Part shown: one piece after another, positions 1 through 64,000 of the stretch
How the letters are laid out: each line of letters begins with the position of its first letter
Numbering within the stretch: the stretch's first letter is position 1
Assembly (NCBI RefSeq): GCF_040954835.1
Contig: NW_027168298.1
Span: 799,001 to 863,000 of the forward strand
DNA length: 64,000 nucleotides
Source: Lepisosteus oculatus
Taxonomy: Eukaryota; Chordata; Actinopteri; Semionotiformes; Lepisosteidae
Direction: 5' to 3'
Position numbers and translations under genes: made by a program
The notes under the pieces: generated by a model
What the model was told of the DNA's origin: nothing
What the model saw: the letters and a program-made list of their open reading frames with translations, nothing else
Databases searched by the model: none

Positions 1-791
1 ATAACGATTTCCATAGGATCCCCGCGGTTGCCTGGCAACCGTCAGCTTTGCGCAGTGGCAGTATCGTAGCCTGTGAGGTTTAGCCGAGGCGCGATTATTG
101 CTAGTTGAAAACTTTTCCCAATACCCCGCTTCCGCCGGTTTGCAATACAATCGGCGAAAGCAATTTTTGACAGTCTCGTCAGAGACTGAGCAAGGTGTTT
201 AAAGACAGATTTGGTCACGGTGATATCATGGTAGAAAGAAACGAGCTTGTTACGTGTCAACAGAAACGCTCTTTAGCTCTTTCAGCTTTATGCAGAGAAC
301 AGCGTCTGTCGAGATTACTTTTGTGTCAGCGCGAAACGCCGTGTGCTGTCAGTATGATTTCATATTGCTCATAGCGGCGCCTGGCTTTTGTCTGTCAAAC
401 GTTAGGTTGCGCTTCTTCATGCTGCATCGTCGGCATGAGTGGAGCATTTTAAACGTCTGTACTTACTGCGCCCCATAAGAAATCGTTTGTCCCCATTCAA
501 AAGAGATTGTGCGATGTCCTGCAGCGTTCGCAAAGCAAACCTTTGACAGTTTGAAAAGAGGAATTTATTCTGCTTCCTGTGCGTGCAGTAGTTACAAAGT
601 TGAACGTCTTTACACGATCTGCTGCAGTTTTCAGTGGGTGGGCTTTGTCAAATGGCTTGGAAAAACGCACTGTGTTTCGGCTCGGGAAACATCATGAGCA
701 GTGTCCTGCATGTTTTCTGTGTATAGCTGTCTTTTAACGCATACAGAATTCATTCGAAATCATTGATTTCTCCAATTAACAAGGGTCCCTT
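1..791. repeat. U4-block inverted repeat, left arm
   Basis: This arm, with U4 and its flank, matches in reverse complement 5807-6334 continued at 16371-16621; the transposon at 6335-16370 interrupts the partner arm. The same block is found in direct orientation at 50689-51450 with an offset of 50688. The non-U4 part (189-791) shows no gene; its short open frames recur only because the DNA is duplicated. Confidence 0.85.
44..188 (+). ncRNA. RNU4: U4 spliceosomal snRNA
   Basis: U4 pairs with U6 and carries it into the U4/U6.U5 tri-snRNP before splicing. The copy begins AGCTTTGCGCAGTGGCAGT, as vertebrate U4 does. It keeps the 5' stem-loop with the kink-turn strands TGAGG and CCGAGG, the central GCGATTATTGCTA region, the Sm site AATTTTTGA and the terminal hairpin GACAGTCTCGTCAGAGACTG. 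Its length of 145 nt is normal for the family. It is identical by eye to the copy at 50732-50876. Only about 43 nt of upstream sequence lie in the window, so its promoter cannot be judged here; the matching copy lies downstream of U5. Confidence 0.95.
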
Positions 792-1032
792 TTTGAACCT
801 GCCAGAAGCATTCTTTCAATGTAACAGATTTACTCCGGGGAAGGGCAGCATGACATTGAGAGTAGCTCAAGCTTTCAGCACCTTTATCTGACTGCATGTA
901 TGCAGACACTGCTCAGAATCCCCTGTAAGATTCTCCTTCAATTCCGTTTTGCAGTGCTTTAGCTCTTTCAAAAGGCTTCGCTTTGCTAGTCACAATCCAA
1001 GGCTCATGACAGCATTTGAAAACATTCGCAAC

Positions 1033-1098
1033 TGCGTTGGCCGGGATTCAAACCTGGGTTAACTGCTTTGAAGGCAGCTATGCGCAACACTGGCTCGC
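1033..1098 (-). pseudogene. tRNA-Gly relic, 5' part lost, anticodon TCA
   Basis: The 3' half matches tRNA-Gly(TCC) at 18825-18896, including CCGGCCAACGCA. The acceptor 5' strand and most of the D arm are missing, replaced by the edge of the neighbouring gene block. The anticodon loop reads CTTCAAA (anticodon TCA) instead of CTTCCAA (TCC). The mirrored copy at 63386-63446 shares both changes, so they predate the inverted duplication. Loss of the A box and acceptor stem makes expression unlikely. Confidence 0.8.
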
Positions 1099-1139
1099 TC
1101 CAGAATAAATCTCACGTCGAGGGCATATTTTTTTCCATT

Positions 1140-1370
1140 TTACCGTGAGTCGGGCTCAGCTGCACAGAGGAGAGAGCAGAGCAATGAGGTCACGGGGACA
1201 GGGGAGTCACACGCTGGCGGTTTGAATACGCGGAAGATCACTGAGGGATCCTCAGTATATGGACCCTCCGTGCGCCATCAGTCCGCACTCCGGACTCTGA
1301 ATCCTGCCATCCGAGTTAAGATCTCGGCGGAACCTGAGGCGCAGTTCCTTCTTAAAACGTAATCTGGTGA
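1140..1370 (+). promoter_or_regulatory. Putative promoter and 5' leader of the duplicated gene
   Basis: A GC-rich stretch just upstream of the exon series, kept in all five copies of the gene (here, 20500-20745, 37690-37931, 54571-54810 and 63115-63350). It ends AAAACGTAATCTGG, where GTAATC could be a splice donor. The open frame across it is not shared cleanly between copies and is not taken as coding. Promoter role is inferred only from position and conservation. Confidence 0.4.
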
Positions 1371-1494
1371 GCATTTCTAGAATCGTACTTGTATAGGTGC
1401 AGCCTTTAATGTGTTGCTAGGTTAAAATTGATGACTTCTTGTATTTCAGTAGGCAACTGCCCTCTTGATTTCGGATTTAATTTCTTTATTACAG

Positions 1495-2790
1495 GGGCGC
1501 TTTTATGAAGACAGAGTCATGTTCAGGTACTTTGCTTGATGGAGGAAGCTCATTTCGGACTCTGTGATCTGCTCACCTGGAAAGGTCTGCTATACTACTA
1601 CAAGAGAGAAGTAGAGTCTGGAAGAAGGGACAATTTTATGATGCTTTGGAAGATAATGTTTTTTTTTCTTATACTGAAAATGAAAGGTAGTTGTTTCTAT
1701 ATGGACTCAGTCTTTGGAATTTGTATATTTATATATTTCAGTGAACCCTCAGCCATTCCTTCTGTATTGTAATTCAATTTCTCTTTTAAAATTCCTTCCC
1801 CACTTCTAGGACCTGCAGTTGCTGAACTCCACAATGGCTTCTATTGGAAAGTCTGTGACTGAGACCAAGTAAGTGTTCACTTTTTTATGAAACCATTATT
1901 TATTTAGGAGCAATGAGCAATTCTTATATAAATGCAATAAAATCATTATGCTCAAACTATGAGAGAGAAAATTAAGGATAATTTAAGAAATCAGTCTTAG
2001 CTTGTTTCTATACACAGATGGTATTATTTATTTTCAAAGGAAACCCGCGAGGATTCCCCTGGTGTGCAAGATGTGCCTGAATACTCTTGATCAGCTTCCT
2101 GCTCACTTGAAGAGGGCGTGTATGAAGCACGCCACGGCAGAAAAGATCAGGATGGCCTCTCAACAGGCGAGGGAGGACATGATGAATCACCTGAAGAACG
2201 GGGTCATCGTGGATTACCACAGAATAGAGATCGTGTCTGGTGAGGCAAACAGGATAGTGGTTGTAAGACTGCTAGAGTCCTTGGGCCTTTTTGTACATGG
2301 GAAGCCTGAAGACACATTGGCAAGGTGAGATATTTTTAATCTGTAAGGCTTCTGTAGTTTCTTTTTGAAATCATTGTTACAACATATTATGTAAAAGCAT
2401 GTTGAAAAGAATCTACCTGCATTCCAGCGGCCCTGAGCAAGAGGCCGCTGTCCAGGAGGAAGAGATGCCAGAGGCTGCTCTAGAAACTGAAACAGAAGCG
2501 GATAAGGAAGGGGAAGATGTGAGCTCTGAAGAACTCTATCAGCAGTAAGACTTTTTATTTTTCAGATGTATCTATTTTTTACTAAAATTCTAATTTGTCT
2601 TATAGGTATAAAATGTTTAAACCGGTGTTTTATATCCTTACAGGCCCTGAGTAGTTAAAAAGTATCAGCAGGCCGGAAGAGAGTGGCCCAAGCTGGACTC
2701 TATAGAAAGCACTCCCTGGATGCTCCTCTCCTGATTGGATTCAAACAGTACCTTACCAAGGATCTGGGAGTGGCAAATTATTCTCAGGAG
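1495..2790 (+). pseudogene. Broken multi-exon gene, zinc-binding CxxC-H-C protein (fish-expanded family)
   Basis: Five exon-like segments can be placed: 1495-1655 (leader, donor decayed to ATAATG), 1810-1868 (MASIGKSVTETK start), 2040-2324, 2428-2544 and 2644-2790. Each coding segment has a plausible acceptor and donor. Segment 2040-2324 encodes VCKMCLNTLDQLPAHLKRAC, a C-x2-C...H-x4-C zinc-binding pattern. The next segment is very acidic, and the last reads KRVAQAGLYRKHSLDAPLL. From memory this resembles a multicopy fish protein family with a recombinase-like core-binding domain; that link is tentative. The frame of the last exon contains a TAA near its start, no later exons follow, and the right-arm copy shares the lesion. 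It is therefore a fragment broken before duplication. Confidence 0.6.
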
Positions 2791-4146
2791 GTATTTATTT
2801 TTTAAAGGCATTTAAAATTAAGCAATGGTATCTTCATTGTAAATGTTTTTATTTCTTAGCTTAAAATTCACCCATGTGAAATGATGTCAGCCATAAACAT
2901 CATGACTCTATATTTCCTACCTGAATCTATTCTACTTAAATTATTACATTATACACAATTTGAGTTCATTTTAAAAAGTAAAAGGTAATGAAAGGAATGC
3001 ATTTTCATAAGAAAGATAATACCGATATGCATGTGATAATCTTCCTTATATCATGTAGTGCATCATTTGGACACTTTGTGGGCTTCAAATACAAAGAAAA
3101 TCATGTTCTATGGTACAAGATAAATACAAAACTTAAGCTTTTATTTTAATTAGATTTCTTTATAAAGCATAAGCAATCATTTATTACATCGCTTCTTGAA
3201 TTAAATCTTTTGACAAGAGGTAAGACTTCTGTTACATTTAAACCCATGTTTAGCTGTGTTTTTTAGATTTAACTGAACCAATTTCTGTGTGTGATTATGT
3301 CCTTGAATTCTGACAACATCACACTAAATTACATGATATAAAACAGCTAATGTTTCTAGAGATAAAGTTTCTGAGATGCTTCTAATTACTTTTTATTACC
3401 AGGGACAGTTTAATTCATCTTGTACAGTACTGTAAGACCAAGATGCTTTTTTTAAAAGTTATTTAACATTTTATAGAACTTTGTCTACTATGGCAACATG
3501 ATGTGCTTGGTGAAACTTGGAAAAATACTGCTTGGCCACTTATCTTAAGATAAAGATAGGATAAAGGTTTATCTTTTGCACCTACCTGACCCCCAGGGAA
3601 GGCCAATGCTTTCTAAGTTGATGGTTCCCTACAGTAGACTGTACTTTAATTTCAAAGGTAATGTATATTGACCCAAATCAGTTTTGGAATCCAATCTACT
3701 AACGAGATGGAGCACATCCTTTTTTCAGGATTTTAGCATCATACGTTTGGTATATTTAGTCCCTAATGCTGAAAGAAATGATCATAGAACATTTGGACAC
3801 TTTGTGGGCTTGAAATACAAAGCAAATCATGTTCTATGGTACAAGATAAATACAAAACTTAAGCTTTTATTTTAATTAGATTTGTTTATAAAGCATAAGC
3901 AATCATTTATTACATTAATATATGTGAAAATAACATTTTAGCATCATACGTTTAGTATATTTAGTCCCTAATGCTGAAAGAAATGATCATAGAACATGAC
4001 ATCTAACCTTACCTGCGGTGTTTTTAATCCCTATTGCTCAATGCACGGTGAAAGCATTCCATACATGTGTCTGACAATGAGGAATGGGCCCCTGAGACAG
4101 TCATTTGCCTGTTTCACAAACAGGGACCTGGACCTGGACCTAGACC
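2791..4146. repeat. Dispersed AT-rich repeats, no gene seen
   Basis: Two units account for most of this stretch. Unit A (about 210 bp, 3060-3200 and 3790-3995) contains GGACACTTTGTGGGCTTGAA and TTAGCATCATACGTTTAGTA. Unit B starts at 3996 (TAACCTTACCTGCGGTGT) and is cut short at about 4120, where it runs straight into tRNA-Ile. In the right arm the equivalent region is about 841 bp longer. Copies recur at 21590-22480, 29641-30590, 35770-36760, 53399-53830 and 59493-61420. Confidence 0.7.
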
Positions 4147-4220
4147 TGGCCCGTACAGGGCTCAAACCCGCGACCTTGGCGTTATTAGCACCACGCTCTA
4201 ACCAACTGAGCTAACCGGCC
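4147..4220 (-). tRNA. tRNA-Ile (AAT)
   Basis: 74 bp beginning GGCCGGTTAGCTCAGTTGG with anticodon loop CTAATAA. The acceptor stem pairs fully. The A box is intact; the B-box region reads GGTTTGAGCC where the copy at 32472-32545 has GGTTCGAGCC, a change that may weaken TFIIIC binding. Mirrored by 59419-59492, which carries the same change. Confidence 0.9.
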
Positions 4221-4472
4221 TCACGACAGTGCTCCTCTCTGTGCTGCAAAAAATCAAACTCAGGGAATTTCTTTTGTCCTCCTTTGAATAGAAAACCGTG
4301 TAATTCAGTGTACGGGCTTTCTCGTGCAGTTTCATGGTTCTTGTAACCCAAATCCTACACTGGCCTGAAGTGCCCCCCCATTTCACAGCATTTTTCAGCT
4401 GATTTAAAATGTACCTAAAGGAGAAGCATTATTGAAGACCATCAATTACCAAGAGCTTTTGTCAAAGGTTTT

Positions 4473-4718
4473 GGTGGTCATTTTGAATGACCACAGAGCG
4501 CTGTGACCTCGGTTTTACATCTCATCCAAAAGACAGCGCCCTTTTACAACACAGCATCTCCGTCACTATACTGGGGCATTGGGACCCGCACAGACCTCAG
4601 GGTGAGCGCCCCCCCGCCGGCACCATTAACACCGCTTCCAGCTGGAAGCTTTGTTTTTCCCTGTAGCTCATCCTCATCCAGGTACTGACCTGGCTCACAC
4701 CTGCTTAGCTTCAGTGGG
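4473..4718 (-). repeat. 5S rRNA-derived SINE (SINE3-type)
   Basis: On the minus strand the head GAAGCTAAGCAGG...GGTCAGTACCTGGATG matches the internal promoter part of 5S rRNA. The body then runs to GGATGAGATGTAAAACCGAG and GTGGTCATT, typical of an abundant fish SINE. Copies lie at 32756-32990, 52500-52742 and 58925-59170. All occupy the same place between Gly-GCC and Ile, so it was copied with the block rather than inserted four times. Confidence 0.75.
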
Positions 4719-4774
4719 TTTTCAGTTGCAAGTTGCAAGGGGATGCAAGTGATGGTGCTCGCTGCAAAAGCCAC

Positions 4775-4845
4775 CGCATTGGCCGGGAATCAAACCCGAG
4801 CCTCCCGCGTGGCAGGCGAAAATTCTACCACTGAACCACCAATGC
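4775..4845 (-). tRNA. tRNA-Gly (GCC), possibly weakened
   Basis: 71 bp, GCATTGGTGGTTCAGTGG start, anticodon loop CTGCCAC. Acceptor, D and anticodon stems pair. The B box reads GGTTTGATTCC where the clean copy at 58798-58868 has GGTTCGATTCC, and the discriminator is G rather than A. It may be poorly transcribed. Confidence 0.85.
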
Positions 4846-5058
4846 TCAGTTCCTCGGCCTTCAAAAAAGACGCTTTTTTGGTGCTCTGTGCAAAACGCGT
4901 CGACATCTGCTTCCAGCTGCAAAATGCCATTTGCGGACCCTGAGGAACTTATTTCCAAGGCAGCGAGTACAAGCGATTGGGCGTTTTAAAACCACCAGGA
5001 ACAGCAAAGAGGCGCGCTTCTTTGCTTGTGCCGAAACACACCGACTGAAGGCGGACAA

Positions 5059-5140
5059 CGTAGTCGGCAGGATTGGAAGCTGTGCGGGGAGACCCCAATG
5101 GATTTCTAGTCCATGGCCTTAACCACTCGGCCACGACTAC
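5059..5140 (-). tRNA. tRNA-Ser (AGA), T loop altered
   Basis: 82 bp with long variable arm, start GTAGTCGTGGCCGAGTGG, anticodon loop CTAGAAA. The acceptor stem GTAGTCG/CGACTAC is perfect. The T arm reads GCTTCCAATCC instead of GGTTCGAATCC, which damages the B box. The mirrored copy at 58503-58584 has GGTTCCAATCC, so the first substitution occurred only in this arm. Confidence 0.85.
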
Positions 5141-5806
5141 AGCAAGCCCCACTGCCGCTGCGTTCTTGCTACAATCTTACCTGGATCGCGAGGCGCCGGC
5201 GGAAGCCTATTTCAAAGTCGTTCTCCGTTTCAAAAAAACATTTCCAAAATACAAGCCTTGCAGACAGACACGCCTCAGAGGACTTAAGGGTGGCTTCATG
5301 TCGGAATGATAAAGTCTCCCCGTCCGGACATGAAAATGCCACTTTGTTACACACAAAAAAAGAATCAACAACAGAGAAATGCCCACAAGCATTTGAAAAG
5401 CCGCACCACGTCGCACTTGAAATAGCTCTTACATTAGTGGTAGACACAGGAATCGCCTTTTTATTTACGCTCTTACCAACGCGATGGAAAGCAAAACAAA
5501 GCAAAGCAGAGCAAAACAAAACGAACAAACGAAAACCCTCACGTCCCGCACTTGCATATAACGCTGTTACGTGCCCAAGCGGTATTGTACGTCATCCTAG
5601 CACTACACCCCGGGTCGTACGGTATATGGGAACGAGCACACGCCACGAATCGTCTCGAATCACTCCCTACAGCTGTAAGGCGCCTTGAAGCGTGCACCCC
5701 CAACATTCTTCTTTGCGCATCTGTGAAAGGTAAACTCTTGAGCAAACTCTGAACCAGCTCTAAGGAAACTAATCCGATTAGACGTTACTTTGACTCATCC
5801 TTTAAG
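5141..5806. repeat. Ser-tRNA flank block, no gene seen
   Basis: A flank of about 660 bp that accompanies the Ser-AGA gene. Versions recur at 31430-31860, 33830-34230, 39540-40130, 43540-43855, 47840-48420, 56460-57000 and 57843-58500, with and without a tRNA beside them. Frames are open on both strands in most copies, but this is shared by duplication and gives no protein I recognise. It contains a pentamer-like stretch of AAAGC/AAAAC near 5490-5525. Confidence 0.6.
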
Positions 5807-6334
5807 GGACCCTTGTTAATTGGAGAAATCAATGATTTCGAATGAATTCTGTATGCGTTAAAAGACAGCTATACACAGAAAACATGCAGGACACTGCTCA
5901 TGATGTTTCTCGAGCCGAAACACAGTGCGTTTTTCCAAGCCATTTGACAAAGCCCGCCCACTGAAAACTGCAGCAGGTCGTGTAAAGGCGTTCAACTTTG
6001 TAACTACTGCACGCACAGGAAGCAGAATAAATTCCTCTTTTCAAACTGTCAAAGGTTTGCTGCAGGACATCGCACAATCTCTTTTGAACGGGGACAAACG
6101 ATTTCTTATGGGGCGCAGTAAGTACAGACGTTTATAAAGCTCCACTCATGCCGACGATGCAGCATGAAGAAGCGCAACCTAACGTTTGACAGACAAAAGC
6201 CGGGCGCCGCTACGAGCAATATGAAATCAAACTGACAGCACACGGCGTTTCGCGCTGACTCAAAAGTGATCTCGACAGACGATGTTCTCTGCATAACGCT
6301 GAAAGAGCTAAAGAGCGTTTTTGTTGAGACGTAA
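5807..6334. repeat. Right arm of the U4-block inverted repeat, outer part
   Basis: Reverse complement of 254-791, including TTAATTGGAGAAATCAATGA at 5818. It stops at the transposon boundary and resumes at 16371. No gene in it. Confidence 0.85.
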
Positions 6335-6489
6335 CCCATTGGGCAAAAGACGTATAATATACGTCTATTAAACGCATATCTTAGACGTCTAAATGTGGTC
6401 TACAATTCGTCTAGAATGAAATTCTAATATACGTCTAAAGTTAAACGTCAATTATACGTCTATATTTAGACGTTCATTATACATAAATG

Positions 6490-6700
6490 GTTGGAGTTCT
6501 ATTATACGGATAAATTTAGAGGACTATTATACATATATGGTTGGAGTTCCGGATAACTTTAGAGGTCTATTATACGTATATGGTTAGAGGTCTATTATAC
6601 GTATAACTTTAGAGGTCTATTATACGTATATGGTTAGAGGTCTATTATACGGATAACATTAGAGGTCTATTATACGTATATGGGTAGAGGTCTATTATAC
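6490..6700. repeat. 25-bp minisatellite with 50-bp alternating order
   Basis: About eight to nine units of AGAGGTCTATTATACGTATA plus five bases. The last five bases alternate between TGGTT-like and ACTTT-like, so the real period is a 50-bp dimer. Each unit contains the palindrome TATACGTATA. It lies just inside the left end of the transposon and is probably a subterminal repeat. Confidence 0.85.
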
Positions 6701-6720
6701 ATCAAAGATAGATTTTATAG

Positions 6721-8615
6721 GTGTAGAAACAAGTAAAACAAGCCAATGATTAGGTTTAGAAATGTATTCTGAAAATACACATTCACACCTGAAAAATATG
6801 TATTTCAAATTATACATTGTATACAATCAATCAACAATCAACATATGGGCAATAATCATAAAAAACACAACTAGTCTTAAACTTCAGCTACAAATTCTGG
6901 TAATATGGCAATATACAGTATAGTAACGGCAAACACAAACTAATTACATTAACACACTAACTCAAAACCACATTTTGATTCAAATATACATTTTAAAATG
7001 TACAACTTCTATATTTCCAAGAAAAAAAATATTACAATGGAAGTTAAGACGATTTTTGTCCACTATTTGCAAACCCTGTCTAATTGTCCTAACAGTTAGA
7101 ACCAAAAACCTAGTATTTTCAGTGTCCAGATCTCCTGGCCCCCTGCCTTGCATATGCATTCTTCAAGTAACACATTGCGTGCTCCTTTATTTCTTTTTCT
7201 GTTGATGTAGGGCGGGACTTCAGCACCGCAGCTAGGAGAAAATTATATAATATTACTTCCCAAATTAATGATGATTAATATCTTCTTTAGTATAATCTGA
7301 AAAATGAACGGTTTACTAAGCTCAAAGCTGAAATAAATGTATAAAATTTGGCTTGCATCATAGCAGTTGAGCAATAAAGTCTGTCCTAATTAAAGAGTAC
7401 CCAAAGTTTGAAAGTACAACATAGAATAAGAATAAGAGAAACGGCAAAACGATTTTGTGTCATCTTCCCCATTCACACTATTTTATGTGCCATTTTTTTG
7501 CTTATTCACATACTATTTTAATCAAAATAATATTAAGAAAGATCTGTATGTATTCAGATAGTATTATTATTGTTCATACTTATTCGTCAAAAGAGGATTG
7601 CTGAGATATTTGCGGATATACTTCTACGTTTGAAAAACGTGTCCAAAATGGTGACCAACGAATACTAGCAATGCATTGTGGTATATAACCGGAAAATATG
7701 CGGGGTTCGATATTTTCTCAACGTATGCGTTTATTAATGTTGTCGATATTATGGTTGAAATTTAACATTGATAATACATCGCTGCTATGAGCTGATGTGC
7801 AATTTTAACGCATGCAATAAGTAAGGATCGGTCACTGTTGTATGGTATTATATATAATGACATTATGGAATAGGATGGGGACAGGCCTGGCATCACGGGG
7901 GGAGGGGGGAATGCCGCCCCTTCAGTTTTGGGCAAAAAGTTTTACCTAACTTAATTTGCACCCTAAAAAAATAGTTGTACTTTGTCAATGGTCAGACAAC
8001 ACTAAATGACACGAACAGTCACTCAGTCTGTTTGATGGGCAGGAGGGCTATCCGTCCAGGAACTGCACATATTATTGAGTGTCAACATTACGATCCTGTT
8101 TGCTCAGGTGGACCGATTCCTTGCAGTAGTTTATCATTATACTTAAAATCGTTATATAACTAGGACTAGTTATAGCAGTCTGTGCTTTCTGTTGGTTTTA
8201 CAACATTTTTTTCTTAACGATTCAGAACGTCCATGTAGCTGCAAAAATGAACGCTTATGGTACTTTTCGCTCCAGGCAGTACAAACCTTGAGAGTGACGA
8301 AAAATGTGAAACTGAACTTCATCGCAAATACCAGATTGCTAGTCGTTATCTTCTATCATGAAGCACTAATCAATGGCATAGCTGCGAGATTTCATTTGGG
8401 TAGCTGCACCGTACAGCTCCGTTTCAACCGAAATATCACTCCCCCCTCAGAATTTCAGACGCCCCCATACAGATTTTTCCTCGGGCACCGCGCACTGATG
8501 GGGGACTTTTGTCAAGAAAATAAAAATAGAAACTCTTTAGGCACTCAAACATTTTACTGTTTTTTTTCAGGCAGGTGGCAAGACCCCCTCAGCAAAACCC
8601 TTGTTTGCCAAGCTG
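6721..8615. other. Left interior of the transposon, no gene seen
   Basis: AT-rich non-coding sequence. At about 7719-7790 (ATGCGTTTATTAATGTTGTC onwards) it resembles the TIR interior at about 16240-16300 with many differences, so it is an old, diverged copy of a transposon end. A 167-codon open frame at 8192-8695 runs into the TIR and is not supported as a gene. Confidence 0.5.
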
Positions 8616-9013
8616 TGGGCATTGATTCGTCGAATATACGTATATTTACGGCGAAATTACGGCTATACGTATATATACGTGGCCTCGACGTATAATCAAC
8701 GTCGAATTGCAACCGTAAAATCGACGACATGAATAAACGCATATATAACGTCGAAAACACATCTAACACAGTGCCTGAGGCTTTTTACTGTATGTATCGT
8801 GTGTGCCGCAACTAGGAGTATACGGCACTCTGCACAGTGTACGAAGTAAATTATTTTCGCAGTAATTAATTTATTATTTTTACTATATTTATTATACACG
8901 TGTAAATTAATTGCTGCGAAAATAATTTACTTCGTACACTGTGCAGAGTGCCGTATACTCCTAGTTGCGGCACACACGATACATACAGATGCAGCCATTC
9001 AAAATGCACGGTA
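8616..9013. repeat. Internal copy of the right-end TIR, inverted
   Basis: TGGGCATTGATTCGTCGAAT at 8616 onwards is the reverse complement of the right end at 16370. Similarity runs about 200 bp to GCAGCCATTCAAAATG at 8991-9006, interrupted only by the MITE at 8793-8983. Confidence 0.85.
8793..8983. mobile_element. Foldback MITE (Tc1/mariner-type, TA target)
   Basis: 191 bp flanked by TA on both sides. Two 79-bp arms (8793-8871 and 8905-8983) are inverted copies with one mismatch that I can see, around a 33-bp AT-rich loop. The matching TIR at 16150-16370 lacks it, reading ACTGTACAG at the same place, so insertion and TA duplication are shown directly. Termini are TGTATCGTGTG. No coding capacity. 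Confidence 0.92.
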
Positions 9014-9849
9014 AAAACCCGCGGTACGGTAACCTACCCACAAGCCACCGCGGGGCACCGGAGCATACCGCAGGGCAAGTGATTGGCTGGCCAAAATGAC
9101 CGACAGGGGCACTCGTGGTGCATTGGTTGGTAGTGCAAAGATTTAATCATTTAATGTCTTTACTGTGCACATTTTAATCCGCTTAGTTTTGAATATTTAT
9201 ATGGATTTTACCACTAAAGGGAAATTTTAGTAGCTGAGCATAAAAAGAAGAGGAGCATAACGCATCTGAAGGTCATAAACGATATTAATTTAAAACATTA
9301 CTGTATGTATGTAAACTGTACTGTGTATGGCTGGTCTTGGTAGTTTAAAGAAAAAATACACACCAGTCTTCCATTTCTCCCTAAACATTTTAAGCATGAA
9401 AGTTTTATGAAACGGTACCCAAATATGCGATTGCTGTATAGAATGAATTTTAATTAAAAAAAAATATTTAACACGAACATTAAGCTGTTTACATCTTCCG
9501 CCTGAGAACAGTCACCCGTTGCTACCCAACGCAGAATGGTGATTGGCTGACACCATCTGACACCCCTCTGATTGGAGAAAAAAGACGTGCTGGTTTGCTA
9601 TACCAGGAAGAGGATTTCTTTCAATTCTAAACGTGTATTTTAAAAGTTTAAGAAATAAAAACCTTACAGCGTACACAGATTTCTAAACTGATCAGGATCG
9701 TTATCTTTGTCTTATGCATAATAATGTTCACCGCTCTGTCCAGCAAATTAATAATAAACTTTATTTTATATAGCTTTTTAAACGAATAAGTAATTAGATT
9801 GCTCATAAACCTAATCACTTGCTTTTTCTTTTTATTTAGGCTCAGATTT

Positions 9850-10250
9850 CAACTATAGATCGTATTATTAATAACCATAATAACAACCAACCAACAAAAA
9901 CAACCATATAAACATAATACCAACCAAAAACATAGATAACAACCACAATACAAAATCAAATAATCAAACCATTTTACACTCGCAAGTCCTCCAATTATCA
10001 TAATCCCGCCCCTTATGCAAAACCAAACCTTCCTCCCATCCCAGTTTATCCTGTTTATCATAAACAAAATCCACCTCAATTTTCAACATAAAGCATTACA
10101 CAAAATCAATACCTCAACACTCCATACTCAACAACGATAATTCACAAACAGCCAGAACATGTAACTACACATTCCCAAACATACCTACTTTCCATAGCCC
10201 CGCCCCTTATGCAAAACCAACATCCCTCCCCTGTTCTCTCTCTCCCCTGG
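9850..10250. other. G-poor, strand-biased stretch with repeated GC-box/octamer motif
   Basis: The plus strand is made almost only of A, C and T. The motif CCCGCCCCTTATGCAAAACC occurs twice (about 10006 and 10201), joining an Sp1-like box and an octamer-like ATGCAAA. Promoter function is only a guess. Confidence 0.5.
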
Positions 10251-10302
10251 CGGTTGTAATTGTTTTTATTTTCAAATAAATTTTAGCAAAGTCATGTATT
10301 TT

Positions 10303-10435
10303 AAAAATCTTAAGATTTTTCTATATATGTCTTTATTTAGTGGTTTCATTAGTGACAAAGGCTAAACTTTCTTGGAAAAATGTCTTTTATGTAAACCATG
10401 TTTGCTATTAATTCATTCAGGGCTAAAATATGTTC
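10303..10435. repeat. Inverted repeat partner of 12478-12695
   Basis: AAATCTTAAGATTTTTCTAT onwards reappears in reverse complement at 12478-12695, where about 90 bp of extra sequence separate two parts. Further inverted pairs in the element are about 9750-9860 with 11780-12000, 10571-10618 with 15001-15045, and 12765-12820 with 15475-15530. Confidence 0.75.
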
Positions 10436-10870
10436 ATTGTCTTCTAATGAAAGAAGGGTTCCTTTCGCCGTAGTCGGGAGCCTAGCCTTTAACTAGTAAG
10501 TACTGTATTTACTGGGTTTTTGAGGGGGGGGGGGGGGGGTGTCTTTCGCTGGAAATCTCGCCTCCTACTTTGAAAATACCCGTGAAACCGGTTCAATTCG
10601 TCACAGCCAGCACTCCTGCAGAGAGTTGGGTTGTACTTGCAGTGTATACAGTACACGCGTTATGCTCTTCGTTAATGTCTGTGAAGTTTTATTTAATCTC
10701 TGAGCCATACTGATTTTTCTGGAAGCCAGTTTCCGCCAGGGAGTAAAAAAAAAAAACACACTATGGTATTCTCTTCAATGCAGTGCAGTTAAAAACATAC
10801 CTCTGATGCTGCTCCTAAATGAATATCGTTTATGACCATCAGAAGCTTTATGCTCCTTTTCTTTTTCCAG

Positions 10871-11032
10871 TGGATTGAACAGGGAGAGGCATTTCATGAT
10901 GTACTTTTCACTGATGAAACAACAGTGGCTCGGGAACAGTTTTCAACCAAGTCGTTTTATAAAAAGGGGAGATATGTACACGTTACTGAAGCTAAAAGTT
11001 TAGCCTTTGTCGCTAATGTAAACACTAAATAA
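10871..11032 (+). pseudogene. Transposase-like exon fragment (DDE type)
   Basis: The peptide WIEQGEAFHDVLFTDETTV followed by a Y-x-K-x-G-like stretch resembles the region around the first catalytic aspartate of IS630/Tc1-like DDE transposases (FTDE). It follows a polypyrimidine tract and a CAG at 10868-10870, so it could be a spliced exon. No second or third catalytic motif was found nearby. It may be a relic of the host element's own transposase or of another element. Confidence 0.4.
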
Positions 11033-14000
11033 AGACATATAGAAATCCCTACGTTACAGACTGTATATGGCTGGTATTGGTAGTTTAAAGAAAAAATACA
11101 CACCAGTATTCCACTTTCTCCCTAAACATTTTTAGGATCAGAGTCTTACATGTGGTTATTTCGAAAACGTTTGTACGTGCTCCTTCTTACCATGTTACTG
11201 TTTACCGTTACTGACCATATTAAGTTTAAGTACGCTGGGCAAACGTTCCGAGGTCAAATTCTTCCAGCACGGGGGTACCTTTAAAGCGGAGACGACGGCA
11301 CTGAAATTTTTTGGCGCGCCTTCTCTTTAAAGCCCTGGCCAATTTTGAAGACAGTACGTACAGTTATAATTCAAACGGAATTAAAAACTACACATCCCAG
11401 TAACCATGGTGGTGCTTGTGATCATTGCGTTTAACCAACGAAACAGGGCGAAAAATCAGTCACATGACTTTGGGGCAGAGTTTCGAAAGCTTAACCTATC
11501 AGCAACAAAGCGAAATTTACACGATAGGCTACCTCAAACTGTCAGTTACACGACTGTGTATGTCGCTTAAGCCACTCCTATTTGGCATTTTAGTTATGGA
11601 GGCGAGAAGACGCCCCCCCCCCCCCTCTGGGTGCCTGATTTGCCGCCATCTTTAACCGCTTCGTGTCCAAATCGCAGTAGCTACGCGTACGAAATAAAGT
11701 TCATCCCAGCTACAAAACATATATATTTTTGTGGTAAGAGGGAGCAAAACATCAGTATTTACTGCTATTAATTAGTGTATGATTTATAGTTGAAATCTGA
11801 GCCTAAAAATAAAGTTAAAATCTCGACAAAGCAATGTAGGAAATACAGAGAAAATAAATCCTTTCTGACATCTAAAATCAGTTTCGATCAAGGTCTCTAA
11901 AACGAACAAGAAAAAGAGGATTTTCGGAGGGCAATTACGCTGTATTTATATAGAATAAGTGATTTATGAGCAATCTAATTTCTTGTTCGTTTAAAACAGT
12001 GAAATGTCAGCTGCAAAAGATCGCACCAGAAACAGCACTCTCTCTGCCTGTCATAGACGTTCAGGAAAGGCTGAATGAAGTCATGGTGATCAATAATAAC
12101 AGTTGTAGGACAAGAAACAAAAGATAGTGAAAACTTAAGATTTTTAAGGCTAAAACTCAAATTCATTCTACAAATTAAGGCAAATGAAAATTCAGGACGT
12201 TAAAGTGCTAGAGGTGTAAAAAAATACAAAAATGCACATGAGCAAAACGTTTTAGAAATGGAGCAAACAGAATAAAAGCCATGCCTATAGTGCAGAAGAG
12301 GGATGCAGGAACACTTGCTTAGATATACAAAAAAATCACAAAAAGGTCTATGTTACAAAAGAACATGTAAACATGTACATCAATTTCCCTTCGCGATCAA
12401 TAGTCTTATCTATAAACATGAAACAGAGTGAGGAATCAGAAATTAGCATGCATAAAAAACAGCAATTCTGTCAGTGAGCCCTAAATGAATTAATAGCAAC
12501 TATGGTTTCATGGAGGGCTTCTCAGATAGTTGGGCATTTAGGTAAACTGCCAGGTGAAAGGACTTGTAAACATATTTTGTTAAAGCAAGTCAGTTTTTTC
12601 CGCAACACATAAAAGACATTTTTCCAAGAAAGTTTAGCGTTTGTCACTAATGAAACCACTAAATAAAGACATAAATATAGAAATCTTAAGATTTGTTTTA
12701 TTTAATGTTGGTAGCAGGATGAACTGTCAGGTTGAGCTAAGTGTATATTTTGTCACAGGGTTGCTGCAAGATGTTAACAGTGAAAAGGGTATTTAGAAAT
12801 GAGTTATTTCAAGATGAAAATTTTCAGAATAATTGCAAATCTAGCAGGATAGAGAAAGCACAGAAAACTGGCAGTTAGATTGATCAGATTAGTATGAAAA
12901 GTCATTTAGCAAAGGGAATGAGAAGAGTGACAAACTAGTATACTTTAGATCTTTTTTTCTGAACCAGGGAAAATCTGATCATGTTTCCCTATAACAATAA
13001 TAAAAAACTTTATTTTATATATTACCATTAAAGGTGGCATCTTAAAGCAATATGGTAGATGTAAAAACAGATAAAAGGACCACAGATTACAAAGTAAATA
13101 CATATAAGAAAGACAAGCAGTTAGAGGTGCGACCAAAATTAGAAAATGAAGCAGATACAGACACTAAGTCTTCTGAAAAGAAAGGTTCTGAGGTTAGATT
13201 TAAATGCACTCAGGGTACGTGACTGATATCACTGGGAATACAAATTGAGAGCTCTGGGGTGCAGCTGGAGAAGACCCTGTCACCCACAGAATGTAGATGT
13301 TCTTGAGGACAGCTAGAAGACCAGAGTCAGACAGACAAAGGTGGGGGAGTAGACGGATAATAAGCCATATACTGTAGGTACAGAATGAGGATGAGGAATT
13401 TGAAGTTGACTCGAAACCTGATAGGTAACCAGTGCAAGGACTTGAAAACAGGTGTAATGCATCCCTGATAGGATTCTCGCTGTCATATTCTGAACATATT
13501 GAAGATTGCTCAGTGTGGATTTAATTTCCCCAGTGAACAGGATGTGCATTTATTAATTCTAGGAAAAAAAGCCTTTCTTAATTTCTCTAGTTCTTAGTTT
13601 CTCTAGTTCCCTTTAAAATAAACTATTATCCCACAATGCAGAGTATTAAATGGCCAGTATTTACACATGATATTTGTGATTTAAAGAAATGAACACAAGC
13701 AGCTTTTGGGGATTTAAGTGTTGGCTGAGTTATTGCAGGATAAAAGACTAGAGATGTTGGTAAGAAAAAGATAATTTTGGGAAAGCTAAGGAATACACTG
13801 ATAACAAGAACACTTCCTAATGGGGTTAGGCATACTTTTGATGAAGATGATGAAGTTAACAGACTATATGTTTACATAGATACTGAAATGAGGATTGTAT
13901 TTTAGATTTTGTGCAGTTACTAGTATTGAACTTTGTGTTGGATGCACATGAATTGAAGGAATGGGCAAACATAGCTGATGCGGATCCACAGAGCCAGCAT

Positions 14001-14157
14001 ATTAAGATGTTTATAATTAGAGGTAATTTGTTTAAATAACTAGGTATGGATACTGATGTGCAAGAGAGGTGGAAAGGCCAGCACTATAAAATATTTTATT
14101 CTCAGTGAGATGCTGCCATTTCATAGTGGGTTTCTAACACTGTGTATAGTCCATCTA
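11033..14157. other. Central interior of the transposon, no gene seen
   Basis: Contains repeated pieces: GGTAGTTTAAAGAAAAAATA at about 9337 and 11077, with an inverted version near 15620-15660, and the inverted arms at 11780-12000 and 12478-12695. A C run lies at about 11611-11625, mirrored by a G run at 10526-10541. No frame above 80 codons has a recognisable product. Confidence 0.5.
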
Positions 14158-14478
14158 TTTCTAATCTCTTTATCCAGTACTGAGGATTTGGAGCCTATCC
14201 CAGTAAGCAACGGACACAAGGCAGAATACACCCTGGACATAGCGCCAGTCCATCACAGGACAGACAGACACAAACACACACACACCAGGGCCAGTTTTCC
14301 CATAAACCAATTAACTTACCAGTATGTTTTGGAGTGCGAGAGGGAGTCATATCACACATACGGAGAAAAACCATGTAACCCAGAGAGAACATGCAAACCC
14401 CACACACACAGGATGGCAGGAATTGAATCTAGGACCCCAGTGCTCCAAGATAGCAATGCTAACCACTTTGCCACCATT
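14158..14478 (-). repeat. tRNA-derived SINE, old copy
   Basis: On the minus strand a tRNA-like head (GGTGGCAAAGTGGTTAGCAT) is followed by GTTTGCATGTTCTC, a CA-rich patch and a tail with GGGATAGGCTCCAAAT. This order is typical of a widespread fish tRNA-derived SINE. It is decayed, and the 147-codon frame across it is fortuitous. Confidence 0.65.
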
Positions 14479-16149
14479 ATAAATGGATGGATATCTTAGT
14501 TATCTTTCTAGTTCACAGGTTTGCATGCATAATTTAATTTTGAAAGGCGCTGAGACATCAGGTACTACTGTTGTATTTATGAAAAAGAAACAAAACAAAA
14601 AACATGCTAACAACTGTGCCATCCTACTCCTTAGTTAATACATTTTATTATTCATAAACAGTTAACATTGTTAGCAAAATATTTTGAATTATATTTAACC
14701 CTATTTTTTCTTTAGTTTTGTATTTAACTTATTATATGATAGTCAGACTTAATGTATATTTGAACAATGAAAATATATTTTTACAAGATTTTACATTAAG
14801 CACTTAAAATTAATATGGTTAATAATAGTAAACTGTAACATGCTGTAACAAGATCGGTTAAACTGCTAAGAAAATCCTTTCAGAGAAAATGTTTCAGGTG
14901 TGAAGAACAAACCTGTTCCCACACACCCTGCCCCCACTACCATTAGAATATACACAAACATTTTAGCGTTTCATTCTGAGCAGAAGACCCTCACACCTGA
15001 AGAGTGCTGGCTGTGACGAATTAAACCGGTTTTACAGGTTTCAATCACAGATTGGGAATCAGTAAAGTAACACACAGCGCCACTGGATTTGATAATACTG
15101 TACCTAACCAAAATCCGCAATATGGAAACAGAACCTGTGTAATTGTTGATAGATGATGTACTCGTAACATTTTTTCAAGACGAACTACAACATTTTAAAA
15201 ATGACTTGTATGTACTTGATATCTCTAATCAATCCACGGGTTCCAGCACAAAACGAAACTAAAACGCATACCGTTTCGCGCTTCTTATTAGTTGCTCAAA
15301 AGTAATTTGACCGTATGAAATGCATAATATAAACCTAGAAACATATACGTGAGCAGTACTTAAGCACTGTAGTATCGGTGTTAAGACATACCTCTCAAAT
15401 ACTGTAAATCAAGTTAAAAATATCTCAAGACCGATTCTGGTCGTAATGAAACCATGTTTCGTGTATGTTTTCTTTTTCATCTTGAAATAACTCATTTCTA
15501 AATACCTTTTTCACTGTTAACATCTTGTTAACGATTCCATATTATATTCCCTTTAAATCAAATTCTAAAAGTATGCTTGTTGACTCCGGTATCACGTTAG
15601 TTAAAGACTTCGAAGCTTACAATGTTTAGGGAGAAATGGAATACTGGTGTGTATTTTTTTCTTTTCATGATAGGTGTCGCATTTTAAATCATTTTCGTAG
15701 TTAGAAATTATGAAACGCCCTGTTAAAAGCAAGGAAGTTTTTATGCCCGTTGAAGTAAAACGAAATGCCTGACAAAGTATGGCTTGGACAGATTCCAAGT
15801 GCTTGTACAAATGTGCTAAAGAAATTATACTTTGAGTATACAGCTTGTCCAAAGTCATCCATTATTAATACAATTAGTAATATCTTCAGTAAAGGCTTTG
15901 ATGCATAAATATTTCTGATAAAGTTAGGTTGTGTACTTTTGTCCAACTGAGCAATCTTGCTTTCATAAAATATACCAACATTTTAATGACTGATGATTAA
16001 CATGCTGTAATACACAGTTCAAAATTAAAGGCTCAAATGCTGTACATGAGAGGTTAAGCTCCCCCTGGCGGTTTTACAAGGCGACGCCGGATAGTTAGTC
16101 ACGTGACACACGTGAACCGCGTGATACCCCGGTGGGCGTGTCGCGGTAT
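14479..16149. other. Right interior of the transposon, no gene seen
   Basis: AT-rich non-coding sequence with inverted partners of 10571-10618 and 12765-12820. No transposase motif recognised. Confidence 0.45.
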
Positions 16150-16370
16150 GCCGCGAAATACCTCACCCATTTTGAATGGCTGCATCTGTACAGTAAAAAG
16201 CCTCAGGTACTGTGTTAGATGTGTTTTCGACGTTATATATGCGTTTGTTAATGTCGTCAATTTTACGGTTGCAATTCGACGTTGATTATACTTCGAGGCG
16301 ACGTATATATACGTATAGCCGTAATTTCGCCGTAAATATACGTATATTCGACGAATCAATGCCCACTGGG
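16150..16370. repeat. Right terminal inverted repeat of the transposon
   Basis: Reverse complement of 8616-9013 without the MITE. It ends GCCCACTGGG at 16370, directly followed by the resumed U4 flank AACAAGCTCG. This copy is the empty-site control for the MITE. Confidence 0.88.
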
Positions 16371-16433
16371 AACAAGCTCGCTTCTTTCTACCATGATGTC
16401 ACCATGACCAAATCTGTCTTTAAACACCTTGCT

Positions 16434-16578
16434 CAGTCTCTAACGAGACTGTCAAAAATTGCTTTCGCCGATTGTATTGCAAACCGGCGGAAGCGGGGTA
16501 TTGGGAAAAGTTTTCAACTAGCAATAATCCCGCCTCGGCTAAACCTCACAGGCTACGATAGTGCCACTGCGCAAAGCT
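16434..16578 (-). ncRNA. RNU4: U4 spliceosomal snRNA, second copy
   Basis: 145 nt, minus strand, with the AGCTTTGCGCAGTGGC 5' end, Sm site AATTTTTGA and terminal hairpin. A few bases differ from the first copy, including GGGATTATTGC at the central region and GTTAGAGACTG at the hairpin. Its upstream side (above 16578) keeps CGGTTGCCTGGCAACCG-like sequence and the CATGCCATGAGACG stretch seen before the copies at 50732 and 52044. The transposon lies about 64 bp beyond its 3' end and leaves the gene and promoter intact. Confidence 0.93.
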
Positions 16579-16621
16579 GACGGTTGCCAGGCAACCGCGG
16601 GGATCCTATGGAAATCGTTAT

Positions 16622-17190
16622 CAATCGTCTCATGGCATGTCGTTGCTGTAACGCTTCATATTTGTCGTCTTCTTCTAGCTTGAGGTTTTGAAGAATTTCA
16701 TGACAGACAAGGGCTCCGTTGGGAACAAAGAAACCCGTTGATTCTTTTCAGCAGCAGAAATACAACCCTTTAAATACAAGATGACAGAACAATGACGAAG
16801 GGCATGCCGGGAGGAACTCATGCACTACAGAGGAAAGGGGGCGGGCACGTACAGTTCACATTCAAGCCACAAGTACTCTTCTCGGATGTTGCACAAACAA
16901 ATCCTAACGTCTTGAAAGCATTGCGGCATGTTTGTGTCCCACTTCCCGTGGCTGCAGGATGACTGACATGAACGGACAAACACAATCTGTGGCGTTTAGC
17001 GTGACATAGTCTTGCAGGCATCGTGCTGTCTCACTGCAATACTATACCGCTGGAGGAAACAGTCCATCTGGCCATGAAACTGATTTGAACGTCTAGCTAC
17101 AGCAACTAACAATATCATGATTTATTCAGGATGTGTGGAATCAGCACGTCCCGGAGACAGCTTCCGAAATCGTGAGCATTCTCTGGTGGT
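16622..17190. repeat. U4/Gly spacer block, no gene seen
   Basis: Reverse complement of 51540-51965 and of 33440-33790. No RNA or protein family recognised. It ends with the left target duplication of the L1-like insertion. Confidence 0.6.
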
Positions 17191-18785
17191 AGGGGCGTTC
17201 AAGATGGCGCTCAGGTGGGAGGTAAAGTTTAGTGGTTGAGGATTTTTTTTGAGTTTTTCATGACCTGAATGTTAATTTTTGCTTTTTTTGACTACAGAAA
17301 AATAAGGACTTAACACTACTTGTTTAAACTTCAGTTATAATTGAAAGAAAAAAAAACGTTTTTTTTTAGGTTTAAGAATTTCGATATGAGTAACACTGGG
17401 AAAAGAAAAGAGAGTGCTGGGTCTTCGAAGGAGAAGTCTAAGAAACCTCAATCGTATATGTATAGCACTACAAGAAAATTGATGGCAACTAAAGGGAAAA
17501 GTGAAGCAGCTGGAGGGGACGTGGAAAGAGTGCTGGAGATGCGCTCGTACGCGAGCGTTCGCAGCCCAAGTGAGACTCAGCTGCCAGAGGAAGAGCCGGA
17601 GTCCCTGCCCAGCACACCTGTGAAAACCCCGGCAGCCAAGAGAGGAAGGGGCGACCTGACGCTGGAGGAGCTCCAGACCAACATCTTCAACATGATGGCA
17701 CAGAGCATGGGTGAGCTGAAGGAAATGATTTGATCTAATACAGTTGCAATCGAAAGTCTTAAAAAGTCCATGGACTGTGTGTTTAAAGAGGTTGAAGACT
17801 TAAAGAGTGAAGTAAAAGTTCTTAAACAAGTAAATACCAAACAAGAAAAGCATATTAAAGAACTTGAATTGAAAGTGAACGATGTAGATAGATACCGTCG
17901 ATGATGGAATTTAAAATTATTTGGAGTTAAAGAGGAACGTGATAAGGACCTTGTTGCAATAGTGAAGGGTATCTGTAAAAGGACCCTGCCGGACCAGGAG
18001 GACGTAATATCGGCCATTGACTTTGTTCACAGGCTCGGGAGAGCGAACATGTCTGGGCAAGTGCGCCCCAGATCGATTATAATACAGTTCACCAAGAGGA
18101 CGGCGAGGGACATGCTGTGGCGAGCGGCGAGGGGGAATGAGTATTTGAATGGGAACAAACTGAGGTTTGCAGAGGACCTGTCTGCCGCGGACAGGAGTAC
18201 CAGGAACCAGCTGTGGCCCCAGGTTGAAGCTGCCAGAAGAGAGGGGAGGAGAGCCTACTTTGTGGGAGCGAGGGCCTTTGTGGACGGGAAGGAGATTTGC
18301 TCCCAGTGACTGCTCAGTTAATGATTATGTTTGGTTATATTTGTTATACCACTATATACTAGTGTTTCTTTAGTGTTAGTTTGGAATGGTGTAGTTAAGT
18401 GTTAAGGACTGTTATAGTTCTGGTTCTTTGAAAAACTCAATAGTTTAGACAGTCTTAGAGTTAGTTATTTGCTTTTGTGTATGTCTTTTTCATGAATGCC
18501 AGAGGTACTCGAAATGTTGTTAAAAGAAAAACTGTGTGCTGAGTTTTATTTTTTACAGGAAACGCATGCATGTTGAAACTAAAGTTTATAAATAATTGAG
18601 AAATATTAAAGCAAGGAAAATATGATATGTGTAAAATATACAATTTGATCACATAATTACTTAATTACCTCTGGTAGTTAAATGCTTTTTTCTGCTGCGT
18701 TTTTTTTCTCTTGTACATGACTCTGATCCTCTTGTTGTATTTGTATTTGTAAATTCTATGTTTAATAAAAAAAAAATTAAAAAAA
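17191..18785 (+). mobile_element. ORF1-only L1-like retroposon (HAL1-like), full length
   Basis: A complete insertion of about 1.6 kb: a 5' end with AAGATGGCGCTC as in many L1 5' UTRs, one ORF1-type frame, a 3' UTR of about 460 bp and an A-rich tail. Direct repeats GCATTCTCTGGTGGT flank it (17176-17190 and 18786-18800). The uninterrupted site is seen in reverse at 33445-33475, confirming clean target-primed insertion. There is no ORF2, and the space between ORF1 and tail is too short for one. This mirrors mammalian HAL1 (L1 relatives with only ORF1), mobilised in trans. Confidence 0.85.
17386..18309 (+). pseudogene. L1-type ORF1 protein, two in-frame TGA codons
   Basis: One frame of about 307 codons from MSNTGKRKE to GKEICSQ. 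In order it has a basic and Ser/Pro-rich N terminus (about 1-95), a coiled coil (about 110-165; VEDLKSEVKVLK and KHIKELELKV), an RRM-like entry (NLKLFGVKEE), and a C-terminal domain with the typical IIIQFTKR, LRFAEDLS and AARREGRRAYF segments. L1 ORF1p is a trimeric RNA-binding chaperone of the L1 RNP. TGA at 17731 and TGA within CGTCGATGATGG (about 17902) interrupt it. Both could arise from CpG-type C-to-T change, so the copy looks young but dead. Confidence 0.8.
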
Positions 18786-18824
18786 GCATTCTCTGGTGGT
18801 GTCCTGCAGGCTTCCTGTGGGTGT

Positions 18825-18896
18825 GCGTTGATGGTATAGTGGTGAGCATAGCTGTCTTCCAAGCAGTTGACCCGGGTTCGATTCCCGGCCAACGCA
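18825..18896 (+). tRNA. tRNA-Gly (TCC)
   Basis: 72 bp, start GCGTTGATGGTATAGTGG, anticodon loop CTTCCAA, T arm CCGGGTTCGATTCCCGG, end CCAACGCA. All stems pair and both internal promoter boxes look good. This is the best Gly-TCC gene in the window. Confidence 0.93.
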
Positions 18897-19607
18897 GTGG
18901 CGAATGTTTTCAAATGCTGTCATGAGCCTTGGATTGTGACTAGCAAAGCGAAGCCTTTTGAAAGAGCTAAAGCACTGAAAAACGGAATTGAGGGAGAATC
19001 TTACAGGGGATTCTGAGCGGTGTCTGCATACACGCAGTCCGATACGGGTGCTGAAAGCTTGAGCTACTCTCAATGTCATGCTGGCTTTCCCCGGAGTAAA
19101 TCTGTTACATTGAAAGAATGCTTCTCGCAGGTTCAAAAAGGGACCCTTGTTAATTGGAGAAATCAATGATTTCGAATGAATTCTGTATGCGTTAAAAGAC
19201 AGCTATACACAGAAAACATGCAGGACACTGCTCATGATGTTTCCCGAGCCGAAACACAGTGAGTTTTTTCAAGCCATCTGACAAAGCCCGCCCACTGAAA
19301 ACTGCAGCAGATCGTGTAAAGACGTTCAACTTTGTAACTACTGCACGCACAGGAAGCAGAATAAATTCCTCTTTTCAAACTGTCAAAGGTTTGCTTTACG
19401 AACGCCGCAGGACATCGCACAATCTCTTTTGAACAGGGACAAACGATTTCTTATGGGGCGCAGTAAGTACTGTTACTGTCACTGCTCGATACCGACGTTG
19501 GCCTACTATACCATGTTCAGCCACTGCTAGAAAATGTACGGCTCTAGCACCAGAGCAAACAACAGGAGGGCCGATGTCGAACAGGCACACGTGTCAGACA
19601 TGGAGAG
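18897..19607. repeat. Gly-TCC flank and U4-block fragment, no gene seen
   Basis: 18897-19140 is the Gly-TCC flank (reverse of 792-1032 and 63447-63690). 19141-19460 repeats the U4-block flank in reverse (as 5807-6115). 19460-19600 carries the sequence that also precedes the U4 relic at 55700-55800. Confidence 0.6.
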
Positions 19608-19689
19608 CGATGAGAATGGGATTCGAACCCATGCCTGCAGAGCACAATGGATTAGCAGTCCATCACCTTAACCACTCAGCCACCTTGTC
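19608..19689 (-). tRNA. tRNA-Ser (GCT), acceptor stem decaying
   Basis: 82 bp with variable arm, anticodon loop CTGCTAA and a clean T arm (TGGGTTCGAATCCCA). The acceptor 5' strand GACAAGG and 3' strand TCTCATC leave two mispaired positions. The copy at 36770-36851 has a perfect GACGAGG stem. It may be a fading gene. Confidence 0.75.
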
Positions 19690-20068
19690 GACGAAACTGG
19701 GCTGTCCGGACATGGGTTGGCGCGCTCCAGATGATCTTTTTCTTTTTTTCCCCACGTACTCGAGGGTCATTTTCCTGTTCCACATGTGATTTCAACATTT
19801 TCCTTGGGAGATGTCAAGCCAGCAAGCCACTGCTGTGGTTCAGTGGCCAGTGTGGAGTTCAGTGGCCCTGTTGTACACAGAAAGCACATTGAGCTCCTTG
19901 GACATGAAAAGTTCCAGATAAAAGCCATTTGTCATCCTTTCTCTTGGTGTCGATGTTGCTATTGTATGTAAAGGTGGCAACTTGCTCAGCGAGCAGGCGG
20001 AGCACACACCGAATGCAGATGTGTCTGAGTGGTGTGTCCAAGTGGCTGCAAAAGGACAACACTCCCGG

Positions 20069-20117
20069 GGCGCCGTGGCTTAGTTGGTTAAAGCGCCTGT
20101 CTAGTAAATAGGAGATC
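20069..20117 (+). pseudogene. tRNA-Thr (AGT), 3' truncated
   Basis: GGCGCCGTGGCTTAGTTGG through the anticodon loop CTAGTAA is intact. The gene then breaks after the variable loop into GCCTACGGCTAG, and the T arm and 3' acceptor strand are gone. The sister copy at 37230-37303 keeps a T arm. Confidence 0.85.
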
Positions 20118-20470
20118 CCCGCCTACGGCTAGACTTAATTAAATGCAAGTATTCATTTCCTGTCTTTAACGCGACTTGTTTTTCTTAAAATGGATGCAAC
20201 TTGCAAAACATGAAATACAAGCCTTGCTAATCAGCGCTAGCGGCTGGCAAAAAAAAGGAGTCAGCTATTTTTTTTTCTTTAACCTTAACCCTGCTAACGG
20301 AGAAGAGTTAAACGACCGAGTCTATGCAGCTTAAACGGTGCGCAAGTCGGGTTCTTAGCTGAAAGGGTGGTAAATCACGCTCACCCCAGTCCTTAATCTT
20401 TTAAAGAGGATACAAAATTGAACCTAGTCGCCACATCACATACATCCTGTTAAATGATAAAAAGGTAACA
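20118..20470. repeat. Thr-block flank, no gene seen
   Basis: Near-identical to 37304-37670 and, in reverse, 54860-55080. Short frames on both strands reflect duplication only. Confidence 0.6.
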
Positions 20471-20479
20471 TCTATCCTC

Positions 20480-21590
20480 GCTCCAGAGTAAATCTCACGT
20501 TGAGGGCATCTTTTTTTTCACTTTACCGTGAGTCGGGCTCGGCTGCACAGAGGAGAGAGCAGAGCAATGAGGTCACAGGGACAGGGGAGTCACACGCTGG
20601 CGGATTGAATACGCGGAAGATCACTGAGGGATCCACAGTATGTGGACCCTCCGTTCGCCATCAGTCCACACTCCGGACTCTGAATCCTGCCATCCGAGTT
20701 AAGATCTCGGCGGAACCTGAGGCGCAGTTCCTTCTTAAAACGTAATCTGGTGAGCATTTCTAGAATCGCACTTGTATAGATGCAGCCTTTAATGTGTTGC
20801 TAGGTTAAAATTGATGACTTCTTGTATTTCAGTAGGCAACTGCCCTCTTGATTTTGGATTTAATTTCTTTATTACAGGGGCGCTTTTATGAAGACAGAGT
20901 CATGTTCAGGTACTTTGCTTGATGGAGGAAGCTCATTTCGGACTCTGTGATCTGCTCACCTGGAAAGGTCTGCTGTACTACTACAAGAGAGAAGTAGGGT
21001 CTGGAAGAAGGGACAATTTTATGATGCTTTGGAAGATAGTTTTTTTTTCTTATACTGAAAATGAAAAGTAGTTGTTTCTATATGGACTCAGTCTTTGGAA
21101 TTTGTATATTTATACATTTCAGTGAACCCTCAGCCATTCCTTCTGTATTGTAATTCAATTTCTCTTTTGAAATTCCTTCCCCACTTCTAGGACCTGCAGT
21201 TGCTGAACTCCACAATGGCTTCTATTGGAAAGTCTGTGACTGAGACCATTATTTATTTAGGAGCAATGAGCAATTCTTATATAAATGCAATAAAATCATT
21301 ATGCTCAAACTATGAGAGAGAATTTTAAGGATAATTTAAGAAATCAGTCTTAGCTTGTTTCTATACACAGATGGTATTATTTATTTTCAAAGGAAACCCG
21401 CGAGGATTCCCCTGGTGTGCAAGATGTGCCTGAATACTTTTGATCAGCTTCCTGCTCACTTCAAGAGGGCGTGTATGAAGCACGCCACGGCAGAAGAGAT
21501 CAGGTGGCCTCTCAACAGGCGAGGGAGGACATGATGAATCACCTGAAGAACGGGGTCATCGTGGATTACCACAGAATAGAGATCAAAGGA
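20480..21590 (+). pseudogene. Second copy of the broken CxxC-H-C gene, truncated
   Basis: Leader region (20500-20745), leader exon (about 20877-21030), the MASIGKSVTET exon (about 21190-21248) and part of the zinc-binding exon (from about 21395) are recognisable. The intron after the start exon is shortened so that its donor is lost. The zinc-binding exon is cut at about 21585, after IVDYHRIEI, by fusion to repeat unit A. Confidence 0.65.
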
Positions 21591-22480
21591 CACTTTGTGG
21601 GCTTGAAATACAAAGAAAATCATGTTCTATGGGACAAGATAAATACAAAACTTAAGCTTTTATTTTAATTAGATTTATTTATAAAGCATAAGCAATCATT
21701 TATTACATTAATATATGTGAAAATAACATTTTAGTATCATACGTTTAGTATATTTAGTCCCTAATGCTGAAAGAAATGATCATAGAACATGACATCTAAC
21801 CTTACCTGCTGTGTTTTTAATCCCTATTGCTCAATGCACGGTGAAAGTATTGCATACATATGTCTGACAATGAGGAATGGGCCCCTGAGACAGTCATTTG
21901 CCTGTTTCACAAATGATCGTATTTTACTAGAGATTCTGTTTGGGATTCAGATGTGCATTCGGACAGCAATCCCTTTCAACAAATGATACGTTCTGGATGA
22001 GGTCAAAGGTTCTGGAACACTGTATCTAGGATGTGTTTGCAGAGACTGTGTGTCTCCTGCTTCAACGCAGTGAGAAATAGATGTGCTCCTGTAATTCATT
22101 GGTACATGCCCAGGGCAGTAAGCAGTCTGAGGATTTATTTCCAGACGGCATAGAGCAGTGAAGCAGTGAAGTAGTGCAACACACTGGATCATTATATTAT
22201 TAGAATCTATTCTACTTAAATTATTACATTATACACAATTTGAGTTCATTTTAAAAAGTAAAAGGTAATGAAAGGAATGCATTTTCGTAAGAAAGATAAT
22301 ACCGATATGCATGTGATAATCTTCCTTATATCATGTAGTGCGTCATTTGGACACTTTGTGGGATTGAAATACAAAGAAAATCATGTTCTATGGTACAAGA
22401 TAAATACAAAACTTAAGCTTTTATTTTAATTAGATTTGTTTATAAAGCATAAGCAATCATTTATTATATTAATATATGTG
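21591..22480. repeat. Repeat units A and B, no gene seen
   Basis: Unit A at 21591-21790, unit B at 21791-22200, then a second unit A to 22480. The LTR element has inserted into the last unit, splitting ATATATGTGAAAATAACA. Confidence 0.75.
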
Positions 22481-23967
22481 TGTAGCGGCGAGGCTTATTA
22501 ATAAGGCAGAATTAAGTGTTCTGAGCCTTCCCAAATGAGGCCCCATTTCTCTGTTCATCTCTGTGGTGCAGCCACAGAGAGACTATTCATGCAGGGTGAT
22601 TTAAGGTCCTAGGACAGCTCCCAAAGGGGGATGCACTTAGCTAAGCCTGGCTATCATGATCAATGGTCATCCATTGGCGCCTATCTGTCTAGGGAGTGCC
22701 AGTTGGACATCTGGACTGCATTACTAAGTGTCAGGACTAAGTGACTCATATCTCACCTTGATCAATCAATCAGGGACTGGTAGGGCCGAGTAACCCACGT
22801 GGGACTCTGATGCCCATGGAACTTTCAGCCAATCAATGAGCTGAAGTTCCTCCAGGTAAAAACAGGCAACACAGAGAGCCTGTGAGATTCAGTAAGATTC
22901 AGAAGGGAGGATTCAGAGGATTCTGTGGACAATTCTAAAGGGAATTCAAAGGAGAATTCCAGGGCAGGGCGGCCCAGGAGCAGAAGGCTCCCAAGGGCAG
23001 GACATTCTCGCAGCGCGCCTCCTGACCATCCTGAGACTCAGCCCGGACAACCACGGAACGGCCAGTGTGTCCGAGTGCCAGAACTTTCCTTTGTTCTAAG
23101 AGTCTAGAGCGGAGGTTGCCAGAGAATAACCAGAGGATCCACCCGAGGTTAGCACCAGCAGCAGGCCTCGTGAACAGGTCGGAACTGTGGACAGCTGAAT
23201 CACTATTCAGAACTAGCTCTTCATCAGAAACGAACCGGTCCTCTTCCTGACTTGCTGGGACCCACAGTCATCTTTTCTCCTGTGCACAAACTTTGCTAGT
23301 TAAAGCCAACACTAACTAGCCGGTCAGTGAGCATCAGCAGCGCAGCGTCGCAAGCCGCACAGCACAGCCTGGCACGGAGCCAGAGAGCGCGGATTGGACA
23401 GCAACAGCCTGCAACTGTTTCTTTGTGCCCGCAGGAAGATCTGAATCCCCAAAGATTGGATGAGTATTCAACTTCAATGCATTACAGCTCAAGAATTCAA
23501 TTGTTATCCCAACCAGTTGATATCAATTTAATTCCTAAGAGTTATGTACTTGTTTGAGTATCTAATGTAGAAGTTATAACCAAGTTCATTAACGAAACGG
23601 TCTTAATGAATGATATACTGAACGTATGTCCTCTTGATATGTGTAACACTTCGTAACTGACTGAATATATATCTTTTGTATTCTGATAACCCTCTCGATA
23701 AGATCTGTTAGGTTTACATGCATATTTTATGTATTAATAAATGTATCCTCGTGTATTAGTACCTGTGTGTGCGCGTTGTTTGAGTTATGTCGCATGGTTG
23801 GATTCTAAAGCCATCAAAAGAATCAACTTTGTGATTTACTGCTACAATTAATAATTGTCTCAGTAAATGCCCAAACCCTACAGAACTGGTGCCTTCAGAG
23901 AGCCACTACATTTAATTTTGCTATGGCAACATTACATATTTTGCGTCCCTGAGCCGGTTTTCTTACA
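22481..23967 (+). repeat. 5' LTR
   Basis: 1,487 bp, TGTAGCGGCGAGG to TTCTTACA. Contains AATAAA near 23735 as a likely polyadenylation signal. Short frames in it recur in the 3' LTR only because the two LTRs are copies. Confidence 0.93.
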
Positions 23968-23972
23968 TTATT

Positions 23973-23990
23973 TGGCGTCCCTGGGTGGGC
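23973..23990 (+). promoter_or_regulatory. Primer-binding site complementary to tRNA-Asn
   Basis: TGGCGTCCCTGGGTGGGC is complementary over 18 nt to the CCA-bearing 3' end of tRNA-Asn(GTT). The tRNA-Asn genes at 44850-44923 and 49368-49441 in this window supply the exact match (GCCCACCCAGGGACG plus CCA). Confidence 0.9.
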
Positions 23991-26900
23991 GTGGCAAGAC
24001 TGAAATGAGTCAACCAAGCGGAATAATTCAATATAAAACGCCGCTGGTTTCATACACAACAATACGGTGTGCTGAAAGCCGAAAGAAAAAAAAGTTCCCC
24101 TTGCTCTTTAAGCAGTGCTTGATTGTTTTGTGATCTTTTGCGATCTACCGGGTTGATTGCATACTTGATCTTGTGGTTTTCTGTGGTAAAACTGTGATTT
24201 CGTACTTAAAAGTAATACTCTTTAAGTTTAACGATGGTTGCTAAAAGGTCTGAATTCGAGTCGCTATTAAGCACTCTCTCTAGCAGCGACAGGTCTGACC
24301 ACGATCTCTTCCATATCTCCGTCAGCGGAGAAGCTAGAAGGATAAATCTCCATTCTCTGAGAGAGCTAGCGAAGGACATAGAGAGATTTGACCCCGCAGT
24401 GTCAGAGAATAATATCGAGAGTTATATTCAGGACCTCAGGTATACCCTGCAGTATCTGCCAAACGCCACAGAACAGGAGAAAGTGTTTCTGGTCAGGAAA
24501 ACTACCAGCAGAGCTGTACATGAGTGGATGGCTAGGCAGATGAAATAAGTCTGTAATGATTTTGAGAAGCTTTGTCAAGCACTTATTGAAGAATACAGTG
24601 CGTTTATTGACCCGACTGCTGCGATAGCCGCCGCTCTTAACATTAAGCACGAGAGAGCAGAGTCCCCTCGCGAATATTACGAGAGACTTAGACGAACTTA
24701 TTTTGCAGGGCGAAATGATGAGGGTTGCGAAGAGAACACACATTTCAAGGGTTTATTCATTGCGAATCTCCACCCGTCAGTCAGAAAGATGATCTTAATG
24801 CATACAGATTCGTGCAGAAAGCCTGGGAGTATGATGTCCAAAGTCGCTCTGAGCAAAAAGCTGTTAAAGTGACTGTGTTTGCCGTCAGAGCCAGCAGGGT
24901 TAATTCCCCCCTGCTCGAAGGAGCACAGGCTCCTGAGCTGGCTAAGCCCCGTTCCAAAGCATGCACACAGGACCGCACCCAGCGTCCTAAGTGCCATGAG
25001 AACACCGGGGGAGGGAAAGGGCTAGATAAAGCTGAACAAAAGGATTCAGTAGCCGCCCGCCTGGCCAGGCTTGAACAAGCTTTATTAGGACAGGGACAAC
25101 CGCTCCCCAAGGCTGCCGTAAGCGTGAATGAGCTGATACTCTCCACTGGAGGAGGCGGAGACCCACCCCCTCTCCCTCCCTCAGTCTATCTGATTGAGCG
25201 GAAGGGTTCCTGCCTGGATGAATTCAGCCACTCCCAAGTCAGTGCTGACTCCACCCCTGAAGTCACAGAGCAGGCAGTAAAACACAGAGGAAAAGCAAGT
25301 AGCTTTTACCTCAAGGCTGCCATGGGAGATGTCTTACACAGTGAGACACTGATTGACACTGAGGTTGAAAGGTGTTTGATGTCACACGGCAAGCTCAAAC
25401 GGGTTGAAAAAGAAAAGGGCATGCGACTCAGAGAGGAACCTTTGGTGGATCACCAGAAAGGCAAAGTGTGGAAACAGGTCAAGGCTCCTAAGCCTTCTGT
25501 ACAGAAGGAAAGGGGGGCCAAGAGGCAGACTGTGCTCACACAGTGCCCACCGAACACAGAAGCCTATGTGGAGATTCCTTCTGTTCCCTCTGGACAAGAA
25601 ATAAAAATATTTCCTTGTTCCCCGGATATACAGGGAAGTCGTGTCCCGGCCAAAGTCCCAACAGCCTCCATGCCACAGGAGCAGTGCTACAAGCAGCCGC
25701 CTGATCCACCAGGTAAAGCACACACCTTTTACATCCCTAAAGAGGAGCAGATCTCCCCACCTGGCGATGAAAAGGAGCTTTCCCTGTGCACCCTGGCACC
25801 CAAGAGGGGTCAGGAACACCACCCTGCAGTGGTGGAAGGGATCCAGATGGCAGGAGAGCCGGTTGGTAATGTAGCCCTCACCCTTAGCCCTGAGAGGTCC
25901 TCTATTAGTGAGGATCTGCTTGAGCAGCTGTCACAGGGCCACCGCCAGGTGCCCCTGGTGCAACATTCACAGGTTAGACAGGAGGTCCAGCTGGACGCTG
26001 AGACTACTGCACTGTGGACACACCTGATCCCAGATGCCGATTCCCTCTGCTGTGACCCAGGGAACCTGCAGTCAGGTAACATTATTTCTCACAACTACCA
26101 GGTAGTGAGTGAGACTGACCTGATTGTTCCTGCCTCAACGGCAGGGTTGCCAACACACCCAGTCCCCCAGAAGGGACAGGGAATGAAAGCCGAGCCGGTT
26201 TTCTTACAGCCACCAGCTCAGTCTGTCAGTCTGAGTCTGACCAACAGTGGTTCAGCCAGACTGGAGCTGGATGGTCAAGTCACCCGCCTGCCAGTGCAGG
26301 ACATCGCAAAGAGGGGTGTCAGAATCCCCGCCTGCACTGACATGGGCCTGGTGAGTGATAGTAAGTTCAAAGACAGTGAACTAGCTATCCCAGTACTGGG
26401 GCAGCTCCCCGAACCCCTAGCACGGGAAGGGGGGAGCGAGCAGGTGTCCTACACCCACGCCCAGCGAACGATTGTAAACATGCCGATAGAGGGATTCCTC
26501 AATCAGGAAGTGTGCAGGGTGGACCTGAACAGTGAGAATGGGGTAACAATCCCAGATCACTCAGGTGCTCCAGATGACCACTCAGCCGAGGGTCAGGCAT
26601 GCTCCACCGCTGCACCGCCCCCTGCAGGGTTCCTAGAGCACAGGCATGAACAAATCGAAAAAGCAGATGCCCTGGAAAAGGAGGAGCAGCATCAGCAGCT
26701 GCGTCAGATCTCCCCATATTTCCAGGATGTTGGTGCCCAAGATGCCACAGGGCATACTGAGAAAGACACCATGTACACGCTGCGCCAGCTTAGAAAGGCG
26801 ACAGTCATTCAGAAGGAGATGACTGGGATCAGCCACCCGAAAAGACTTTTGGGAGGACTGATTGCTGTTGCACGTTTGCTTTTTTCTGGTAGGTTTGTGT

Positions 26901-28172
26901 GCTACTGGCACTCTCACCCTGACTGCCCCAAGAAGGCAGGGGTCAGAGATGCCGGAGGGTAGTGACAGACTGTATCGACAGCAGCAAAAGTTGGAAAGGG
27001 AAAACCCTACAGGCAATTTCCTATGCAACAGGGTTAAACCTTATTCCCCAACCAGTGGACATGATTGTTGGTGTTATACAGTGGGTTTATGCTTGTGTGC
27101 AACAGGCCAGAATGTTGACACAAGACCTATTAAGGGAGCTTAGTGCCACTGTAGCCAGTCTAACCACGGCACGATTCCCAACCCACTTGATTCCACTCTT
27201 CTCAGTAGAGGAGTATGTGACATTAACCCCATCGCTCGTAGCTCACCCAGAAGGCAATCCAAGATTGAATTTGGTTCCAAATCTTGAGATGGGTATGGCT
27301 ACCAAAGCTATCCATTGGCTGTGTCTAAACGATTCACCAATGAAGGGTGTAAAGCTACTAACGAGCAGAGGGAGGTTAATGAACCCCATGAAGAGCAGGT
27401 AGGAAGTAAATGGCTGGTCAGCACACCACATTTAACTGACACTATGACTTGTGACAGGCATGATACAGCTACCACAATGCAGCTACCTAATCAAACAGTT
27501 TTCCTGCAAGTTCCTGAGGAGGCCATAGTACAGCATGGTAACTTAACACTGTACGGTCTGGAACCAGACAACATAAGACCAAACTTGAGGTCATGGATGC
27601 CTTCAGGTGCCACACTATTGAATTGGATAGAAATCCAAGAAACAGTAAGCCCTGAAGAGGTACAGGTAGTTAGTTTGCTTTAATGGAACAAACCTCCAAA
27701 CCACCCTAGCAGATACCCAACACAGGTGTTGTGGTTTATCGCGGGGCTGGGAACAGGAACTGGTTACATTTTAACACTGCTGCTGGGAAGCTGGATCATG
27801 ACTGACAGTGTACTCTGAATGCTGTACTCTTGCATCAAAATGTAATCTGGGTAGCATGAATGAGTCAAAGGTAGCATGTCAAAAGAAAGGAAGTGATTTC
27901 TCCCCAAATATCTACTACAGAGGTATCAGATATTGACAGTGAACTTCCTGATGTGTAATTCCTAGACCTAGATAATGTCTCCTACCGTGTTTATACATAC
28001 TCCAGATGTTATTCATCCTGTTTGTATCCAACACTGGTTCCGGTATGAATTCTCGAGGAGTAATGTGGACATTTAAGATTAATGTTCTAATGGCAAGGGA
28101 CATCACTTAACTCTGTTTTGTTTTGAAGGCAACAACGCCTCAGGACCTCGTGACCTTCAAAAAGGGGGGATA
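23991..28172 (+). other. Internal region of the LTR element (gag-, protease- and env-like parts)
   Basis: About 4.2 kb. The first part (about 24.2-24.9 kb) looks like a gag capsid by composition and helices. The middle (about 24.9-26.9 kb) is long, Pro/Gln/Glu-rich and has a short protease-like segment near 25.3 kb. The last part (about 27.0-27.8 kb) ends in a hydrophobic, Gly-rich stretch like a transmembrane anchor and is called env-like. The polypurine tract AAAAAGGGGGGA lies at 28159-28170, just before the 3' LTR. The region is broken. Confidence 0.6.
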
Positions 28173-29640
28173 TGTAGCGGCGAGGCTTATTAATAAGGCA
28201 GAATTAAGTGTTCTGAGCCTTCCCAAATGAGGCCCCATTTCTCTGTTCATCTCTGTGGTGCAGCCACAGAGAAACTGTTCTGCAGGGTGATTTAAGGTCC
28301 TAGGACAGCTCCCAAAGGGGGATGCACTTAGCTAAGCCTGGCTATCATGATCAATGGTCATCCATTGGCGCCTATCTGTCTAGGGAGTGCCAGTTGGACA
28401 TCTGGACTGCATTACTAAGTGTCAGGACTAAGTGACTCATATCTCACCTTGATCAATCAATCAGGGACTGGTAGGGCCGAGTAACCCACGTGGGACTCTG
28501 GTGCCTATGGAACTTTCAGCCAATCAATGAGCTGTTCCTCCAGGTAAAAACAGGCAACACAGAGAGCCTGTGAGATTCAGTAAGATTCAGAAGGGAGGAT
28601 TCAGAGGATTCTGTGGACAATTCTAAAGGGAATTCAAAGGAGAATTCCAGGGCAGGACGGCCCAGGAGCAGAAGGCTCCCAAGGGCAGGACATTCTCGCA
28701 GCGCGCCTCCTGACCATCCTGAGACTCAGCCCGGACAACCACGGAACGGCCAGTGTGTCCGAGTGCCAGAACTTTCCTTTGTTCTAAGAGTCTAGAGCGG
28801 AGGTTGCCAGAGAATAACCAGAGGATCCACCCGAGGTTAGCACCAGCAGCAGGCCTTGTGAACAGGTCGGAACTGTGGACAGCTGAATCACTATTCAGAA
28901 CTAGCTCTTCATCAGAAACGAACCGGTCCTCTTCCTGACTTGCTGGGACCCACAGTCATCTTTTCTCCTGTGCACAAACTTTGCTAGTTAAAGCCCACAG
29001 TGAGCATCAGCAGCGCAGCGTCGCAAGCCGCACAGCACAGCCTGGCACGGAGCCAGAGAGCGCGGATTGGACAGCAACAGCCTGCAACTGTTTCTTTGTG
29101 CCCGCAGGAAGATCTGAATCCACAAAGATTGGATGAGTATTCAACTTCAATGCATTACAGCTCGAGAATTCAATTGTTATCCCAACCAGTTGATATCAAT
29201 TTAATTCCTAAGAGTTATGTACTTGTTTGAGTATCTAATGTAGAAGTTATAACCAAGTTCATTAACGAAACGGTCTTAATGAATGATATACTGAACGTAT
29301 GTCCTCTTGATATGTGTAACACTTCGTAACTGACTGAATATATATCTTTTGCATTCTGATAACCCTCTCGATAAGATCTGTTAGGTTTACATGCATATTT
29401 TATGTATTAATAAATGTATCCTCGTGTATTAGTACCTGTGTGTGCGCGTTGTTTGAGTTATGTCACATGGTTGGATTCTAAAGCCATCAAAAGAATCAAC
29501 TTTGTGATTTACTGCTACAATTAATAATTGTCTCAGTAAATGCCCAAACCCTACAGAACTGGTGCCTTCAGAGAGCCACTACATTTAATTTTGCTATGGC
29601 AACATTACATATTTGGCGTCCCTGAGCCGGTTTTCTTACA
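28173..29640 (+). repeat. 3' LTR
   Basis: 1,468 bp, about 99% like the 5' LTR by eye, differing by around a dozen substitutions and a few small indels. One of these is a short segment present only in the 5' copy near 23309-23323. Confidence 0.93.
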
Positions 29641-30580
29641 TGTGAAAATAACATTTTAGCATCATATTATTACATACAGGTCTCTAGCTTCAACACAGTG
29701 ATATATATATATACTCAGTGATTTATTGGTACATGCCCAGGTCAATAATCAGAATGAGGATTTATTTCCAGACGGGCTACAGGTAGTGTTGTGAAATACT
29801 TCAACACACTGGATCGCAGATTTAGACCCCCTGCACTCTTACTCCTTAAAAACCAAAGAAATGAAGATATGTAGCAATCACATTGCAACAGGGCTGACAG
29901 TGACTTAATGCTTATACTAGTGGACTTCTGGTACCTTTAGGGTACGGTGTTCCCTGAAGGGCTCTCAAACCCCGCATTTCAGATGCCTAGCTGTTTCGCT
30001 GATGTGTTGCACCTCAGAATCACTTTTAAACCTTACCTCTGGTATCTTTAATCCCTATTGCTCAACGCATGGTGAAAGTATTGCATAAATGTGTCTGAAA
30101 ATGAGCAATGGGCACCTGAGAGACTCATTTGCCTGTTTCACAAATGATCATATTTGACTAGAGATTCTGTTTGGGATTCAGTTGTGCATTCTGACAGCAA
30201 TCGCTTTCAAAAAACGATACATTCTGGATGAGGTCAAGGTGCAGGAACACTGTATTTAGGATGTGTTTGCACTTATTCTGTGTCTCTAGCTTCAACACAG
30301 CGATATATGTATATGCTCACTGATTTTTTGGTACATGCCCAGGGCAATAATCATTATGAGGATTTATTTCCTGATGTGCTAGGGGTAGTGTTGTGAAATA
30401 CTTCAACACACTGGATCGCAGGTTTAAACCGCCTGCACTCTTACTCCTTAAAAACCAACAAATGCAGATATGTAGCAATCATATTGTAGCAGACACTCAT
30501 TTGCCTGTTTCACAAATGATCATATTTTACTAGAGATTCTGTTTGGGATCCGGATGTGCATTCTGACAGCAATCTCCTTA
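29641..30580. repeat. Tandem unit-B repeats, no gene seen
   Basis: Two partial copies of a unit of about 590 bp, each with GGTACATGCCCAGG and AACACACTGGATCGCAG. Reverse-complement counterparts lie at 35770-36130. Confidence 0.7.
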
Positions 30581-31860
30581 TCGCGGCTTTGCCCTTCTTG
30601 CCTCTTTGGACAATATCTCCATCTTGTGGTCGTTGTTGGTAATGTCTAGACAACATCTCCATCTTGTGGTCGTTGTTGGTAATGTCTTCTTATGCCCTTT
30701 TTTATTTTAATTCTCTATTAGTTGATTCTAGAATCAATACAATGGAGATGAAAACATCAGTTTTATAGCAGACAATATGACATTATTTATAGTCCAATTA
30801 GAAACTTATTACCCTGTTTTTAACATAATAACAAATTAAAATTGATTAAAACTAAGTTTGGAACACCAGGGAACATAACAAATGATTTTTTGGAAAACCA
30901 TGAGGTTCTCTGTGTCCAATGCCTGCAAGGGGAGAAAGCTAGAATCCTTTGATTTTTTCAAAATTTGAAAATAAACATCATATAACAACAGCTTTCATTC
31001 CTAGGAGTGAAAAATAACCATTTTTGAAGACATAGTAGTTTCTAAAACACTACAATAAAGTTAAAAACATCAGTTTTATATTACATTATTTTTAGTGAAA
31101 TTAGTCATTTTTTGCACTATTTTTAATAAAATATCTAATTAAAAGTGATTAAAATTAAGTTTGGAACAACAAGGAACACACAAAAAAAAGATTTTTAGGA
31201 AAACCATGAGGTCCTCTGTGCCCAATGCCTGCAAGAGGAGAAAGCTAGAATCCTAAAAAAAAGTTATCAATTCTAGAGCCTAAGAGGAAAACAAGACAAA
31301 TGTATATCTCCAAATAATTTTATGTGCTTCAGAAGAGCCCAGGAAAGTTTTTTGCATACATGAAACCACGCCCGTTTGCACATAAGCAGACATGGTTGCA
31401 CACACGACTGCATGAAAGCACACGTGCATGCGAAGTCATCCTGTTGAGCATTTGAAAAGCCGCACCACGCCGCACTTGAAATAGCTCTTACATTAGTGGT
31501 AGACGCAGGAATCGCCTTTTTATTTACGCTCTTACCAACGCGATGGAAAGCAAAACAAAGCAAAGCAGAGCAAAACAAAACGAACAAACGAAAACCCTCA
31601 CGTCCCGCACTTGCATATAACGCTGTTACGTGCCCAAGCGGTATTGTACGTCATCCTAGCACTGCACCCCGGGGCGTAAGGTATATGGGAACGAGCACAC
31701 GCCACGAATCGTCTCGAATCACTCCCTACAGCTGTAAGGCGCCTTGAAGCCTGCACCCCCAACATTCTTCTTTGCGCATCTGTGAAAGGTAAACTCTTGA
31801 GCAAACTCTGAACCAGCTCTAAGGAAACTAATCTGATTAGACGTTACTTTGACTCATCTT
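30581..31860. repeat. Left arm of the inner inverted repeat
   Basis: Reverse complement of 33830-35770. Outer part: a 40-bp minisatellite (two units at 30610-30690, CATCTCCATCTTGTGGTCGT). Middle: AT-rich sequence with TTCCTTGTTGCTCC-like pieces. Inner part (31430-31860): Ser-tRNA flank without its tRNA. Paired inner positions sum to 65,685, so the centre is near 32,842. No gene seen. Confidence 0.85.
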
Positions 31861-32155
31861 TTTACTCTCAGTGCTGGATTGCTCAAACTCCAGCTAGGGT
31901 TAGGTTTAACATTCCCACACTACTTAGACACTTTGTTTACGCTCAGTGCTGGATTTTGGGAACTTCAGGACGAGTGGGAATTTTCTCCTATCTGTCAATT
32001 CTGTTTTGTTTTGGAGACTCTTGGCTGCCTATATTGTACAGTGCAGCGTGAAGGAAACATTTTCCAAAACTGTGTCAGCTCAAAAGTTGTAAGAAAACCT
32101 CTCCAGCTGCTTTACCTCTCTTCATTTTTGTCATTTAATGTGACAATCGATGTAT
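31861..32155. repeat. Spacer block shared with 57547-57842 (inverted)
   Basis: Contains two CTCAGTGCTGGATT pieces. The same block, in reverse, precedes the Ser flank at 57843. No gene seen. Confidence 0.6.
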
Positions 32156-32194
32156 AACTGGAGCCTCACATATGCAAATGGTGAGGCTCCAGTT
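32156..32194. promoter_or_regulatory. Perfect hairpin with octamer in the loop
   Basis: Arms AACTGGAGCCTCAC and GTGAGGCTCCAGTT (14 bp) flank an 11-base loop ATATGCAAATG that contains the octamer ATGCAAAT. The octamer is the POU-factor site of snRNA distal elements. The whole hairpin is preserved in reverse at 57508-57546. Function unproven. Confidence 0.6.
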
Positions 32195-32471
32195 CGACAC
32201 CACTTTACAGTATATGACAAAAGCATGGCAGACTGTGCCGGACCAGCTGGTAACTTCCGCTTATTTTGACCATATTAAACATTGGAAATCTTCCCACTTG
32301 CATTTGTGACACTTGATTTTGGCTCCACCTAAGACACTCTTAAATCTTCAAACACTTTTCTCTTCTCCCGCAACACTCTTGTCTGTCGGCACTGTGTGGC
32401 AGCGTTGCAGGACAACCCATCTCACCACGGAAAGGAACCTAACAGCTTTGGTAAGAGAGGAGAAAAAGACA

Positions 32472-32545
32472 TGGCCCGTACGGGGCTCGAACCCGCGACC
32501 TTGGCGTTATTAGCACCACGCTCTAACCAACTGAGCTAACCGGCC
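32472..32545 (-). tRNA. tRNA-Ile (AAT)
   Basis: 74 bp, anticodon loop CTAATAA, T arm GCGGGTTCGAGCCCCGT with intact B box, acceptor GGCCGGT/ACGGGCC with one wobble or mismatch common to this gene family. The cleanest of the four Ile copies. Confidence 0.93.
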
Positions 32546-32755
32546 TCAGGACAGTGCCCCTCTCTGTGCTGCAAAAAATCGAACTCAGGGAATTTCTTTT
32601 GTCCTCCTTTGAATAGAAAGCCGTGTAATTCAGTGTACGGGCTTTCTCATGCAGTTTCATGGTTTCACAGCATTATTCAGCTGATTTTAAATGTACCTAA
32701 AGGAGAAACATTATTGAAGACCATCAATTACCAAGAGCTTTTGTCAAAGGTTTTG

Positions 32756-32990
32756 GTGGTCATTTTTAATGACCACAGAGCACTATGACCTCGGTTTTAC
32801 ATCTCATCCAAAAGACAGCGCCCTTTTACAACACAGCTTCTCCGTCTGGAGATTGGGACCCGCACAGACCTCAGGGTGAGCGCCTCCCCGCTGGCCCCAT
32901 TAACACCACTTCCAGCTGGAAGCTTTGTTTTTCCCTGTAGCTCACCCTCATCCAGGTACTGACCTGGCTCACACCTGCTTAGCTTCAGTG
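32756..32990 (-). repeat. 5S rRNA-derived SINE (SINE3-type)
   Basis: Same element and position as 4473-4718, between Ile and Gly-GCC, here slightly shorter in the middle (CCGTCTGGAGATTGGG). Confidence 0.72.
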
Positions 32991-33041
32991 GGTTTTCAGT
33001 TGCGAGTTGCAAAAGTTGGAGCCGTTCGCTGCAAAAGCCAC

Positions 33042-33112
33042 TGCATTGGCCAGGAATCGAAACCAAGCCTCCTGCGTGGCAGGCAAGAGTTCTAACAATG
33101 AACCACCAATGC
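33042..33112 (-). pseudogene. tRNA-Gly (GCC), degenerate
   Basis: 71 bp with anticodon GCC. The D arm reads GGTTCATTGTTAGAAC in place of GGTTCAGTGGTAGAAT and the T arm CTTGGTTTCGATTCCTGG has lost pairs. Probably a pseudogene. Confidence 0.75.
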
Positions 33113-33353
33113 TCAATGCCTGTACCTTCAAAAAAGACGCTTTTTTGGTGCTGTGTGCAAAAAGCGTCGACATCTACTTCCAGCTGCAAAATGCCATCCG
33201 CGGACGCTGTGAATTTATTTATTTAGACACCGCTCAGAATCCCCTGTAAGATTCTCCTTCAATTCCGTTTTGCAGTGCTTTAGCTCTTTCAAAAGGCTTC
33301 GCTTTGCTAGTCACAATCCAAGGCTTGTGACAGCATTTGAAAACACTTGCCAC

Positions 33354-33425
33354 TGCGTTGGCTGGGAATCGAACCCGGGTTAACTGCTTGGAAGGTAGCT
33401 ATGCTCACCACTATACCACCAACAC
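33354..33425 (-). tRNA. tRNA-Gly (TCC), two stem mismatches
   Basis: 72 bp, anticodon loop CTTCCAA. The acceptor pairs with one G-T wobble. One mismatch sits in the anticodon stem (CTAC/GCAG) and one in the T stem. May be weak or dead. Confidence 0.75.
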
Positions 33426-33829
33426 ATGCCCGGGGGAGCCCTCCAGGACACCACCAGAGAATGCTCACGATTTCAGAAGCTGTCTCCGGGACGTGCTGGT
33501 TCCACACATCCTGAATAAATCATGTTATTGTTAGTTGCTGTAGCTAGACGTTCAAATGAGTTTCATGGCCAGATGAACTGTTTCCTCAAGTGGTATAGTA
33601 TTGCAGTAAGACAGCACGATGCCTGCAAGACTATGTCACGCTAAACGCCACAGATTGTGTTTGTCCGATCGTGTCAGTCGTCCTGCAGCCACGGGAAGTG
33701 GGACACAAACATGCTGCAATGCTTTCAAGACATTAGGATTTGTTTGTGCAACATCCGAGAAGAGTACTTGTGGCTTGAATGTGACTGAGCAAGGTGTTTA
33801 AAGACAGAGACTGAAAACTGTTAAAGGAT
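33426..33829. repeat. U4/Gly spacer block, no gene seen
   Basis: Carries the uninterrupted version of the L1-like target site (CACCAGAGAATGC, about 33460-33475) and a truncated U4 3' flank at about 33782 (GACTGAGCAAGGTG) without U4 itself. Confidence 0.65.
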
Positions 33830-36126
33830 GAGTCAAAGTAACGTCTAATCGGATTAGTTTCCTTAGAGCTGGTTCAGAGTTTGCTCAAGAGTTTACCTTT
33901 CACAGATGCGCAAAGAAGAATGTTGGGGGTGCACGCTTCAAGGCGCCTTACAGCTGTAGGGAGTGATTTCAGACGATTCGTGGCGTGTGCTCATTCCCAT
34001 ATACCGTACGCCCCGGGGTGCAGTGCTAGGATGACGTACAATACCGCTTGGGCACGTAACGGCGTTATATGCAAGTGCGGGACGTGAGGGTTTTGCGTTT
34101 GTTCGTTTTGTTTTGCTCTGCTTTGCTTTGTTTTGCTTTCCATCGCGTTGGTAAGAGCATAAATAAAAAGGCGATTCCTGTGTCGACCACTAATGTAAGA
34201 GCTATTTCAAGTGCGCCGTGGTGCGGCTTTTCAAATGCTTAACAGGATGATTTTGCATGCACGCGTGCTTTCATGCAGTCGTGTGTGCAACCATGTCTGC
34301 TTACGTGCAAACGGGCGTGGTTTCATGTATGCAAAAAACTTTCCTGGGCTCTTCTGAAGCACATAAAACTATTTGGAGATATACATTTGTCTTATTTTCC
34401 TCTTAGGCTCTAGAATTGATAACTTTTTTTTCATTTTTGGCATTTTTCATCATTTTCCAGAAAGTGGTTGCAAGCCCAATATCATGCGAAGAAACTTCAG
34501 GATTCGGGGATCAGTCAATGGATTTTCTTCAAAGTTGGATTTTTGCACTCTGTGGACCAAGAGATGTTGTTCTATAATGTTTTTTTTTTTTTTCAAATTT
34601 AAAAATATCATTTTTTCATGGAGCTTTGAATGGGATGGATTCACCCTCCTTTAGCCAGGACAGAGCTCCAGGAGCCTGGGTAGGATTCTAGCTTTCTCCC
34701 CTTGCAGGCACCTGGCACAGAAGACATCATTTTTTTCCTTAAAATCTTTTTTTTTGTGTTCCTTGTTGCTCCAAACTTAATTTTAATCACTTTTAATTAG
34801 AGATTTTATTAAAAATAGTGCAATAAATGACTAATTTCACAAAAATTAATGTAATATAAAACGGATGTTTTCAACTTTATTGTAGTGTTTTAGAAACTAA
34901 TATGTCTTCAAAAATGGTTGTTTTTCACTCCTATGAATGAAAACTGTTGTTATATGATGTTTTTTGTTTCAAATTTTAAATGATCATTTTTTCATGGAGC
35001 TTTGAAGGGGATGGATTCACCCTCCTTTAGCCAGGACAGAGCTCCAGGAGCCTGGGTAGGATTCTAGCTTTCTCCCCTTGCAGGCACCTGGCACAGAAGA
35101 CATCATTTTTTTCCTTAAAATCTTTTTTTTTGTGTTCCTTGTTGCTCCAAACTTAATTCTATTCACTTTTAATTAGAGATTATATTAAAAATAGTGCAAT
35201 AAATGACTAATTTCACTAAAAATACTAAAAGTAATATAAAACTGATGTTTTTAACTTTATTGTAGTGTTTTAGAAACTAAAATGTCTTCAAAAATGGTTA
35301 TTTTTCACTCCTAGGAATGAAAGCTGTTGTTATATGATGTTTATTTTCAAATTTTGAAAAAGCAAAGAATTCTAGCTTTCTCCCCTTGCAGGCATCGGAC
35401 ACAGAGAACCTCATGGTTTTCCTAAAATCATTTGTTATGTTCCCTGGTGTTCCAAACTTAGTTTTAATCAAGTTTAATTTGTTATGTTACAAACAGGGTA
35501 ATAAAGTCTTAATTGGACTATAACTAATGTCATATTGTCTGCTACAAAACTGATATTTTCAGCTCTATTGTAGAGATTCTAGAATCAACTAATAAAGAAT
35601 TGAAATAAAAAAAGGGCATAAGAAGACATTACCAACAACGACCACATGATGGAGATATTGTCTAGACATTACCAACAACGACCACAAGATGGAGATATTG
35701 TCTAGACATTACCAACAACGACCACAAGATGGAGATATTTTCCAAAGAGGCAAGAGGGGCAAAGCTGCGATAAGGTAAAATCATTTTTTGAAAGAGATTG
35801 TTGTCAGAATGCACATCCGTATCCCAAACAGAATCTCTAGTAAAATATGCTCATTTGTGAAATAGGCAAATGAGTGTCAGCTACAATATGATTGCTACAT
35901 ATCTGCATTTGTTGGTATTTAAGGAGTAAGAGTGCAGGTTTTAACCTGCGATCCAGTGTGTTGAAGAATTTCACAACACTACCTCTAGCACATATGGAAA
36001 TAAATCCTCATAATGATTATTGCCCTGGGCATGTACCAAAAAATCAGTGAGCATATATATATATATCACTGGGTTGAAGCTAGAAACACAGAATAACTGC
36101 AAACACATCCTAAATACAGTGTTCCA
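33830..36126. repeat. Right arm of the inner inverted repeat, with local tandem duplication
   Basis: Reverse complement of 29700-31860. Extra length comes from a repeated segment of about 430 bp (CCTTTAGCCAGGACAGAGCT at 34651 and 35026) and from a third copy of the 40-bp minisatellite unit. No gene seen. Confidence 0.8.
35622..35745. repeat. 40-bp minisatellite, three units
   Basis: Three units of GACATTACCAACAACGACCA plus ..AGATGGAGATATTGTCTA. The mirrored arm at 30610-30690 holds two units. Confidence 0.88.
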
Positions 36127-36758
36127 GCACCTTTGACCTCATCCAGAACGTATCATTTCTTGAAAGGGATTGCTGTCCGAATGCACATCTGAATCCCAAA
36201 CAGAATCTCTAGTAAAATACGATCATTTGTGAAACAGGCAAATGACTGTCTCAGGGGCCCATTTCTCATTGTCAGACACATGTATGCAATGCTTTCACTG
36301 TGCATTGAGCAATAGGGATCAAAAACACCGCAGGTAAGGTTAGAAGTCATGTTCTATGATCATTTCTTTCAGCATTAGGGACTAAATATACTAAACGTAT
36401 GATGCTAAAATGTTATTTTTACATATATTAATGTAATGAATGATTGCTTATGCTTTATAAACAAATCTAATTATAATAAAAGCTTAAGTTTTGTATTTAT
36501 CTTGTACCATAGAACATGATTTTCTTTGTATTTCAAGCCCACAAAGTGTCCAAATGATGCACCTTTGACCTCATCCAGAACGTATCATTTCTTGAAAGGG
36601 ATTGCTGTCCGAATGCACATCTGAATCCCAAACAGAATCTCTAGTAAAATACGATCATTTGTGAAACAGGCAAATGACTGTCTCAGGGGCCCATTTCTCA
36701 TTGTCAGACACATGTATGCAATGCTTTCACTGTGCATTGAGCAATAGGGATCAAAAAC
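36127..36758. repeat. Direct duplication of a unit-B segment
   Basis: 36127-36330 and 36560-36758 are about 200-bp near-identical direct copies (CACCTTTGACCTCATCCAGA onwards), separated by a reversed unit A. The second copy abuts Ser-GCT. Confidence 0.85.
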
Positions 36759-36769
36759 AGAATGGAAAC

Positions 36770-36851
36770 AGACGAGGATGGGATTTGAACCCATGCGTGC
36801 AAAGCACAATAGATTAGCAATCCATCACCTTAACCACTCGGCCACCTCGTC
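36770..36851 (-). tRNA. tRNA-Ser (GCT)
   Basis: 82 bp with variable arm, start GACGAGGTGGCCGAGTGG, anticodon loop TTGCTAA, and a perfect acceptor stem. T loop TTCAAAT keeps the B box (GGTTCAAATCC). Best Ser-GCT gene here. Confidence 0.9.
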
Positions 36852-37229
36852 GACAAAACTGGGCTGTCCCAACTGGGTTGGCGCGCTCCAGATGATCTTT
36901 TTCTTTTTTTTCCCTCGTACTCGAGGGTCATTTTCCTGTTCCACATGCGATTTCAATATTTTCCTTGGGAGATGTCAAGCCAGCAAGCCACTGCTGTGGT
37001 TCAGTGGCCAGCGTGGAGTTCAGTGGCCCTGTTGTACACAGAAAGCACATTGAGCTCCTTGGACATGAAAAGTTCCAGATAAAAGCCATTTGTCATCCTT
37101 TCTCTTGGTGTCGATGTTGCTATTGTATGTAAAGGTGGCAACTTGCTCAGCGAGCAGGCGGAGCACACACCGAATGCAGATGTGTCTGAGTGGTGTGTCC
37201 AAGTGGCTGCAAAAGGACAGCACTCCCGG

Positions 37230-37303
37230 GGCGCTGTGGCTTAGTTGGTTAAAGCGCCTGTCTAGTAAACAGGAGGCCCTGGGTCTGAATCCCAGTGGAT
37301 AAC
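37230..37303 (+). pseudogene. tRNA-Thr (AGT), acceptor 3' strand lost
   Basis: GGCGCTGTGGCTTAGTTGG with anticodon loop CTAGTAA. The T loop is altered (GGGTCTGAATCCC) and the 3' strand reads TGGATAACC instead of CGGTGCCT, so the acceptor stem cannot form. Confidence 0.75.
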
Positions 37304-37670
37304 CGCCTACGGCTAGACTTAATTAAATGCAAGTATTCATTTCCTGTCTTTAACACGACTTGTTTTTCTTAAAATGGATGCAACTTGCAAAACATGAAAT
37401 ACAAACCTTGCTAATCAGCGCTAGCAGCTGGCAAAAAAAAAGAAGTCAGCAATGTTTTTTTTCTTTAACCTTAACCCTGCTAATGGAGAAGAGTTAAACG
37501 ACCGAGTCTATGCAGCTTAAACGGTGCGCACGTCGGGATCTTAGCTGAAAGGGTGGTAAATCACGCTCACCCCAGTCCTTAATCTTTTAAAGAGGATACA
37601 AAATTGAACCTAGTCGCCACATCACATACATCCTGTTCAATGATAAAAAGGTAACATCTATCCTCGCTCC
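37304..37670. repeat. Thr-block flank, no gene seen
   Basis: Near-identical to 20118-20470; it leads straight into the gene leader as at 20480. Confidence 0.6.
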
Positions 37671-37679
37671 AGAGTAAAT

Positions 37680-38225
37680 CTCACGTTGAGGGCATATTTT
37701 TTTTCACTTTACCGTGAATCGGGCTCGGCTGCACAGAGGAGAGAGCAGAGCAATGAGGTCACGGGGACAGGGGAGTCACACGCTGGCTGTTTGAACACGC
37801 GGAAGATCACTGAGGGATCCACAGTATATGGACCCTCCGTGCGCAATCAGTCCGCACTCCGGACTCTGAATCCTGCCATCCGAGTTAAGATCTCGGCAGA
37901 ACCTGAAGCGCAGTTCCTTCTTAAAACGTAATCTGGTGAGCATTTCTAGAATCGTACTTGTATAGATGCAGCCTTTAATGTGTTGCTAGGTTAAAATTGA
38001 TGACTTCTTGTATTTCAGTAGGCAACTGCCCTCTTGATTTCAGATTGAATTTCTTTATTACAGGGGCGCTTTTATGATGACAGAGTCATGTTCAGGTACT
38101 TTGCTTGATGGAGGAAGCTCATTTCGGACTCTGTGATCTGCTCACCTGGAAAGGTCTGCTGTACTACTACAAGAGAGAAGTAGAGTCTGGAAGAAGGGAC
38201 AATTTTATGATGCTTTGGAAGGTAG
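37680..38225 (+). pseudogene. Third copy of the broken gene, leader exons only
   Basis: Leader region and leader exon (about 38064-38221) with an intact donor GAAG-GTAGTT. No coding exon follows; after about 38260 the Arg block begins. The intact donor here shows that ATAATG at 1654 is a decayed donor. Confidence 0.6.
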
Positions 38226-38425
38226 TTTTTTTTTTCTTTGAAATCGAAATGAATCAGAATATCAGAGCAAAAGACAAACTCTTGGTTTGGTTTAAAGAGA
38301 TATGGTTTTAAAACAGACAAAATGTAGAAAACAGGTGTTTCTCACTTCTGGAAAAGAATGGACCGGGGTATTTTACTAGTTGCAGTGCTGAGCTCACCGG
38401 CTTGCAGTCCTGCAGTGTTGCACCA

Positions 38426-38498
38426 GGGTCAGTGGTGCAATGGATAACACGTTTGACTACGGATCAGGAGATTGTAGGTTCGACTTCCGCCTGGCTCG
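38426..38498 (+). tRNA. tRNA-Arg (ACG)
   Basis: 73 bp, GGGTCAGTGGTGCAATGG, anticodon loop CTACGGA, end CTGGCTCG. The T stem has one A-C mismatch. Otherwise foldable, with A and B boxes present. Confidence 0.82.
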
Positions 38499-39452
38499 GG
38501 TCGTTTTTAAACGCATCAGGCTACTCCCTAAGTAGCCTGTGCTACTTACTGTATTGTAATCGTACCCAGTAAGAGATTTCCTTCATGTAAATGAACTGCA
38601 CTTGACAGCTTTAGAAAAACACCTGGGCTCAGTACGGTGCTGAGAGCTAATCGTTGCTGTTGTTCTAATTAGCACGCACTGCATCGGCTATGAACCCGAA
38701 CTTTTCAATTATTCCGATCAGTAAGTCAACACGTAGTCCACATGAAAGGTAGAAATATTCTCTTGTCTGTCTCTTGTTTGTATAGAACTGAATGTCCCTG
38801 ACAATGTACTGTTAGTTTTAATTGAAGAACGGCATTTGTGTTCAAATATACCAGACAAGTTTATGTAACTGCTCATGCGACACTCAGTTGTAATTAGTCA
38901 AGAAATAAAGTCGAACAACAGCTGCGGGTTTGATTCTGAACGTATGAGATTGCAGCGTCTTTTACTTCCATTGACAAATGATAGAGATTCGAAGAGAGAT
39001 CCTTCAGACCAGCAAGCAAACCCACGGCTATTTCGGTTTTCTATCTAGGCAACGTTGGTGTCTGCAATAGCATACATGAAAGCGTGATGCAATTTCTGTG
39101 GCTACATTTGTTGCACGTCATGCACAGTAAGAGTGTTTCTAACACCAAATAAAAAGTCAACAATTAGCGATCACGCCTTCTCAGTTAACCCACTGAAACC
39201 CTTGCTGTTAACAGTTCTTTAATGCGTGCTTTACGAGCACCTACATATCGTGTCGGTTCTTTCAGCTTTATTCATTAGGTTTTCAAAGGCATAAGTAGAG
39301 CACCAGAGGTGCGAACGCAGAATGTATGGTAATCTGAAGAACTGCTTTCCATGGCAGCGGGTCCAAGCGATTTAACGTTTTTATAGTACCGGGAAAGGAG
39401 AAGCGGCACTTTGCCTTTGCCGCGCAGGCACAAGGCGACGTGCGGCAGACGC
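38499..39452. repeat. Arg-block and Ser-block flanks, no gene seen
   Basis: 38499-39150 is a diverged version of 46190-47050 (shared CTGAATGTCCCTGACAAT). 39260-39452 is a Ser flank related to 57103-57240 in reverse. Confidence 0.55.
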
Positions 39453-39534
39453 AGGAGTCGGCAAGTTCTGAACCTGCGCGGGGAGTCCCTAACGCATTTC
39501 GAATCCATCGCCTTAACCACTCGGCCATGACAAA
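39453..39534 (-). pseudogene. tRNA-Ser (CGA), degenerate
   Basis: Body of tRNA-Ser with anticodon loop TTCGAAA. The acceptor strands have several mismatches, one anticodon-stem pair is lost and the T loop is TTCAGAA. Not expected to be functional. Confidence 0.8.
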
Positions 39535-40948
39535 AGCGAGCTCGCTGCCGCCGCATTCCTCCTATAATCTAACACGGAGTGCGAGGTGGCTGCGGAAACC
39601 TTTTTAAAGTCGCTCTCCGTTAAAAAAAAAAAACCTTTCACAAGATTCGTGCCGGCAGACAGACACGCCTCAGAGGGTTTAAGGCTGGCTTCACGTTCAA
39701 ATGATAAAGTCCCCCAGTCCGGATGTCAAAATGCAACTTTGGCAGACAGAAAAAACAGCAACAAACCACAAATGTGGAAAAGGATTTTACAAGCTGCACC
39801 ACACTGCACTTTCAAAAGCATTTACATTCGTGTTAGACGCAGGAATTGCCTTTGATTTGCGCGCTTACGAACGCCATGGAAAACGAAACAAAACCAAAGC
39901 CCTCAGCTCCTGCACTTGATTATAATGCCGTTACGTGTCGAAGCAGGAATTTACGTCATCCTACCACTGCAACACGGGGAATAGAGGGAAATGAGCACAA
40001 TCTACGAATTGTCTCTAAACAGTCCCTACAGTTGTAAGACGCCTGGAAGCGTGCACCCCCATCATTAATCTTTGCGCATCTGTGCAAGGTAAACTCTGGA
40101 GCAGTCTCTGAAACGGCTCAAAGGAAACACGTGATTGATTCCATGTGCATCTGGGGTTCATTTCTTATTTACATTTAATTCAAGGGAAAGGCTTGGGTCA
40201 GTTTCAGACGGCCTCCAACAGCGAGATTCAAGCGCCCCACCTTCAGCCCAATCTGCGCCGCCAGAACGCCAACGGCTCCTCTGGTCTCTGGGGTGCGGTT
40301 GTGACCCTGTAACCTAAAGTGTTGGTGGCAGACAAATGGAGACTAACAGGTGATGTCCTAGGACATGACTACATTGTGACACTCGGTGGGGATGGTGACC
40401 ATTGCTTGGAAAAGAGTGCGAGGCCCCTTTAGAAAAACATTTTGTTAACAGGCATTCTGCCTCAGCCTAAACACCTATAGCTTGCAAAGCGCATGCTATT
40501 AGACAGGCACCTCTGCAAGACCTTAAGAGTCTCTTAAACTAGTGATAGTAAGGTGTTCCCAATGGGCGATGTTTGGCTTTCAAATCATCTGTCTGTGGAA
40601 GCGCCGAGATGCAGCTGTTTAAGGCTTAGAAGCAGCTGACTGTTTCACTAGCTAGCTGATTACTGTCAGTCAGGGAGCTCAGAGGTGAAAAGCCTGTCTG
40701 AGAGACAATTCGCCGTTGTTCAGTTCAATATGTTCCGTACCAGCTCGGCGCACCTGAGATCATCTTGGTAGCCGTGTAGCTCAGATGAGTGAGAGCGTGT
40801 CTGTGTGTACCACCGTGATTGGATGCCGGTCCTTCTCAGGTCACAGTAAACCTTCTGCTGCCTAACTTTCCTAATTTTGGGGATCCCTTTGTAAAAGCAA
40901 AGGAAAAAAAAACTGGCTCTTCATCAGCATGATCGACCCACCCAGTGT
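39535..40948. other. Ser flank and unassigned sequence, no gene seen
   Basis: 39540-40130 is a diverged Ser flank (compare 56460-57000 in reverse). 40130-40948 has no recognised gene. An A-box-like GTAGCTCAGATGAGTGAGAG at about 40782 has no tRNA fold behind it. Confidence 0.5.
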
Positions 40949-41021
40949 GCCCCTGTGGCTTAATGGATAAGGCACTGGCTTCCTAAGCCAGGGTTTGTGG
41001 GTTTGAGTCCCATCTGGGGTG
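40949..41021 (+). tRNA. tRNA-Arg (CCT)
   Basis: 73 bp, GCCCCTGTGGCTTAATGG, anticodon stem-loop CTGGC-TTCCTAA-GCCAG, T arm GTGGGTTTGAGTCCCAT. All stems pair; the B box has TTTGA for TTCGA. The only Arg-CCT gene here, and it is not part of the duplicated blocks. Confidence 0.88.
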
Positions 41022-41115
41022 CTTCTGTCCCATTTTGAGCGTACAAATGTCCTTGTGATTTGCAAAGCTGCAACCCCACCTTACTCAGTGAGCGTCTCTG
41101 CTTTTCTCTCACATA

Positions 41116-43140
41116 CAGTTGGGAGAAAAACTTTTGTAAACAGCCCTTCGGAATGATGTGGATTTCTGCATGAATGGCTCCTAACATGTGATCTTATCTT
41201 TATCTAAGTCATAATAATTAATAAAGAGAGTGTGATTTAACAAACAACACACGCCCAACATTTGACATTGCTGTTTCTTTATTGACCAAATGGTTTAAAA
41301 AATCAAGGTCATTGATGGAAAAAGTACGTGAACCCTTATATTAAGGAGCTAGTGGAACCTCCTTTATGACAAAAACCTCAACCCCCACTTTCTGTAGCGG
41401 CTGGTCAGACCTGAGCAGCGGTTAGGAGGTATTTTGGCCTATTCCTCTATGAAAAACTGTTTCAGTTCATGTATATTTTTGGGATGTCTTGCACTGAACG
41501 GCCTGCTTCAGATCACGCCACAGCACTTCAATGGGATTGGGGTCAGGACTCTTACTTGGCCATCCCAAAATACGGAATTTCTTTTGTTTCAGCCACTCTG
41601 TTGTTGATGTACTCCTTTGTTTTTGTCATGCTGCATGACCCAGCGTCTTTCGAGTTTTAGATCACAGGCAGACACCCTGACATTCTGCTGTAGATTTTCC
41701 TGATACATCTTGGAATTCATCGGTCCCTCGATGATTGCAAGCCGTACAGCCTCCGCCATCCTTCCCAGGTGGGATGAGGTTTTGGAGTTGGTATGCAGTG
41801 TTTTGTTATCTCCAAACATAACGCTGTGCACATTTACCAACAAGTTCAACTTTTGTCACGTCTGTCCACAGAACATTGTTCCAGGAGTTGCTGTGGAACA
41901 TCCATGTGGTCTTTAGCAAACTTGAGAGGGGCAGTGGTGGTTTTTTTGGGGGGGAGAGCAGTGGTTTCCTCCATGGTGACCTCGCATGATCACCACTCCT
42001 GTTCAGATTTCTTCTTATGGTGGACTCATGAACACAGACGTAAGACAAAGTCAACCACCTGTTCGCTAGATCCCATCCCCACTCAGCTAGTCAAAGATTC
42101 CCTCGAAGGACTGGCAGGACCTATAATTAGTATGATGAATGCATCGCTTGCGTCAGGCGTTGTACCTGATCAATTTAAGGTAGCGGTTGTTAGACCGCTC
42201 CTTAAGAAGTCAAATTTGGATCCACAAGTTCTTAACAACTACAGGCCTGTCTCAAAGGTCCCATTTCAATCTAAAAGTCTTGGGAGAATAGTTGTTGCCC
42301 AACGTCAATCGTATCTGGATTCAAATAATATACTTGAGAAATTTCAGTCTGGTTTCTGAAACTGCATTAACAAGAGTCGTAAATGATATTCTCTTAGCTA
42401 CTGATGCGGGGAATGCAACAGTGCTTGTGCTTCTAGATCTTAGAGCTGCCTTTGACATGGTTGACCTCTCTGTTTTGTTACACAGGCTTGAGTTTGAGGT
42501 TGGCTTATCTGGAACCGTCCTTCAGTGGTTTACTTCACATTTTACTCATCGTTTTCATTATGTTCAAATATCTAATAATTGTACTGCTTCATCAATGTCA
42601 CCAGTTCAATTTGGGGTACCAGAAGATCAGTGCTGGGACCAATATTGCTCTCTCTCTCAACATGCTGCTGCTAGGTAGGATAATATGAAAAAATAATATG
42701 AACTTTCATTCATATGCTGATGACACTCAAATAAACATTTTGTTTACACCAAACGACAACTCTTCTATTATCAGTTTAGTTAAATGCATTAAGGAAGGAA
42801 ATACTTGGATGTGTGAAAACTTTTTGTTACTCAACTCTGAGAAAAATGAGGATCTGTTGATCGGAGGCAACAATACTGATAGGACTACTATAACTTCAGC
42901 ACTTAACTCAGAGGATTTAAACATTTGCCTCAAAGAGACAGCACGTAACCTAGGCGGCATATTAAACACAAGGCTCTTAACAACTTGCATTGTTAAGTGC
43001 CTTGGGACAACCTTGTTGTGAAAGGCGCTATATAGAAATACATTGATTTGAATTGAATTCACAATGTAAAATGTTGTGTGTGTTGTTTGTTAAACAAGAC
43101 TGTCTTTATTTATCAAAAAATAAAAGGAATTTGCTAGGAA
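41116..43140 (-). mobile_element. Tc1-like DNA transposon, split by an L2 LINE
   Basis: Starts at TA-CAGTTGGGAGAAAAACT (41114). The transposase reads on the minus strand: VHESTIRRNLNRSG (HTH end), NNVLWTDVTKVEL (first Asp, second acidic residue of the motif replaced by Val) and ILGWPSKSPDPNPIEVLW (DDE/DD35E C-terminal motifs). The opposite end resurfaces at 43063-43140 as the inverted partner of about 41210-41290 (GTGTGTTGTTTGTTAAA). The transposase N terminus is missing around the L2 insertion, and frame breaks are present. Dead. Confidence 0.85.
42055..43062 (+). mobile_element. L2-type LINE, 5'-truncated, inserted in Tc1
   Basis: Reverse transcriptase pieces in order: DPIPTQLVKDSLEGL, VRPLLKKSNLDPQVLNNYRP, LLDLRAAFDMVD (motif A) and HSYADDTQI (motif C, catalytic YADD). 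The 3' end GAAAGGCGCTATATAGAAAT with TTGAATTGAATT is typical of L2. The frame is broken at least at about 42358 (TGA) and near 42677. About 1 kb remains. Confidence 0.88.
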
Positions 43141-44140
43141 TGCAAACGTTAGGTTGCGCTTCTTCATGCTGCATCGTCGGCATGAGTGGAGCTTTTTAAA
43201 CGTCTGTACTTACTGTGCCCCATAAGAAATCGTTTGTCCCCGTTCAAAAGAGATTGTGCGATGTCCTGCAGTGTTCGCAAAGCAAACCTTTGACAGTTTG
43301 AAAAGAGGAATTTATTCTGCTTCCTGTGCGTGCAGTAATTACAAAGTTGAACGTCTTTACACGATTTGCTGCAGTTTTCAGTGGGCGGGCTTTGTCAGAT
43401 GGCTTGGAAAAACGCACTGTGTTTCGGCTCGGGAAACATCATGAGAAGTGTCCTGCATGTTTTCTGTGTATAGCTGTCTTTTATCGCATACAGAATTCAT
43501 TCGAAATCATTGATTTCTCCAATTAACAAGGGTCCCTTAAAAGATTAGTCAAAGTAACGTCTAATCGGATTAGTTTCCTTAGAGCTGGTTCAGAGTTTGC
43601 TCAAGAGTTTACCTTTCACAGATGCGCAAAGAAGAATGTTGGGGGTGCATGCTTCAAGGTGCCTTATAGCTGTAGGGAGTGATTCGAGACGATTCGTGGC
43701 GTGTGCTCGTTCCCATATACCGTACGCCCCGGGGTGCAGTGCTAGGATGACGTACAATACCGCTTGGGCACGTAACGGCGTTATATGCAAGTGCGGGACG
43801 TGAGGGTTTTCGTTTGTTCATTTTGTTTTGCTCTGCTTTGCTTTGTTTCGTGGTCAAGAGGCGTAAGGTAAGTCGTAATCCAGGGAGAACACTGGTGGCA
43901 AACAGTCCGAGGTGAGAGGCGAGGTCCAAAGTCGAAAAGGCAGAAACGCCAGGTAGAGCTCTCAAGGAGTAGACTCAATACCAGCGGGAAGCAGGTAAAG
44001 ATGGTAAAAATAGCACTGCGTACCGCACGGTGGAGTGTGTGCAGGTGGGTTAACTTGTGCGGCGGCGTTTGTTAATAATCACCCGCTGCTGGTGCTGTTT
44101 AGATTGCTTAAGAGTTGGTCTTAACTGCCTGGCGGTCATG
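43141..44140. repeat. U4-block flank, Ser flank and unassigned sequence, no gene seen
   Basis: 43141-43540 repeats 405-791 without U4, joined at the Tc1 edge. 43540-43855 is a Ser flank without tRNA. 43856-44140 is unassigned. Confidence 0.6.
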
Positions 44141-44689
44141 ACAAGCTCCTCTTTAAGCTGTGGTTTAGTTTTGCATTCATGTGTTTCTAGAGCAGTTATT
44201 TATGGGGGTGGGTGGGTCTTTCACAGAGGCTCAGGACAAATCCCCCGCCTGAAAGTCTAATGTGTGCGTTCAGAGAGTCACAGGTCAAGAGCCAGGCAGG
44301 AGGACAATGGACAGAAGAGCCAACGAACTAAAAATAAAAGAACAGATATGAAAAAGCCACCATCTTTTTCTTTTTGACATTTTCCGACTTTCACGCAAGC
44401 CAGGACAAAGTTGCTTGTAGCTACTTGTGGATTCAAATACTCTATCGAGTGCTTTGATGAGTTTTTGCAATTTGATTGTCGTCCTGTCAGCCTGTTTCTG
44501 TTTTTTTTTTTCAATCTAGGGATGGAAAGTATGAGGGAAATGATGGAGCAATCAATAACCGCTCCGGAAAAATGGCAGAAAGAAATGGTCCGTCACTAAG
44601 GACATTTGTGAAGCAGAGGACTGACATCACCACAAAGGCGACACATTCTGCTGATGGTTTTGGTGAATAATGATTGAGGCTCGTTAAGA

Positions 44690-44815
44690 GAAAGGTAGCT
44701 GTGTCAGCATGCGTAGGCTGCAAAGGATCAAGCAAAGGTTTACTCCATGCTGAAAAGAGAAGAAAAGAAGCACAACGTTTCGACTGTGGAGCCTTCTGCG
44801 CCATCTTCTTTAGCG
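44690..44815 (-). repeat. Penelope-like or hammerhead-related dispersed repeat
   Basis: Minus strand: GGCTCCACAGTCGAAACGTT then a pyrimidine tract, CTTTTCAGCATGGA and GCCTACGCATGCTGACACAG. Related copies lie at 45690-45862, 46620-46690 and 49205-49330. The CGAAAC core resembles the 3' half of hammerhead motifs known from Penelope-like retroelements; the CTGATGA half is not intact. Assignment is tentative. Confidence 0.35.
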
Positions 44816-44849
44816 GTGATGATGTTTACATTGGAAAAACGGAGACATG

Positions 44850-44883
44850 CGTCCCTGGGTGGGCTTGAACCACCAACCTTTCA

Positions 44884-44917
<34 letters not shown>

Positions 44918-44923
44918 AGAGAC
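44850..44923 (-). tRNA. tRNA-Asn (GTT)
   Basis: 74 bp, GTCTCTGTGGCGCAATCGG, anticodon loop CTGTTAA, T arm TGGTGGTTCAAGCCCACC, end CAGGGACG. All stems pair apart from an anticodon-stem change (GTTAACTG for GTTAACCG). Its 3' end matches the primer-binding site of the LTR element. Confidence 0.9.
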
Positions 44924-45166
44924 TGACGGCTGCTTGTGCTCCCTACATTTGCAGGTTTATGGTCAAAGAAAATAATCACTTGCGCTTCTTGCAGCCGGCA
45001 ATCTTTTTCCACTGACAACCAAGAAATGGATTTCATCTTTCACAAGCTGTATGGATTTCTTCAAAAACAAGTTATTCCAGAAAGGAAATGAATTCTTGCA
45101 TTAAACTGAACCAAGCTGTACATGTTTGTCTGAAATGAGACATTCGGCACAACAAGACACGGAGAG

Positions 45167-45240
45167 AGGCACCGCTGGTATTCAGACCCAGGATCGCCTG
45201 CTTACCAGGCAGGCATTTTAAGCCACTAGGGAACAGCGCC
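45167..45240 (-). pseudogene. tRNA-Thr-like, anticodon GGT, D arm broken
   Basis: Acceptor GGCGCTG/CGGTGCC and anticodon stem CTGC/GCAG are good, with loop CTGGTAA giving GGT rather than AGT. The D arm TTCCCTAGTGGCTTAAAA has lost the A box and the T loop is altered. Not expected to be expressed. Confidence 0.7.
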
Positions 45241-46116
45241 AGCGGAGCACCGCGCTTTTACAGACACTTGGACACATCTGCGTTCGGTGTGCACTTAACC
45301 TGCTCTCTGAGCCCGTTGCCTCCGTCCCATTTAATAGCAGAACTGACGCCAAGAGAAATGATGAGAAATGGCATTTATCGGGCACTTTTCATGTCCAAGG
45401 AGCTCAATGCCCTTGACACCTCCCCAAGGCGACAGAGCTGTGCATTCTTTGGCGACACCATTTTTTCTTTTGTTTAATTTCTATACTTATTGATAGAATA
45501 AAAACGATATGTCATGTACTGTAAGGGAAATGTCTCTTTTCATGGGGAAAGCTAGCACCAGCAAATGTTGTGTTTAGAAGAAGTGATTTAACATGACACG
45601 TGACCTAATTTACCGGAGCAAAAGCTCACCCAGCAAGCCCTGCTTTACTTCTACAGGAGAGAAGTACTGTAGAGTCTGCAAGATGTTCAGCTGGGTACCT
45701 ACGTCAGCATGCCTCGGCTGCAAAGGAACAAGTAATAGGTTTATTGCATGCTGAAAAGAGAAAAACGGAAACACAGCGTTTCGACTGTGAGGTCTTCTCA
45801 CACCTGAAGAAGCCTCACACCTGTAAAAGGCTCCATGGTTTTCTTTCTTCTCTTTTCAACATGGAATACACCTATTGTCTGCAAGATGTGACAATTTCAT
45901 GGTGTTTTGGAAGAAAACCTTTTTTCTTTGAATTCAAAATCAATCGGAATTTCAGCACGACACATCAACACTTTTTCTGTTTTAAGGAGATGATATTTTA
46001 AACCTGATAAAAATAGTAGGAAACACAAGTTTCTTGCTGTGAAAATTTAGATGGGGAAGTGTACTACTAGTAGCAGTGTAGAGCTCTCTGTGGTGGAGTG
46101 CAAGCACGTGTTCTAT
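45241..46116. other. Thr flank and dispersed repeat, no gene seen
   Basis: 45260-45420 resembles the Ser-GCT/Thr spacer (compare 55200-55400). 45690-45862 holds an inverted pair of the Penelope-like motif (GCATGCTGAAAAGAG facing CTCTTTTCAACATGG). Confidence 0.5.
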
Positions 46117-46189
46117 GGGCCAGTGGCGTAATGGATAACGCTTCTGACTTTGGATCAGAAGATTGTAAGTTCGAGTCCTGCCTGGCTCG
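46117..46189 (+). tRNA. tRNA-Arg body with Gln anticodon (TTG)
   Basis: 73 bp, GGGCCAGTGGCGTAATGG, anticodon loop CTTTGGA. The body and acceptor match tRNA-Arg; the loop is one C-to-T step from Arg-TCG (CTTCGGA). Acceptor and anticodon stems pair well; the T stem has one A-C mismatch. If charged with Arg it would misread Gln codons. It may equally be silent. Confidence 0.65.
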
Positions 46190-47745
46190 CGAGGCTTTTA
46201 AACCTCTCAGGTTCCTCGGTAACAGGTTGCCGTCATGTATATGAACTATAGAAAAGCATTTGCCACAACCCGTAAATTAGCACGCAAGTGCGGGCTGGTG
46301 AACACAGAACTGTATGGAGATCATCTCCAGCTCCGAGCTCAATTGCAATGAAAAAACATGCAGAAAAGAACTGGAGAGCAGCTGAATTTGTGCTCAGTAG
46401 GGTGGGGAGGACTCAGCATTGCTATTGTTCTAATTGGCATGAACTGCAGGGGATCTGAATCAGAACATGTCAGATAGTTCGATCATTGCGTCAATATGTA
46501 GGCCACGTTAATACAGAATTATTACTTTGTCTGTCTCGTCTTTGTATATAGCTGAATGTCCCTGACAATTTCATGTTAGTTTTTAAGAACGACATTGGTG
46601 CTAATATATACATATATAGCATATAAGGAAAACGTAAATGTTTAGTCCATGCTGAAAAGATAAGAAAACCGCCACAACGTTTCATCTTGGAATAAATCTT
46701 TACTTGTTGTTTTGCAGCCTACCCATTCTGACCTAACTCCTCCCTTGAAATTCCCTAACAGATAAGGGTACGTAACGGCTCATGCGATGCTCAGTTGCAA
46801 TTTGTCCCAAAACAAACAAGAACAGCAGCTGAGGGTTTGAGTTTGAACATGCACTGTATTAAAGCAGCTTTTATTTCCATTGATAAATGCTAGATATTCC
46901 TACAGAGATTCTCCAGGTGAGTAAGCGATTCCTGTTTCTGTTTCTATTTCTGTTTCATATATATACATTATATATATATATGTTACATGTGTCTCTGCAA
47001 TAGTATAAATGTGTTATACACTATCAGGGGCTGCTTTTTTGTGCACCTCATCTACAACAAGGGTTTTTTTTTCATTTATGTTTGTGGACCTTCACCATTT
47101 GAGGAAGTGAGTTAGATAAGAAAGTTACAGGTATGGTGAGCAATGACTGACAAAGGCACGTACTGGGTATTCCTTACAGAAGTGTAAGCAATTTGTTCTA
47201 AAAAACACCGGCTAAAGTCCAACATCGTTAGCAATCTTATTACTTAAACAGAATTAACATCAATAAACTGTAAGGTGCTGGTACATGCGAGTAGATTTGA
47301 TCTTCTATTAAACAAAAATGCAATTACAGCTCTAAAAAGGTCAACCTAGACTTCTGTAACAGATCTGTTCAGGTCATCGCTGTTTCTCTGACCTTGTGAG
47401 TCTTTGGAATTTTAAAAGTGTATTTTGCTTGCCTTTCATGTGGTCTGTGTACAAGTCACTGTGGCGTATGCGGTCCTACACAGCCTTGCTATAGACGTGA
47501 CGAGCCTCCGCTATGTTGCAATGGAGAACAGGTTCAGTACGGAGCTGCTGAGAAAATTCAGCTGGAAAGCTCGTTGCAGAAAAGCATCGTTATCTGTGTC
47601 CAGCGGCAAAGCGTCCATCGTGGGTGCTGAAGAATCGATTTCACAGGCTGCGGGTCCAGGCGATTTAGAGTGTTAAAGGTCCCAGCGAAAACGGAACGGC
47701 GCTGGTCCTTTTACACGCACGCACGCAACCAAATGCAAAGGACGC
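46190..47745. repeat. Arg-block flank and unassigned sequence, no gene seen
   Basis: 46190-47050 is the Arg flank (diverged copy of 38499-39150). An AT microsatellite lies at about 46958-46982. 47400-47740 leads into the Ser block; short frames have no recognisable product. Confidence 0.5.
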
Positions 47746-47827
47746 CGTAGTCGGCAGGATTTGAACCTGCGCGGGGAGACCCCAACAGATTTCAAGTCTA
47801 TCACCTTAACCACTCGGCCACGACTAC
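47746..47827 (-). tRNA. tRNA-Ser (TGA)
   Basis: 82 bp, GTAGTCGTGGCCGAGTGG, anticodon loop CTTGAAA, T arm CAGGTTCAAATCCTG, acceptor perfect. Both internal promoter boxes are intact. Confidence 0.93.
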
Positions 47828-48655
47828 AGCGAGCGCTGCGGCCGCTGCCTTCTTGCTACAATCGAACAGGGAGTGCGAGGCGGCGGCGGCAGTGGAGGCA
47901 ACTTTTTTCAAGTTCGCTCTCCGTTTAAGAAACCTTTTACGCCATACGTGCAAGCACACACACACACACACCTCAGAGGACTTAAGGGTGGCTTCAAGTT
48001 GGAATGATAAAGTCTCCCCGTTCGGACATGAAAACAGAACGTTCTTAGACAGAAAGCAATCAACAACGGAGACATGTGGACGACGATTTTAGTCACTGCA
48101 CTTTGAATAGCATTTTTACTCCAGTTACAGGAGATGCACCAATGGCCCTTGACCTACGCTCTTACCAATGCCTTGAACATTCAAACAAAACAGCCCTCAA
48201 GTCCTGCGGTTTAATATAACGCTGTTACGTGTCGAGGCAGTATTTGACTCTGTCCTACCGTTGAGACACGGGGCGTATATGGAAACGAACACATGCTACG
48301 GATCGTCTCTAATCGGTCCCTACAGTTGGAAGGCTCCTTGAAGCGTGCACCCCCATCATTCATCTTTGCGCATCTGTGAAAGGTAGACTCTTGAGCAATG
48401 TTTGAGCCAGCTCTAAGGCAACTAGTGCTATTGGACAGACACCTCTGGAAGATCCTAAGAGTCTCTTAACACCACTTCCAGCAGCAAGCTTAATTGTTCG
48501 CTGGAGGTCTCCCACCCAGGTACTGACCAGGCAAAGAATCACCAGTACATTGAATGAGGAAGTTAATCCTGAAATCCAATTACATATCTCAAGGTAAGAC
48601 AAATCCATAAGAACATGTCTTAGTATTACTTCGTTTACATTAGTATGGCACTGAG
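47828..48655. repeat. Ser flank, CA microsatellite and SINE fragment
   Basis: Ser flank to about 48420, with a CA run at 47955-47972. At about 48470-48540 (minus strand) GGTCAGTACCTGGGTGGGAG is a short 5S-derived SINE fragment, closer to real 5S rRNA than the other copies. No gene seen. Confidence 0.55.
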
Positions 48656-49374
48656 TTGGAGCTCCTCTTTAAGCTGTGGTTTAGTTTTGCATTCATGTGT
48701 TTCTAGAGCAGTTATTTATGGGGGTGGGTGGGTCTTTCACAGAGGCTCAGGACAAATCCCCCGCCTGAAAGTCTAATGTGTGCGTTCAGACAGTCACAGG
48801 TCAAGAGCCAGGCAGGAGGACAATGGACAGAAGAGCCAACGAACTAAAAATAAAAGAACAGATATGAAAAAGCCACCATCTTTTTCTTTTTGACATTTTC
48901 CGACTTTCATGCAAGCCAGGACAAAGTTGCTCGTAGCTACTTGTGGATTCAAATACTCTATCGAGTGCTTTGATGAGTTTTTGCAATTTGATTGTCGTCC
49001 TGTCAGCCTGTTTCTGTTTTTTTTTTTTTCAATCTAGGGATGGAAAGTATGAGGGAAATGATGGAGCAATCAATAACCGCTCCGGAAAAATGGCAGAAAG
49101 AAATGGTCCGTCACTAAGGACATTTGTGAAGCAGAGGAGTGACATCACCACAAAGGCGACACATTCTGCTGATGGTTTTGGTGAATAATGATTGAGGCGC
49201 GTTAAGAGAAAGGTAGCTGTGTCAGCATGCGTAGGCTGCAAAGGATCAAGCAAAGGTTTACTCCATGCTGAAAAGAGAAGAAAAGAAGCACAACGTTTCG
49301 ACTGTGGAGCCTTCTGCGCCATCTTCTTTAGCGGTGATGATGTTTACATTGGAAAAACTGAGACATGCGTCCCT

Positions 49375-49411
<37 letters not shown>

Positions 49412-49574
49412 AAACGCGCTAACCGATTGCGCCACAGAGACTGACGGCCGCTTGTGCTCCCTACATTTGCAGGTTTATGGTCAAAGAAAACAATCACTTG
49501 CGCTTCTTGCAGCCGGCAATCTTTTTCCACTGACAACCAAGAAATGGATTTCATCTTTCACAAGCTGTATGGAT
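48656..49574. repeat. Direct duplication, copy 2
   Basis: Partner of 44141-45060. It ends at CTGTATGGATTTT where LINE sequence begins, so either the LINE was truncated by this duplication or the duplication ended at it. Confidence 0.9.
49368..49441 (-). tRNA. tRNA-Asn (GTT)
   Basis: Like 44850-44923, but with the consensus anticodon stem (GGCTGTTAACCG context). All stems pair. This is the better of the two Asn genes. Confidence 0.94.
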
Positions 49575-50387
49575 TTTGAAATGTATGGACGATGCCAGGT
49601 GTCCCACAACACCACAGCGCCGACACACCTTTGGTTGTCCCACATAAAAAACATAGCCATTGCAGGCGCCCAGCCGGATTGTAGAGGGCAGGTGCCTTAA
49701 GCCTCCATTTACATTGTCCGGTAGCAAGCGAACCTCGAATTTCCTTGCTCCTGTTTTTATACCGTCAACATCTCTAACCTCAGTTCCATGGTGGACGGTG
49801 CAGTACTGCTTAAGCCAGGTGTGAATGTCCTCCGTCTTTGCCAGTTCCGAGAACATAACAACATGCACCGTTTTCCTCTCTCTCTGTGTCAGAGGCTGCA
49901 AGTTGATCTTCTCAAGGGCAGGAACTTTCCCTCTTTTTGCCTCAAACACATCCACACATTGTTCAAACAGAGAATAGGTAGCAAAAACAACCTCAAATGC
50001 TTTCTGACCTGGGAGAGCGAAGATGAAATCCAAGTGCCGAGGTTCAAAGCCACGTTCCTTCTGTAACACTTTTCTGCTGAACTGCATACGATCCATGAAG
50101 AGGTCATCCAAAAGCTCAAAACGTACAGCATTCTTGCGGGATCCAAAGGTTGCCATCTCAAACTGCAAAACAAACACTGCTTCCACAAAACAAGAAAACA
50201 ATCCAACTACTCTAACTACAGGCTGATCAAGGTATCTCCCCTGCCAGGTAAGCCGAGAGCCGCAGGCAATGAGCCCAGAGCTGAACGGGCCCCACTGGCT
50301 CGTTTGTAAGGCCAGGTGCATTGCCAACCACGACCGGCAGGGCAGAGGCCTTGAAGGCGGCCTGGGCTCCTGCAGCTGTCCAGCCAC
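49575..50387 (-). mobile_element. Tx1/L1-like LINE, 5' UTR and partial ORF1
   Basis: ORF1 starts at 50156 (MATFGSRKNAVRFELLDD) and runs about 194 residues without a stop to the junction. Segments include RKTVHVVMFSELAKTEDI, FEVRLLPDNVNGGLRHLPST and a CCHC-type knuckle start, VCRRCGVVGH. Order and wording match the ZCCHC3-like ORF1 of Tx1-clade fish LINEs. ORF1 is cut at about 49575 by the 0.9-kb duplication. Upstream, about 230 bp of GC-rich 5' UTR end directly at the U5 gene. ORF2 is absent. Confidence 0.78.
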
Positions 50388-50505
50388 GCACTCTGGTTTC
50401 TCTTCATCTCGTACAAATCTTTTGCCTTTTACTAAAGATTTCCATGGAGAGGAACATGAATGAGTTCCATACAATTTTTGTGCTTCCCTGCCTTCGGGTG
50501 GGGCG
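50388..50505 (+). ncRNA. RNU5: U5 spliceosomal snRNA
   Basis: U5 holds exon ends in the spliceosome through its loop 1. The sequence begins ACTCTGGTTTCTCTTC (normally preceded by AT; here GC). It keeps loop 1 GCCTTTTACTAA between the stems AAATCTTTT and AAGATTT, the Sm site ACAATTTTTG and a 3' hairpin CCCTGCC-TTCG-GGTGGGG. An snRNA 3'-box-like stretch follows at about 50525. Upstream lies LINE sequence in opposite orientation, so the normal PSE and DSE are absent and the copy may be silent. U4 follows 226 bp downstream on the same strand. Confidence 0.9.
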
Positions 50506-50731
50506 CAGCTGGGCTGGACAAAGAGAGAAACTAAAACCGCTCACAATCGCTCTTATTACGGCGACTGTGGCCGTCTGCTCTGCGAGTCCTCGGTCTCCGC
50601 CTCTCTGATTGGCGCTCTTTTCTTTGGGGGGCGGGAATATGCTGTGAAATATGAAGCGTTACAGCAACGACATGCCATGAGACGATTGATAACGATTTCC
50701 ATAGGATCCCCGCGGTTGCCTGGCAACCGTC

Positions 50732-50876
50732 AGCTTTGCGCAGTGGCAGTATCGTAGCCTGTGAGGTTTAGCCGAGGCGCGATTATTGCTAGTTGAAAAC
50801 TTTTCCCAATACCCCGCTTCCGCCGGTTTGCAATACAATCGGCGAAAGCAATTTTTGACAGTCTCGTCAGAGACTG
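50732..50876 (+). ncRNA. RNU4: U4 spliceosomal snRNA, third copy
   Basis: 145 nt, identical by eye to 44-188. The 230 bp between U5 and U4 include CGTTACAGCAACGACATGCC about 70 bp upstream, shared with the other U4 copies, a likely snRNA proximal element region. Confidence 0.95.
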
Positions 50877-52043
50877 AGCAAGGTGTTTAAAGACAGATTT
50901 TGTCATGGTAACATCATGGTAGAAAGAAACAAGCTTGTTACGTCTCAACAGAAACGCTCTTTAGCTCTTTCAGCGTTATGCAGAGAACAGCGTCTGTCGA
51001 GATCACTTTTGAGTCAGCGCGAAACGCCGTGTGCTGTCAGTTTGATTTCATATTGCTCGTAGCGGCGCCCGGCTTTTGTCTGTCAAACGTTAGGTTGCGC
51101 TTCTTCATGCTGCATCGTCGGCATGAGTGGAGCTTTTTAAACGTCTGTACTTACTGCGCCCCATAAGAAATCGTTTGTCCCCGTTCAAAAGAGATTGTGC
51201 GATGCCCTGCAGCGTTCGCAAAGCAAACCTTTGACAGTTTGAAAAGAGGAATTTATTCTGCTTCCTGTGCGTGCAGTAGTTACAAAGTTGAACGTCTTTA
51301 CACGATCTGCTGCAGTTTTCAGTGGGCGGGCTTTGTCAGATGGCTTGGAAAAACGCACTGTGTTTCGGCTCGGGAAACATCATGAGCAGTGTCCTGCATG
51401 TTTTCTGTGTATAGCTGTCTTTTAACGCATACAGAATTCATTCGAAATCATTGTAAGATTCTCCCTCAGTTCCGTTGTGCAGTGCTTTACCTCTTTCAAA
51501 AGGCTTCACTTTCCTAGTCACATTCCAAGGCTCATCGAACCCGGGCTGTTTCCTCCAGCGGTATAGTATTGCAGTGAGACAGCACGATGCCTGCAAGACT
51601 ATGTCACACTAAACGCCACAGATTGTGTTTGTCCGTTCGTGTCAGTCGTCCTGCAGCCACGGGAAGTGGGACACAAACATGCTGCAATGCTTTCAGGACG
51701 TTAGGATTTGTTTGTGCAACATCCGAGAAGAGTACTTGTGGCTTGAATGTGAACTGTACGTGCCCGCCCCCTTTCCTCTGTAGTGCATGAGTTCCTCCCG
51801 GCATGCCCTTCGTCATTGTTCTGTCATCTTGTATTTAAAGGGTTGTATTTCTGCTGCTGAAAATAAGCAACGGTTTTCTCACAACGCCCTTTGTTCCCGA
51901 CGGAGCCCTTGTCTGTCATGAAATTCTTCAAAACCTCAAGCTAGAAGAAGAAGACGACAAATATGAAGCGTTACAGCAACGACATGCCATGAGACGATTG
52001 ATAACGAGTTCCATAAGATCCCCGCGGTTGCCTGGCAACCGTC
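50877..52043. repeat. U4-block flank and U4/Gly spacer, no gene seen
   Basis: 50877-51450 equals 189-765. 51450-51550 is a Gly-TCC flank fused to a remnant GAACCCGGGCTG. 51546-51965 equals 16622-17070 in reverse. 51546-51610 and 52186-52260 are inverted copies, so the fourth U4 sits inside a small palindrome. Confidence 0.65.
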
Positions 52044-52184
52044 AGATTTGCGCATTGGCAGTATCGTAGCCTGTGAGGTTTAGCCGAGGCGCGATTATTG
52101 CTAGTTGAAAACTTTTCCCAATACCCCGCTTCCGCCGGTTTGCAATACAATCGGCGAAAGCAATTTTTGACAGTCTCGTCAGAG
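52044..52184 (+). pseudogene. RNU4: U4 snRNA copy with damaged ends
   Basis: Begins AGATTTGCGCATTGGC, two changes from AGCTTTGCGCAGTGGC. Its 3' hairpin is cut at GTCTCGTCAGAG by fusion to the inverted spacer (GCGTGACATAGTC). The central part and Sm site are intact. Confidence 0.85.
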
Positions 52185-52366
52185 CGTGACATAGTCTTGC
52201 AGGCATCGTGCTGTCTAACTGCAATACTATACCGCTGGAGGAAACAGCCCGGGTTCAATGAGCCTTGGAATGTGACTAGGAAAGTGAAGCCTTTTGAAAG
52301 AGGTAATGTCGACGCTTTTTTAACAGAGCACCAAAAAAGCGTCTTTTTTGAAGGCCTGGGTACTGA

Positions 52367-52437
52367 GCATTGGTGGTTCAGTGGTAGAATTCTCACTTCC
52401 CACGTGGGAGGCTCTGGTTCGATTCCCAGCCAAAGCA
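52367..52437 (+). tRNA. tRNA-Gly-like, anticodon CCC
   Basis: 71 bp, GCATTGGTGGTTCAGTGG, loop TTCCCAC giving CCC, with a re-paired anticodon stem CTCAC/GTGGG. The acceptor has one A-A mismatch and the T stem two mismatches. It derives from the Gly-GCC lineage. Gly-CCC is a normal isoacceptor, but this body looks impaired. Confidence 0.6.
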
Positions 52438-52499
52438 GTGGCTTTTGCAGCGAGCGGCTCCATCACTTGCATCCCCTTGCAACTCGCAACTGAAAACCC

Positions 52500-52742
52500 A
52501 CTGAAGCAAAGCATTTGTTAGCCAGGTCAGTACCCGGATGAGGGTGAGCTACAGGGAAAAACAAAGTTTCCAGCTGGAAGCGGTGTTAATGGTGCCGGTG
52601 GGGGGGCGCTCAACCTGAGGTCTGTGCGGGTCCCAATGCCCCAGCATAGTGACGGAGACGCTGTGTTGTAAAAGGGCGCTGTCTCTTGGATGAGATGTAA
52701 AACCGAGGTCACAGTGCTCTGTGGTCATTAAAAATGACCACC
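52500..52742 (+). repeat. 5S rRNA-derived SINE (SINE3-type)
   Basis: Same element between Gly and Ile as elsewhere; the head is decayed (GAAGCAAAGCATTTGTTAGC). Confidence 0.72.
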
Positions 52743-52994
52743 AAAACCTTTGACAAAAGCTCTTGGTAATTGATGGTCTTCAATAATGCTTCTCCTTTAG
52801 GTACATTTTAAATCAGCTGAAAAATGCTGTGAAATGGGGGGTCACTTCACGCCAGTGTAGGATTTGGGTTACAAGAACCATGAAACTGCACGAGAAAGCC
52901 CGTACACTGAATTACACGGCTTTCTATTCAAAGGAGGGCAAAAGAAATTCCCTGAGTTCGATTTTTTGCAGCACAGAGAGGATTGCTGTCGTGA

Positions 52995-53068
52995 GGCTGG
53001 TTAGCTCAGTTGGTTAGAGCGTGGTGCTAATACTGCCAAGGTCGTGGGTTCGATCTCCATACAGGCCA
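52995..53068 (+). tRNA. tRNA-Ile (AAT), minor defects
   Basis: 74 bp, GGCTGGTTAGCTCAGTTGG, loop CTAATAC with anticodon AAT. One acceptor mismatch and several wobble pairs (GTGGGTTCGATCTCCAT). Possibly weak. Confidence 0.75.
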
Positions 53069-53997
53069 GGTCGTTTTCTCCTCTCTTACAAAAGCTGTTA
53101 GGTTCCTTTCCGTGGTGAGATGGGTTGTCATGCAACGCTGCCACATAGTGCCGACAGACAATTAAATGACAAAAATGAAGAGAGTTAAAGCAGCTGGAAA
53201 GGTTTTCTTACAACTTTTGAGCTGACACAGTTTTGGAAAATGTTTTCTTCACGCTGCACTGTACCACATAGGCAGCCAAGAGTCTCCAAAACAAAACAGA
53301 ATTGACAGTCATATAATGTCCATTAACCCCGGTTTTAAACACAGACTCATGTCTGCCATCATAAGAATATGAGTCCAATATTTTAGAATATAGTCAGAAT
53401 GTCTTCTAACCTTACCTGTGGTGTCTTTAATCCCTATTGCTCAATGCATGGTGTACGTACTGCATACATGTGTCTTGAGAATGAGGAATGGGCCCCTGAG
53501 ACATTTACCTGTTTCACAAATGATCGGATTTTACTAGAGATTCTGTTTGGGATTCAGATGTGCATTCGGACAGCAATTCCTTTCAAGAAATGATACGTTC
53601 TGGATGAGGTCAAAGGTGCTGGAACACTGTATTTAGGATGTGTTTGCAGTGATTGTGTCTCCTGCTTCAACGCAGTGATATATAGATGTGCTCCTGTAAT
53701 TTATTGGTACATGCCCAGGGCAGTAAGTAGTCTGAGGATTTATTTCCAGAAGGCATAGAGCAGTGAAACAGTGAAGTAGTGCAGCACACTGGATCATTAT
53801 ATTATTAGAATCTATTCTACCTAAATTATTACATTATACACAACTTGAGCTCTCAGCACCGTACTGAGCCCAGGTGTTTTTCTAAAGCTGTCAGGTGCAG
53901 TTCATTTACATGAAGGAAATCTCTTACTGGGTACGATTACAATGCAGTAAGTAGCACAGGCTACTAAGGGAGTAGCCTGATGCGTTTAAAAACAACC
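53069..53997. repeat. Spacer, unit B and Arg-block fragment, no gene seen
   Basis: 53100-53320 matches 57245-57300 and 57570-57710; 53399-53845 is repeat unit B; 53850-53990 is an inverted Arg flank (compare 38510-38650). Confidence 0.6.
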
Positions 53998-54070
53998 AGC
54001 GCCAGGCAGGAGTCGAACCTCCAAACTCCTAATCCATCGTCAGACACATTATCCATTGCACCACTGGCCC
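53998..54070 (-). pseudogene. tRNA-Arg-like relic, loop CGATGGA
   Basis: The Arg body GGGCCAGTGGTGCAATGG is recognisable. The anticodon loop lacks the invariant T33 and would read ATG. A pseudogene of the Arg-ACG lineage (38426-38498). Confidence 0.72.
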
Positions 54071-54234
54071 TGGGGTGACACTGCAGGACTGTAACCCAGT
54101 GAGCTTAGCACTGCAACTAGTAAAATATTATCCCCGGTCCATTCTTTTCCAAAAGTGAGAAACACCTGTTTTCTACATTTTGTCTGTTTTAAAACCATAT
54201 CTCTTTAAACCAAACCAAGAGTTTGTCTTTTGCA

Positions 54235-54850
54235 CTGATATTCTGATTCATTTCGATTTCAAAGAAAAAAAAAACATTACCTTCCAAAGCATCATAAAAT
54301 TGTCCCTTCCTCCAGACTCTACTTCTCTCTTGTAGTAGTACAGCAGACCTTTCCAGGTGATCAGATCACAGAGTCCGAAATGAGCTTCCTCCATCAAGCA
54401 AAGTACCTGAACATGACTCTGTCATCATGAAAGCGCCCCTGTAATAAAGAAATTAAATCCGAAATCAAGAGGGCAGTTGCCTACTGAAGTTCAAGAAGTC
54501 ATAAATTTTAACCTAGCAACACATTAAAGGCTGCATCTATACAAGTACGATTCTAGAAATGCTCACCAGATTACGTTTTAAGAAAGAACTGCGCCTCAGG
54601 TTCCGCCGAGATCTTAACTCGGATGGCAGGATTCAGAGTCTGGAGTGTGGAATGATGGCGCACGGAGGGTCCACATACTGTGGATCCCTCAGTGATCTTC
54701 CGCGTGTTCAAACTGCCAGCGTGTGACTCCCCTGTCCCCCTGACCTCATTGCTCTGCTCTCGCCTCTCTGCAGCTGAGCCCGACTCATGGTAAAGTGGAA
54801 AAAAATATGCCCTCAACGTGAGATTTACTCTGGAGTGAGGATAGTTGTTA
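54235..54850 (-). pseudogene. Fourth copy of the broken gene, leader only
   Basis: Leader region and leader exon on the minus strand, with intact donor (GAAGGTAATG). No coding exon follows. Mirrors the 37680-38260 arrangement including the adjoining Arg gene. Confidence 0.6.
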
Positions 54851-55125
54851 CCTTCTTATCGTTGAAACGGATGTATGTGATGTGGCGACTAGTTTCTTCT
54901 CCATTAGCAGGCTTAAGGTTAAAGAAAAAAACATTGCTGACTTCTTTTTTTTTTGCCAGCCGCGAGCGCTGATTAGCGAGGTTTGTATTTCATGTTTTGC
55001 AAGTTGCATCCATTTTAAGAAAAACAAGTCATTCAAGACAGGAAATGAATACTTGCATTTAATTAAGTCTAGCCGTAGGCGGTTGTCTGTAAGGACCAGT
55101 TCTGTTCGAGAAGACAGAACAAAGA
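54851..55125. repeat. Thr-block flank, no gene seen
   Basis: Reverse of 20118-20470 and 37304-37670. Confidence 0.6.
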
Positions 55126-55199
55126 AGGCACCACTGGGATTCGGACCCAGGATCTCCTGTTTAAGAGACAAGCGCTTTAACCAACTAAGCCACGGCACC
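55126..55199 (-). tRNA. tRNA-Thr body with Lys anticodon (CTT)
   Basis: 74 bp, GGTGCCGTGGCTTAGTTGG, loop CTCTTAA giving CTT, T arm CTGGGTCCGAATCCCAG. The acceptor pairs throughout with wobbles, and all arms fold. The body matches tRNA-Thr at 20069 and 37230; CTT is one step from Thr-CGT. Only the T loop (TCCGAAT) departs from the B box. If charged with Thr it would place Thr at Lys AAG codons. Confidence 0.68.
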
Positions 55200-55578
55200 C
55201 CGGGAGTATTGTCCTTTTGCAGCCACTTGGACACGCCACTCAGACACATCTGCATTCGGTGTGTGCTCCGCCTGCTCGCTGAGCAAGTTGCCACCTTTAC
55301 ATACAATAGCAACATCGACACCAAGAGAAAGGATGACAAATGGCTTTTATCTGGAACTTTTCATGTCCAAGGAGCTCAATGTGCTTTCTGTGTACAACAG
55401 GGCCACTGAACTCCACACTGGCCACTGAACCACAGCAGTGGCTTGCTGGCTTGACATCTCCCAAGGAAAATGTTGAAATCGCATGTGGAACAGGAAAAGG
55501 ACCCTCGAGTACGAGGGAAAAAAAAGAAAAAGATCATCTGGAGCGCGCCAACCCATTTCTGGACAGCCCAGTTCTGTT
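55200..55578. repeat. Thr to Ser-GCT spacer, no gene seen
   Basis: Reverse of 19690-20068 and 36852-37229. Frames on both strands (for example MSSFLLVSMLLLYVKV) are open in three copies, but the DNA itself is near-identical. Confidence 0.6.
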
Positions 55579-55660
55579 CACGAGGTGGCTGAGTGGTTAA
55601 GGCGATGGCTTGTTAATCCATTGTGCTCTGCATGTATGAGTTCAAATCCCACTCTTGTCG
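55579..55660 (+). pseudogene. tRNA-Ser body with Asn anticodon (GTT)
   Basis: Long variable arm and Ser-GCT flank, but the loop reads TTGTTAA (GTT). The last anticodon-stem pair and the terminal acceptor pair are lost, and the T stem is weakened (GAGTTCAAATCCCAC). Probably a pseudogene. Confidence 0.7.
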
Positions 55661-55782
55661 GTTTCCATGTCTGACATGTGTGCCCGTTCGACGTTGGCCC
55701 TCCTTTTGTTTGCTCCAGTACTAGAGCCTTACATTTTCTAGCGGTGGCTGAACATGGTATAGTAGGCTAACGTCGGTATCGA

Positions 55783-55906
55783 GCAGTGGCAGTAACAGTA
55801 TTTACGTGCCACTGCTGCCAAGTGGCTCTGGGTTGAGACCGCGTTTTCACTTACTTGCAGCACAAACGGAGAAAGCGATTTTTGACAGTCTCTCGAGAGA
55901 CTGCGC
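55783..55906 (+). pseudogene. Ancient U4 snRNA relic
   Basis: GAGCAGTGGCAGTAACAGTA resembles the U4 5' end, and GATTTTTGACAGTCTCTCGA plus the hairpin GCAGTCTC-like 3' end and the flank GGTGTTTAGGGATAGA match U4 with many changes. Far more diverged than the other copies. Confidence 0.6.
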
Positions 55907-57020
55907 TAGGTGTTTAGGGATAGACTTTGTCAGTTCCCCCTGGGATGATGGCCTCTCAAATAGTTTGTGATTCCTCTAGACGTTTATACAGTAGAAGCCT
56001 GCTTCGTGGCTTAAATCCAAGCTAAGGAAACGAGTTAGAGGTCTGATGCAGAACTGCGAATTCAATGAACGGGAACACTACAGTACATTGCACTGTATGT
56101 GTGAGGAAAGCTGCCCCCTTCTGTTCCTTGTCGACCGAACAGAGGACTGTAAAGGATACCGCCAAGAAACTTTAGGATGCTGGTTGGAATCCAGCTCCAA
56201 AGAAGCCCCTTTGGGTGTTATGTAATCAAAAAGTAAGAACAGAGAATCTCCCTTTGATCAAAAGCGCAACAGAACTGTTTTCCGTGGAGCAGGTTTCAGA
56301 CCCGTAGACCTGTTTTATTTGTAGGGCAGGGCGCATTCCCAAACGCGAATCTCCTGTTTTAGAAATGCTTTGGGCGGCGTGAAGTGAAAATAAGAAGTGG
56401 GCTCCAGATGCACATGGAAGCAATCAAGTGTTTCATCCGAGCTGTTTCAAAGACTGCTCAACAGCTTTCCTTTTACAGAGGCCCAACGATTAATGATGGG
56501 GGTGCACCCTTCAATGTGCCTTACGACTCTAGGGAGTGATTGAGACGATTCGTAGCGTGTGTTCATTTCCCTCTATTCCCCATGTTGCAGTGGTAAGATG
56601 ACGTAAATTCCTGCTTCGACACGTAACGGCGTTATAATCAAGTACAGGAGCTGAGGGCTTTTGTTTTGTTTCGTTTTCTATGGCGTTCGTAAGCGCGCAA
56701 AACAAAGACAATTCCTGCGTCTAACACGAATGTAAATGCTTTTGAAAGTGCAGTGTGGTGCAGCTTGTAAAATCCTTGTCCACATTTGTGGTTTGTTGAT
56801 GTTTTTTCTGTCTGCCAAAGTTGCATTTTGACATCCGGACGGGGAGACTTTATCATTTGAACGTGAAGCCAGCCTTAAACCCTCTGAGGCGTGTCTGTCT
56901 GCCGGCATGTATCTTGTGAAAGGTTTTTTTTTTAACAGAGAGCGACTTTAAAAAGGTTTCCCCAGCCACCTCGCACTCCGTGTTAGATTATAGGAGGAAT
57001 GCGGCGGCGGCGAGCTCGCT
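55907..57020. repeat. Unassigned sequence and Ser flank, no gene seen
   Basis: 55907-56430 is unassigned. 56460-57020 is a Ser flank matching 39535-40130 in reverse. Confidence 0.5.
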
Positions 57021-57102
57021 GTAGTCGTGGCCGAGTAGTTAAGGCGATGGATTTGAAATCCATTGGGGACTCCCCGCTCAGGTTCGAATCCTGCCGACTA
57101 CG
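57021..57102 (+). tRNA. tRNA-Ser (TGA)
   Basis: 82 bp, GTAGTCGTGGCCGAGTAG, loop TTTGAAA, T arm CAGGTTCGAATCCTG, perfect acceptor. The D loop has GTAG for GTGG. Likely functional. Confidence 0.9.
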
Positions 57103-57842
57103 GCGTCTGCCGCATGTCACCTTGTGCCTGTGCGGCAAAGGCGAAGTGCCGCTTCTCCTTTCCTGGTACTATAAAAATGCTACATCGCTTGGTCCTGCTT
57201 CCATGGAAAGCAGTTCTTCAGGTAATTCTACTCTCTTACCAAAGCTGTTAGGTTTCTTTCCGTGGTGAGATGGGTTGTCATGCAACGCTGCCACATAGTG
57301 CCGACAGACAAGTGTGTTGCGGGAGAAGAGAAAAGTGTTTGAAGATTTAAGAGTGTCTTAGGTGGAGCCAAAATCAAGTGTCACAAATGCAAGTGGGAAG
57401 ATTTCCAATGTTTAATATGGTCAAAATAAGCGGAAGTTACCAGCTGGTCCGGCACAGTCTGCCATGCTTTTGTCATATACTGTAAAGTGGTGTGGAACTG
57501 GGTGTCGAACTGGAGCCTCACCATTTGCATATGTGAGGCTCCAGTTATACATCGAGTGTCACATTAAATGACAAAAATGAAGAGAGTTAAAGCACCTGGA
57601 GAGGTTTTCTTACAACTTTTGAGCTGACACAGTTTTGGAAAATGTTTCCTTCACGGTGCACTGAACAACATAGGCAGCCAAGAGTCTCCAAAACAAAACA
57701 GAATGGACAGATAGGAGAAAATTCCCACTCGTCCTGAAGTTCCCAAAATCCAGCACTGAGCGTAAACAAAGTGTCTAAGTAGCGTGGGAATGCTAACCCT
57801 AACCCTAGCTGGAGTTTGAGCAATCCGGCACTGAGCGTAAGA
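57103..57842. repeat. Ser/Ile spacer, no gene seen
   Basis: Reverse of 31861-32460. Holds the octamer hairpin at 57508-57546. A stretch AACCCTAACCCTAGC at about 57796 is too short to be called telomeric. Confidence 0.6.
57508..57546. promoter_or_regulatory. Octamer hairpin, second copy
   Basis: AACTGGAGCCTCAC / GTGAGGCTCCAGTT around CATTTGCATAT; reverse of 32156-32194 with arms and loop unchanged. Confidence 0.6.
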
Positions 57843-58502
57843 AGATGAGTCAAAGTAACGTCTAATCGGATTAGTTTCCTTAGAGCTGGTTCAGAGTTTG
57901 CTCAAGAGTTTACCTTTCACAGATGCGCAAAGAAGAATGTTGGGGGTGCACGCTTCAAGGCGCCTTACAGCTGTAGGGAGTGATTCGAGACGATTCGTGG
58001 CGTGTGCTCGTTCCCATATACCGTACGACCCGGGGTGCAGTGCTAGGATGACGTACAATACCGCTTGGGCACGTAACGGGGTTATATGCAAGTGCAGGAC
58101 GTGAGGGTTTTCGTTTGTTCGTTTTGTTTTGCTCTGCTTTGCTTTGTTTTGCTTTCCATCGCGTTGGTAAGAGCGTAAATAAAAAGGCGATTCCTGTGTC
58201 TACCACTAATGTAAGAGCTATTTCAAGTGCGACGTGGTGCGGCTTTTCAAATGCTTGTGGGCATTTCTCTGTTGTTGATTCTTTTTTTGTGTGTAACAAA
58301 GTGGCATTTTCATGTCCGGACGGGGAGACTTTATCATTCCGACATGAAGCCACCCTTAAGTCCTCTGAGGCGTGTCTGTCTGCAAGGCTTGTATTTTGGA
58401 AATGTTTTTTTGAAACGGAGAACGACTTTGAAATAGGCTTCCGCCGGCGCCTCGCGATCCAGGTAAGATTGTAGCAAGAACGCAGCGGCAGTGGGGCTTG
58501 CT

Positions 58503-58584
58503 GTAGTCGTGGCTGAGTGGTTAAGGCAATGGACTAGAAATCCATTGGGGTCTCCCCGCACAGGTTCCAATCCTGCCGACTACG
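58503..58584 (+). tRNA. tRNA-Ser (AGA)
   Basis: 82 bp, loop CTAGAAA, perfect acceptor. T arm CAGGTTCCAATCCTG has one change in the B box. More intact than its mirror at 5059-5140. Confidence 0.88.
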
Positions 58585-58797
58585 TTGTCCACTTTCAGTC
58601 GGTGTGTTTCGGCTCAAGCAAAGAAGCGCGCCTCTTTGCTGTTCCTGGTGGTTTTAAAACGCCCAATCGCTTGTACCCGCTGCCTTAGAAATAAGTTCTT
58701 CAGCGTCCGCAAATGGCATTTTGCAGCTGGAAGCAGATGTCGACGCGTTTTGCACAGAGCACCAAAAAAGCGTCTTTTTTGAAGGCCCAGGCACTGA

Positions 58798-58868
58798 GCA
58801 TTGGTGGTTCAGTGGTAGAATTCTCGCCTGCCACGCGGGAGGCTCGGGTTCGATTCCCGGCCAATGCA
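58798..58868 (+). tRNA. tRNA-Gly (GCC)
   Basis: 71 bp, GCATTGGTGGTTCAGTGG, loop CTGCCAC, intact B box GGTTCGATTCC, all stems paired apart from one T-stem wobble. Best Gly-GCC gene of the window. Confidence 0.94.
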
Positions 58869-58924
58869 GTGGCTTTTGCAGCGAGCGGCTCCATCACTTG
58901 CATCCCCTTGCAACTCGCAACTGA

Positions 58925-59170
58925 AAACCCACTGAAGCTAAGCAGGTGTGAGCCAGGTCAGTACCTGGATGAGCTACAGGGAAAAACAAAGCTTCCAGCT
59001 GGAAGCGGTGTTAATGGTGCCGGCGGGGGGGCGCTCACCCTGAGGTCTGTGCGGGTCCCAATGCCCCAGTATAGTGACGGAGATGCTGTGTTGTAAAAGG
59101 GCGCTGTCTTTTGGATGAGATGTAAAACCGAGGTCACAGCGCTCTGTGGTCATTCAAAATGACCACCAAA
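58925..59170 (+). repeat. 5S rRNA-derived SINE (SINE3-type)
   Basis: Clear 5S-like head GAAGCTAAGCAGGTGTGAGC and GGTCAGTACCTGGATGAG; body as at 4473-4718. Confidence 0.78.
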
Positions 59171-59418
59171 ACCTTTGACAAAAGCTCTTGGTAATTGATG
59201 GTCTTCAATAATGCTTCTCCTTTAGGTACATTTTAAATCAGCTGAAAAATGCTGTGAAATGGGGGGGCACTTCAGGCCAGTGTAGGATTTGGGTTACAAG
59301 AACCATGAAACTGCACGAGAAAGCCCGTACACTGATTACACGGCTTTCTATTCAAAGGAGGACAAAAGAAATTCCCTGAGTTTGATTTTTTGCAGCACAG
59401 AGAGGAGCACTGTCGTGA

Positions 59419-59492
59419 GGCTGGTTAGCTCAGTTGGTTAGAGCGTGGTGCTAATAACGCCAAGGTCGCGGGTTTGAGCCCTGTACGGGCCA
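59419..59492 (+). tRNA. tRNA-Ile (AAT)
   Basis: 74 bp, mirror of 4147-4220 (same T-loop change). Acceptor GGCTGGT/ACGGGCC has a G-T wobble. Confidence 0.88.
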
Positions 59493-61693
59493 GGTCCCTG
59501 TTTGTGAAACAGGCAAATGACTGTCTCAGGGGCCCATTCCTCATTCTCAAGACACATGTATGCAGTATGTACACCGTGCATTGAGCAATAGGGACTGAAT
59601 ACACCACAGGTAAGGTTAGAAGTCATTCTGAGGTGCCACATGTGAGGGATACAGCTAGGCATCCGAAATGTAGGGTTTGAGACCCTTCAGGAGTACTGCA
59701 TCCTTTGAGACAGACCCGTGCATGTTAAACAAATGATCATTTCTTTCGGCATTAGGGACTAAATATACTAAACATATGATGCTAAAATGTTATTTTCACA
59801 TATATTAATGTAATAAATGATTGCTTATGCTTTAGAAACAAATCTAATTAAAATAAAAGCTTAAGTTTTGTATTTATCTTGTACCATAGAACATGATTTT
59901 CTTTGTATTTCAAGCCCACAAAGTGTCCAAATGACGCACTACATGATATAAGGAAGATTATCACATGCATATCGGTATTATCTTTCTTATGAAAATGCAT
60001 TCCTTTCATTACCTTTTACTTTTTAAAATGAACTCAAATTGAGTATAATGTAATAATTTAAGTAGAATAGATTCTAATAATATAATGATCCATTGTTTTG
60101 CACTACTTCACTGCTTCACTGCTCTATGCCATCTGGAAATAAATCCTCAGACTGCTTACTGCCCTGGGCATGTACCAATAAATTAAAGGAGCACATCTGT
60201 TTATCACTGCGTTGAAGCAGGAGACACACAGTCTCTGCAAACACATCCTAGATACAGTGTTCCAGCACCTTTGACCTCATCCAGAACGTATCATTTCTTG
60301 AAAGGGATTGCTGTCCGAATGCACATCTGAATCCCAAACAGAATCTCTAGTAAAATACGATCATTTGTGAAACAGGCAAATGACTGTCTCAGGGGCCTAT
60401 TCCTCATTGTCAGACACATGTATGGAATGCTTTCACCGTGCATTGAGCAATAGGGATTAAAAACACCGCAGGTAAGGTTAGATGTCATGTTCTATGATCA
60501 TTTCTTTCAGCATTAGGGACTAAATATACTAAACGTATGATGCTAAAATGTTATTTTTACATATATTAATGTAATAAATGATTGCTTATGCTTTATAAAC
60601 AAATCTAATTAAAATAAAAGCTTAAGTTTTGTATTTATCTTGTACCATAGAACATGATTTGCTTTGTATTTCAAGCCCACAAAGTGTCCAAATGTTCTAT
60701 GATCATTTCTTTCAGCATTAGGGACTAAATATACCAAACGTATGATGCTAAAATCCTGAAAAAAGGATGTGCTCCATCTCGTCAGTAGATTGGATTCCAA
60801 AACTGATTTGGGTCAATATACATTACCTTTGAAATTAAAGTACAGTCTACTGTAGGGAACCATCAACTTAGAAAGCATTGGCCTTCCCTGGGGGTCAGGT
60901 AGGTGCAAAAGATAAACCTTTATCCTATCTTTATCTTAAGATAAGTGGCCAAGCAGTATTTTTCCAAGTTTCACCAAGCACATCATGTTGCCATAGTAGA
61001 CAAAGTTCTATAAAATGTTAAATAACTTTTAAAAAAAGCATCTTGGTCTTACAGTACTGTACAAGGTGAATTAAACTGTCCCTGGTAATAAAAAGTAATT
61101 AGAAGCATCTCAGAAACTTTATCTCTAGAAACATTAGCTGTTTTATATCATGTAATTTAGTGTGATGTTGTCAGAATTCAAGGACATTAGCACACACAGA
61201 AATTGGTTCAGTTAAATCTAAAAAACACAGCTAAACATGGGTTTAAATGTAACAGAAGTCTTACCTCTTGTCAAAAGATTTAATTCAAGAAGCGATGTAA
61301 TAAATGATTGCTTATGCTTTATAAACAAATCTAATTAAAATAAAAGCTTAAGTTTTGTATTTATCTTGTACCATAGAACATGATTTTCTTTGTATTTGAA
61401 GCCCACAAAGTGTCCAAATGATGCACTACATGATATAAGGAAGATTATCACATGCATATCGGTATTATCTTTCTTATGAAAATGCATTCCTTTCATTACC
61501 TTTTACTTTTTAAAATGAACTCAAATTGTGTATAATGTAATAATTTAAGTAGAATAGATTCAGGTAGGAAATATAGAGTCATGATGTTTATGGCTGACAT
61601 CATTTCACATGGGTGAATTTTAAGCTAAGAAATAAAAACATTTACAATGAAGATACCATTGCTTAATTTTAAATGCCTTTAAAAAATAAATAC
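59493..61693. repeat. Repeat units A and B in reverse, no gene seen
   Basis: Unit B at 59500-59640 and 60230-60490; unit A at 59735-59940, 60490-60760 and 61300-61430. The extra B/A pair here is what the left arm lacks. Confidence 0.75.
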
Positions 61694-62990
61694 CTCCTGA
61701 GAATAATTTGCCACTCCCAGATCCTTGGTAAGGTACTGTTTGAATCCAATCAGGAGAGGAGCATCCAGGGAGTGCTTTCTATAGAGTCCAGCTTGGGCCA
61801 CTCTCTTCCGGCCTGCTGATACTTTTTAACTACTCAGGGCCTGTAAGGATATAAAACACCGGTTTAAACATTTTAGACCTATAAGACAAATTAGAATTTT
61901 AGTAAAAAATAGATACATCTGAAAAATAAAAAGTCTTACTGCTGATAGAGTTCTTCAGAGCTCACATCTTCCCCTTCCTTATCCGCTTCTGTTTCAGTTT
62001 CTAGAGCAGCCTCTGGCATCTCTTCCTCCTGGACTGTGGCCTCTTGCTCAGGGCCGCTGGAATGCAGGTAGATTCTTTTCAACATGCTTTTACATAATAT
62101 GTTGTAACAATGATTTCAAAAAGAAACTACAGAAGCCTTACAGATTAAAAATATCTCACCTTGCCAATGTGTCTTCAGGCTTCCCATGTACAAAAAGGCC
62201 CAAGGACTCTAGCAGTCTTACAACCACTATCCTGTTTGCCTCACCAGACACGATCTCTATTCTGTGGTAATCCACGATGACCCCGTTCTTCAGGTGATTC
62301 ATCATGTCCTCCCTCGCCTGTTGAGAGGCCATCCTGATGTTTTCTGCCGTGGCGTGCTTCATACACGCCCTCTTCAAGTGAGCAGGAAGCTGATCAAGAG
62401 TATTCAGGCACATCTTGCACACCAGGGGAATCCTCGCGGGTTTCCTTTGAAAATAAATAATACCATCTGTGTATAGAAACAAGCTAAGACTGATTTCTTA
62501 AATTATCCTTAATTTTCTCTCTCATAGTTTGAGCATAATGATTTTATTGCATTTATATAAGAATTGCTCATTGCTCCTAAATAAATAATGGTTTCATAAA
62601 AAAGTGAACACTTGGTCTCAGTCACAGACTTTCCAATAGAAGCCATTGTGGAGTTCAGCAACTGCAGGTCCTAGAAGTGGGGAAGGAATTTTAAAAGAGA
62701 AATTGAATTACAATACAGAAGGAATGGCTGAGGGATCACTGAAATATATATATACAAATTCCAAAGACTGAGTCCATATAGAAACAACTACCTTTCATTT
62801 TCAGTATAAGAAAAAAAAAACATTATCTTCCAAAGCATCATAAAATTGTCCCTTCTTCCAGACTCTACTTCTCTCTTGTAGTAGTATAGCAGACCTTTCC
62901 AGGTGAGCAGATCACAGAGTCCGAAATGAGCTTCCTCCATCAAGCAAAGTACCTGAACATGACTCTGTCTTCATAAAAGCGCCCCTGTAA
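61694..62990 (-). pseudogene. Broken CxxC-H-C gene, right-arm copy
   Basis: Exon-like segments mirror the left arm: 61694-61840, 61940-62056, 62160-62444, 62616-62674 and a leader exon at about 62829-62989. One residue differs in the zinc-binding exon (AENIRM for AEKIRM) and the early TAA of the last exon is shared. The leader continues to about 63350. Confidence 0.6.
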
Positions 62991-63385
62991 TAAAGAAATT
63001 AAATCCGAAATCAAGAGGGCAGTTGCCTACTGAAATACAAGAAGTCATCAATTTTAACCTAGCAACACATTAAAGGCTGCATCTATACAAGTACGATTCT
63101 AGAAATGCTCACCAGATTACGTTTTAAGAAGGAACTGCGCCTCAGGTTCCGCCGAGATCTTAACTCGGATGGCAGGATTCAGAGTCCGGAGTGCGGACTG
63201 ATGGCGCACGGAGGGTCCATATACTGTGGATCCCTCAGTGATCTTCCGCGTATTCAAACCGCCAGCGTGTGACTCCCCTGTCCCCGTGACCTCATTGCTC
63301 TGCTCTCTCCTCTGTGCAGCTGAGCCCGACTCACGGTAAAATGGAAAAAAATATGCCCTCGACGCGAGATTTATTCTGGAGCGAG

Positions 63386-63446
63386 CCAGTGTTGCGCATA
63401 GCTGCCTTCAAAGCAGTTAACCCAGGTTCGATTCCCGGCCAACGCA
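63386..63446 (+). pseudogene. tRNA-Gly relic, anticodon TCA
   Basis: Mirror of 1033-1098, with the same 5' loss and CTTCAAA loop; here the T loop keeps TTCGATT. Confidence 0.8.
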
Positions 63447-64000
63447 GTTACGAATGTTTTCAAATGCTGTCATGAGCCTTGGATTGTGACTAGCAAAGCG
63501 AAGCCTTTTGAAAGAGCTAAAGCACTGCAAAACGGAATTGAAGGAGAATCTTACAGGGGATTCTGAGCAGAGTCTGCATACATGCAGTCAGATAAAGGTG
63601 CTGAAAGCTTGAGCTACTCTCAATGTCATGCTGCCCTTCCCCGGAGTAAATCTGTTACATTGTAAGAATGCTTCTGGCAGGTTCAAAAAGAGACCCTTGT
63701 TAATTGGAGAAATCAATGATTTCGAATGAATTCTGTATGCGTTAAAAGACAGCTATACACAGAAAACATGCAGGACACTGCTCATGATGTTTCCCGAGCA
63801 GAAACACAGTGCGTTTTTCCAAGCCATTTGACAAAGCCCACCCACTGAAAACTGCAGCAGATCGTGTAAAGACGTTCAACTTTGTAACTACTGCACGCAC
63901 AGGAAGCAGAATAAATTCCTCTTTTCAAACTGTCAAAGGTTTGCTTTGCGAACGCTGCAGGACATCGCACAATCTCTTTTGAATGGGGACAAACGATTTC
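63447..64000. repeat. Gly flank and U4-block flank, no gene seen
   Basis: Reverse of 479-1032. The window ends inside the U4-block flank. Confidence 0.7.

Follow-up and report, generated by a model that had tools for sequence, protein, structure and literature searches.

The window, by which we mean the whole stretch of 64,000 nucleotides that was analysed, contains the 5' end of a LINE next to a U5 snRNA gene. Comparison of this fragment with complete copies elsewhere in the assembly suggests that it comes from a young Tx1-type LINE whose probable targets are U1 genes and whose transcription probably begins at the U1 start. We put forward more tentatively, as having a little less than an even chance of being right, the fuller account in which the LINE lives in U1 genes, has taken over the U1 promoter, makes an mRNA that starts at U1 nt 1, and in new copies restores this head or carries it along wherever they land. 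The LINE may have entered U1 genes repeatedly and independently, U1 then being its true target, or it may have settled in U1 once and been amplified there afterwards. An earlier reading, made from the letters of the window only (here called the sequence-only reading), had proposed that a Tx1-like LINE is tied to an snRNA gene that is new as a LINE target. The analysis supports this tie, with U1 rather than U5 as the gene involved.

The U5 gene of the window and its surroundings

The U5 gene lies at 50388-50504 on the plus strand, where it had been placed before, and its structure is intact: it matches Rfam RF00020 with 89.9 bits (gathering score 40) over model positions 1-117, and no non-standard pairs are marked in the structure alignment. 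The LINE had been described as abutting nucleotide 2-3 of this gene with a 5' UTR of about 230 bp. In fact, the LINE starts at 50223, 164 bp from U5, and its true 5' UTR (50157-50223, minus strand) is 67 bp long and begins at the same point after U1 nt 32 as in other copies. Directly in front of it, at 50224-50252 on the minus strand, is a piece of U1 snRNA, nt 4-32, which is identical at 28 of 29 positions to the U1 gene of locus L021. The remaining DNA, 50250-50387, is the native upstream flank of U5. The same 138 bp are present with 95.7% identity at LINE-free U5 genes (two tandem genes in L013 and one in L021), and the second U5 gene of L021 is 95.9% identical to the window flank over 122 bp before the piece ends. 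Comparison with these LINE-free loci makes the joint between U1 nt 4 and the U5 flank visible: native and LINE-bearing sequences diverge at GGCTT, and the CTT at 50250-50252 is common to the U1 piece and the U5 flank. A replacement of the first AT of U5 by GC, also pointed out earlier, is indeed there, but it is the same in all four other U5 copies read (two in L013 and two in L021, three of them LINE-free and the fourth leaving the piece after 122 bp). The tandem U5 genes form a unit of 507-508 bp (L013 9325-9901; L021 9158-9778). Two candidate explanations fell on these tandem units: that a LINE had been captured at U5 nt 3, and that U5 and U1 form a divergent promoter pair. The idea that U5 is a retrocopy was dropped because the gene has native DNA upstream, and random breakage at the U5-LINE joint became moot since this joint vanished. 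A 9-bp inverted repeat adjoins U5, and no role was found for it.

The start codon of ORF1 is at 50156 on the minus strand, and 49587-50156 holds about its first 190 codons, as judged from the Pfam domains and from alignment with the relatives P0003 and P0004. There are two ZCCHC3-type RNA-binding domains (PF23058, 2.3e-24; PF23057, 8.7e-17) and a weak and partial match, below the cut-off, in which only the first part of a CCHC knuckle is aligned (PF00098). The minus-strand ORF1 of the sequence-only reading is therefore real, but the knuckle ascribed to it is incomplete. Ten aligned database relatives are 51-92% identical to this ORF1. The closest, P0004 and P0003 (best identity, 92%), are proteins of Atractosteus spatula with three CCHC knuckles each, and the knuckle reads LASSC in these proteins and LASSI in the window. 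LINE homology ends near 49587, inside the first knuckle, whereas in L010 and L011 the LINE runs on past the equivalent position. The LINE was thus cut at about 49587 and joined to a tRNA-bearing unit, and no more than its 5' end is left in the window. This unit (48660-49576) is the second of two copies found by self-BLAST, the other being 44144-45058 with 98.7% identity, and it contains a tRNA at 49368-49441 on the minus strand. About 10 bp of filler (49577-49586) lie at the joint, as judged from the sequence and from comparison with 44922-45300 and L010. The cut end of the LINE has TGTATGGA twice, at 49567-49574 and 49582-49589, which resembles repair with templated filler.

At Rfam gathering scores, the whole window (1-64000) contains 24 tRNAs, 4 U4 genes, and 1 U5 gene, and the DNA around these RNA genes is a mosaic of duplicated segments in which 192 breakpoint clusters were counted. 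In the test of whether random breakage could have made the U5-LINE joint, nine of the 192 clusters lay within 12 nt of RNA-gene ends, whereas shifted controls gave 4.3 on average (p 0.044), and four of these nine come from one U4 event. One U4 gene (50732-50873, plus strand; RF00015, 123.2 bits) adjoins U5 and is coamplified with it. At another copy (52044-52185), homology to other U4 units stops at the 3' end, near 52184, and 51487-51610 in inverted form takes over from there. Reading frames that look like an L1-type ORF1 are present at 17341-18306. Human U1 and U5 sequences were used for orientation, and searches of viral and prokaryotic collections gave no match.

Copies were searched across the 1.2-Gb assembly. 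Counting the one in the window, the stretch 50100-50500 is present in at least 40 copies with 99-100% identity (1594 candidates, of which 40 were scored). This number by itself would fit the LINE lineage specific for U5 that the sequence-only reading had proposed. However, all seven other loci compared (L002-L008) matched the window over 3.4 kb with 99.7-100% identity, masked stretches aside. Eight further places, mostly less identical ones, were also compared: four (L012, L014-L016) have most or all of 10 kb in common with the window, two (L009 and L013) share it down to 49533, and two (L010 and L011) part from it exactly at 49587. Because of these long flanks in common, the examined U5-LINE copies are one arrangement that was amplified with its flanks. 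Moreover, the edge of the LINE is not in U5 but at U1 nt 32, and the DNA on the 3' side of the LINE is U1. The supposed 5' UTR matches the upstream DNA of LINE-free U5 genes, an observation that the sequence-only reading had itself named as one that would refute its proposal, and which does so. We consider the probability of a U5-specific lineage to be practically negligible.

The complete element inside U1 genes

The whole LINE is present in a copy that we call A (L010 continued into L017), of which L011/L018 is a duplicate with 99.9% identity. In copy A, ORF1 begins at L010 5136, the ORF2 endonuclease lies within L010 6537-7592, and the reverse transcriptase and zf-RVT domains are found from L010 7475; both ORF1 and ORF2 are frame-shifted, and a short 3' UTR then follows. 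Two pieces of L010 gave the ORF2 domains Exo_endo_phos (2e-12), RVT_1 (2.2e-30), and zf-RVT (3.6e-8), and one database hit, 42% identical across 68% of the query, is named transposon TX1 protein of Danio rerio. The Tx1 clade is marked by an ORF1 with RNA-binding domains and CCHC knuckles. This element has such an ORF1, together with an AP-type endonuclease and a reverse transcriptase in ORF2. Complete copies are about 5.1 kb long and have a tail of AAATCG units. In all 41 copies scored (of 7047 candidates), ORF2 is open over 1153-1156 amino acids, which points to recent activity of the LINE.

Directly behind the LINE of copy A is a U1 gene that lacks its first part (RF00003, L017 283-418), and the absent part, nt 4-32, is found immediately before the LINE start. 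Complete copies lie inside U1 genes and are read in the same direction as these; they begin after U1 nt 32 and end before about nt 40, so that the order is U1 upstream DNA, U1 nt 1-32, LINE, U1 nt 40 onward, and U1 downstream DNA. DNA expected to contain the LINE start was read at 20 of 40 places. Sixteen of these 20 upstream pieces show the LINE start, and L053, L062, L067, and L070 do not. U1 up to nt 32 is directly before the LINE in all 16. In three of them (L052, L057, and L061), true U1 upstream DNA leads into U1 nt 1-32, and in the other 13 the U5 flank leads into U1 nt 4-32; this flank is rearranged further in L054, L063, and L069. The LINE starts at the same point after U1 nt 32 in L052, L057, and L061 and in the copies on contigs C326, C4, and C14, with a different first base in C14. 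When about 130 bp of U1 upstream DNA, U1 nt 1-32, and LINE were used together as a query, a full-length match was found at each of the 40 places scored (of 1302 candidates, on 15 contigs), so that such places number at least 40.

On the 3' side, the LINE tail is followed by GGTTCACCC (U1 nt 40 on) in 30 of 30 loci, a count that is biased in that the query contained U1. The bases before GGTTCACCC are TTGAAGT in 11 of these loci, TCGAAATC in 18, and TCGAAATA in 1. Empty U1 genes are present at L021 2389-2552 and as the second U1 of L042, and the latter reads TTGATCA-AGAAGGA-GGTTCACCC. U1 nt 33-39 are either missing or hidden in the LINE tail, and the exact 3' edge is blurred. Both ends were read with U1 for L052/L033, L057/L041, and L061/L049, and coordinates place U1 on either side of four copies on C605, of which two have an open ORF2. 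U1 and 5S rRNA genes are found close together on opposite strands (L017 283-1160; L021 1635-2552).

Copies outside the arrays and the number of insertions

Both ends were read for three of the 41 copies with an open ORF2, which are on the large contigs C14, C4, and C326. Only the C14 copy (one of three) has U1 upstream DNA, identical to that of L052 at 105 of 118 positions; this is followed by U1 nt 1-32, the LINE, and then directly a second LINE. In L074, one LINE with a tail of AAATCG units is directly followed by the start of another, which is a tandem insertion. The C4 copy (L075 and L076) lies in 7SL-like sequence (RF00017, 40.4 and 25.8 bits, below the gathering score of 70), begins with U1 from nt 4, and has the duplicated flank CGGGAGGCTGAGAC. 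The C326 copy begins with U1 from nt 1 or 2, as one A is shared with the flank, and has the duplication AATCGCGTCTCC(A); no RNA family was reported in its flanks. These two copies outside U1 have target-site duplications of 12-14 bp. Targeting is not strict, because two of the three off-array copies lie outside U1, one in 7SL-like sequence and one in other DNA. The C4 copy might suggest that the LINE has a general preference for structured RNA genes, U1 and 7SL among them, rather than for U1 itself. However, this is one case only, and the C326 copy lies in DNA without a reported family, so we consider such a general preference highly improbable.

As copies outside U1 also start with U1, the simplest account is that the RNA of the element would start at the U1 transcription start. 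The main rival is an element with a fixed U1 head and no targeting of U1. In this case, the 32 nt would have been gained once, either by a template switch or by one chance insertion in U1, and the U1-flanked copies would represent a single insertion amplified with the U1/5S arrays. Copies outside U1 that carry the head together with duplications are consistent with this, and so is the finding that the U1-flanked copies are nearly identical and located in repeat arrays. Because most copies are of this kind, copy counts cannot be equated with independent insertions. What argues for targeting is that the LINEs of L041 and L037 differ by 1.4% over 1688 bp, whereas the 400-bp flanks on the U1 side are identical among L041, L037, and the empty U1 of L042. 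Separate insertions would produce this combination, and so would homogenisation of the flanks by concerted evolution. In addition, the U1 gene of C14, with its clearly diverged upstream region, also has a LINE at nt 32. The 5' end of the C14 LINE is as diverged from L052 (67 of 77 positions identical) as is the U1 flank of C14, and the 3' end is identical at 72 of 72 positions; C14 does not settle the choice between independent insertion and amplification. Together, the divergence of flank versus LINE and the C14 copy lean towards several independent insertions at one U1 site. A U1-headed element without targeting, whether its head came from a template switch or from a chance insertion, seems to us rather unlikely.

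The codons of ORF1 do not separate these cases. The true-U1 copies (L052, L057, and L061) differ from the U5-fused copies A, L055, and L058 by 9-12 synonymous and 2-4 nonsynonymous changes over 195 codons, with dN/dS values of 0.06-0.13 (11 and 4 changes in an example pair). For three such pairs, the binomial P lies between 5e-5 and 5e-4 if the neutral share is taken as 0.77 and reaches 4e-3 if it is taken as 0.70. We rejected this synonymous excess as proof of two insertions of active elements because the same excess is present inside one fusion lineage: 12 other U5-fused copies, which have one common fusion with A, differ from A by 8-10 synonymous and 3-6 nonsynonymous changes (dN/dS, 0.10-0.22). 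This result is also in keeping with a U1-headed element without targeting. Within one lineage, the excess may come from conversion, continued activity, or mutation bias. Only the closest ORF1 pairs look neutral, with 2 synonymous and 3 nonsynonymous changes between the window and A and 2 and 4 between L055 and L058. The counts for the C-terminal part of ORF2 are weaker (for example, 8 synonymous and 12 nonsynonymous changes between L041 and L037; dN/dS of 0.3-0.8 in comparison with A).

In our preferred reading, the window carries the 5' end of a Tx1-type LINE that targets U1 and that entered a U1 gene after nt 32 and before about nt 40, pointing the same way as the gene. We infer that the element recognises U1 and primes there and that its RNA may be made from the U1 promoter and would therefore begin at U1 nt 1. 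With this beginning, the end of the cDNA could pair at U1 sites with the target's own nt 1-32, and copies that land elsewhere would keep the U1 head and be flanked by a target-site duplication of 12-14 bp. The sequences show that one lineage has U1 nt 4 joined, at the shared CTT, to the U5 flank at a distance of 138 bp from the gene. In the version present in the window, the LINE is also cut at the first zinc knuckle and joined to the tRNA unit, and the product was amplified with its surroundings. The U1 head on relocated copies makes it testable whether a LINE that resides in an RNA gene uses that gene's own promoter for its transcription. If this is true, an mRNA that is made from an snRNA promoter and starts with the splice-site-pairing end of U1 would be unusual RNA biology, as the U1 5' sequence in the transposon mRNA would be the part that pairs with 5' splice sites.

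Comparison with known systems

Chimeras of snRNAs and LINEs, such as U6/L1, arise by template switching, and in these the 5' part of the snRNA is fused to the LINE in the same orientation. The arrangement described here is different, as more of U1 follows the LINE and true U1 upstream DNA precedes it. Dewa and Mutsu, which belong to the Tx1 clade, differ from this LINE in having other targets. Like it, they are target-specific LINEs in small-RNA genes of fish, being inserted in the tRNA-Leu spacer and in 5S rRNA genes of zebrafish (PMC3706591). Dada-U1 of zebrafish is likewise found in U1 genes, but it is a DNA transposon with duplications of 6-7 bp, and the duplicated sequence, GCGAAT/GCGAAC, is not that of the nt 32/40 site (PMC3706591, PMC8869645).

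No LINE that targets U1 or U5 was found in the literature searched, whose coverage excluded most subscription papers and Repbase. A list from 2015 names as elements in snRNA genes only Keno and Utopia (both in U2) and the DNA transposons Dada-U1 and Dada-U6 (PMC4640811). Keno, of the Tx1 clade, is likewise an AP-endonuclease LINE known from fish that resides in an snRNA gene (PMC4640811). It differs in that its target is U2, whereas the LINE described here lies in U1 and takes U1 nt 1-32 along with it. Utopia, of an early-branched clade, resembles our element in its snRNA target, variable 5' edges, and occasional tandem insertions (PMC4640811), but it has a restriction-like endonuclease, and the endonuclease of the ORF2 described here is of the AP type. 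That paper places the start of the 3' flank of Utopia at U2 nt 39, and says the same for Keno, compared to about U1 nt 40 here (PMC4640811). LINEs on snRNA genes are rare, and a LINE targeting U1 would add a target to that of Keno and Utopia.
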